Below are positions 1 through 39,639 of a DNA stretch of 39,639 bases, in pieces; the stretch's first letter is position 1; each line of letters opens with the position of its first letter. The stretch is from an uncultured Pseudomonadota bacterium. Its GTDB lineage: Bacteria; Pseudomonadota; Gammaproteobacteria; Ga0077536. The notes under the pieces were generated by a model that worked only from the letters and a program-made list of their open reading frames with translations, was not told the DNA's origin and did no database searches. Position numbers and translations under genes: made by a program. Location of the stretch: assembly GCA_902597385.1 (NCBI GenBank), contig CACJXQ010000014.1, forward strand, positions 1 through 39,639, written 5' to 3'.

Positions 1-1079
1 CCCAAGAGTTTGTTACCGAGTTAACTTTTCAGGCAGTATCTGGACAGGATGTCTTTACATCTCTTTTCGTTGGAGAAGCCGATTCTGGCATGGGCCACAT
101 TGAATTAGCCAGATGGGCAGATGCTATAATTGTTGCGCCAGCATCAGCTGACTTTATTTCTCAGATAGCCACTGGACAGGCGAAAGACCTAGCGTCCACT
201 ATTTGCCTTGCTTCAACTTCTCCGATTCTTTTAGCACCGGCTATGAATCAGCAGATGTGGAAAAATATGGCTACTCAAGCAAACATAAAGAAGTTAAAAC
301 AACGGGGCTTTTTTTTCAACGGACCCTCGAGTGGTGAACAAGCTTGTGGGGAGGTTGGTCCTGGCCGACTTGCGGAACCTGAAACTTTTGTGGCTGTCGT
401 TAGTGACATGTTTAAGACAAATGATCTGAGCGGGTCCAAAATATTAATTACAGCTGGTCCTACTCAAGAGCCGATAGATCCGGTGAGGTACATAGGCAAT
501 AGGAGTTCAGGACTTATGGGTTATTGTCTCGCCTCAGTAGCTGCAGAGATGAGCGCGATAGTAACCTTAGTTTCTGGTCCTACTGCGCTGCCAGCACCAA
601 AGGGAGTAAGCCTAATAGCGGTCAACACTGCACGGCAGATGTTCGACGCGACTTTAAGAGAGTTGGATTCTAAACAAGATATTTTCATAGGTGCAGCCGC
701 CGTGGCAGATTATACCCCCGTAAAACCTGCGATGAAAAAGATCAAAAAGGCCAAAGACACAATAACTTTAGAGATGAGGAAAAATCCAGATATTTTGGCG
801 GCTGTGTCACAACATCCCAAAAGGCCGTTCACAGTTGGATTTGCAGCTGAAACAGAAGATTTAGAACAAAACGCATTGAATAAAATGAAGAAAAAAGAAC
901 TCAATATGATTGCTGCAAATTTGGTGGGCTTGTCTGATCAAGGATTTGGGAGCTCAAAAAATGAACTATTTGTTTTCTACAAAAGATCGAAAAGTCATAT
1001 ACCGAGAGCAGAAAAGCCTCAGGTAGCAAGGTCTCTGCTAAATCTAATTGCAAAGAATTATAAGGCCTCAAAACATTAG
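1..1079 (+). CDS. coaBC: Bifunctional CoaBC (phosphopantothenoylcysteine decarboxylase / phosphopantothenate-cysteine ligase), 5' truncated
   Basis: Catalyses two consecutive steps of coenzyme A synthesis: CoaB joins cysteine to 4'-phosphopantothenate and CoaC decarboxylates the product. The frame is open from base 3, and the codons before the first ATG (base 90) already read as CoaC sequence (FVTELTFQAVSG), so the true start lies outside the window. Visible family motifs are MGHIELARWAD, the substrate-binding PAMNQQMW, the CoaC active-site cysteine in ACGEVGPGR, and the CoaB half with ITAGPTQEPIDPVRYIGNRS, AAAVADYTP, a lysine-rich KKIKK segment and NPDIL. It is followed 38 bp later by algC in the same direction. 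In Pseudomonas, as I recall, dut sits between these two genes; it is absent here. Confidence 0.96.
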   Translation, partial: QEFVTELTFQAVSGQDVFTSLFVGEADSGMGHIELARWADAIIVAPASADFISQIATGQAKDLASTICLASTSPILLAPAMNQQMWKNMATQANIKKLKQRGFFFNGPSSGEQACGEVGPGRLAEPETFVAVVSDMFKTNDLSGSKILITAGPTQEPIDPVRYIGNRSSGLMGYCLASVAAEMSAIVTLVSGPTALPAPKGVSLIAVNTARQMFDATLRELDSKQDIFIGAAAVADYTPVKPAMKKIKKAKDTITLEMRKNPDILAAVSQHPKRPFTVGFAAETEDLEQNALNKMKKKELNMIAANLVGLSDQGFGSSKNELFVFYKRSKSHIPRAEKPQVARSLLNLIAKNYKASKH

Positions 1080-1117
1080 AGAGGGGATGCTTTTTATAAA
1101 AAGAAATTGGATTAAAA

Positions 1118-2560
1118 ATGTCTGAAATAAAAAAAGAAGTAAAATGGATTGAACCCGATGAATCTTCTCTCAATCAATTCTGTCAAAAATGTCCTAAACA
1201 TATTTTTAGAGCCTATGACATCAGAGGGAAAACCGTATCAGATCTCACTATGGATAATGTTTATCTTATTGGGAGAGCAATAGGCGCGGAGGCGGTCTCT
1301 AAAGGATTGTTGAAAATAGCTATTGGTCGAGATTGCCGGGCGACTAGTGAAGGGCTTTCTAAAAGTTTAATTGCCGGCCTGTTGCGGTCGGGGGTTGACG
1401 TCGTTGATGTAGGAATGGTGCCAACTCCCGTGCTTTATTTTGCTACCAGCCAACAAAAGATTTGGAACGGGGTGATGGTTACGGGGAGCCATAACCCAAA
1501 AGAATACAATGGTCTAAAAATAATGTTAAACGGCCAGAGTTTGTCAGGGCCAGAGATATCAAGTCTCTTTGAGAGAGTAAGAGATAAACGATTTTCAAAG
1601 GGTGAAGGTAGTTTGTCATCTTTCTATGTTGATGATGAGTACTTAAATGAGGTTGAAAGACGTTCATTCTTGCATGAAAAGAAACTTAAGATAGTGATAG
1701 ATGCCGGAAACGGCATGGCTGGGATTCTGGCGCCTAAAATATTAAAAAAATTAGGGCATCACGTAATAGAGATGCTTTGTAATATTGACGGAGATTTTCC
1801 TAATCATCATCCCGACCCTTCGCAACCGAAAAATTTGGAAGGCCTTAAAAAAATGGTCGCGCTCAACAAGGCCGATTTTGGGCTTGCCTTTGATGGCGAT
1901 GCGGATAGGCTAGGTGTGGTTGATAGTTCTGGTAAGATTATTTGGCCTGATCGTCTGCTTATTATTTTCGTGAGGGACCTTTTGTCAAGAGAGACAGGCG
2001 CGAAAGTAGTGTTTGATGTTAAATGTTCCAGAGTCTTGAAGGAAGAAGTAGAAAAACGGGGTGGAGTGGCAATTATTTCCAAGACGGGCCATTCCTTTAT
2101 AAAAAAAACAATGTTGGATTTTGGGGCAAGTTTAGGTGGAGAGATGAGTGGGCATTTTTTTCTAAAAGAGCGGTGGTATGGCTTCGATGATGCTATTTAT
2201 TCTGCTGTCCGATTAGTAGAAATACTATCAAGATCGGAAAACTCTGTTTCCGAGGTCTTTTCTTCCGTCTTATCAGGGGTGAGTACACCGGAGATAAATA
2301 TCAGTCTAGAGGAAGGCGAGCCGCAAAAAATCATAGAAAAAATTCGGGATACGCAGTTCATAGAAGGTGCTGAAATATCTTTAGTAGATGGGTTTCGGGT
2401 TGATTTTTTGAATTCTTGGGGCCTAGTGCGGGCCTCTAACACTACTCCCAGTCTTGTTTTTCGATTTGAGGGGGATAATGAAGAAGCTCTAGAATTGGTA
2501 AAATCAAAATTCCGAGATATCCTCTCTTCGATAGATTCATCGATATCGCTACCGTTCTAA
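1118..2560 (+). CDS. algC: Phosphomannomutase/phosphoglucomutase (AlgC family)
   Basis: Alpha-D-phosphohexomutase of the cytoplasm, interconverting hexose 6- and 1-phosphates to feed LPS and exopolysaccharide precursor synthesis. All four family signatures are present: the phosphoserine loop TGSHNP (Ser about 124), the Mg-binding loop DGDADR (259-264), the sugar-specificity loop GEMSGH (341-346) and the C-terminal phosphate-binding RASNTTP (about 438-444). At 480 aa it is slightly longer than the roughly 460 aa of Pseudomonas AlgC; the excess is an N-terminal stretch of about 30 residues before the FRAYDIRG motif. No strong ribosome-binding site precedes the ATG. It lies in a coaBC-algC-argB run with short gaps, so co-transcription is likely. 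Whether mannose or glucose phosphate is preferred cannot be read from the sequence. Confidence 0.94.
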   Translation: MSEIKKEVKWIEPDESSLNQFCQKCPKHIFRAYDIRGKTVSDLTMDNVYLIGRAIGAEAVSKGLLKIAIGRDCRATSEGLSKSLIAGLLRSGVDVVDVGMVPTPVLYFATSQQKIWNGVMVTGSHNPKEYNGLKIMLNGQSLSGPEISSLFERVRDKRFSKGEGSLSSFYVDDEYLNEVERRSFLHEKKLKIVIDAGNGMAGILAPKILKKLGHHVIEMLCNIDGDFPNHHPDPSQPKNLEGLKKMVALNKADFGLAFDGDADRLGVVDSSGKIIWPDRLLIIFVRDLLSRETGAKVVFDVKCSRVLKEEVEKRGGVAIISKTGHSFIKKTMLDFGASLGGEMSGHFFLKERWYGFDDAIYSAVRLVEILSRSENSVSEVFSSVLSGVSTPEINISLEEGEPQKIIEKIRDTQFIEGAEISLVDGFRVDFLNSWGLVRASNTTPSLVFRFEGDNEEALELVKSKFRDILSSIDSSISLPF

Positions 2561-2588
2561 TAGAATCTAGAAGGAAAACTTATTTTAA

Positions 2589-3485
<897 letters not shown>

Positions 3486-3490
3486 ATTTT

Positions 3491-4114
3491 TTATTTTCCT
3501 GGTTTTACCAGCTTGTTAAATCGATCAATATCTTTCGCAAATTGAAGAGAAATGTCGTCTCTCTCAATTTCCTTAATTTTAATAAATTGTTGGCTTTCTC
3601 TTATTTGATGTCGTATCAGTTGGGCATTTTCGTCTAAATCGCTATTATCAGGGATGGCCTCCTTTTCATTAGCATCAATTCGAAGCTGAACTCTTTGTAG
3701 GTTCTCTTCTAGTTTCATAATTCTGGATTCTAATAGAATTATTTCTTTGTCAATCTGCTCTACTTTCCTATTTCTCGCCAAAATCAAATCTTCAGTAGAG
3801 GAAAAAGTTTTCAAAAGAGCTTGGTCTGCTTTTCGAGATTCCTCGGCCTTGATCGAAGCCTCTTTTTCCTTTCGAATGGTCTCAAGGGATTTGGCCGCCT
3901 CTTCCTCTCCTATTATAACTCCGCCTCGGCTAATTTTTACTGATGCTCCCTGAGAGTATTTCGGAGGTATTTTATTACCACATTCCCTTACGCCGTCTTC
4001 ATTGGTCCAGCACTTTATATTTGCTCCTGCATCGTTTGAGAAGCAGCAGATTGAGAAAATAAATGCCGCCAAAAGTTGGCCTTGATTCGATCTACTCACT
4101 AACTTTATTTCCAT
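3491..4114 (-). CDS. DUF4124-like secreted protein with coiled coil
   Basis: Function unknown. From the ATG at 4114 it encodes a short basic N-terminus, a hydrophobic signal segment (LLAAFIFSICCF) and a probable cleavage site near NDAGA. The mature N-terminus reads IKCWTNEDGVRECGNKIPP, which resembles the DUF4124 pattern (aromatic/Trp, acidic-Asn-Gly, then a proline-rich end). The rest is rich in Glu, Lys and Arg with heptad-like spacing, predicted coiled coil (roughly residues 55-190). The reading frame stays open upstream to 4144 inside pyrE, but a start at 4114 (23 nt overlap with pyrE) or the GTG at 4099 (8 nt overlap, GGAAAT upstream) is more plausible. It follows pyrE directly and is probably co-transcribed. 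Its role is likely in the periplasm; no catalytic motif is visible. Confidence 0.75.
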   Translation of the reverse strand: MEIKLVSRSNQGQLLAAFIFSICCFSNDAGANIKCWTNEDGVRECGNKIPPKYSQGASVKISRGGVIIGEEEAAKSLETIRKEKEASIKAEESRKADQALLKTFSSTEDLILARNRKVEQIDKEIILLESRIMKLEENLQRVQLRIDANEKEAIPDNSDLDENAQLIRHQIRESQQFIKIKEIERDDISLQFAKDIDRFNKLVKPGK

Positions 4115-4745
4115 AGGCGATGTGATACGTTTGGAGTGCATCAATTTCAGGTAAAAAGTTTCCGATTCCTCGAAGATAGTGCACTATATCATCAAAACTA
4201 ACAATACTTTCCACTTTGAGATTTAATGAGCGCTGAGTTTCTTCTACAGCAGTTTCTGACCCTAATCCTTTCTCCTGGCGATCAAGGGTTATTACTACGG
4301 CGACGGGCCAAGCTCTTTCACCTTCTATGATTTTGACCGATTCTCGCACAGAGGTTCCGGCTGAGATGACATCGTCAATAATTAGCACATTGCCTTTTAG
4401 CTCCTGGCCAACAATCATGCCTTTTTCCCCATGCTTTTTTTCTTCCTTTCTGTTGAAGCAAAACCCAATGTCGCGGTTGTAGAGATCTGAGTAGCAAACC
4501 GATATAGCACTGACCAGAGGAATTCCCTTATAGGCAGGACCAAAAAGCATATCAAACTCTAGGCTTCTATCCTTAATACAAATAGAGTAGGCTCGAGCGA
4601 GTTTTGCTAAGGACGCTCCAGAAGAGAAAGCACCCGTGTTGAAGAAATAGGGGCTAACTCTACCAGATTTCAATGTGAATTCACCGAATTTAAGGGCTCC
4701 TGATTCGATAGCAAAACCTAGGAAGTCTGCTTTATATTCTTCCAT
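4092..4745 (-). CDS. pyrE: Orotate phosphoribosyltransferase
   Basis: Transfers the phosphoribosyl group of PRPP to orotate, giving OMP in pyrimidine synthesis. The 217 aa length is typical of the gammaproteobacterial homodimer. Motifs: FGEFTLKSGRVSPYFFN near the N-terminus, FGPAYKGIPL (about 68-77), the flexible catalytic loop with FNRKEEKKHGE (about 97-107), and the PRPP-binding signature VLIIDDVISAGTSVRES (120-136). The gene is divergent from the exonuclease III-family gene at 4835, an arrangement I recall for pyrE-crc in Pseudomonas. Its 3' end overlaps the start of the DUF4124-like gene. A perfect -10 hexamer lies about 40 nt upstream (see the separate entry). Confidence 0.96.
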   Translation of the reverse strand: MEEYKADFLGFAIESGALKFGEFTLKSGRVSPYFFNTGAFSSGASLAKLARAYSICIKDRSLEFDMLFGPAYKGIPLVSAISVCYSDLYNRDIGFCFNRKEEKKHGEKGMIVGQELKGNVLIIDDVISAGTSVRESVKIIEGERAWPVAVVITLDRQEKGLGSETAVEETQRSLNLKVESIVSFDDIVHYLRGIGNFLPEIDALQTYHIAYGNKVSE

Positions 4746-4789
4746 ATTTTAGTTTCCAATTTTTCTTCAGCTGTATAAGATGTCTCCTT

Positions 4790-4795
4790 ATTATA
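4790..4795 (-). promoter_or_regulatory. Candidate -10 element for pyrE
   Basis: Read on the minus strand this is TATAAT, a perfect sigma70 -10 hexamer, 45-50 nt upstream of the pyrE start. The sequence 17 nt further upstream (TTATTA) matches the -35 consensus at only three positions, so the assignment rests mainly on the -10 and on its position in the divergent intergenic region. Confidence 0.4.
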
Positions 4796-4834
4796 TCTAA
4801 CAAAGCAACCGTTAATAAGGCTTTATAAAATATA

Positions 4835-5614
4835 GTGAAAATTATTTCTTTAAATCTGAATGGCATCCGTGCAGCTTTCAAAAAGGGGTTCCTAAAATGG
4901 CTATCTCGTCAAAAGGCTGATGTGGTTTGTCTTCAAGAAACCAAGGCGCAGGTTTGTGATCTATCGGACGAAATTTTGAATCCTCCAAACTGGTACAGTT
5001 ACTTTTCCGATGCTCAGAAAAAGGGCTACAGTGGTGTTGCCATATATTCACGTATCAGGCCGCAATTTGTTGAATATAGTTTTGGTTTTAAAGAGGCAGA
5101 CGATGAAGGTAGATTTTTGCTCGCTAATTTTGGTGCTCTTTCACTAGTTTCTGTTTATTTTCCCTCAGGCTCTTCGGGAGAAGTTAGACAGTCAGCAAAA
5201 TTCAGATTTTTGAAAAAATTTGGGGCGTGGCTTTCAAAATGTAAGAAAAATAAGGTGTCTTTAGTAGTTTGTGGCGATTGGAATATTGCCCACAAAAAAG
5301 AAGATTTAAAAAATTGGCGCTCCAACCAAAAAAACTCTGGCTTCTTACCTGAAGAGAGAGCCTGGTTGGATTGGGCCTTAGAAAAATGTGGTTTAAGTGA
5401 CGCCTTTCGACTAGTTAACTCTCGTACAGATGAGTTCACGTGGTGGTCTAATAGAGGAAGAGCCTGGGAGAACAATGTTGGATGGAGAATCGACTATCAA
5501 ATGGTAACAAAAGATCTCGCAGATTTAGTAGAGAAGGCGACTATTTACAGGAAATCGCGATTTTCTGATCATGCCCCACTAACCATTACTTATAAATATT
5601 CTTTAAGAGATTGA
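4835..5614 (+). CDS. xth: Exonuclease III-family endonuclease/exonuclease/phosphatase protein at the crc locus
   Basis: Member of the EEP nuclease fold, next to and divergent from pyrE, exactly where Pseudomonas has the catabolite-repression protein Crc. Unlike Crc as I remember it, which lost catalytic residues, this 259 aa protein keeps them all: Glu35 in LQETKA, Tyr108 in VYFPSG, Asp148 and Asn150 in CGDWNIAH, Asp220 in RIDYQ, and Asp245-His246 in SDHAPL. Features shared with Crc include the PSGxSG loop, the KNWR segment after the catalytic Asp and FLPEERAWLD. The start is a GTG, chosen because the family begins MKIIS directly there; no strong ribosome-binding site is visible. A functional AP endonuclease/3'-5' exonuclease is likely. 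A second family member, more like standard ExoIII, is at 35056-35826. Confidence 0.85.
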   Translation: MKIISLNLNGIRAAFKKGFLKWLSRQKADVVCLQETKAQVCDLSDEILNPPNWYSYFSDAQKKGYSGVAIYSRIRPQFVEYSFGFKEADDEGRFLLANFGALSLVSVYFPSGSSGEVRQSAKFRFLKKFGAWLSKCKKNKVSLVVCGDWNIAHKKEDLKNWRSNQKNSGFLPEERAWLDWALEKCGLSDAFRLVNSRTDEFTWWSNRGRAWENNVGWRIDYQMVTKDLADLVEKATIYRKSRFSDHAPLTITYKYSLRD

Positions 5615-5640
5615 AGTCCTAGTTTTTTAAAAATCGAATT

Positions 5641-6249
5641 CTAAGTGGCTAAGCAGGTCCGATAGATAGCGATCTCGCCAAACAGGTTGGGCATTAATTC
5701 GATAATTTTAAAGGGTCTATGCTGAGCGTCTAATATAGCTCTTTCGCTAATTGTAATATTTAGAGTATTGCAAAGCTCCTCAAAATCTTTAATGCTGCAG
5801 ATGTGAATATTCGGTGTCTCGTGCCAACTGTCAGGTAGTTGTCGAGTGATCGGCATTTTGCCTAGCATGAATTGTAATCTGCATCGCCAATGCCCGACAT
5901 TCGGAAAAGTTACTATTCCCTGTTTTCCAATCCTCAGAATCTCCTTGATTACTGAATGAGGTGATCGCAGCGCCTGAATAGTTTGTGTCATTACCACAAA
6001 ATCAAAGGAGCTTTCTTCAAATTCGCTCAATCCTTCGTCGAGATTTGCTTGGATGACATTAACGCCTTTCTGGATACACTTTACGATGTTTTCTGGGTCT
6101 ATCTCTATACCGTAGCCAGTTACAGATTTTTCTTTGTTTAATGCTGCTAAAAATCCCCCATCTCCACATCCCAGATCTAAAACTCTCGCCCCGTCCGTAA
6201 TCCACTCGGAGATCAGTTGATGTTCAGCTCTAAGTTCAGCTATCTTCAT
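5641..6249 (-). CDS. metW: MetW family SAM-dependent methyltransferase-like protein
   Basis: MetW is the conserved partner of MetX in proteobacteria that make methionine from acylated homoserine, and is required with it for methionine synthesis in some species. This 202 aa protein has the class I methyltransferase signature [10 protein letters not shown] (25-34), then the MetW-typical [21 protein letters not shown], and [16 protein letters not shown]. Later family blocks are [21 protein letters not shown] and [20 protein letters not shown]. Its ATG overlaps the metX stop by 4 nt (6246-6249), implying translational coupling. The exact biochemical role is unsettled in the family. It ends the yggS-proC-yggT-metX-metW run. 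Confidence 0.94.
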
Positions 6250-7388
6250 TTAGATGTATTTACCTGTTCAGCGTAAGCGCCAATAATTCGATGATATTGC
6301 GGTATCGGTAATAGAAAAGAATCATGGCCTAATTCTGATTCAATTTGGCAGTAGTTAACATCAAGGTCATTCTCCAACAAAGCCCTGACAATTTCCTTTG
6401 ACCGGCTAGGAGAAAACCGCCAGTCGCTTGAAAATGATACTACTAGGAAGTGAGAGTTACATTTACCCAGAGCCTTAGTCAGATCGCCGCCATAAGAAGC
6501 GGCTGGATCAAAATAGTCTAGAGTTTTGGTCATTAGTAGATATGTGTTTGCGTCAAATCTTCCGACGAATGATTCTCCTTGATGTCGCAAATAAGACTCG
6601 ATTTCAAATTCGACATCGAAGCCAAAGTCAATTTTCCCTTTTCTTAGGTCCCTACCGAATTTTGTGTGTAGTATGTCATCGGATAGATATGTAAGGTGCC
6701 CTATCATTCTTGCAACTTTTAGGCCTCTCTCTGGCACTACGTTTTTCTCGTAAAAATGGCCCCCATGAAACTCTGGATCCGAGCGAATCGCCTGGCGCGC
6801 AATTTCATTAAATGCTATGTTTTGTGTTGATAATCGTGGTGCTGCCGCTATCACAATGGCATGCCGTACTTGGTTAGGATAATCTATTGTCCACTGTAGT
6901 ACTTGCATGCCTCCTAAGCTTCCTCCCATAACAATGGCCCATTTCTCGATTCCAAGTTCTCTGGCCAAACTCTCTTGGCTTTCAACCCAATCTCTTACTG
7001 TAACTATTGGAAAGTCTGGACCATAGGGCCGGGAAGTTTCAGGATTAATTGAAAGAGGCCCGGTGGATCCTCCGCATCCTCCAAGATTATTGGGACAGAC
7101 AACAAAGAACTTATTTGTATCGATAGGCTTCCCCGGCCCTATCATATTGTCCCACCAACCGGCTTTTTTATCTGTTTCCATATATTTTCCGGCGGCGTGC
7201 TGATCTCCTGTCAGGGCGTGACAAACAAGCACCGCATTGTCACGACTATTATTCAAGTTGCCGTATGTTTCATAGCAAATCTCATAGTTTTCTAGGGTAA
7301 CTCCACAATCAAGTTTGAGGGTCCCTTTGAAGAACTGTTTTGATGTTTTGACTATTCCGACATCGTTATCTATGTATTTGCGGTGCAT
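6246..7388 (-). CDS. metX: Homoserine O-acyltransferase (MetX family)
   Basis: Alpha/beta-hydrolase-fold enzyme that acylates L-homoserine from an acyl-CoA, the first committed step of methionine synthesis. The nucleophile elbow GGSLGGMQ places the catalytic Ser at 157; the partner Asp is in SSDWRFSP and the His in GHDSFLLP near the C-terminus. Conserved N-terminal blocks are [19 protein letters not shown] and [12 protein letters not shown]. The 380 aa length is normal. In gammaproteobacteria that carry MetW, MetX enzymes often use succinyl-CoA rather than acetyl-CoA; the sequence alone does not let me decide. The start at 7388 fits the family N-terminus (DNDVGIVK after a few residues), but no ribosome-binding site precedes it. 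Translationally coupled to metW. Confidence 0.94.
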
Positions 7389-7451
7389 AAAAAAGTAAAT
7401 AGGAAATTTTCTTAGTCCTTTTCTCTAAAAGGTTTTGATTTAATGTCCTGG

Positions 7452-8027
7452 TTAAAAAGAGAAACGTCCAAAATCTCTTAAAGGTATTATAACTAGCATT
7501 ATAATTAATTGAAGCAGGATAATTGCTAACATGGGTGAGAAATCTAGTCCGCCAAGTGAGGGCAATAACCGACGAGCCCGGGACAGTAAGGGCAGACTTA
7601 TAGACTTGATCAGGTCTAAAAGGGGGTTGTATCCGCCATGAGAAAGCCAAGATATTAACACGTAGCCAAGTATTGAGAAGGTGAAAAGATTGACCATTTT
7701 ATGCAGTGTGTTGGCTAGTCCTATCAAAATAGTGCCACCTAAATTAATATTTGATTTGTAGAGTAAGGCGGCTAAGACTATATGTAGAAGTTGGAAACTA
7801 AAAGCAATTAAAAAAGCTGCGAAGTCGTACTTTTTTGAAGATGGAAGTAATCGCCGTAATAGGTTTAGAGGTGGGTCAGTCATGCGCACGATTGCTTGAG
7901 ACACTGGATTAAAGAAATCGACATTTAACATTTGAAGAATAAATCTGCATAGAAGAATATAAGTACAAAAAGCTGTCAGTGTACTGAGGAGAAATATTAG
8001 AGCATTGGTTAGGTAAGTATCAGACAT
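7452..8027 (-). CDS. yggT: YggT family integral membrane protein
   Basis: Small inner-membrane protein with two tandem YGGT modules. Hydrophobic segments are visible at about residues 8-30, 66-90, 94-125 and 160-183. The family motif, aromatic-Cys followed by LLCRFILQM, occurs in the first half, and VLISWLSHGG with PLLDLIKSISLPLLSRARRLLP in the second. Function in Gram-negatives is not established; homologues have been linked to osmotic stress and, in Gram-positives and chloroplasts, to division and cytochrome assembly. It starts 7 bp after the proC stop, and the proC-yggT pairing is widely conserved, supporting an operon. Confidence 0.92.
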   Translation of the reverse strand: MSDTYLTNALIFLLSTLTAFCTYILLCRFILQMLNVDFFNPVSQAIVRMTDPPLNLLRRLLPSSKKYDFAAFLIAFSFQLLHIVLAALLYKSNINLGGTILIGLANTLHKMVNLFTFSILGYVLISWLSHGGYNPLLDLIKSISLPLLSRARRLLPSLGGLDFSPMLAIILLQLIIMLVIIPLRDFGRFSF

Positions 8028-8034
8028 TTAGGCT

Positions 8035-8835
8035 TCATTGTTTTGAAAGGTATTTTGCTTGGTTCTTGGCTTCCATTATTGCCTCTAGGAGTAAGGAGTA
8101 TAGATTGTTTGTTTCTAGGTAGGCTAGTGCTTTTTCCGTAGTTCCGCCCGGAGAGGTAACCTTTTCTCTCAAAGTTTTTGCTGAATCAGAGGAGTTTTCA
8201 AGCAGGAGGGCCGAGCCATAGAATGTCTGCAAAGAGAGCTCGCGAGCCAACTTTTTTTCTAGTCCAATTTGTATGGCGGCGTTTTCAATCAATTCTGCGA
8301 AGAGAAAAAAATATGCTGGCCCACTACCAGATATTGCCGTCACTGCGTCGAGATTTTCCTCACTTTCTATCCAACGTACGATTCCAACCGCTCCGAACAA
8401 TTCTTCAACCATCTTTTTTTGATCTTCATTCACATTAGCGTTGGACTTAACAACGGTTGCCCCTTTGCCAATCAGGGCTGGTGTGTTCGGCATAGATCGA
8501 ACAATAGGTTTGTTTAGTCCGAGCAGCTCTTCCAACGTGGATATCTTAATTCCAGCAGCTACAGAAATGAGGAGGCTTTCATCTTCCGTATTGAAGCTGG
8601 TCAAGGCTTCATGAACTAAATTGGGCTTTACGGCCAATATCGTAACGTTAGCATCACAACCGGAGCTTTTAAGATTCGTGAAGGTTTTTAATTCGTAGAG
8701 AGATTCACACTCTTTTCTTGCCTTGGGGTTTGGATCGATTACCTTTATATCTCTATTGTTAACGCCTTTGGAAATTAGGCCACCTATCAACGCTTTTGCC
8801 ATATTTCCACCGCCTATAAAACGATACCTTGTCAT
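8035..8835 (-). CDS. proC: Pyrroline-5-carboxylate reductase
   Basis: Reduces 1-pyrroline-5-carboxylate to proline with NAD(P)H, the last step of proline synthesis. The Rossmann motif GGGNMAKALIGGL lies at about residues 8-20. Other family blocks are VRSMPNTPALIGKGATV, AISGSGPAYFFLFAE and the C-terminal TSPGGTTEKALAYLE. At 266 aa the length is standard. Its ATG overlaps the yggS stop by 4 nt (8832-8835), the common yggS-proC arrangement. Confidence 0.96.
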   Translation of the reverse strand: MTRYRFIGGGNMAKALIGGLISKGVNNRDIKVIDPNPKARKECESLYELKTFTNLKSSGCDANVTILAVKPNLVHEALTSFNTEDESLLISVAAGIKISTLEELLGLNKPIVRSMPNTPALIGKGATVVKSNANVNEDQKKMVEELFGAVGIVRWIESEENLDAVTAISGSGPAYFFLFAELIENAAIQIGLEKKLARELSLQTFYGSALLLENSSDSAKTLREKVTSPGGTTEKALAYLETNNLYSLLLEAIMEAKNQAKYLSKQ

Positions 8836-9527
8836 AAATTTACTCCATGTCCCTGAACTCTCGGTCCAAATATTGTTGTGCCCAAGCGGATCATTGTTGT
8901 ACCTGCTGCGATCGCCGCTTCATAATCGCTGCTGGTTCCCATTGACAGGGTATCCATGTGTTTGATTGACTTTGTTAAGTTTATCACTTTTAGATACTTC
9001 GCTCGGGCCTCGTCAAACGAGTCTGTTTTGGGCGGAAAATACATGACGCCTCTAAGACGGAGATTTTCGAGTTTCAGGATTTCCTTCGAAAATTCTGTAA
9101 GTTCGTCAGACTGTATTCCGCTTTTGCTCTCCCCAGGCAGGTTTATTTGTATCAAAACGTTCAGTTGAGGCATATCCTTTCGTCTTTGCTCATTGAGGCG
9201 GCGAGCAATTTTCAGACGCTCGAGACTGTGTACCCAACTAAAATTATTGGCAATGTAAGCGGTCTTATTAGATTGTATAGCCCCAATAAAATGCCATTCG
9301 ATTTCTAGGTCTCCGAGCTCACTTTGTTTATCTTTGGCTTCTTGGAGGTAGTTTTCGCCGAATTTCCGTACCCCAAGTGTATAGGCTTTTCTAATGTAGA
9401 TGGCTGATTGGCCCTTACTAACCGCTATAAGGGCAACCTCTTCCTTGGTTCGTCGATATTTACTTTGTAAAGCCCCAATATTTTTTTGAAGGTGTTTTAA
9501 ATTACGGTCTATCGATTCATAACTCAT
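8832..9527 (-). CDS. yggS: Pyridoxal phosphate homeostasis protein (YggS/PROSC family)
   Basis: Single-domain PLP-binding protein of alanine-racemase fold type III that buffers pyridoxal phosphate and influences amino-acid and keto-acid pools; it is not thought to be an enzyme. The PLP-binding lysine is Lys38 in ALIAVSKGQS. Later motifs are FGENYLQEAKDK, EWHFIGAIQSNK, VLIQINLPGESKSG, LRGVMYFPP, LSMGTSSDYEAAIAAGTTMIRLGTTIFG (phosphate-binding end). First gene of the minus-strand yggS-proC-yggT-metX-metW run; the 137 bp upstream separate it from the divergent pilT. Confidence 0.95.
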   Translation of the reverse strand: MSYESIDRNLKHLQKNIGALQSKYRRTKEEVALIAVSKGQSAIYIRKAYTLGVRKFGENYLQEAKDKQSELGDLEIEWHFIGAIQSNKTAYIANNFSWVHSLERLKIARRLNEQRRKDMPQLNVLIQINLPGESKSGIQSDELTEFSKEILKLENLRLRGVMYFPPKTDSFDEARAKYLKVINLTKSIKHMDTLSMGTSSDYEAAIAAGTTMIRLGTTIFGPRVQGHGVNL

Positions 9528-9664
9528 AGGTTTTTGCTTTTCATCAGGTTGGTAAGAAAGGGTATACCTTGTTAAAGTGGATACAGCCTATTATGTAAAC
9601 GTTAGACTTGGAAGTATAGAGTGCTCGAGCACAAGAATCATTGAAACTACGACTAGGAGAGGCG

Positions 9665-10699
9665 ATGGATATTGGTGAATTATTGGCGTTTGGGGTGAAA
9701 AATGGAGCTTCTGATATGCACTTATCGGCTGGAATGCCGCCGATGATTCGCGTGGACGGGGACATGAGGAAAATTGATATTCCTCCTATGGATAACACAG
9801 CCGTGCGTGATCTGGTATATGACATCATGAATGATAAGCAGCAAAAGGAGTTTGAGGAGTTCCTAGAATGTGATTTTTCCTTTGAAATTCCAGGTCTAGC
9901 TAGGTTTCGAGTAAATGCCTTAAATCAAAATAGAGGTGCTGGTGCCGTTTTTCGTACGATTCCCTCAAAGATTCTTAGCTTAGAGGATCTTAATGCGCCT
10001 AATATATTTAAGGAAATTTCCGACTACCCTCGGGGAGTTGTTTTGGTGACTGGTCCTACGGGCTCTGGGAAGTCGACAACTTTAGCCGCAATGGTGGACC
10101 ATAAAAATGAGACGGAGTATGGTCACATCTTAACGATAGAGGATCCTATTGAGTTTGTGCATCAGAGTAAAAAGTGTTTAATCACCCAAAGAGAAGTGCA
10201 CCGAGATACACTAGGTTTTAATGAAGCTTTACGTTCTGCCCTCAGGGAGGACCCAGATGTCATTTTGGTTGGCGAGATGAGGGATTTGGAGACAATTAGA
10301 CTTGCATTATCTGCTGCCGAAACTGGACACTTGGTTTTTGGAACTCTTCACACCAGCTCTGCTGCCAAGACTGTCGATCGAATTGTTGATGTTTTTCCCG
10401 CTGAGGAAAAGGATATGGTTAGGGCAATGCTTTCTGAATCTCTGAAGGCTGTGATATCACAGGTATTGTGCAAAAAAGTTGGTGGTGGCAGGGTTGCAGC
10501 TCATGAAATAATGATTGGCACACCCGCAATAAGGAATCTGATAAGAGAAAATAAATTAGCTCAAATGTACTCTGCTATACAAACTGGACAACAGTTTGGA
10601 ATGCAAACGTTGGATCAGAATCTAAAAAATCTTTTGTCTCGTAATGAAATTACCGTTGCAGATGCTCGCTCTAAAGCTGCCAACAAAGACGATTTCTAA
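9665..10699 (+). CDS. pilT: Type IV pilus retraction ATPase PilT
   Basis: Hexameric ATPase at the inner membrane that powers pilus retraction. The start was set at 9665, not the in-frame ATG at 9641, because MDIGELLAF is the family N-terminus and AGGAGA precedes it at 9655-9660; this gives 344 aa, the standard PilT length. Motifs: PAS-like N-domain with SDMHLSAGMPPMIRVDGD, Walker A GPTGSGKS (130-137), Asp-box TIEDPIEFVH (158-167), Walker B LVGEMRDLET (201-210), His-box GHLVFGTLHT (221-230), and the PilT hallmark AIRNLIRE (288-295), which is needed for retraction in characterised PilT proteins. First of three related ATPases in tandem, divergent from yggS. Confidence 0.96.
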   Translation: MDIGELLAFGVKNGASDMHLSAGMPPMIRVDGDMRKIDIPPMDNTAVRDLVYDIMNDKQQKEFEEFLECDFSFEIPGLARFRVNALNQNRGAGAVFRTIPSKILSLEDLNAPNIFKEISDYPRGVVLVTGPTGSGKSTTLAAMVDHKNETEYGHILTIEDPIEFVHQSKKCLITQREVHRDTLGFNEALRSALREDPDVILVGEMRDLETIRLALSAAETGHLVFGTLHTSSAAKTVDRIVDVFPAEEKDMVRAMLSESLKAVISQVLCKKVGGGRVAAHEIMIGTPAIRNLIRENKLAQMYSAIQTGQQFGMQTLDQNLKNLLSRNEITVADARSKAANKDDF

Positions 10700-10740
10700 C
10701 GCGACTTTTTGGCCATGATGTAAAATAACGGAGATCATAG

Positions 10741-11907
10741 ATGGAAAGAGAAGATGCAATAAAGACGATGCGAGACCTCTTGGCTTCAATGGTGGAAAAG
10801 AAAAGCTCTGATATGTTTATAACAGATGGTTTTCCTCCTGCTATGAAAATCGATGGGAAGATAGTCCCTGTGGGAGAAGACACTCTTTTAAGTGATGATA
10901 CAAAGGCCCTATGTTCCGCGATAATGAATGATCGCCAAGTGAAGGAGTTTGAGGCTACCAAAGAATGTAACTTCGCTATTTCACCAAAGGGAATAGGACG
11001 TTTTCGAGTAAATGCTTTTGTTCAACAGGGTTCAAATGGTTTAGTAATTAGAGCAATAGAAACCGAGATTCCAAATATTGATAAATTGGGTCTTCCCGCA
11101 GTGATGAAAGATATTATCATGACCAAGCGGGGCCTTGTAATTATGGTCGGTGGAACTGGATCTGGAAAATCCACGTCCCTGGCGGCTTTGATTGATCATA
11201 GGAATGCTAATTCTCATGGCCACATAATTACCATAGAAGATCCCATCGAGTATGTTCACCCTCATAAAGGCTGTATTGTCATGCAGAGGGAAGTTGGGGT
11301 AGATACCGACGATTGGGATATAGCGTTGAAAAATACTTTGAGGCAGGCTCCAGATGTCATTTTATTGGGTGAAATAAGAGATAGAGAAACAATGGAGTTT
11401 GCGGTGGCGTTTGCAGAAACTGGGCATTTGGCTGTAGCTACGCTTCATGCTAACAGCGCTAATCAGGCGCTGGATCGTATAGTGAATTTTTTTCCAGAGG
11501 AAAGAAAACAGCAGCTGTTACAAGATTTGTCCCTTAACCTAAAAGGCGTGATTTCCCAAAGACTGTTAAGGAAGCCTGACGGTAAAGGAAGAGTGGCGGC
11601 TATTGAAATACTGATAAATTCTCCTTTGATTTCGGATCTGATTTTGAAAGGCGAAGTTCATGGGATAAAGGAAATCATGTCCAAATCTAACGATTTGGGG
11701 ATGAAAACTTTTGATCAAGCCCTTTTTGAATTATTTGAAGAAGATTTAATTAGTGTAGATGAAGCGTTAAAAAATGCGGACTCCGAAAATGAATTACGGC
11801 TACGTATAAAACTCGAGGGGAAAGCTTCAAAAGGACGAAATATTTTGGACGAAGTCAGTGGGTTTTCTTTAGAGGAAAAAGAGGAAGACACTGGGACATT
11901 AGGTTAA
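10741..11907 (+). CDS. pilU: PilU-type retraction ATPase
   Basis: PilT-dependent accessory retraction ATPase. It begins 41 bp after pilT with GGAG upstream of the ATG. At 388 aa it has the length and C-terminal tail typical of PilU; the tail after residue 355 is rich in Glu and Lys. Walker A GGTGSGKS is at 137-144, Walker B LLGEIRDRET follows, and the His-box is GHLAVATLHA. The PilT hallmark AIRNLIRE is replaced by LISDLILKGE, as expected in PilU, which generally supports retraction only together with PilT. The gene ends 6 bp before a third homologue. Confidence 0.93.
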   Translation: MEREDAIKTMRDLLASMVEKKSSDMFITDGFPPAMKIDGKIVPVGEDTLLSDDTKALCSAIMNDRQVKEFEATKECNFAISPKGIGRFRVNAFVQQGSNGLVIRAIETEIPNIDKLGLPAVMKDIIMTKRGLVIMVGGTGSGKSTSLAALIDHRNANSHGHIITIEDPIEYVHPHKGCIVMQREVGVDTDDWDIALKNTLRQAPDVILLGEIRDRETMEFAVAFAETGHLAVATLHANSANQALDRIVNFFPEERKQQLLQDLSLNLKGVISQRLLRKPDGKGRVAAIEILINSPLISDLILKGEVHGIKEIMSKSNDLGMKTFDQALFELFEEDLISVDEALKNADSENELRLRIKLEGKASKGRNILDEVSGFSLEEKEEDTGTLG

Positions 11908-11913
11908 GAGTAA

Positions 11914-12969
11914 ATGATCAACTCCTATTTAGAAATATTAAGAGACAAAAAAGGCTCTGACCTGTTTTTGAGCGCAAATTGCAAACCTTTGATAAAAATT
12001 GAAGGTAACTTGCACGAAATCGGAGAGGAAGTTCTTAATGGAAACAGTGTTAAGTCTGCAGCTTTAGGGATTATGAGTGAAAATCAGGTAAAAAAATTTG
12101 AGGAGGAGCTGGATCTTGATTTTGCTTGTGAACTGCCTGATGGTTCGGCTCGTTTCAGAGTAAATGTTTTTTTTCAGCGAGGGGAGTGGGGCTTGGTTTT
12201 GCGGTTGATACCTTCAAGTGTCCCCAATCTATCGGAGCTTGATGTTCCTGAAGTTCTTTCGGAGCTTATGACTAATCGGCGTGGCCTTATCCTTATGGTA
12301 GGCGGTACTGGCTCCGGAAAATCTACAACTTTAGCCGCAATGATCAATCATAGAAACGAAAAATTTGGGGGACATATCCTAACTATAGAGGATCCAATCG
12401 AGTTTTCTCACAAAAGCTTAAAGTCAATTGTTAACCAAAGAGAGGTTGGGGTTGATACCAAAAGCTATCATGCGGCCTTGAGGTCGGCGATGAGGGAAGC
12501 TCCTGATGTCATAATGATTGGCGAGATCAGGGATCGAGAAACTATGGAAACTACAATGGAGTTATGCAATACAGGACACCTAGCTATTTCTACAATGCAT
12601 GCTAACAATGCGAACCAAGCTATAGAGAGAATTGTGAATCTCTATCCTCAAAATCTCCATAAGCAGCTTTTTATGGACTTGTCTCTCAATATGCGAGCGG
12701 TCATATCTCAGCGCTTAATAAAAGGTTTAGAATCTAGAAGGGTGGCCGCAGTCGAGGTGCTCCTAAATACCCCTCATATAGCGGACTTGATACTCCAAGG
12801 TGCAATTGGTGATATTAAGGAGGCTATGGAAAACACAGGACAGAAGGGTGCTCAAACTTTTGATAATGCTTTATATGACCTTTTCAAAGCCGATAAAATA
12901 TCTATGGAAGAAGCATTAGGTAATGCAGACTCAAGGGCAAATTTAGAAACGAAGATTAATTTTGGTTAG
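11914..12969 (+). CDS. Third PilT/PilU-family ATPase (PilU-like)
   Basis: A 351 aa protein immediately after pilU. It has the full ATPase core: Walker A GGTGSGKS (130-137), Asp-box TIEDPIEFSH, Walker B MIGEIRDRET and His-box GHLAISTMHA. As in PilU the retraction motif is HIADLILQGA instead of AIRNLIRE. It shares many signatures with PilU, such as RRGLILMVGGTGSGKST, QREVGVDT, APDVI, HANxANQAxxRIVN, DLSLN and VISQRL. It lacks PilU's extended tail and ends where PilT does. Most likely a diverged PilU paralogue arising by tandem duplication. Whether it forms a homohexamer or mixes with PilT or PilU is unknown. Start ATG chosen because the preceding gene ends 6 bp upstream. Confidence 0.88.
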   Translation: MINSYLEILRDKKGSDLFLSANCKPLIKIEGNLHEIGEEVLNGNSVKSAALGIMSENQVKKFEEELDLDFACELPDGSARFRVNVFFQRGEWGLVLRLIPSSVPNLSELDVPEVLSELMTNRRGLILMVGGTGSGKSTTLAAMINHRNEKFGGHILTIEDPIEFSHKSLKSIVNQREVGVDTKSYHAALRSAMREAPDVIMIGEIRDRETMETTMELCNTGHLAISTMHANNANQAIERIVNLYPQNLHKQLFMDLSLNMRAVISQRLIKGLESRRVAAVEVLLNTPHIADLILQGAIGDIKEAMENTGQKGAQTFDNALYDLFKADKISMEEALGNADSRANLETKINFG

Positions 12970-12996
12970 CGTTTTTGTTTTTTGGAGTAGATTATT

Positions 12997-13287
12997 ATGA
13001 ATTTATCACGTACCAAAGCTTCGAGCGAAGTCCAACTAGATTGTGAGCGCTTTTTGATTACCAAGTGGGTCTTCTCACCTAATTCAGAAACCGGTTGGCA
13101 TCGGCATAACTATGATTATATTGTTGTTCCACTCTCGGATGGACAGCTAAGCTTAGAGACGGATAAAGGAGAAAAGGACTCGATATTAAAAAGAGGCGGG
13201 TCATATTCTCGCAAGAAAGGAGTTGAGCATAACGTAATAAATAAAAGTCTTGCGGAAGTGTCTTTTATAGAGATAGAGCTAAAGTAG
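12997..13287 (+). CDS. Small cupin-domain protein
   Basis: A 96 aa single-domain protein of the cupin superfamily. The first conserved cupin block is TGWHRHNYDYIVVPLSDG (two His with the usual spacing for metal binding, at about residues 34 and 36) and the second is RGGSYSRKKGVEHNVINKS (His at about 74). Such small proteins may bind metal, sugars or small ligands; no substrate can be named. GGAG lies 9-12 nt before the ATG, supporting the start. It follows the third ATPase by 27 bp and may be read through from the pil run, but no functional link to pili is evident. Confidence 0.75.
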   Translation: MNLSRTKASSEVQLDCERFLITKWVFSPNSETGWHRHNYDYIVVPLSDGQLSLETDKGEKDSILKRGGSYSRKKGVEHNVINKSLAEVSFIEIELK

Positions 13288-13309
13288 CCAAACTTCGGTA
13301 GTTTACCTA

Positions 13310-13720
13310 ATGACTAGCAAAAACAAAGGTTTCATTTTTTCCTGTTGCGTTTTGATTTTTCTGTTAGGCGCTTGTAGTCCTGGAGAAGAGGCCGTTTTTC
13401 TAGAGACATGGTCTCCTAATGAAGATCAATTACTTAGAATAACAATTGCTGAACCAGCGGCCTTGCTGGGCTGTGATTATTGCCGGAGGCCTTTTTTTGT
13501 GTCAGTTTACTTGACCAAGAAAACGTGGTCTGGAGAAAAAAAGATAATTTCTACTCGACTCGAAAATGATGGGGTTCCTTTCGGTCCGTCGAATATAGTT
13601 GCTAGATGGACGGGTGAAAAAGTAGCGCTAATTTGTTTGCGGGCTTCGAGCCTTCCTGCTCGAGGGTACCGAATACTTTCGAAGGATGAGGTTTCAGTGG
13701 TAGAAACTGAAGGTTGTTAA
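13310..13720 (+). CDS. Predicted small lipoprotein, unknown function
   Basis: A 136 aa protein with a lipoprotein signal: basic start (MTSKNKG), hydrophobic core, and the lipobox LGAC with the modified Cys at 22. Serine at +2 would favour sorting to the outer membrane by the classical rule. The mature part contains GCDYCRRPFF and ends in Cys, but matches no family I recognise. It lies 22 bp after the cupin gene. Its stop codon shares the bases TTAA with the stop of the converging trmB-like gene, so the two 3' ends overlap by 4 nt. Confidence 0.6.
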   Translation: MTSKNKGFIFSCCVLIFLLGACSPGEEAVFLETWSPNEDQLLRITIAEPAALLGCDYCRRPFFVSVYLTKKTWSGEKKIISTRLENDGVPFGPSNIVARWTGEKVALICLRASSLPARGYRILSKDEVSVVETEGC

Positions 13721-14391
13721 AAAGAATTTAGTCTTCCATATCGGAGGCGAAATAGATCATGATTTGATTCGAAGTATTTTTCTTCAAAAGCGCTTATTGG
13801 ATTTTTGGGATTTATCTTTTCAACAGTCATTACCGATCCGGTGAGTTTAGTCAGCCTGCCGCAGAATTCCTCCGCGTATATCCGCCAATTCGTCCTTAGC
13901 TCAATGTATTTACTTATCATTGGTAATAAAGGCATAACTGGATGAGCATGCCAACGTTTCTTTAGGTGTTTCTGTTTCGGCCAAGGATTGGGGTAGAGAA
14001 TGAAGTTGGCAGCAATAGACGCATTTACTAGTTTAAGGCCTATCCAAAACTCGACTAGATTTGCGGTTATGAAGCGAACATTCTCCGATTTGATTTTTTG
14101 TTGAGCTTGATTCAGCCTTTTAGAGCTTTTGTCTATCCCGATCACCAAATAGTCCGGATATGATTTTGCGATATTGATAGTGCTGTCTCCAGTCCCACAG
14201 CCGCTATCCAGAAGTAAACTCCAATCGCTTTTATCTTGTTCCTTCTTGATTTTCTGGCAAATTTCTAAAACGTTTAGGCTAACTGGGTAACAAGCCATAT
14301 ATGTCGACGCGCCAACTGGGCTTTGCTTTAGCTTAGGGTGAGGCCCAGTTTGATTGGTCAATATTCTTGGCGAGCTTTTTCGCATGAACAT
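13717..14391 (-). CDS. TrmB-like tRNA (guanine-N7) methyltransferase family protein
   Basis: SAM-dependent methyltransferase of the TrmB superfamily, 224 aa. The SAM-binding motif is LDSGCGTGDSTINIA (about 60-74) followed by VIGIDKSSKRL. The family signature near residue 135 reads YPNPWPKQKHLKKRW, where canonical TrmB has an Asp before PW (FPDPWHKxRHxKRR); here that Asp is Asn. The N-terminal extension and the loss of this Asp set it apart from the standard 7-methylguanosine-46 enzyme. It may be a paralogue with another substrate. It is the last gene of the ruvX-pyr run, starting 2 bp after the pyrK-like stop. Confidence 0.75.
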   Translation of the reverse strand: MFMRKSSPRILTNQTGPHPKLKQSPVGASTYMACYPVSLNVLEICQKIKKEQDKSDWSLLLDSGCGTGDSTINIAKSYPDYLVIGIDKSSKRLNQAQQKIKSENVRFITANLVEFWIGLKLVNASIAANFILYPNPWPKQKHLKKRWHAHPVMPLLPMISKYIELRTNWRIYAEEFCGRLTKLTGSVMTVEKINPKNPISAFEEKYFESNHDLFRLRYGRLNSF

Positions 14392-14393
14392 TG

Positions 14394-15275
14394 TTAACTG
14401 AATATAACGCTTGCGGCGTCAAAGATGGGACCATCTACGCAAACTCGTTTCATGGATATTGCTGATTCAGATTGGATAGCTATTGTGCATCCAGCGCACC
14501 CTCCTACTGCACACGCCATATTCTCCTCCACTGAGATTTGAGAACGGTGCGCATAAGCCTTAGCTACCTTTTGGGTTTCGATTAGCATAGGGTTTGGTCC
14601 GCATGCAAAAATTTCAATTTCTTCCTTTTCGCAATTTAATTTTCGAAGATACTCTGAAGCTAAATTAGTCACATGTCCGAAATAGCAACCCGCAAAGCCC
14701 TGGTTTGAAGCTAATCTCGATGGCACTCCTAAATCTTCCAAAAAAGGTATGCCAGCAATAGCTTGTCCAAGCTCTGAACCGACATAAATTTTAGATGGCG
14801 TTAGTTTAAAAGGGAATGGTATTTCGGAACCCATAAAGACGATGATAGAGGAGTTTCGGTTAACTTTCTTTATATGTTCCGCCAGAAAAAGGAGAGGTGG
14901 TATCCCTACACCTCCGCCAATTAAAATCACATGTTTTAGATAGTTATTTAGTCTAAAAGAGTTGCCAATAGGTCCTAAAATCTTGAGAAAATCCCCCGGG
15001 TTACATAATGAAAGAGCTTCAGTACCTGCTCCGGTCTTCTTAAAAAGTATCTCTAACCAGCCACCATTCTTGGATGCCCTCATTATCGACATTGGCCTAC
15101 GCATTTGCAGCCAATTTGAACAGCGAATATGAATAAATTGTCCTGGATGAGCCTTTTCGACTATATCTGGACAGTAAATTCTCATGCTTATTTGCCCGCC
15201 GTCGTGTTCGTGTAGCCTTATAACTTCACCTTTGGTCTCTAAAATTGTCTTTCGTCTGGAGTCTGTATCTATCAT
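14394..15275 (-). CDS. pyrK: PyrK-like dihydroorotate dehydrogenase electron-transfer subunit (FAD, 2Fe-2S)
   Basis: Flavoprotein of the ferredoxin-reductase superfamily, 293 aa. The FAD-binding motif is MRRPMSIMR (58-66), the nucleotide-binding loop LIGGGVGIPPLLFLAEH (118-134), and CGPNPML (225-231) near the NAD site. The C-terminal iron-sulfur motif has Cys255, Cys260, Cys263 and Cys279 in the C-x4-C-x2-C-x(n)-C spacing of PyrK. In class 1B dihydroorotate dehydrogenase PyrK passes electrons from PyrD to NAD. No pyrD is in the window. Its ATG overlaps the pyrC' stop by 4 nt, which argues for a role in pyrimidine synthesis. Another FNR-type oxidoreductase role is possible. Confidence 0.82.
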   Translation of the reverse strand: MIDTDSRRKTILETKGEVIRLHEHDGGQISMRIYCPDIVEKAHPGQFIHIRCSNWLQMRRPMSIMRASKNGGWLEILFKKTGAGTEALSLCNPGDFLKILGPIGNSFRLNNYLKHVILIGGGVGIPPLLFLAEHIKKVNRNSSIIVFMGSEIPFPFKLTPSKIYVGSELGQAIAGIPFLEDLGVPSRLASNQGFAGCYFGHVTNLASEYLRKLNCEKEEIEIFACGPNPMLIETQKVAKAYAHRSQISVEENMACAVGGCAGCTIAIQSESAISMKRVCVDGPIFDAASVIFS

Positions 15276-16549
15276 AAGAGAGAAGTCAACTTTTGATAAT
15301 CATAGATAATACTCCCGTCTAGCAGTGTTTGCGTCACTTTTCCTTTAAGCGTGGTTCCAAATAAAGGGTTGTTTTGTCCTAAGCTTTTATAGTTCTCTTT
15401 ATCAGCAACCCACATCAAGTTGGGGTCAAAAACGCAAATATCTGCTTTTGAGTTGATCGATAAATCCCCACCATCAATTCCCATAGCTTTTGCGGGGGCA
15501 GATGTGGCTGCCTCAATCAGTCTTGGTAGAGTTATTTTCCCCGAGTCTGCTATTCGCAGCATTAAAGGCAAGAAGGTGTCAAAACCGGAGATTCCAGGTT
15601 TGCTACTCTCAAAAGTACCGCTTTTATAGTCTGCTGCTATCGGTTGGTGCTTACTGGATAAAATATCAATTTGTCCCTTCGATAGTTGTGCTAAAAGAAC
15701 ATCTTGGTCAGTTTTGGTTGGTAAGGGGGGTACCACCTTGAAGTTGGGGTCACAAGAGTCCACGTTTTCATCACACAGGGCGAGGTGGGATATACTAACA
15801 TCAGACGAAACTGTAGCTCCGCTATACTGGGCGATTAACTCTGCCGATTCTGAAACTGACAAGTTTCTCATATGCGCTCTTACACCAATCTCTTCAACCA
15901 AAATGAGATTTCTCGTTAAACCGATTAGCTCGCTGGAATTAGGTACCCCAGCCAGGCCTGCCATAAAACTTGAAGGTCCACTTCTCATAATACCGCCATC
16001 GTTTAACCAAGCATCGTGAGAGTCTAGTAAAATCAAAAGGTCTAGCGAGGAGGCGTATGCCAAAGCGTTTCGTAACACAGAAGTGTTAATTACAGATCTA
16101 CCGTTAGTAGCTAGTCCGAAGCACCCTGTTGCTTTCAAAGCCTCCATTTCGGAGAGGATTTCACCTTTTTGTTCGAGAGTTAAAGAGCCTAGGTGCTTGA
16201 TCTTGACCTCTCCTGACAGCTTCTTCTCCAGCCCTATAGATCTCAGCTGTTCAAAATTGGCGCTGGAAATTGGCAACAGGCTAACGACGGTGAAACCGCC
16301 AGCAGTAGCAGCCCTAAGTTCTTGTTCAACACTGAAAGTGTCTGGCGACAACCCTTCCAAATCACATCCTATTTCCACGAACCCGGGGCATACTATTTTA
16401 TCGCCAGCGTCTAAAATTCTGTCTGCCGTGAAACCACCTGGAGTGCTGCCTATTCCACAAATCTTTTGGTCTGCGATGAACAAGTCAGCTACCTCGTCAA
16501 TTTGGTTCTTCGGATCCAATATTCGGCCGCCTTTTATTAAGGTTTTCAT
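15272..16549 (-). CDS. pyrC': PyrC' (dihydroorotase-like, probably non-catalytic partner of aspartate transcarbamoylase)
   Basis: Amidohydrolase-fold protein of 425 aa resembling type I dihydroorotase. The first metal site, normally HxH after PGFVD, is [12 protein letters not shown] (55-66), with neither His. The SDHAP motif near the C-terminus is SSKHQP, losing the catalytic Asp. A later SHLAL is retained. In Pseudomonas such inactive PyrC' subunits are needed to assemble the dodecameric aspartate transcarbamoylase with PyrB; the same role is likely here. Its ATG overlaps the pyrB stop by 4 nt, fitting equimolar synthesis. A true PyrC must then be encoded elsewhere. Confidence 0.88.
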
Positions 16550-17517
16550 TTCTGATGTTTCAATCCAGATAGTATGGCCATTACAGCCATTCTAACCGTT
16601 ATTCCATTAGAAACTTGTTCGAGAATCACTGATTGAGTTCCATCCGCCACGGAGGATTCAATCTCGATTCCTCTATTGATAGGTCCGGGATGCATCACTA
16701 TGGCATCTTTCTTGGCCAACTGTAGCCTTTCCTGCGTTAATCCGAAGCATCGATAGTATTCCTTTTCGCTCGGGAGTAAAGCACTTTGCATGCGTTCTCT
16801 TTGTAATCTCAACATGATGATTACATCGGCGCCCTTTAAACCCTCATCTAGTGAGAAGAAGGTTCGAACCCCAAGTTTTTCTATCTGATCTGGAATAAGT
16901 GTTTTTGGGCCTACTACTCTGATTTCTTTAACCCCAACCATTTTAAGCGCGTGAATCTCCGATCTGGCGACGCGGGAATGATTTACATCGCCTACTATTG
17001 ACACAATCAAATCGCTAAAGTTTCTTTTATTTTTGCGAATTGTAAACATGTCGACCATCGCTTGCGTTGGGTGTTCGTGGCGTCCATCTCCAGCATTTAT
17101 GACGCTTACGTGGTCACCTACTAGTTCGGCTATGAATTTGGCAGCTCCGCTCTCAGGATGCCGAACAATAAAAATATCTGTTTGCATCGATTCTAAAGTC
17201 CTGAGAGTATCCTTTAGGCTTTCACCTTTTCTGGTTGCACTGGTTTGAATATCGATATTGATTACGTCAGCGGATAATTTTTTGGCTGCCAGTTCAAATG
17301 TTGTACGGGTTCTTGTGCTTGGTTCGAAAAATAAGTTAGCTACGGTTTTTCCTCTTAACAGGGGCAGCTTCTTAATTTCTCTTGTCCCGGGGGCTTGAAA
17401 GCTTTTTGCCCTCTCCAGAATTTCGTCAAACAGGATTTTGGATACATTATTTATAGACAGAAAATGTCTTTCCTGCTTTTTTTGAGCATTTATTTTCTTT
17501 TTGTCAGATTCTTCCAT
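16546..17517 (-). CDS. pyrB: Aspartate carbamoyltransferase catalytic subunit
   Basis: Forms N-carbamoyl-aspartate from carbamoyl phosphate and aspartate, the first committed step of pyrimidine synthesis. The carbamoyl-phosphate loop is [13 protein letters not shown] (STRTR at 67-71); later blocks are [32 protein letters not shown] and [11 protein letters not shown]. At 323 aa with an N-terminal extension before HFLSI it resembles the Pseudomonas class that pairs with PyrC' and is regulated by nucleotides binding the catalytic subunit. No pyrI is present. Translationally coupled to pyrC'; 48 bp separate it from pyrR upstream. Confidence 0.96.
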
Positions 17518-17565
17518 CTGATAATGTTGCCAATAGATGAGATTCGGCTAATCGCTTTTCTTTTT

Positions 17566-18081
17566 TCATTCTTGTCGCTCAAAAACCTTGAATTCTATTG
17601 AATTGTTTTTTTCTATTTTAACATGATACTTGTCGCTTAGCTCCATATTTATACCCGATATGTCGGGGGATATAGGTAACTCTCTTCCTCCGCGATCTAA
17701 AAGAACTACCAGAGAGATAGAGTTCGGTCTTCCATAGTCGAAAATCTCATTCATTGCAGCCCTTATGGTTCGACCAGTATGCAGGATGTCGTCAAACAAG
17801 ATCACATCTTTTCCCTCGATGTCAAATGGGAGCTCCGAAGGTTCTACTGTTGGATGCAATCCAATCCGTCTGAAATCGTCCCGATAATATGCAATATTTA
17901 ACTCTCCAAAGCGATCTTCGGGAAAGCATCGGCTGCTTATTTTTTTGCCAATCCAAACTCCTCCCCTTCTTATCCCTATGAGCGCAGGGTTCTCGATTTT
18001 ATTTTCGTTTTTCAAGGAAGATAACTTCGTACTCACTGAGTCAATTATTTCCTCGACGTTCAATTGCTCGAGTTCTAACAT
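17566..18081 (-). CDS. pyrR: PyrR bifunctional regulator / uracil phosphoribosyltransferase
   Basis: Type I phosphoribosyltransferase fold; the PRPP-binding motif is VILFDDILHTGRT (93-105 of 171 aa). Also visible are IGIRRGGVWIG and VVLLDRGGRELPISPD. Start set at the ATG at 18081: GAGG lies 8 nt upstream, the gene then begins 10 bp after the ruvX stop, and the 171 aa product fits the family. An in-frame upstream start at 18114 would overlap ruvX. PyrR in Gram-positives binds pyr mRNA; in Pseudomonas-type operons it sits before pyrB as here, and its regulatory mode is less clear. No attenuator hairpin with a T-run is visible between pyrR and pyrB (17518-17565). Confidence 0.92.
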   Translation of the reverse strand: MLELEQLNVEEIIDSVSTKLSSLKNENKIENPALIGIRRGGVWIGKKISSRCFPEDRFGELNIAYYRDDFRRIGLHPTVEPSELPFDIEGKDVILFDDILHTGRTIRAAMNEIFDYGRPNSISLVVLLDRGGRELPISPDISGINMELSDKYHVKIEKNNSIEFKVFERQE

Positions 18082-18091
18082 AGGATTAACC

Positions 18092-18502
18092 TCATCTTTT
18101 TTTTTGGCTCTCAAACCATGTTTCTAGTATCAGTCCAGCTGCAATGGAATCCACTGAAAATTTCATCCTGGGCTTCATTCTTTCTACTGCCGCTTTCGAG
18201 GAAAGTCGCTCGTCAATGTAATGAACCTGTGCTAAATATCGTGCCGAAAAAATTAGGCCAAGTTTCCTTATTTTCCTGACTATTTTATTGTTTGTACCAT
18301 CTAAATTTATGGGTAAGCCGAACACAATAAGCTCAGGATTCCACTCATAGACGATGGAGTCAACGGTTTGCCAGTCTGGCGCTCCATCTTTCATCTTTAT
18401 GACGGGTAAGGGTCTGGGAATTCCCCCCATTTGCTGCCCAATAGCAGCTCCCATCTTTCGTTTTCCGTAATCTAGCCCAAGAGCTATCTGATACTCATTC
18501 AT
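18092..18502 (-). CDS. ruvX: RuvX/YqgF, RNase H-fold nuclease of 16S rRNA 5' processing
   Basis: Small RNase H-like protein: ALGLDYGKRKMGAAIGQ near the N-terminus carries the catalytic Asp (about 11), ELIVFGLPINLDG follows, and YIDERLSSKAA and VDSIAAGLILE hold the other acidic residues. Known in E. coli as YqgF, linked to pre-16S rRNA 5' end maturation. The start at 18502 (MNEYQIALG) gives 136 aa and fits the family; the frame is also open to an ATG at 18523. Neither has a good ribosome-binding site. In Pseudomonas and E. coli yqgE lies just upstream of this gene; here tonB is the next gene upstream. Confidence 0.93.
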   Translation of the reverse strand: MNEYQIALGLDYGKRKMGAAIGQQMGGIPRPLPVIKMKDGAPDWQTVDSIVYEWNPELIVFGLPINLDGTNNKIVRKIRKLGLIFSARYLAQVHYIDERLSSKAAVERMKPRMKFSVDSIAAGLILETWFESQKKR

Positions 18503-18588
18503 GCTAAAAATTTCGGAAAACATTTAAGCATGAACGATGTACCGCTACATTTTTAAACTTGGCTACTTCTAGCTTCCGACGGGCTATA

Positions 18589-19365
18589 TTAGGGCGTTGT
18601 AAATTGAGAGTCATTAACAAAGTTCCATGTCCGAGTTATGTGAAGTATGTCTACTTCTCTAGTGATGCTTTCCGGTAAAGGAGCGAAAGGTGCCGCAAGC
18701 TCGACGATTCTTACGGCCGCCTCATCGAGTACTTTTTTTCCTGATGACCGGCGAATAGTTATTTGTTGAACTGCTCCATCGGGCAGGATTGCCACGTCGA
18801 GAAGCAGTTTTCCTGACAGATGTTTTTTTCTAGCTTCATATGGATAATTAATATTGCCTACTCGCTCTACTTTCGCCCGCCAAGCTTCCATGTAGGAAGC
18901 AAATCGATGGTCTTTGTTGTTGGCAGTGATGTATTTTCTTCGAGGCTTATTAGCCCTGAAGTAGGGTTTATCTATTAGATCGTAGTGCTTTCTTGCTTGT
19001 GCTAGTGATCTAGCAATGAGCTGTTCCGCATTGGGTTTTTTCAGTTTGGAAACGGGTGCTCTTAGCGCACTTTGATTAGCGTTTTCCTTCCAGCTTAATT
19101 CCGGTGCCGGTTCTGTCTCGTATTGGTTATTTTCTGTTCTAATAGCTTGATTCTCGATTCCTTCTTCTAGCCCTAATTGGTCGGTTTTGGTTTCTGAGAA
19201 TATAATCTCCATGGACGGATGATTCGAACGGAGTTTGGTTGTATAAGAAGTGTTCAAGATAAAAAACACATGAGTTATCAAAGCCAGTAGTAAAAAAAAC
19301 AGGAATCTGTCTCGACTGATTTGAGATAATTTTATCTCTATGTTGCCTTCCTGTTGGAGTTCCAT
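18589..19365 (-). CDS. tonB: TonB family energy transducer
   Basis: Transduces proton-motive-force energy to outer-membrane receptors. A single N-terminal membrane anchor is at about residues 21-38 with a basic cytoplasmic start. A long charged periplasmic linker follows. The C-terminal TonB domain is NINYPYEARKKHLSGKLLLD, VAILPDGAVQQITIRRSSG, KVLDEAAVRIVELAAPFAPLPE. The linker has few Pro compared with E. coli TonB. No exbB/exbD are nearby. It begins 2 bp after the gshB stop, the gshB-tonB pairing I recall from Pseudomonas. Confidence 0.9.
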   Translation of the reverse strand: MELQQEGNIEIKLSQISRDRFLFFLLLALITHVFFILNTSYTTKLRSNHPSMEIIFSETKTDQLGLEEGIENQAIRTENNQYETEPAPELSWKENANQSALRAPVSKLKKPNAEQLIARSLAQARKHYDLIDKPYFRANKPRRKYITANNKDHRFASYMEAWRAKVERVGNINYPYEARKKHLSGKLLLDVAILPDGAVQQITIRRSSGKKVLDEAAVRIVELAAPFAPLPESITREVDILHITRTWNFVNDSQFTTP

Positions 19366-19367
19366 CG

Positions 19368-20354
19368 CTATGTTCTGATTTTTTGTACGGCGGCTTTTAC
19401 GACTTTCTCCGCGATCTTGAGCCCAGTCCCTTTCTCAATTTCTCTTAGACATGTCGGGCTCGTGACATTGATTTCGGTAAGATGGTTGCCAATAACATCG
19501 AGACCTACAAAAAGAAGACCATGTTCTCGCAAAACCTCGCCAATTTCTTGGCAAATCCTTTTGTCGTTTTCGGTAAGGTCTCGGATAACCCCGGATCCGC
19601 CGGCGGCTAAATTCCCTCTAGTTTCTCCTTGGCTTGGTACTCTAGCTAGAGAGAAAGGAATTGGCTCACCGTCAACCATTAAAATTCTCTTGTCTCCATT
19701 TTTTATTTCTGGTAGAAACTTTTGCGCCATACAGAAACGCTCGTTCTGTTCGGTCATAGTTTCGAAAATAACACTAGCATTAGAGTCTTTATCTTTCACC
19801 CTAAAAATCGAAGAGCCGCCCATTCCGTCGAGAGGCTTGATTATTATGTCTCTCTGCTCCGCGTGAAAGGTTTTTAAATCGCTTATATTTTTCGTCACCA
19901 GTGTTTCAGGACAAAGATGAGGGAACCAAGTTGCATAGAGCTTTTCATTAGCGTCTCTTATTGCCTGGGGTTTGTTTGTAACGAATACACCGTTTTTTTC
20001 TGCAATTTCAAGTAACTGAGTGGTGTACACGAAATCCATGTTAAACGGGGGATCTTTCCTCATTAGTATGATGTCGAGGTTAGATACTTTGTCGGGCGTT
20101 TCTTTCCGAGAATCTAGGAACTGATACCAATTGTCGGTGTTATCATCAACAGTAAGGGGCCGCATATACGCTTTTAATTCGCCGTTATGAAGGACAAGGT
20201 CTCTAGGCTCCATGTAGTAAAGCTTAAGGCCATTTTTTTGGGCAGCCAGGAGGAGGGCGAATGTGGTGTCTTTTTCTACCTTTATAGCTGAAATAGGGTC
20301 CATTACGACCCCAAGCTTGAGCTTTCCTTGAGGTTCAGTGTCTCTAAGTGCCAT
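19368..20354 (-). CDS. gshB: Glutathione synthetase
   Basis: ATP-grasp ligase joining glycine to gamma-glutamylcysteine. Motifs: KLGVVMDPI at the N-terminus, LMRKDPPFNMDFVYTTQLLE, NKPQAIRDANEKLYATWFP, IIKPLDGMGGSSIFRV (ATP-binding loop), QKFLPEIKNGDKRILMVDGEP and FVGLDVIGNHLTEINVTSPT. The start was set at the ATG at 20354 with GGAG 12 nt upstream; the longer frame to 20372 would need a TTG. This gives 328 aa, close to the usual length. It is the first gene of the minus-strand gshB-tonB-ruvX-pyr run, divergent from hemC. Confidence 0.95.
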   Translation of the reverse strand: MALRDTEPQGKLKLGVVMDPISAIKVEKDTTFALLLAAQKNGLKLYYMEPRDLVLHNGELKAYMRPLTVDDNTDNWYQFLDSRKETPDKVSNLDIILMRKDPPFNMDFVYTTQLLEIAEKNGVFVTNKPQAIRDANEKLYATWFPHLCPETLVTKNISDLKTFHAEQRDIIIKPLDGMGGSSIFRVKDKDSNASVIFETMTEQNERFCMAQKFLPEIKNGDKRILMVDGEPIPFSLARVPSQGETRGNLAAGGSGVIRDLTENDKRICQEIGEVLREHGLLFVGLDVIGNHLTEINVTSPTCLREIEKGTGLKIAEKVVKAAVQKIRT

Positions 20355-20508
20355 CAGAATTAGTGACTCCAAATAAGAATACTATGATTTTTCATTTTAA
20401 CTTAACTACTAAAAATCCAATAGTACCCAATTTTAGCCATTCGCTGGAAACTAATTAGCAATTAGTAAATATTTCTATTCTATATTCGATTCATCTACTA
20501 TTGTTGCT

Positions 20509-21426
20509 ATGAAAACTATAAAAATCGCTACCCGGGGAAGCCCATTAGCTTTATGGCAAAGCCATCATGTGAGGGAACTTTTACTTTTGAAAAACCCACA
20601 CTTGAAAATTGAGCTGGTCACCATTACGACCTCTGGAGATAAATTTCTAGGAAGGCTTTCTAGCATAGGAGGAAAGGGTCTTTTTGTAAAAGAAATTGAA
20701 GAATGTCTTTTAGCTCAAAAAGCAGATTTGGCCGTTCATTCTATGAAAGACCTTCCTTATGCCGAGCCAGAGGGTTTGGAAATAGCGAGCATTTTGAAGA
20801 GAGAGGACCCTAGCGACACTCTTGTTACTCTTCAAGGAAAAAAACTCTCTGATTTGTCTATTGGAGCTCTGGTTGGTACTTCTAGCGTTCGCCGAAGGGC
20901 GCAGCTTTTGGCAACTAGACCAGATTTAAATTGTAAAGACATTAGGGGCAACGTTGGAACGAGACTTTTAAAATTAAAAGGCAATGAATTTTCGGCTCTT
21001 ATCTTGGCTACTGCGGGGCTAAAGAGATTAGGCTTAATGAAACAAGAATACTTTCAATTCAGCAAAAAAATAATGTTGCCAGCGGCGGGTCAAGGTGCTA
21101 TCGGTATTCAAGTTGGGTCTGACAGTGATTATGTAAAAAATTTGGTATCGGATTTAGCTTGTTCACAAACAACTGCTTCAGTAAGAGCGGAGAGAAAAAT
21201 GGTTCAAGTTTTAGGCGGTGATTGCGGATCTCCTATAGCCGGATATGCAGCTATATCGGGTAACAACTTGGAATTAAATGGCATGGTCTCAGACTTAAAA
21301 GGTGTTAAAGTTTTACGTACAGTTTGCTCTGGAGACATAACATCGCCTGATGAGCTAGGAGAACGAGTCGCCAGGGCTCTCATGAAAAGCGGTGCTAGTT
21401 CAATATTAAATACAGTTGATTACTGA
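20509..21426 (+). CDS. hemC: Hydroxymethylbilane synthase (porphobilinogen deaminase)
   Basis: Polymerises four porphobilinogens into hydroxymethylbilane for heme synthesis. ATRGSPLALWQ lies at the N-terminus, DLAVHSMKDLP is the active-site block, and GTSSVRRRAQL and DIRGNVGTRL follow. The dipyrromethane cofactor cysteine is Cys239 in LGGDCGSPIAGYA, matching Cys242 of E. coli. The 305 aa length is standard. First gene of hemCDXY, 154 bp from divergent gshB. A TATATT sequence at 20481-20486 could be a -10 element but lacks a good -35. Confidence 0.96.
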   Translation: MKTIKIATRGSPLALWQSHHVRELLLLKNPHLKIELVTITTSGDKFLGRLSSIGGKGLFVKEIEECLLAQKADLAVHSMKDLPYAEPEGLEIASILKREDPSDTLVTLQGKKLSDLSIGALVGTSSVRRRAQLLATRPDLNCKDIRGNVGTRLLKLKGNEFSALILATAGLKRLGLMKQEYFQFSKKIMLPAAGQGAIGIQVGSDSDYVKNLVSDLACSQTTASVRAERKMVQVLGGDCGSPIAGYAAISGNNLELNGMVSDLKGVKVLRTVCSGDITSPDELGERVARALMKSGASSILNTVDY

Positions 21427-21434
21427 AATAGGAT

Positions 21435-22208
21435 ATGAAGCCCTTTTTGAATAAATCGATATTAGTCACACGGCCGGTGCAACGGGCTGAGGAACTGATA
21501 TTGGCTATCCTTGCTTTTGGAGGGAAGGTCATAGGGGCTCCTATGATGGAAATTCAAAAAAATGAAGAGCTTGTGCCTGAGATAACCGCCAACACTCTAC
21601 GCTCTTCTGAGGTTGCAATATTTTTAAGTATCAATGCAATAGAGTATAGTTTAATAAAGTTCCCAGATTTAATCCCTTTCATGGCACAAAAAAAAGTTTT
21701 TGCGATTGGTGAAAGTACGGCTACCAAATTACAATCGCTTGGCTTAGATTCTTTTTTTCCAAAAGATAAGGCAACGTCAGAAGGCCTACTCGAGCTTGAG
21801 GGTTTAAATCCTCAAAAGATTAACTTAAAAAATGTCGCGGTTTTAAAAGGCGTTGGGGGCAGGAGGAAACTAAAAGCCGTTTTAGAGAAAAGGGGGGCAT
21901 CGGTAGCAAATATTAACTGTTACAAGAGAATTGCCACCAATGTCTCGATCAAGAAGGCTTTGAGAGCAAGTAGCACAGAGGTACCCGATGTTATCGTTTC
22001 TACTAGCTCTGCCATAGTAAAAATCCTAGGGAGTAAAATAGAATCAGAGTACCTGCAGGGCTTATATGAAGTGCCAATGGTTGTTCCTAGTTCGCGTGTT
22101 GCTCAGACTGCCAGAGGACTTGGTTTTACGGGCGAATTGATTGTATCGAAGGGAGCTACAACTGATGCGATAATCAACGCGGTAAAAGATTGGGTCTGGA
22201 GAAATTAG
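21435..22208 (+). CDS. hemD: Uroporphyrinogen-III synthase
   Basis: Cyclises hydroxymethylbilane to uroporphyrinogen III. The family is weakly conserved; visible hallmarks are ILVTRPVQRAEEL at the N-terminus, AIFLSINAIEYSL, FAIGESTATKLQSLG, VAVLKGVGGRRKL, NCYKRI and DVIVSTSSAIVKI. The 257 aa length is typical. It starts 8 bp after the hemC stop, with a short AGGAT just before the ATG, and abuts hemX directly. Confidence 0.93.
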   Translation: MKPFLNKSILVTRPVQRAEELILAILAFGGKVIGAPMMEIQKNEELVPEITANTLRSSEVAIFLSINAIEYSLIKFPDLIPFMAQKKVFAIGESTATKLQSLGLDSFFPKDKATSEGLLELEGLNPQKINLKNVAVLKGVGGRRKLKAVLEKRGASVANINCYKRIATNVSIKKALRASSTEVPDVIVSTSSAIVKILGSKIESEYLQGLYEVPMVVPSSRVAQTARGLGFTGELIVSKGATTDAIINAVKDWVWRN

Positions 22209-23348
22209 ATGGAATATGATCAAGCAGAGACGGCAGAGTTCGCCGAAAAAAAGAGCAGGTGGTCTTCGATTGGTCGGTGGACGCTGATGTTGTTTCTATT
22301 TGGTTCTGTCTGTGCTGTGTTGACCTATTGGGTCCTCACGATGCCCGACGTTATTTCTCCAGGAAAAAATCAAGCACTATTGGATAAGACGATCGGTAAG
22401 AACGCCCAATCTTACCCCTCCACGAAAAAATCGGAGACTACATCAGAATTAGAAAACGATCTCTTTGACATAAATAGACGTTTAATTAACCTAGAAAAAA
22501 ACTTCGCCGATAAGGTGCTCAAACTAGATACATTGAGTTCAGAGAGCATTGGAGCGAATGAGAATTTAACAGATTTACAGCAGTTAGTTGCCTCAATACA
22601 AGAGGAAGTGCGGGGATTGGAGATAGAGCATGAAGACACGCAAAACAGACAAACTATTTTGTTATTGACTGAAAGCTATCTTAATAGGGCTTATAGATGC
22701 CTAGAACTTGATGACACGTTGGCTAAATGCCTCGATCAAGTCAGGAAAGCAGAAGAATTGTCAGAGTTTATTCCGGACAAGTTAAGAACTATTGTTTTAA
22801 GGTCCATAAAAGACTATAGAATTTGGTTAGATGACTTATATCAGAGGTCTCTGCAAGCTCAAACAAATGATTTTAATGGATTAGTGGTTTTGGTTTCTGA
22901 ACTGGCTACCGCGAAAAATGCCGTAGATCGGGAGCGTCTCGACCCAAATCGGGCAGATGAAGAAGAAAAAGAAAATTTGCCCCGGAGTAGTCTCTTTTCC
23001 TCAATAATTGAGGCGCTAAAAGGCTTGGTGGTCATCAAAAAAATAGATCATCAATTGCTGAATCAGTATTCCGCTGGAGATGTGAATCGTATAAAGCTAA
23101 GTTTCCAATTGGAGAGTGCCACAGCACGCATTGCCTTTCTGACCAATGATGTCGAAGCCACACAAATTTCAATAAACAATCTTAAAAACTTGTCTAATAG
23201 TTACTTGGATGAGTCGACCCCGTTAGCTAGATTAATCTCTAAGTTAGAAGCAAAGAAGCTTGTTACGCCACCGATAGCGAGAGATAAATTGGACGAGCTC
23301 AGGTTAAAGATTAGAGAGTTTCGACAATCTCCAAGGCTGTTAAATTGA
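22209..23348 (+). CDS. hemX: HemX family membrane protein
   Basis: Inner-membrane protein of the hemCDXY operon. One N-terminal membrane anchor at about residues 25-43 is followed by a large periplasmic domain with a predicted coiled coil (roughly 80-140). Homologues are often labelled uroporphyrinogen-III methyltransferase, but no SAM-binding methyltransferase motif is visible here, so that enzymatic label should not be used. The family block AESYLNRAYRCLELDD-like (LTESYLNRAYRCLELDDTLA) is present near residue 155. Function is unknown; a role with HemY in heme-pathway assembly is commonly assumed. Starts immediately at the hemD stop and overlaps hemY by 4 nt. Confidence 0.88.
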   Translation: MEYDQAETAEFAEKKSRWSSIGRWTLMLFLFGSVCAVLTYWVLTMPDVISPGKNQALLDKTIGKNAQSYPSTKKSETTSELENDLFDINRRLINLEKNFADKVLKLDTLSSESIGANENLTDLQQLVASIQEEVRGLEIEHEDTQNRQTILLLTESYLNRAYRCLELDDTLAKCLDQVRKAEELSEFIPDKLRTIVLRSIKDYRIWLDDLYQRSLQAQTNDFNGLVVLVSELATAKNAVDRERLDPNRADEEEKENLPRSSLFSSIIEALKGLVVIKKIDHQLLNQYSAGDVNRIKLSFQLESATARIAFLTNDVEATQISINNLKNLSNSYLDESTPLARLISKLEAKKLVTPPIARDKLDELRLKIREFRQSPRLLN

Positions 23349-24526
23349 GGGCCTTAGTAGCAATATTTTCAGGATTTATAAGTGCAGCTTTCTTGGCCGA
23401 TTGGCTATCAGGCAATCCTGGTCATATCGTGATTTACTTCGATGGAAATGAGTTTAGAATGACCTTAGCTTTTGGAATTGTTGCCTTAGCAATTACCTTT
23501 GTGGTGGGAGTTGTTTTCTTATCGGTTTTACAGGGGTTGTTAAGAGTTCCGTCAAAATATAAGAGGGCTCGCCAATGGCAATCTAGGGAAAAATTTGTGG
23601 AGGGATTTTTGGCAGATGTATTGGGTAACTCGTCGGCGGCGGAACGGTTATATCTTTCGGGTGCTAAATATGGAGCATCTGCTGACGCTCACTATCTAGC
23701 TGCCGCTAAAGTAGCCCATAAGCGTAGAGATATGGACCGGCGCAATGAATTACTGCAGTCTGCTATTAAAATTGGGGGGAAGGATTCTTTGGCATCAGTG
23801 AAGCGGGCACAATGGCTACTGGAGGAGGGGGATTTTGATAAAGCCGAATTAGTGATTTCCGAATTGCCCCTTTCTCTTCGTGAAGAACCCTCGGTTCTTA
23901 GATTGCTTGGCGAAATGTTTTTCCAACAAAAAGATTTTGACAAGCTTATTACTTTATTACCGACACTAATTTCTCGAAAAGCCTTTGATAATGCCCGCCT
24001 GAAGAAAATCCAGATATCTTCGTATTCTGGTTATCTTCTTAAAAGAGCCCAAACCGGCCAGCTTGAGGAGCTAAATAAAGCTTGGAAGGGTATTCCTAGG
24101 AAAGTAAAAACGATAAACGAAGTTTTCGCAACTTACGCGGGTTTGTTGATAGAAAAGGAAGAGTATAGTGTTGCTGAAAGACTATTAAGAAAAAAAATCG
24201 CAGCTAACTGGGACCCTCAGCTGGTGGCTCTTTATGGAGAAATTCCGCCAAATGTTTCCCGAAAGATTCTAAAAAATTTAGAAAAATGGGGTCGTGAACA
24301 TCCCAATGACATTGGATTAGGCATCGCGAGAGCAAGGCAATTCATGCAGGCAGGCATGTGGGGGCAGGCAAGGGGGGTGGTTAGCCATCTTGTCAAGCAG
24401 GAACCGACTCCTAAAATGTATAAACTTCTAGCCGACATTGACGAGCGATTAGGGGATAGTAATAGGTCGTCTAAAAACCGGAAGGCCGGTCTAGAGTTAG
24501 CAGCAAACTTTACTATAGATCAGTAG
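23345..24526 (+). CDS. hemY: HemY family TPR-containing membrane protein
   Basis: Two N-terminal hydrophobic segments (about 3-20 and 42-65) enclose the HemY N-terminal motif with GNPGHIVIYFDGNEFRMTL, followed by a cytoplasmic or periplasmic helical repeat region of TPR type (about 85-390; for example GDFDKAELVISEL, YSVAERLLRKKI, GMWGQARGVV). It is not the protoporphyrinogen oxidase also called HemY in Bacillus. Role in late heme synthesis is suggested by gene context only. The start is TTG at 23345, inside the hemX stop (TTGA overlap), with no competing start. Ends 4 bp before the converging parA-like gene. Confidence 0.88.
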   Translation: MRALVAIFSGFISAAFLADWLSGNPGHIVIYFDGNEFRMTLAFGIVALAITFVVGVVFLSVLQGLLRVPSKYKRARQWQSREKFVEGFLADVLGNSSAAERLYLSGAKYGASADAHYLAAAKVAHKRRDMDRRNELLQSAIKIGGKDSLASVKRAQWLLEEGDFDKAELVISELPLSLREEPSVLRLLGEMFFQQKDFDKLITLLPTLISRKAFDNARLKKIQISSYSGYLLKRAQTGQLEELNKAWKGIPRKVKTINEVFATYAGLLIEKEEYSVAERLLRKKIAANWDPQLVALYGEIPPNVSRKILKNLEKWGREHPNDIGLGIARARQFMQAGMWGQARGVVSHLVKQEPTPKMYKLLADIDERLGDSNRSSKNRKAGLELAANFTIDQ

Positions 24527-24530
24527 CGTT

Positions 24531-25184
24531 TCAGGGCCTGCTGCTTCTGCTTCCAAGCCATTTTATCAGTGGTCGCCAATATTCTCTGTCTATAGCGGTC
24601 GTTAACGGTGCAAATTCAAAAACAGAGATTCCTTTTTGAGCTGCCCGTATGTAATTAGCGCTTTGTCTTATCAGGGTTAAAAAAGGGAAACGCCGGCCAG
24701 ATGGCAGCCTGAAGTCGTACAGAAGATCCTCTAAATTGCGTGTATCTCTCGAGTTTTCTCTGGCCCTGCTTGCGATAGTCGCTATTCGAACATCGTTTTG
24801 AATGCTTGGTCTTAGGGATTTAAGCTCTCCGAAAAATCTTTGTGCCGCTCTTATATCCATAGGAGATGGTACGACCGGAATTATGGCTGTCTCAGTTTTC
24901 TTCAAAAGCGAGACAAGCTGTTCGTCATGTGTTCTTGAAGGAGCATCCATGATTAAAATATCTGCAACTTTAGGAACGCGAAGTGGTGCGCTGTACGCTT
25001 CGATACCCATAATCTTTGGAAAATTCCTTCGTCTCTGACGTAGCCAATCTATGCTAGAGCCTTGCGGGTCAAAGTCAGCTAAAACAACTTTTTTCCCTTG
25101 ATTGGCATAATAGCCCGCTAAATTAGTAGCAACGGTAGTTTTGCCACTCCCGCCCTTCGCATTTAAAATTAATATTGATCGCAT
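24531..25184 (-). CDS. Orphan ParA/MinD-family ATPase
   Basis: P-loop ATPase with the deviant Walker A KGGSGKTT (10-17), Walker A' ADFDPQGSS and Walker B ILIMDAPSRT. At 217 aa it lacks the N-terminal helix-turn-helix domain of plasmid ParA, so it is the short type that positions cargo such as chromosomes, chemoreceptor arrays or microcompartments, usually with a partner encoded nearby. No parB and no parS-like repeats are seen. It begins 1 bp after the phosphoribulokinase stop on the same strand, making that gene its only evident partner. Cargo unknown. Confidence 0.82.
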   Translation of the reverse strand: MRSILILNAKGGSGKTTVATNLAGYYANQGKKVVLADFDPQGSSIDWLRQRRRNFPKIMGIEAYSAPLRVPKVADILIMDAPSRTHDEQLVSLLKKTETAIIPVVPSPMDIRAAQRFFGELKSLRPSIQNDVRIATIASRARENSRDTRNLEDLLYDFRLPSGRRFPFLTLIRQSANYIRAAQKGISVFEFAPLTTAIDREYWRPLIKWLGSRSSRP

Positions 25185-25185
25185 T

Positions 25186-26055
25186 TTACCTCGCCGAAAT
25201 TTGTAGATTACTTGATGCTAAACGATTTATGGTAGGAGTGAAAATAGTTACTAAAAGTTTGTCGAGGGATGTTCCGGGAGAGGCTAAGGAATTTTGACTG
25301 GTCAAAAAGCTTCCTGGAACTTTTTCACACACCTCTTCTAAGTTTATTGCTAATCTTCTTGATTCTTTTATTTCAAAAATAAAAAGACTTTCAGAGTCCC
25401 CGGGAATGCTTTCTGCTGAAAAGGGGTTTGACGTATCTACGAGTGGCACACGCTGAATATTTGCATCGGTGCGGGAAAATTGAGGACATATGAATTTAAT
25501 GTAATCAGGGAGTCTTCTTTTTATCATTTCGACTGCGTTTCTTTCTGTATAACCGCGAACTAATTTGTCCCTCTCTATTTTTTGTATCCATTCGAGGTTT
25601 ATGATTGGGGCTACACCAATTAGTAAATCTACTTTCTTAGCAATGTTTACATTCTCATCTATATGTCCTGCGTGGAGGCCGTCGTAGAATAAAAAGTCAG
25701 CTGGCGCTATTTGTTTCCACGCCGAAAAGTGACCTATTTTTGTATTGTGTTTTATAGAATCCTCTTCACTATGTATATAATGCCGAGTTTTTCCTTTCCC
25801 GGATATGGAGAAAGTAGCAAAGAGGTCCTCAAGTTCATGAAGCAAATTTGCCTCGGGATTAAAATGTGTAATGGCTTGGAGCGCCTCTTCGTTTTGCTCC
25901 ATTTCTTGCCGCGTGAATCTGTGAAAACTGTCCCCCTCAACAAACTGGACTTTGATTCCTTGAGAATTAAAGATTCTTTGGAATATTTCTTTTACATTTG
26001 TCTTGCCCGCGCCAGATGCGCCAGTGAGAGCTATTATGGGAAACTTTTGCGACAT
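25186..26055 (-). CDS. prk: Phosphoribulokinase family protein, divergent
   Basis: Proteobacterial type I phosphoribulokinase fold, 289 aa. Matches include GDSFHRFTR with the catalytic Asp42, HFNPEANLLHELEDLF, GKGKTRHYIHSEED, INLEWIQKIERDK, ICPQFSRTD, RVPLVDTSNPF. It departs from the family as I recall it in three places: the P-loop is GASGAGKT (12-19) with a Lys where these enzymes usually have Thr or Ser; the Walker B-type FYEGLH is FYDGLH (Asp125); and the C-terminal NTIVVPGxKxxLAM region reads NSLASPGTSLDKLLV. No RuBisCO or other Calvin-cycle gene is in the window. It may be an orphan PrkB-like kinase of unknown substrate. Starts 104 bp from divergent msbA and is followed at once by a ParA-like gene. 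Confidence 0.85.
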   Translation of the reverse strand: MSQKFPIIALTGASGAGKTNVKEIFQRIFNSQGIKVQFVEGDSFHRFTRQEMEQNEEALQAITHFNPEANLLHELEDLFATFSISGKGKTRHYIHSEEDSIKHNTKIGHFSAWKQIAPADFLFYDGLHAGHIDENVNIAKKVDLLIGVAPIINLEWIQKIERDKLVRGYTERNAVEMIKRRLPDYIKFICPQFSRTDANIQRVPLVDTSNPFSAESIPGDSESLFIFEIKESRRLAINLEEVCEKVPGSFLTSQNSLASPGTSLDKLLVTIFTPTINRLASSNLQISAR

Positions 26056-26077
26056 TTGTTTAAATCAGGCCATATTA

Positions 26078-26106
26078 TTAAAATTCAAAACACATCTTAA
26101 TATGAT
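26078..26106 (+). promoter_or_regulatory. Candidate sigma70 promoter for msbA
   Basis: TATGAT at 26101-26106 differs from the -10 consensus at one base, and TTAAAA at 26078-26083 matches the -35 consensus at four of six positions, with a 17 bp spacer. It lies in the divergent prk-msbA intergenic region about 54 nt upstream of the TTG start. Confidence 0.4.
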
Positions 26107-26159
26107 ATCTTCTACGGGTTAAGTTTCTTAGACTAAAAATATCCAAAGCAAGGGGTGGT

Positions 26160-27890
26160 TTGATTAAATTTCCTGGTAGCGTTTACGGCAGATTGCTCGG
26201 TTACGTGGCAAATTACTGGAGATTATTCTCGGTTTCTATAGTCGCGATGATTTGTCTTGCCTCCACAGAATGGATGTTGCCAGCCCTTCTCAAACCATTA
26301 ATAGATGATAGTTTTGAGTCAGCTCAAGAACGGATTTCTTTTGATATACCGGTTTTATTAATTATTTTGTTTGTAGGAAGAGGGATACTAAGCTATTTGG
26401 CGACGGTTACTTTGCATCTAGTTGCCCAGAAGATAATTGCGGATCTTCGCATGCAAATGTTTTCCAGTATGATAGCTGCGCCTTCTCAATTTTTCGATGA
26501 AGCTACTACTGGGAAATTGGTATCAAAATTTACTTTCGATGTAACACAAGTTGCTCAAGCCTCAACTAGGGTGATAACCGTCTTGGTAAAAGACTCAGTA
26601 GTTATCCTTGTCCTCCTAGGGTACCTTCTCTATTTGAACTGGATGTTAGCGACTATTTTTATCCTCATTGCGCCCCCGATTGGTTTTATGGTTTCTAAGG
26701 TATCTTTTAGGATGCGCACGATGAGCACTCATCTACAAGACTCAGTAGGCCAGATAAACCAAGTAGCCGAGGAATCAATAAGGGGGCAGCTTGAAATAAA
26801 GGTGTTTTCTGGTCAAGAACATGAGGTTGGACGGTTCGATAAAGCGGTTAGAAATGCCCGAAAATATCAGATGAAAGTGGTCAGAACAAGTGCCGCACTG
26901 GTGCCTTTTATTCAACTGTTTGTTGCTTCTGCTATCGCTGTACTTATAGTTCTAGCATTGAAGGAGTCTGCTAACGGAGCTATGTCTCGAGGTGAGTTTG
27001 TTGCCTTTATAACTGCAACTGGTCTGCTAATACCGCCTATAAAGCGCCTGGCTAGCGCAAACGAGTTCTTACAGAGAGGTATCGCCGCCGCTAAATCTGT
27101 TTTTAGTCTGATAGATAGCCCAAAGGAGCGGGATTCCGGCTCAATAAATCCATCTGTCGAAGGGAGGTTATCATTTAGGAATATTTTTTTCACATATGAA
27201 AAGAATGAAATATTGCAGGACATATCGATAGAAATAGAGTCTGGAGAAATGGTAGCTTTTGTGGGCCCCTCTGGGGGAGGTAAGACTACTCTCCTTAACC
27301 TAGTACCGCGTCTCTACGAGCCTACTTCGGGAGAAATTTTCTTAGATTCGAAGCCCATCACTGATTACTCCTTGGCGAACTTACGGAAGAACATTTCGTA
27401 TGTTGCTCAAAATATAATTCTTTTTAACGATACAATTAGGAATAATATTTCCTATGGAATAGGACAAGCAGCATCGGATGACGATATAGAGCGCGTAGCG
27501 TATTTGGCCCAGTTAGGTGAATTCGTGAATAGCTTGCCGAATGGTCTTCATTCTGAGATTGGTGACAATGGAGTGAAATTGTCAGGAGGGCAAAGGCAAA
27601 GAATAGCTATTGCTAGGGCCATGCTAAAAAACGCCCCAATTCTTATACTAGACGAAGCAACGGCGGCGCTCGACAATGAGTCTGAAACTCTAATAAAAAC
27701 AGCCTTGGCAAATGTAAGCTATGGTAGGACTAGCTTGGTGGTGGCCCATCGACTATCGACCATAGTCAATTCGAACAAAATAATAGTAGTTGATGATGGG
27801 CGTATTATGGAGGTTGGAACACATTCGGAGCTCATCGAAAATGGAGGTCTTTATACAAAGTTATACAAGCAAGAGTTAGATAAGAAGTAA
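26160..27890 (+). CDS. msbA: Lipid A export ABC transporter MsbA (ATP-binding/permease)
   Basis: Inner-membrane flippase of lipid A core; 576 aa half-transporter. Six-helix transmembrane domain in the first 310 residues, then the nucleotide-binding domain with Walker A GPSGGGKTT (about 367-375), Q-loop YVAQNIILF, ABC signature LSGGQRQR (about 474), Walker B ILILDEAT (about 494) and the H-loop VVAHRLST. SYGIGQA between Q-loop and signature fits MsbA. Start is TTG at 26160 with AGGGG just before; the next ATGs lie well inside the conserved N-terminal region. It precedes uvrD by 29 bp; lpxK, often its neighbour in enterobacteria, is not present. Confidence 0.92.
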   Translation: MIKFPGSVYGRLLGYVANYWRLFSVSIVAMICLASTEWMLPALLKPLIDDSFESAQERISFDIPVLLIILFVGRGILSYLATVTLHLVAQKIIADLRMQMFSSMIAAPSQFFDEATTGKLVSKFTFDVTQVAQASTRVITVLVKDSVVILVLLGYLLYLNWMLATIFILIAPPIGFMVSKVSFRMRTMSTHLQDSVGQINQVAEESIRGQLEIKVFSGQEHEVGRFDKAVRNARKYQMKVVRTSAALVPFIQLFVASAIAVLIVLALKESANGAMSRGEFVAFITATGLLIPPIKRLASANEFLQRGIAAAKSVFSLIDSPKERDSGSINPSVEGRLSFRNIFFTYEKNEILQDISIEIESGEMVAFVGPSGGGKTTLLNLVPRLYEPTSGEIFLDSKPITDYSLANLRKNISYVAQNIILFNDTIRNNISYGIGQAASDDDIERVAYLAQLGEFVNSLPNGLHSEIGDNGVKLSGGQRQRIAIARAMLKNAPILILDEATAALDNESETLIKTALANVSYGRTSLVVAHRLSTIVNSNKIIVVDDGRIMEVGTHSELIENGGLYTKLYKQELDKK

Positions 27891-27919
27891 GCTAATATAA
27901 CTAGAAGGTTGGGAAAAGA

Positions 27920-30052
27920 ATGGAATACAGAGATATATTGAATGATCTTAACGAGGCTCAAAATGCTGCAGTAACTACAGATGCGTCTTATGCCCTTATC
28001 CTAGCAGGCGCGGGGAGTGGGAAAACAAAAGTTCTCGTGCACAGGGTAGCGTGGTACCTACAAACGGGCCAAAGCCTGGATCATGGAATTTTGGCGGTGA
28101 CCTTTACAAATAAGGCTGCCGGAGAAATGAAGGGTCGAATTCAAAATCTTATGGGCAGATCGGTACAAAATATGTGGATAGGAACCTTCCATGGAATAGC
28201 CCACAGATTTTTGAAACTTCATTGGAAAGAGGCTGGCCTAAACGAATCATTTCAGATTATAGATTCAGATGATCAATTGAGAGTAATAAGGAGAATAGTA
28301 CGTGATCTAGAGTTGGACGAATCTGGTTGGTCAGCTAAGGAGATTCAATACAGAATCAATTCTTGGAAAGAGAAAGGGTTGCGGTCTAAGAAGATCCCCA
28401 AAGCAAATGATAGAATAGAGGGTGTTTTAAGGACTATTTATCACGAATACGAAAAGGTCTGTGAGAGATCCTCGTCGGTAGATTTTGCAGAGCTTTTGCT
28501 AAGGGTGTACGAGTTGTGGAGCACTCAACCCAGAATAAAGGAGGATTATCGTCACCGATTCCGACACATACTTGTGGATGAATTTCAGGATACAAATCGT
28601 TTGCAGTATGAATGGTTAAAGTTGTTGGTAGGGCGTGAGGGTAACTTATTTGTCGTAGGCGATGATGATCAGTCTATTTATAGTTGGCGAGGTGCAAAAG
28701 TGGAAAACATGCAACTTTTTCGGAAAAATTTTACTGATCACGAAATCGTTCGATTAGAACAAAACTATCGGTCTACCTCCAATATATTAGAAGCCGCTAA
28801 CTCCTTAATTACCAATAACAGTAAAAGAATAGGAAAGAGACTTTGGACAAATGGGGCCGAAGGAGAAAAAATAAAACTATACTCCGCCTATAATGAAAGA
28901 GATGAAGCTCGTTACGTCGTGGAGTCGATAAAGAATTCTTTTGAAAAAGGAATGAATCTCTCTAATCATGCAGTTTTGTATCGTGTGAGTGCTCAATCGC
29001 GTGTTTTAGAGGACGCGTTAAGGGAAAACGACGTTAGTTATAGAGTCTTCGGCGGGTTTCGTTTTTACGAGAGGGCGGAAGTGAAAGACGTGATGGCCTA
29101 CTTGAGGCTCCTTTTTTCTAGAGAAGACGATCTGGCCTTTGAGAGAATAATAAATTTCCCACCTCGTGGAATCGGTCTTAAGACTATGGAGGAAGTCCGC
29201 CGGCTAGCAAGAAATGAACAACGATCTTTATGGCTTGCTTTTTCTCAGTTGTCTGAATGTGGCCAAGTTTCTACAAGGGCTCGTGCGGCTTTTGATCAAT
29301 TTTCCACTCAGATTAACTCTTTCAAAGAGATATGCAGTTTTGAAGATTTAGGAGATCTCATCATCAAGGTTGTCGACATTTTTGATCTTGAAAACCATTA
29401 TAAAAAAGATAAGCAAGGGAGAGGGCTTGATAAGATCGAAAACTTACAGGAGCTGGTAACGGCAGCAAGGGATTTCACCCCTTTAGATGGGGAGGAACCT
29501 TTGAGCGCTTTTTTGGCCCACGCAGCGTTGGAGTCGGGCGAGGGTCAAGCAGATTCTGAATCAGATTATGTACAGTTGATGACTCTGCATTCGGCTAAAG
29601 GGTTGGAATTTAAACAAGTCTTTCTTGTTGGGCTTGAAGAAGGATTATTTCCCCATCAGCGGTCGTTACCCGATCTCAGTCAACTTGAAGAGGAGAGACG
29701 TCTCTGTTACGTGGGTATCACTCGCGCGGAGGAAACCTTAACTCTGACTTACGCTCTGTCACGACAGCTGCATGGCTCAGAACATAGAGCAGGTCTCTCG
29801 CGATTTGTTAGAGAGATACCTGCTGACTTGATAGACGAAATTAGAGTGGGCGGGTCCTTTTTATCGGTAAAATCAAACGCTGCAGTTGAAAAAGGGTTTG
29901 CGATTGGCCAATCTGTTTTTCACAAGGTTTTTGGTAATGGAGTGATTCTAGGGCTCGAAGGAATGGGAGGAAATTCTAGAGTCCAAGTTAATTTTGAGGA
30001 TAGCGGTACTAAATGGTTAGTGACCAGTTATGCAGGTTTAGAGACTCGTTAA
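27920..30052 (+). CDS. uvrD: DNA helicase II (UvrD)
   Basis: Superfamily 1 3'-5' helicase of mismatch and nucleotide excision repair, 710 aa. Motifs: Q-motif LNEAQNAAV, Walker A GAGSGKT (30-36), VTFTNKAAGEM, Walker B VDEFQDTN, motif III GDDDQSIYSWRGA, QNYRST, LMTLHSAKGLEF, and VI YVGITRAEETL. The C-terminal segment (VFHKVFGNGVILGLEGMGG and VNFEDSGTKWLV) is the UvrD/PcrA Tudor-like tail that interacts with RNA polymerase; Rep lacks this arrangement and is shorter, so UvrD is preferred. A weak GGGAAAAG precedes the ATG. Followed 17 bp later by the TRAP-type receptor gene. Confidence 0.95.
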   Translation: MEYRDILNDLNEAQNAAVTTDASYALILAGAGSGKTKVLVHRVAWYLQTGQSLDHGILAVTFTNKAAGEMKGRIQNLMGRSVQNMWIGTFHGIAHRFLKLHWKEAGLNESFQIIDSDDQLRVIRRIVRDLELDESGWSAKEIQYRINSWKEKGLRSKKIPKANDRIEGVLRTIYHEYEKVCERSSSVDFAELLLRVYELWSTQPRIKEDYRHRFRHILVDEFQDTNRLQYEWLKLLVGREGNLFVVGDDDQSIYSWRGAKVENMQLFRKNFTDHEIVRLEQNYRSTSNILEAANSLITNNSKRIGKRLWTNGAEGEKIKLYSAYNERDEARYVVESIKNSFEKGMNLSNHAVLYRVSAQSRVLEDALRENDVSYRVFGGFRFYERAEVKDVMAYLRLLFSREDDLAFERIINFPPRGIGLKTMEEVRRLARNEQRSLWLAFSQLSECGQVSTRARAAFDQFSTQINSFKEICSFEDLGDLIIKVVDIFDLENHYKKDKQGRGLDKIENLQELVTAARDFTPLDGEEPLSAFLAHAALESGEGQADSESDYVQLMTLHSAKGLEFKQVFLVGLEEGLFPHQRSLPDLSQLEEERRLCYVGITRAEETLTLTYALSRQLHGSEHRAGLSRFVREIPADLIDEIRVGGSFLSVKSNAAVEKGFAIGQSVFHKVFGNGVILGLEGMGGNSRVQVNFEDSGTKWLVTSYAGLETR

Positions 30053-30069
30053 CTTCCGAGGTTTAATAG

Positions 30070-31149
30070 ATGATTCGCAGTATTATTTATTTTTTGTTTT
30101 TGAGCTTCTTAATTTCTTGTGATCCTATTGAGGATAAGGGAGTGACTGAAGTTTCTAAAAGGACCTATTCTTGGAAAATGGTTACAGCTTGGCCGCCTAA
30201 CTCACCAATAAATCAAGAATCGGTAGAGCAATTTGCGAAAGATGTTGAAATTATGAGTCGAGGAAGAATGAAAATAAAAGTTTTTGCTGGGGGCGAGCTA
30301 GTTCCTCCTTTACAGGCTTTTGATGCGGTTTCTCAGGGGGGCGTTCAGATGGCGCATACTGCTTCTTACTACTGGGCTGGTAAAGTTCCGGCAGCGCAAT
30401 TTATGACGGTAGTTCCTTTTGGTCTCACTCATAAAGGGGCCTGGGCTTGGATTTATGCGGGCGGAGGATTGGCCTTGTGGCAAGAGTTATATGAGCCGTT
30501 CGGTATTGTGCCTTTCCCCATGGGCAATACCGGGATTCAAATGGGGGGCTGGTTCAATAAGAAGATAAATTCTTTAGACGATCTAAAAGGCTTAAAAATC
30601 CGTATGCCTGGCCTAGGTGGTAAAGTTCTGGCAAAAGCGGGTGCCAACCCCGTAAATATAGATCCTGGAGAGCTATATATGGCCGTAGAGAGGGGTGTAA
30701 TAGATGCAACAGAATGGGTAGGCCCAGTTTTTGACAAGAGGCAGGGTTTGGATGAAGTGGCCAAGTATTACTATTTTCCAGGTTGGCATGAACCTGGAAG
30801 TCAACTAGAGCTCATTATTAACCAAGAGGCTTGGCGGCAGTTAGAGCCCGATTTGAAATTGATCGTTGAAACTGCGGCTGCCAAGGCGAGCCTAGATATC
30901 TTTGCACAAAGTGAGCTTCAAAATACTACCGCTCTTTTAGAAATGCAGGCGGATAACTCTATAGAGATATTGGAATTTCCTGAATCGGTGCTAAAGGAAC
31001 TGCGTAGAATCACAGCACTAGTTATAGAGGAGGAGGCATCAGCTGATAGTAGTTTCTCGAAAATATCTGAGGCTTACAGAGCTTTTGAAGAAGATTACCA
31101 GGCCTACAGGGCTGTTACAGAAATACCTTATAGAAAAGCTTTTGAGTGA
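30070..31149 (+). CDS. TRAP transporter solute-binding lipoprotein (DctP/TakP-like), orphan
   Basis: A 359 aa DctP-family receptor. The N-terminus has a lipobox LISC with Cys17, and Asp at +2 is the inner-membrane retention signal of the Lol system, suggesting an anchored receptor instead of a free periplasmic one. The family core is visible: WKMVTAWPPNSP, FAGGELVPPLQAFDAVSQGGVQMAHTA split over two blocks, GNTGIQMGGWF, DLKGLKIRMPGLGGKV, GELYMAVERGVIDATEWVGP and YYFPGWHEPGSQ. The last blocks match the TakP group, which binds 2-oxo acids, so a carboxylate ligand is likely. No dctQ or dctM membrane genes are nearby. Probably co-transcribed with uvrD by position only. Confidence 0.88.
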   Translation: MIRSIIYFLFLSFLISCDPIEDKGVTEVSKRTYSWKMVTAWPPNSPINQESVEQFAKDVEIMSRGRMKIKVFAGGELVPPLQAFDAVSQGGVQMAHTASYYWAGKVPAAQFMTVVPFGLTHKGAWAWIYAGGGLALWQELYEPFGIVPFPMGNTGIQMGGWFNKKINSLDDLKGLKIRMPGLGGKVLAKAGANPVNIDPGELYMAVERGVIDATEWVGPVFDKRQGLDEVAKYYYFPGWHEPGSQLELIINQEAWRQLEPDLKLIVETAAAKASLDIFAQSELQNTTALLEMQADNSIEILEFPESVLKELRRITALVIEEEASADSSFSKISEAYRAFEEDYQAYRAVTEIPYRKAFE

Positions 31150-31156
31150 TAAATGC

Positions 31157-31723
31157 TTAGTTTTTTATGCTACTAAGAATGTAATCTACCGCATCTCTCA
31201 CTTCTTTGTCAGATAAGTCCGGTCTCCCGCCTTTTGCTGGCATCACTCCCGCTTCGCCGATGTATCCGTTTATCGCATTAGCATATAAAGGTTCCAAACC
31301 TTTATTTACACGAGGTGTCCAGGCATTCTTATCAGCATACCTGGGAGCTCCCGCCACGCCTGCCATGTGGCACAGTGAGCAAGCTTGGGAATATACTTCC
31401 TCTCCAGTTCTCTCGAGTTTCGCCACTGGCTCTTTGGTAATTGTTTCAGTCAATTTTTCAGATTCAACCAAGAGAGGTTTCTCCTGTCCTATTTCAGCCG
31501 GGTTCAGGCTCCCAATAGAGTCGACCTTGATAGAATTTTCTTGGTTATTGATGTTTCCAGCTGGTTTAGTTCTTTCTAATTCACTTCTTTCCACCGGTTG
31601 TTCGGACTCAGCTCGGTCTGCGACTGCACCAGCGAGGATGAACGCAATTATTCCTACCGCCGTCAAACCTAACAGCAAAAGAGTGAAAGTGTGAAGGAAG
31701 GCTGAGTCATCTGTATTATTCAT
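31157..31723 (-). CDS. Membrane-anchored cytochrome c5-type protein
   Basis: Monohaem cytochrome c, 188 aa. A hydrophobic N-terminal anchor (about 11-35) is followed by a long Glu- and Asn-rich linker (about 36-105) and a C-terminal c5 domain. The haem site is CSLCH (115-119), the following GVAGAPRY is characteristic of c5, and GVMPAKGG holds the likely Met axial ligand. It should face the periplasm and shuttle electrons in respiration. It converges on the TRAP receptor gene. A perfect -10 hexamer lies about 85 nt upstream. Confidence 0.9.
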   Translation of the reverse strand: MNNTDDSAFLHTFTLLLLGLTAVGIIAFILAGAVADRAESEQPVERSELERTKPAGNINNQENSIKVDSIGSLNPAEIGQEKPLLVESEKLTETITKEPVAKLERTGEEVYSQACSLCHMAGVAGAPRYADKNAWTPRVNKGLEPLYANAINGYIGEAGVMPAKGGRPDLSDKEVRDAVDYILSSIKN

Positions 31724-31804
31724 ATCTAAAATTTTACCAACATAGTTTGAAAAGAGATTTTTGTAAAATTAATCGAATATCCTGCTCTCGAATTCGTTGA
31801 TGTA

Positions 31805-31833
31805 ATTATACCTGTTATCTTCCCGATCTTTAA
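31805..31833 (-). promoter_or_regulatory. Candidate promoter for the cytochrome c5 gene
   Basis: On the minus strand, TATAAT (31805-31810) is a perfect -10 hexamer. TTAAAG (31828-31833) lies 17 bp upstream and matches the -35 consensus at three positions only. It sits between the pstS terminator and the cytochrome c5 start, where a promoter is needed, leaving a leader of about 75 nt. Confidence 0.45.
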
Positions 31834-31872
31834 ATCTATCTAAATTTTTTTATTATTCTAATCTCCTCCAAA

Positions 31873-31903
31873 AAAAAGCCGGTTTTGTCAAAACCGGCTT
31901 TTT
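31873..31903 (-). terminator. Rho-independent terminator of pstS (possibly bidirectional)
   Basis: A perfect 14 bp stem (core GCCGGTTTT / AAAACCGGC) with a 3 nt loop lies 25 bp after the pstS stop. Read on the minus strand the stem is followed by an uninterrupted T-run of about seven to eight bases including stem bases. The opposite strand also has T-rich sequence after the stem, but no + strand gene ends nearby. It isolates pstS from the cytochrome c5 gene. Confidence 0.9.
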
Positions 31904-31928
31904 GAGGGTTTTTTATTTATTTCGCTTC

Positions 31929-32903
31929 TTAATTTATTTTAGCTATATACTCTTTTACCACTTTTTCTGGTAAGGGAATGTAGCCATCTTTTATTACTAC
32001 ATCTTGGCCTTCCTTAGAAAGTACCATCCTTAAAAATTCTCTTTCTATTGGGAGTAAGCTCTTGTTAGGAGCCTTATTCACATAAACCCATAGGAACCGG
32101 CCCAGCGGATATTTGCCGGATACAGCGGCTTCAGGTGTTGCTGGAACAAAATCCGAACCTTTTTTGGATAATGCGACTGTTTTTACTCCGGACGTTCTAT
32201 ATCCTATTCCGGAATATCCGATTCCATTTAGAGATTTTGTAACTCCTTGAACAACGGAGGCTGAGCCCGGTTGCTCATTAACGCTATCCTTAAAGTCTCC
32301 CTTGCACAGTGCATTTTTCTTGAAATAACCATAAGTTCCTGAGACAGAGTTCCTCCCGTATAATTGAAGGGGTTGGTTTGATAAGCTACCTTGTACTCCA
32401 ACATCTCCCCAGGTTTTTATGTCAGACCCATATCCGCATTTTCTAGTTACAGAAAATATGGCATCTACCTGGGCAATATCCAGGCCTTTGATAGGATTAT
32501 CTTTATGTACGAAAACTGCCAAGGCATCAATTGCAACTGGGATTGCGGTGGCTTTATATCCGAATTTTGCCTCGAATGACTCGCTCTCCTTTGATTTCAT
32601 TTTTCTGCTCATGGGGCCAAAATTCGAGGTACCCTCCGTAAGAGCCGGCGGGGCTGTAGAAGAGCCGGCGGCCTGTATTTGAATGTTAATACTAGGATAA
32701 AAACCTCTAAATTCTTCAGCCCACAAAGTCATCAGATTGGCTAGAGTGTCGGATCCGACGCTGCTCAAGTTTCCAGAAACCCCGCTAGCTGTTTTGTACT
32801 TCTCTATTCCAGCATCTACCTCTAGGGCGTAGGTATTAAAGGATAGGACGCTCAGCGCTAGCAGAGGCAATAGTCTTTTTGTTAAATATACGATAGGTTC
32901 CAC
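31929..32903 (-). CDS. pstS: Phosphate ABC transporter substrate-binding protein PstS
   Basis: Periplasmic phosphate receptor. Start set at the GTG at 32903: GGAG lies 9 nt upstream and the product then begins with a compact signal peptide ([19 protein letters not shown]). The upstream ATG at 32954 would put 17 extra residues before it. Phosphate-site blocks are [26 protein letters not shown] and [23 protein letters not shown] and [11 protein letters not shown] follow. It closely resembles the Pseudomonas PstS type with these exact blocks. pstC, pstA, pstB and phoU are not in the window. A PHO-box-like repeat lies about 70 nt upstream and a strong terminator follows. Confidence 0.93.
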
Positions 32904-32971
32904 TATAAATTTCTCCGTAAAGTTATTTGAATATATTCGGGCTTTATGGATCAATATTGTCTATAAGTTTT

Positions 32972-32989
32972 GTGACTTTTTCGTGACTT
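32972..32989 (-). promoter_or_regulatory. PHO-box-like direct repeat upstream of pstS
   Basis: On the minus strand two AAGTCAC heptamers (32983-32989 and 32972-32978) are separated by GAAA, an 11 nt period. The PhoB box is two CTGTCAY heptamers with a 4 nt A/T-rich spacer; each half here matches at five of seven positions. An AATATT-like -10 candidate lies roughly 10 nt downstream, the usual PhoB-dependent geometry. Confidence 0.6.
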
Positions 32990-33032
32990 CGTGTTTATAG
33001 GTAGAGCTTCCTATAGTTCCAAGACAATGGTG

Positions 33033-33677
33033 CTATAGTGTTTTGGAGTGTTCTTTAGCTGCTAAAAAGGTCACGAGTTCCAATAATTTATCGTAGCCAC
33101 CGGCTAAACGAGCACTAGAACGATATTTCCCATTTATGACCATTGAAGGCACCCCAGAAAGTCCAACTTTTTTCGTAAGACCTTCGGCTTTTTTTGCCCG
33201 GTTGGTAGTAGCGAATGAGTCAAAGGTTTTTCTTACTTTTTCCTGATTTACACCGAAGTCTGTTAAAAAATTAACGACAGCTTCCTCGGTATAAACCTTT
33301 TCGCCCTCAATGTGCAGTCTTTCAAACAGTGCGAAGTGAGATTTAGGAAGAATACCAAGTTCCGCTGCGGCGTAAAAAGCTTTCGCATGGGTAAACCAAG
33401 TCTCGGAAAAAACTGCAGGCACCCTAGCGAAGCTGACATAACTTTTTTGTTTTTTTATCCACTGCGCTATGTGTCCCTCAAACTCAAAGCAATGAGGACA
33501 TCCGTACCAAAAAAACTCGAGTACCTCTACTTGCCCAGGTGGAGCGGAGGTGCTCAAAGGAGGCTTAATCTCCTCATAATGCTTACCTGCTACGAATTGC
33601 GCATCCGCGTAGACAGGCCCACAAAATAGAAGCACGCTAATGAAAAGACTAAATATTTTTTTCAGCTCTTTTGGCAT
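33033..33677 (-). CDS. dsbA: Thiol:disulfide interchange protein DsbA
   Basis: Periplasmic disulfide oxidant, 214 aa with a signal peptide (LKKIFSLFISVLLFCGPVYA, cleavage after about residue 24). The thioredoxin-fold active site is FFWYGCPHCFEFE with Cys60 and Cys63; the DsbA-type CPHC is preserved. The cis-proline loop is GVPSMVING. The helical insert contains AKAFYAAAELG. It follows the cytochrome c4 gene by 29 bp, a pairing I recall from Pseudomonas, where DsbA and c-type cytochromes are encoded together. dsbB is not present. Confidence 0.94.
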   Translation of the reverse strand: MPKELKKIFSLFISVLLFCGPVYADAQFVAGKHYEEIKPPLSTSAPPGQVEVLEFFWYGCPHCFEFEGHIAQWIKKQKSYVSFARVPAVFSETWFTHAKAFYAAAELGILPKSHFALFERLHIEGEKVYTEEAVVNFLTDFGVNQEKVRKTFDSFATTNRAKKAEGLTKKVGLSGVPSMVINGKYRSSARLAGGYDKLLELVTFLAAKEHSKTL

Positions 33678-33706
33678 CGTCTAATAAAATTTTTCTAGGA
33701 CTTCTA

Positions 33707-34285
33707 CTAGTACAAGGCAGAAATATATGAAGATAAGACCTTGATATCTTCATCAGAAAGCTTTTGCGCTATGGCTTGCATCATAGGGTGCTTTCGAGAT
33801 CCTTCCTTGTAGGCTCGAAGTTGGAGTTCAGTGTAGGCCGCATGCTGTCCCCGTAGCGAGGGATACTTCGCCGGCCCATTCCCTGCGCCATTAGGCCCGT
33901 GGCAGGCAGTGCAAGCGGGTATTAGCCTTTCTTGATCGCCTCCGCGGTATAATTTCATCGCATCTTTGCTTGTTGCTGCCTGAGAGGGACTGACAGATAT
34001 CTTCTGTTTTGAATAGTACATTGCTAGATCCCACATGTCTTCTTCCGTTAGATTGCTGGCAAATGGCCACATAACAGCATTGTTTCTTTTTTTGGTTTTA
34101 AAGGCGTTTAGTTGCTGAACAGTGTATTCTGCGCCCTGGCCCGCCAAGTTTGGCCATATCGGGTTTATGCTATTTCCATCCACCCCGTGACACGCAACGC
34201 ATACCGCGGCTTTGGAGGCATCTCCTTTAGCCACGCTAGCAGATAGCGCCAGTGTTAGGGTGATGACAGCAAATCTAATTTTCAT
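33707..34285 (-). CDS. Dihaem cytochrome c4
   Basis: Periplasmic dihaem cytochrome that donates electrons to terminal oxidases such as cbb3. Signal peptide MKIRFAVITLTLALSASVA, then two homologous domains with CVACH (29-33) and CTACH (125-129). Likely Met ligands are in NAVMWPFA and HPMMQAIA. The 192 aa length matches cytochrome c4. AGAGG lies 6 nt before the ATG. Divergent from engB, the common arrangement in gammaproteobacteria, and upstream of dsbA. Confidence 0.94.
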   Translation of the reverse strand: MKIRFAVITLTLALSASVAKGDASKAAVCVACHGVDGNSINPIWPNLAGQGAEYTVQQLNAFKTKKRNNAVMWPFASNLTEEDMWDLAMYYSKQKISVSPSQAATSKDAMKLYRGGDQERLIPACTACHGPNGAGNGPAKYPSLRGQHAAYTELQLRAYKEGSRKHPMMQAIAQKLSDEDIKVLSSYISALY

Positions 34286-34318
34286 ATCAGGCCTCTAAAT
34301 TCTAATCTTTAGGTTACA

Positions 34319-34324
34319 ATTATA
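34319..34324 (-). promoter_or_regulatory. Candidate -10 element for cytochrome c4-dsbA
   Basis: Minus-strand TATAAT, a perfect -10 hexamer, lies 34 nt upstream of the cytochrome c4 start in the divergent region with engB. No good -35 is visible at 16-18 bp spacing, so an activator or a chance match is possible. Confidence 0.35.
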
Positions 34325-34395
34325 CACCTCTATTTAGTTTTCTTCTCTATCAGAATATAGAAAACTAACGAATTTTTTAAAGATGGTTGAATTAG

Positions 34396-35037
34396 GTGAA
34401 ATTTTTGAAGCAGTCTACCATTATGCAAAAGAGCCTTCACCAGGCCAAATTTTATAAAAGCACCCCGAATTTGCTTGGATTGCCTGCAGACAAAGGTCTA
34501 GAAGTGGCACTGGTGGGGCGTTCCAACACGGGGAAGTCGACGACGCTTAATACCATCTGTGGACAACATTCCTTAGCTCGCACTAGCAAGACGCCAGGTC
34601 GAACACAACATCTGGTTGTGTTCGAAATAGATGAACACCGCCGCTTGGTGGATTTGCCTGGTTTTGGCTACGCAAAAGTTTCTCGAAAAACCCAACTAGC
34701 ATGGGAGAAAGAGATTAATAAATATTTAAATTTTAGAAAATCATTGGCAGGACTAGTGTTAATAATGGATATCAGACATGTTCTGCAACCAATTGAGGAT
34801 GAACTCCTCAATTGGTGTGCTGAAGCTAACTTGAAAACTCATGTTTTGTTGAACAAAGCAGATAAATTAAGTCGAGGAGCCTCCAAATCGACTCTCTTAC
34901 AAGTAGAGAAAAGGCTCTGTAGTTTAATAGAGCGTGGAGACCTATCCGTTTCTTTGTTTTCAGGCAAAGAGAAAACAGGCTGTGAAGATATATGGTTGAA
35001 GCTTGCGGACTGGTTCTCTCAGGAATTGCAAGATTAA
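34396..35037 (+). CDS. engB: Ribosome biogenesis GTPase EngB/YsxC (YihA)
   Basis: Essential TRAFAC-class GTPase needed for 50S subunit assembly. G1 is GRSNTGKSTTLN (41-52), followed by the family stretch QHSLARTSKTPGRTQ (G2), DLPGFGYA (G3), NKAD (G4). LVLIMDIRHVLQPIEDEL is also characteristic. Start given as GTG at 34396; an in-frame ATG at 34423 would shorten it by nine residues and still keep the domain, and neither has a strong ribosome-binding site. Divergent from cytochrome c4 and convergent with xthA. Confidence 0.94.
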   Translation: MKFLKQSTIMQKSLHQAKFYKSTPNLLGLPADKGLEVALVGRSNTGKSTTLNTICGQHSLARTSKTPGRTQHLVVFEIDEHRRLVDLPGFGYAKVSRKTQLAWEKEINKYLNFRKSLAGLVLIMDIRHVLQPIEDELLNWCAEANLKTHVLLNKADKLSRGASKSTLLQVEKRLCSLIERGDLSVSLFSGKEKTGCEDIWLKLADWFSQELQD

Positions 35038-35055
35038 ATATATTTTGCTGCTTCC

Positions 35056-35826
35056 TTAGGTGTCAATAAGAATTGAAACAGGGGCATGATCGGATGGTTT
35101 CTCCCAGCCTCTAGGTGTTGCATCGACTGAAGACTCAGAGATATGCTCAATCAGATTGGCGCTGGCTAGGATCAAATCGATCCTCAAACCATGGTTTTTT
35201 CTGAAACTACCTCCCCGATAGTCCCACCAGGTGAAGGCGCTGGTATCCTCATCTATTTGTCTGAAGGTTTCGATAAGACCTAATTCCTTGAGGTCTTTAA
35301 GAAATCCTCTCTCCCTCTTGCTACATAAGGTTTTATCTTGCCACAGCACTGGATCGTGAACGTCTAAATCAGTGGGTGCTATATTAAAATCACCCAAGAC
35401 TATAATTTTTTTGAATGTTTTGTTTAGTTCTTTTATCCAGAGACAAAAAGCTTCCAACCAGTTTATCTTATAGTCAAATTTTTCTGAGCCGATCTCGCCA
35501 CCGTTTGGAACATAAATGTTTATTATCAATATTCCTTTCCACTCTACCGCTAAAACGCGCTTTTGTTCATCAGAAAATCTTGGTATCCGGTCGCTGATAA
35601 GTTCCGCATTCCCCTTAAAAAAAATGCAGACTCCGTTGTATGATTTTTGGCCGCTGTAGAAGACTTGATAACCTAGTTGATTAACAAAGTCCAAGGGAAA
35701 ATTTTGGTTTTGCACCTTTGTTTCTTGCAGCCCTAGAATATCTACGGGGTTACTCGAAAGCCATCTTTTAAGGTGTTCCTCCCGAGCTCTTATCGAATTG
35801 ACGTTCCAGCTGGCTATTTTGGCCAT
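35056..35826 (-). CDS. xthA: Exodeoxyribonuclease III
   Basis: AP endonuclease and 3'-5' exonuclease of base-excision repair. The start was set at 35826 (MAKIASWNVNSIRA): AAGGA lies 8 nt upstream and the product is 256 aa, while the longer open frame to 35928 overlaps moeB and has no family similarity. Catalytic residues are Glu35 in LQETK, Asp and Asn in LGDFNIAPTDLD, Asp in RIDLIL and Asp-His in SDHAP; TYR-containing INIYVPNGGE is also intact. It is the second ExoIII-family gene in the window. It follows moeB by 29 bp. Confidence 0.93.
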   Translation of the reverse strand: MAKIASWNVNSIRAREEHLKRWLSSNPVDILGLQETKVQNQNFPLDFVNQLGYQVFYSGQKSYNGVCIFFKGNAELISDRIPRFSDEQKRVLAVEWKGILIINIYVPNGGEIGSEKFDYKINWLEAFCLWIKELNKTFKKIIVLGDFNIAPTDLDVHDPVLWQDKTLCSKRERGFLKDLKELGLIETFRQIDEDTSAFTWWDYRGGSFRKNHGLRIDLILASANLIEHISESSVDATPRGWEKPSDHAPVSILIDT

Positions 35827-35855
35827 TTGATGTTTCCTTGAACTGTAAGTAACTC

Positions 35856-36617
35856 TTAGATAGGATTGGCTTTTGATCGCGAGCAGGCATTGCATTGTGG
35901 ATCTTTGCTCAAGGATACTGAATGCCACTCCATTGAGCTTGAATCTAAAAGCAGCAATCTCCCCTCTAGACTTTCCCCAAAGCCCACTATAAGTTTTAAG
36001 ACTTCCATTGCCTGGATACTGCCGATAATTCCTAAAAGAGGAGCAACTACTCCTGAGTCAGAGCATGACTCAGATTGCTCTGAAGTACCTCGGTTGTATA
36101 AACACTCGTAACAAGGACTGGCCGCAGTGGAGTTAAAAACCGATATCTGTCCCTCCAATCTTGTTGCCGCTCCAGACACTAGAGGTTTACCATGTTTTAT
36201 GCTCTGACGGTTAATGAAAAAACGACTCTCAAAGTTATCCGTCGCGTCTACAATTATATCGACATAGGACATCACTTGATTGAAACCCTCTTCATCCAAC
36301 ACCCTGTCGATGGTAGTAATTGTCGTATTGGGATTCAAGGCCATGAGGTTGCGTTTTGCTGATTCTACTTTTTTTTGCCCTATACGGTCTGTTGTATGAA
36401 CAATTTGTCGTTGCAAATTGGAAAGCTCAACATTGTCATCGTCTACTAATATTAAGTTGCCTACTCCTGCTGCTGCCAGATACATGCTAACGACAGATCC
36501 TAGTCCTCCTAGTCCTAACAAAAGAACTGACGACTCGATTAACTGTATCTGTCCAGCTATATCAATTTCGGGAAGTAAAATTTGCCTGCTATATCTTAGT
36601 AAGAGTTCGTCTTCCAC
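35856..36617 (-). CDS. moeB: ThiF/MoeB/HesA-family adenylyltransferase (MoeB)
   Basis: E1-like enzyme that adenylates the C-terminus of a small ubiquitin-like sulfur carrier (MoaD, ThiS). Rossmann ATP site LLGLGGLGSVVSMYLAAAGVG (about 33-53), NLQRQIVH with the conserved Arg, VDATDNFESRFFIN, and SGAATRLEGQ. Zinc-binding cysteines are paired as CYEC and CNAC near the C-terminus. At 253 aa without a rhodanese domain it fits MoeB. hemA-prfA-prmC-moeB is the order I recall from Pseudomonas, supporting MoeB over ThiF. Confidence 0.9.
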   Translation of the reverse strand: MEDELLLRYSRQILLPEIDIAGQIQLIESSVLLLGLGGLGSVVSMYLAAAGVGNLILVDDDNVELSNLQRQIVHTTDRIGQKKVESAKRNLMALNPNTTITTIDRVLDEEGFNQVMSYVDIIVDATDNFESRFFINRQSIKHGKPLVSGAATRLEGQISVFNSTAASPCYECLYNRGTSEQSESCSDSGVVAPLLGIIGSIQAMEVLKLIVGFGESLEGRLLLLDSSSMEWHSVSLSKDPQCNACSRSKANPI

Positions 36618-36642
36618 AATATCTTTCTCCAGTAGCTGCGGC

Positions 36643-37509
36643 CTAATGAGTTCTTTTTTGACCTTGGGTTACTCGCTCGTTTTTGTTTAAATCCTTAAAA
36701 GTTTGAACGGAGCTGAAGCCGGCGTCGTTGAATAAAGAGCGGACTCGTTCGCCCTGTAGAAATCCGTGCTCAACTAAAAGATGGCCGTCGGGTTTAAGAT
36801 AAATGCCTGAAGTCGAGATTATTCTCCTAAGATCAGAGAGTCCGTCCTCCTCCGCAAAAATGCTTCGTTCAGGTTCGGCTAGAATCTCTCGGTCTATCAG
36901 ATTGATCTCATCTCTTGAGACGTAAGGAGGGTTGGAAACGATCATTGATACACTGGACCTTGCCAATGCCGAATTCCAATTGGAAACAATGCAGTCAATA
37001 TTTTTCATTTTAAAATTCTTAAAGTTCTCTCTAGCAATTTGAATGGCGGTTTCTGAATTATCGACGGCAATTATTCGAGTACCCGGAAATTCGAAGCTGA
37101 TTGCGCCAGCGATCGCACCTGAGCCGGTCCCTAGATCAGCCACAATTTTTTGCTCGCATTCCCCGATTATTCCAAGACATCTTTCTACTAAAAGTTCGGT
37201 CTCTGGCCTGGGTATTAGCACTCCCTCGCAAACTTTAAAGTCCTGAGACCAGAAGCTTGCGGAACCTGTGAGATAAGCTACTGGTATGCCAGCGAGCCTT
37301 TTCTCGATTAAATGATCGAAGAGCTCCTCCTCCGCCGCCAGCAGTTTTTCTTCTAAGTTAACGTAAAGAAGTGTGCGAGAAATTTTAAGAACATGGCTTA
37401 AAATTAATTCGGCATCCAGTCGAGTATTTTCCATGGGCTGCAATTTTAGCGAGCCGGCTTCCAGTGCGGCCTTAATGGTGGTTTGCCTGGCATCCGTCAA
37501 TTTATTCAT
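36643..37509 (-). CDS. prmC: Peptide chain release factor N5-glutamine methyltransferase PrmC
   Basis: Methylates the glutamine of the GGQ motif of RF1 and RF2. The start was set at 37509 (MNKLTDARQ), overlapping the prfA stop by 8 nt, which gives 288 aa; the open frame to 37560 lies inside prfA. Motifs: the N-terminal helical domain with [31 protein letters not shown], the SAM site [11 protein letters not shown] and the catalytic NPPY in [13 protein letters not shown]. Translational coupling to its substrate gene prfA makes functional sense. Confidence 0.95.
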
Positions 37510-38587
37510 CGGAGAGTCTGGCCATCTGCTCAAGTTGGTGTTCCGAAGTGAGGGGCTCAATCAATAAAGTGAGATCCCCTTCCACAACCTGCTCAAGTTT
37601 ATAAAGCGTCAAATTAATTCGGTGATCTGTAACTCTACCCTGAGGGAAATTGTAAGTTCTAATTCTCTCAGATCTGTCTCCAGAACCGACTAAAGATTTT
37701 CGAGTATCCGCCTGCTTTGCCGTTTGTTTGTCCTTTTCTGACTTAAGGAGCTTAGCTTTAATCAGGCCCAAAGCCCTTGCTCTATTTTTGTGTTGGGATC
37801 TTTCTTCCTGGCATTCAACTACTATCCCTGAAGGCAGGTGGGTTATTCGAATGGCCGAGTCCGTTTTATTTACGTGTTGACCCCCAGCACCGGATGCTCG
37901 AAACGTATCTACTCTTAAATCACTATTAGAAACCTCAATTTCCTCAATCTCAGATACTTCTGGTAATACTGCTACTGTGCAGGCTGAGGTGTGTATTCTG
38001 CCTTGAGATTCTGTTTCTGGTACCCGTTGCACTCTATGCACGCCTGATTCAAATTTCATCCTAGAGAAAACTTGTTTACCTGAAATCTTAAGAATTACTT
38101 CTTTGTAGCCTCCTACCAAAGATTCGCTAGAGCTTATTAACTCGTGGTTCCAATCGGTGTCTTCGGCGAATTTCACATACATTCGTAGAAGTTCTCCCGC
38201 AAATAGGGCAGCTTCGTCTCCTCCCGTTCCGGCTCGAATCTCTAGGAAAATATTAGCATCGTCATTCGGATCGTTTGGAATTAGCAGTAGTTTCAGTTCG
38301 CCTTCAATACTAGGCAGTAAGGATTTTATCCTCTCAACTTCCTCGACCCCCAGTTCTTTTAAGTCTGGATCTCCGTCGGTTGTCAATTCGTGGGCCGTTT
38401 TAAGTTCACTTTGGAGATTTTCAAACCTCTCATAACATTCGACAACAGGAGTAATGTCAGAAAGTTCTTTGGACAGTTCTTTGAATCGATTTATATCATT
38501 AGCAGCATCTGGTTTGGAGAGAAGCTCATTAACTTGAAGCCTCCTCTTTGCCAAAGCGTCTAATTTTTTCACGAGTGATTTTTGCAC
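37502..38587 (-). CDS. prfA: Peptide chain release factor 1
   Basis: Terminates translation at UAA and UAG. The GGQ motif is in [14 protein letters not shown] (about residue 235), the substrate of PrmC. The codon-recognition tripeptide is PET in RVPETESQG, of the PxT type that defines RF1; RF2 would have SPF. The 361 aa length is standard. Start is GTG at 38587, 2 bp after the hemA stop. Part of hemA-prfA-prmC-moeB. Confidence 0.96.
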
Positions 38588-38589
38588 GG

Positions 38590-39639
38590 CTACTTGTTTT
38601 CTTTTTCTATATCAAGTAATTCAATGGCAATTTTTAGCGTTTCAGGATTATCCGCGTGTTTTCTCAGATATATGGTAGGTTTGTGCATAAGCTTTTTGCT
38701 AAGCTTGCGAGCCAGCTTTTCAAGCTCAACTTTTGCATTCGCACCCCTATCTAATGCTTTGCGCGATTGCGCAAGCTCGCCTTCAACTACCTTAAGATAT
38801 TTGTTTCTGTAATTTGCTATGGTGGTGCTTACGTCTTGTACTCGCATCCACTCTAGGTAATCAGATGCTTTGAAACTGACAATCTGTTCTGCCTCGATGG
38901 CCGCGTCGCGACGGGAATCTATATTTGATTCCACAATAGTTTTTAAGTCATCAACGGTATAAAGATAAGCAGATTCAAGCAAGCCCACTTCTCCGCTGAT
39001 ATTTCTCGGCACGCCTAAATCAACTAGAAAGATAGGTTTTTCACGTCTCTTTTTTACTGCTAGTTCGATGACATCTCGTTCAATTATTGGTGTTCTACTC
39101 GTCACGGAGGAAACGACAATATCCGACTTTGATATCTCTCTTGGTATGTCAGTTAATTCTACAATCCTTCCTTCGCAAATGTCGGCGATTTTCCTCGAGT
39201 TAGAAGCTGTTCTGTTGGCGATTACAACTTCTTTAATGTGGGATTGTTTCAAATGTTTAGCTACCAGGCCTATGGTCTCTCCAGCTCCTATGAGCAGAGC
39301 TGTAACGGAGTTCAAATTTCCATGTATTTGTTGGGCTAATTTGGTAGCCGCATAGGCTACAGAAACCGGCGAGCTCCCTATATCTGTTTTAGTGCGAATT
39401 AATTTTGATGTTGTGAAGGCTACTTGCATCAATTTATTAATCATTTTTCCCACTGTCCCTGCACGGACAGCTAACTGATGTGCTTTTTTTAGTTGGCCCA
39501 GGATTTGGGGCTCACCCAAAACCAAAGAGTCCAATCCACTCCCAACCCGTAACGTATGCCTAATGGCCTGTTCTCCCCGATAATTATAAAAATGGGGGGA
39601 TAAAACTCCTAAATCTAAATTCAGATAGTTGGACACCCA
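38590..39639 (-). CDS. hemA: Glutamyl-tRNA reductase, N-terminus outside the window
   Basis: Reduces glutamyl-tRNA to glutamate-1-semialdehyde, the first step of the C5 heme pathway. The frame is open to the last base of the window (final codons W-V-S-N-Y-L), so the start and the catalytic cysteine block lie beyond it. Visible are [15 protein letters not shown], the NADP site [40 protein letters not shown] and the C-terminal dimerisation helices with [10 protein letters not shown]. hemA starts the conserved hemA-prfA-prmC run. The other heme genes of the window (hemCDXY) lie 14 kb away on the opposite strand. Confidence 0.95.

Follow-up and report, generated by a model that had tools for sequence, protein, structure and literature searches.

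The gene at positions 4835..5614 (+) of the window, by which we mean the whole 39,639-nucleotide stretch of DNA analyzed here, very probably encodes a catalytically competent class II AP endonuclease/3'-5' exonuclease from the ExoIII (xth) family, NApe branch. We infer its activity and its role in repair from the sequence, the catalytic residues, the position and the phylogeny of the gene, together with the purifying selection acting on it. A catalytic enzyme is the default state of the gene beside pyrE, and the 4835-5614 copy is an ordinary one at its usual place. Pseudomonas and its order are the unusual ones, in which the pyrE-linked gene has turned into the enzyme-dead regulator Crc. In this sample the dead form is confined to the Pseudomonas order, and elsewhere the locus holds an apparently working enzyme. 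The 4835-5614 gene itself is of little consequence, since the site is conserved and a predicted repair gene is what it holds by default.

The gene and its neighborhood

The open reading frame starts with GTG and translates into 259 amino acids. It is transcribed away from pyrE, the orotate phosphoribosyltransferase gene (4092..4745, minus strand; TIGR00336, 176.3 bits, cut-off 106.8), and toward metW, which lies downstream and convergent (5641..6249, minus strand; TIGR02081, 254 bits), and metX (6246..7388, minus strand; NF047916, 623 bits). Because pyrE is on the minus strand and the exonuclease gene on the plus strand, the two form a divergent pair with 89 bases (4746..4834) between their starts. 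This intergenic stretch was inspected directly, and a simple scan of positions 4600-5700 found no promoter-like pair within it; together with the GTG start, this is counted against the AP endonuclease reading. Among the relatives' loci, metW lies within 1.5 kb in 22 of 29.

Comparison with a 95%-identical copy from the same genus (genome G002) yielded 39 synonymous and 14 non-synonymous differences across 258 codons, a dN/dS of 0.08, and the gene is under purifying selection. This ratio, along with a TIGR00633 match of 258.2 bits (cut-off 99.05), indicates that the reading frame is more than a chance occurrence, and a chance or decaying frame was ruled out by the same dN/dS. The source genome is a draft, 72.7% complete.

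Two further features of the window were recorded. A 217-amino-acid protein encoded at 3491-4144 (minus strand) overlaps the end of pyrE and has no Pfam or NCBIfam match; of 29 loci from relatives, 19 have a related protein close to pyrE, with 24-41% identity (86% in the same-genus locus L003). At 9641-12969 (plus strand) three genes for PilT/PilU-family ATPases follow in succession (TIGR01420, 508, 456 and 415 bits). Genes for these ATPases usually come as a pair, and the window carries one more.

Family membership and catalytic residues

The TIGR00633 match extends over the full length and places the protein in the ExoIII/AP endonuclease family. TIGR00195 likewise matches over the full length (244.9 bits, cut-off 182.55), and PF03372 gives 101 bits. 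All eight catalytic positions (N7, E35, Y108, D148, N150, D220, D245 and H246) are intact, which by itself is no proof of activity. The initial annotation had reported seven of them, Glu35, Tyr108, Asp148, Asn150, Asp220, Asp245 and His246, and every one is present under that number. In the ExoIII family E35 binds the metal, D148, N150, D220, D245 and H246 serve in cleavage, Y108 and N7 contact the phosphate, and cleavage falls on the 5' side of an abasic site. By analogy, E35 of the 4835-5614 protein would bind the metal, the residues from D148 to H246 would make up the site that cleaves the phosphodiester bond, and Y108 and N7 would help hold the scissile phosphate. The enzyme would then make a metal-dependent nick 5' of an abasic site, and trim in the 3'-5' direction, as part of base excision repair.

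When solved structures were ranked, the protein was nearest to NApe (2jc5, 303 bits), followed by Crc (234 bits), E. coli ExoIII (94 bits) and NExo (75 bits), which places it with the NApe-type AP endonucleases. The protein is 52% identical to NApe and 41% to a Pseudomonas-type Crc (L046); among its close copies, one from the same genus reaches 95% and 31 others 47-64%. In Neisseria, NApe is an efficient AP endonuclease and NExo a 3'-phosphatase, and S112 of NApe is among the residues that separate the two, according to the accessible part of the report (PMC6294502). The loop PSGSSG at residues 110-115 contains S111, which aligns to S112 of NApe; this is consistent with an AP endonuclease devoid of 3'-phosphatase activity.

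The NCBIfam name of the protein is exodeoxyribonuclease III, well over the cut-offs, a name that would suit an ordinary ExoIII of the E. coli type, standing in no particular relation to Crc. We give that reading next to no probability, since E. coli ExoIII scores 94 bits where Crc scores 234 and NApe 303, and since PRK11756, which we take to be a model built on E. coli xthA, reaches 132 bits against a cut-off of 280. The tree described below separates the protein from ExoIII-type sequences as well.

The blocks KNWR and FLPEERAWLD, which had been read as Crc-like, are indeed found in the protein. They do not mark Crc, because KNW and FLPEERAWLD are the consensus of an alignment made up mostly of active members and Crc itself reads FLAPERAWLD.

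Catalytic and dead copies beside pyrE

Family loci (266) were collected from relatives, from the class, from the family of a Pseudomonas-type genome and from its order. A locus was called active if it carried the full eight-residue signature and dead otherwise; dead is thus a prediction, made with at least three of the eight residues replaced (three in 6 loci, four in 8, five in 81 and six in 25). A locus not beside pyrE is one with no pyrE in the available flank, which spans roughly 1.5 kb for most loci and 2.5 kb for the titled-record scan. Genomes were assigned to the Pseudomonas family or order by inference, on the grounds of a Crc up to 92% identical to that of P. aeruginosa and of the presence of CrcZ, and a genome counts as outside the order if it is absent from the order set and has no family code in common with it. 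Coverage in the class was about 120 of 208 matching genomes (30 returned loci, 39 chosen places, the relatives' loci and 40 weaker matches). For the 119 Pseudomonas-family-like genomes it was 30 returned and 18 chosen loci, 51 in all with L046, L106 and L107. Within the Pseudomonas order, 121 of 145 genomes match, and the returned loci plus 82 chosen places were covered, from a list of matches that contains further two-copy genomes.

Among the closer relatives, and counting the window's own genome, 33 of 40 have a copy at E < 1e-70; in 27 of the 29 loci read from the other genomes, pyrE lies within 1.5 kb. The exceptions are L027, where the contig stops 593 bases upstream, and L031, with no pyrE within 5 kb. 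Over the whole collection, pyrE stands beside 199 of the 266 loci and is upstream and divergent every time, with a median gap of 103 bases; five gaps of 525-1350 bases were counted as beside. The site beside pyrE is a common arrangement in the class. The 199 loci comprise 81 active ones, a figure that includes the window's own and two repeats, and 118 dead ones. As the divergent locus is common to both kinds, it has no discriminating value for Crc. The initial annotation was correct in describing a relative of Crc at the position of Crc next to pyrE.

The split between active and dead copies follows the order. After the 266 loci were collapsed to 255 distinct proteins, those outside the Pseudomonas order were all active (103/103), comprising 72 of 72 linked to pyrE, the window's included, and 31 of 31 others. 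Inside the order 111 of 118 distinct pyrE-linked proteins are dead, and of the copies with no pyrE in reach 32 of 34 are active and 2 dead. The seven active pyrE-linked proteins inside the order (L040, L115, L116, L121, L128, L158 and L162) mean that the split is not absolute.

Forty additional genomes of the class, from the weaker-match end, gave 38 loci with the full signature and two truncated loci with no replaced residue. pyrE is near 21 of these 40 loci, upstream and divergent in 20 and downstream on the same strand in one, and all 21 pyrE-linked loci, which are outside the Pseudomonas order, have the full signature. In total, 93 of 93 pyrE-linked copies read outside the order (72 distinct proteins and 21 loci) carry the full catalytic signature. 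In a scan of titled records the signature was present in all 80 best matches to the 4835-5614 protein, a set that leans toward active copies because it consists of best matches to that protein; two of the 80 duplicate earlier loci. pyrE is in reach of 51 of the 80 (50 divergent, one on the same strand). These records include Nitrosospira, Gallionella and Janthinobacterium, where pyrE is in reach, and Nitrosomonas, Burkholderia and Haliea, where it is not. The 4835-5614 copy had been singled out for keeping its catalytic residues at this position. Since pyrE-linked homologues outside the Pseudomonas order are routinely catalytic (72/72 and 21/21, as well as 51/51 of those among the best 80), it loses that special status.

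Two observations on individual records arose from the survey. The large genomes G009 and G016, from the window's own family, lack a close copy of the pyrE type; they carry instead a divergent ExoIII-family protein (L036 and L037, 38-39% identity), and pyrE is absent from the surrounding 3 kb or so. A record titled Klebsiella pneumoniae isolate ZE-13nov19-135 (L272) encodes a protein identical to that of L007, which belongs to the window's family, and the organism name in the title looks wrong.

Phylogeny

Two trees were built, both with the catalytic columns removed. The FastTree tree drew on 178 of 269 rows, left after filtering at 80% identity, with eight columns removed. All 58 of its dead rows form one clade with support of 100 among active rows, and the next larger set, of 73 rows including 15 active ones, has support of 93. 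The IQ-TREE tree used 56 rows, of which 19 were forced in and the others passed a 62% filter, with 15 divergent or partial rows excluded by name; its bootstrap was not fully settled. There the dead clade has support of 100/100, was found in 100% of 200 bootstrap trees and excludes the 4835-5614 protein. That protein groups with four active pyrE-linked relatives of its own family (100/99), and it shares with NApe a group of eight rows at just 82/74. A branch with 100/100 support sets the two rows of NExo/ExoIII type apart from the other 54, among them the 4835-5614 protein, NApe and Crc, which further argues against an E. coli-type ExoIII, although E. coli ExoIII itself is outside this tree. 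The protein was also rejected as a Crc in its own right, its catalytic residues being intact and its place lying outside the dead clade.

The dead clade is nested among active rows in the IQ-TREE tree, but bootstrap on those branches is 14-69, so that the nearest active kin of Crc or of the 4835-5614 protein are not firmly fixed. Catalysis can be taken as the older state because the dead proteins are a single clade within a catalytic family whose outgroup is catalytic too. The outgroup, and the fact that all lineages read outside the order are active, carry most of this argument, and the exact nesting weighs less.

That the 4835-5614 protein is the direct form from which Crc arose, close to the branch on which activity was lost, is a reading to which its family, locus and orientation, together with a catalysis that predates the dead clade, would lend themselves. 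It is nevertheless highly improbable. The protein sits in an active clade with relatives of its own family (100/99), and in the best tree it is L115, L116, L158 and L242, followed by L064 and L162, that lie closest to the dead clade among active rows, with weak support. A tree constrained to unite the protein and the dead clade is worse by 33.8 log-likelihood units (p-AU 0.014), and on this value the protein was rejected as the immediate pre-Crc form. From the placement of the dead clade and this test it follows that Crc is derived and that the 4835-5614 protein is its active cousin rather than a link. The proposal that the protein represents the ancestral active form thus survives as far as catalysis is older, the dead clade being single and the outgroup catalytic; it fails in making this copy special or a near relative of Crc.

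Crc contacts, CrcZ and Hfq

According to the accessible part of PMC3662782, of four catalytic residues Crc retains just Asp220 and His246, and it shows no nuclease activity; both the catalytic residues that Crc lacks and its alignment with NApe are thus already in print there. Acinetobacter Crc is also described as lacking nuclease activity, with nothing further on catalytic residues in the accessible part of that report (PMC8312277). The main text of the ExoMeg1 paper (PMC4750427) does not contain 'Crc', and its string 'pyrE' belongs to pyrethroid. The loss of catalytic residues that characterizes Crc is not seen in the 4835-5614 protein, in which all are intact, while the pyrE-divergent locus is shared.

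The initial annotation had also raised a dual nuclease/regulator, that is, an active nuclease that would also work with Hfq as a co-repressor in the manner of Crc. With the Pseudomonas-type Crc (L046) the protein has family and locus in common and is 41% identical. The accessible part of PMC6422490 names 16 Crc residues that contact RNA or another Crc in the Hfq/Crc assembly, including M156 and N184 as backbone contacts and K155, W161 and R162 as RNA contacts. Of these 16, as named there, K155, W161 and R162 are identical in the 4835-5614 protein. The other 13 differ, among them R140 and R141, which are K and V in the protein and invariant across 120 of 120 dead loci; in these dead loci the other Crc contact residues vary outside the Pseudomonas family. 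Two of the retained contacts are general among active pyrE-linked loci, W161 occurring in 77 of 81 and R or K at 162 in 78 of 81. R141 is found in 70 of these 81 loci and R140 in 29, so the R140/R141 pair is partly inherited and is no proof of a regulator by itself.

CrcZ was not found in the window's own genome (72.7% complete) or in two genomes of the same genus, with four of four Pseudomonas-type controls positive, though the CrcZ model of Rfam may be limited to RNAs of the Pseudomonas type. Hfq, the partner in such a role, was not found in the own, incomplete genome, but both genomes of the same genus carry it, and 32 of 40 genomes do so in all, a count in which the own genome is a miss. 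Given the 72.7% completeness and the same-genus genomes, its absence is probably a gap. A dual role is very unlikely. Separately, in genus g3 of the window's family Hfq was unmatched in three of four genomes (G012, G018 and G023, which are 98%, 88% and 87% complete), and it may really be missing there.

The second family member of the window

A second ExoIII-family gene lies at 35056..35826 (minus strand). The initial annotation had called it a separate standard xthA; the second copy is real, and it is nearest to NExo (2jc4/6fk4, 207 bits), with E. coli ExoIII (1ako, 154 bits) following. In the alignment it has Asn at the position of NExo N108 and Leu at that of NExo H167. Since this copy is closest to NExo, the window holds a Neisseria-like pair, and its product is perhaps a partner that cleans 3' ends alongside the 4835-5614 enzyme.

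Origin of Crc

Within the Pseudomonas order, dead Crc-like proteins are spread over several families (f171, f172, f177, f178, f204, f205 and others) and not restricted to the Pseudomonas family, and they form one clade; the dead rows lie among L108-L131 and L151-L226, together with L046, L076-L107 and L133-L150. The loss of catalysis in Crc looks like one event common to the order. Crc of this order represents a derived branch of the family, without catalysis, at the locus shared with the active copies. Nineteen two-copy genomes were paired. In 16 of them a dead copy at pyrE is accompanied by an active copy elsewhere (L155/L156, L164/L165, L166/L167, L170/L171, L180/L181, L184/L185, L187/L188, L117/L195, L197/L198, L201/L200, L203/L204, L207/L208, L213/L212, L216/L217, L218/L219 and L124/L191), as if the repair role had moved when the pyrE copy became Crc. 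The exceptions are G454 and G518, which have two active copies away from pyrE, and G202, outside the order, which has two active copies, one of them at pyrE.

R141 in 70 and R140 in 29 of the 81 active pyrE-linked loci leave room for bifunctional active copies. It could be conjectured that binding of RNA or Hfq came before the loss of catalysis, that some active pyrE-linked AP endonucleases are bifunctional and that Crc arose by a single, order-wide conversion of enzyme to regulator in place, a scenario that we consider doubtful. Its best candidates would be L115, L116, L158 and L162, inside the Pseudomonas order, and not the 4835-5614 protein. The limits of the dead clade and the two-copy genomes offer definite places in which to test when the regulator function arose. 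Titles and abstract openings held no statement of catalytic pyrE-linked relatives outside the Pseudomonas order or of a single loss; with subscription literature mostly uncovered, this is weak evidence of absence.

Comparison with known systems

Crc of Pseudomonas (PDB 4jg3) resembles the 4835-5614 protein in family and length, in an alignment free of gaps and in the pyrE-divergent locus. It differs in that E35, Y108, D148, N150 and D245, all kept in the 4835-5614 protein, are replaced, and 13 of the 16 contact residues named in the accessible part of PMC6422490 are different. NExo of N. meningitidis and E. coli ExoIII have the superfamily and the catalytic set in common with the protein, yet match it with just 75 and 94 bits. 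The closest known system is NApe of Neisseria meningitidis (PDB 2jc5), with 52% end-to-end identity and no difference at any of the eight catalytic positions. The serine that helps exclude 3'-phosphatase activity in NApe (S112) corresponds to S111, and a NExo-like paralogue accompanies NApe as it does the 4835-5614 gene in the window (35056-35826). Unlike NApe, with a net charge of -1, and Crc, with -5, the 4835-5614 protein is strongly basic (+13).
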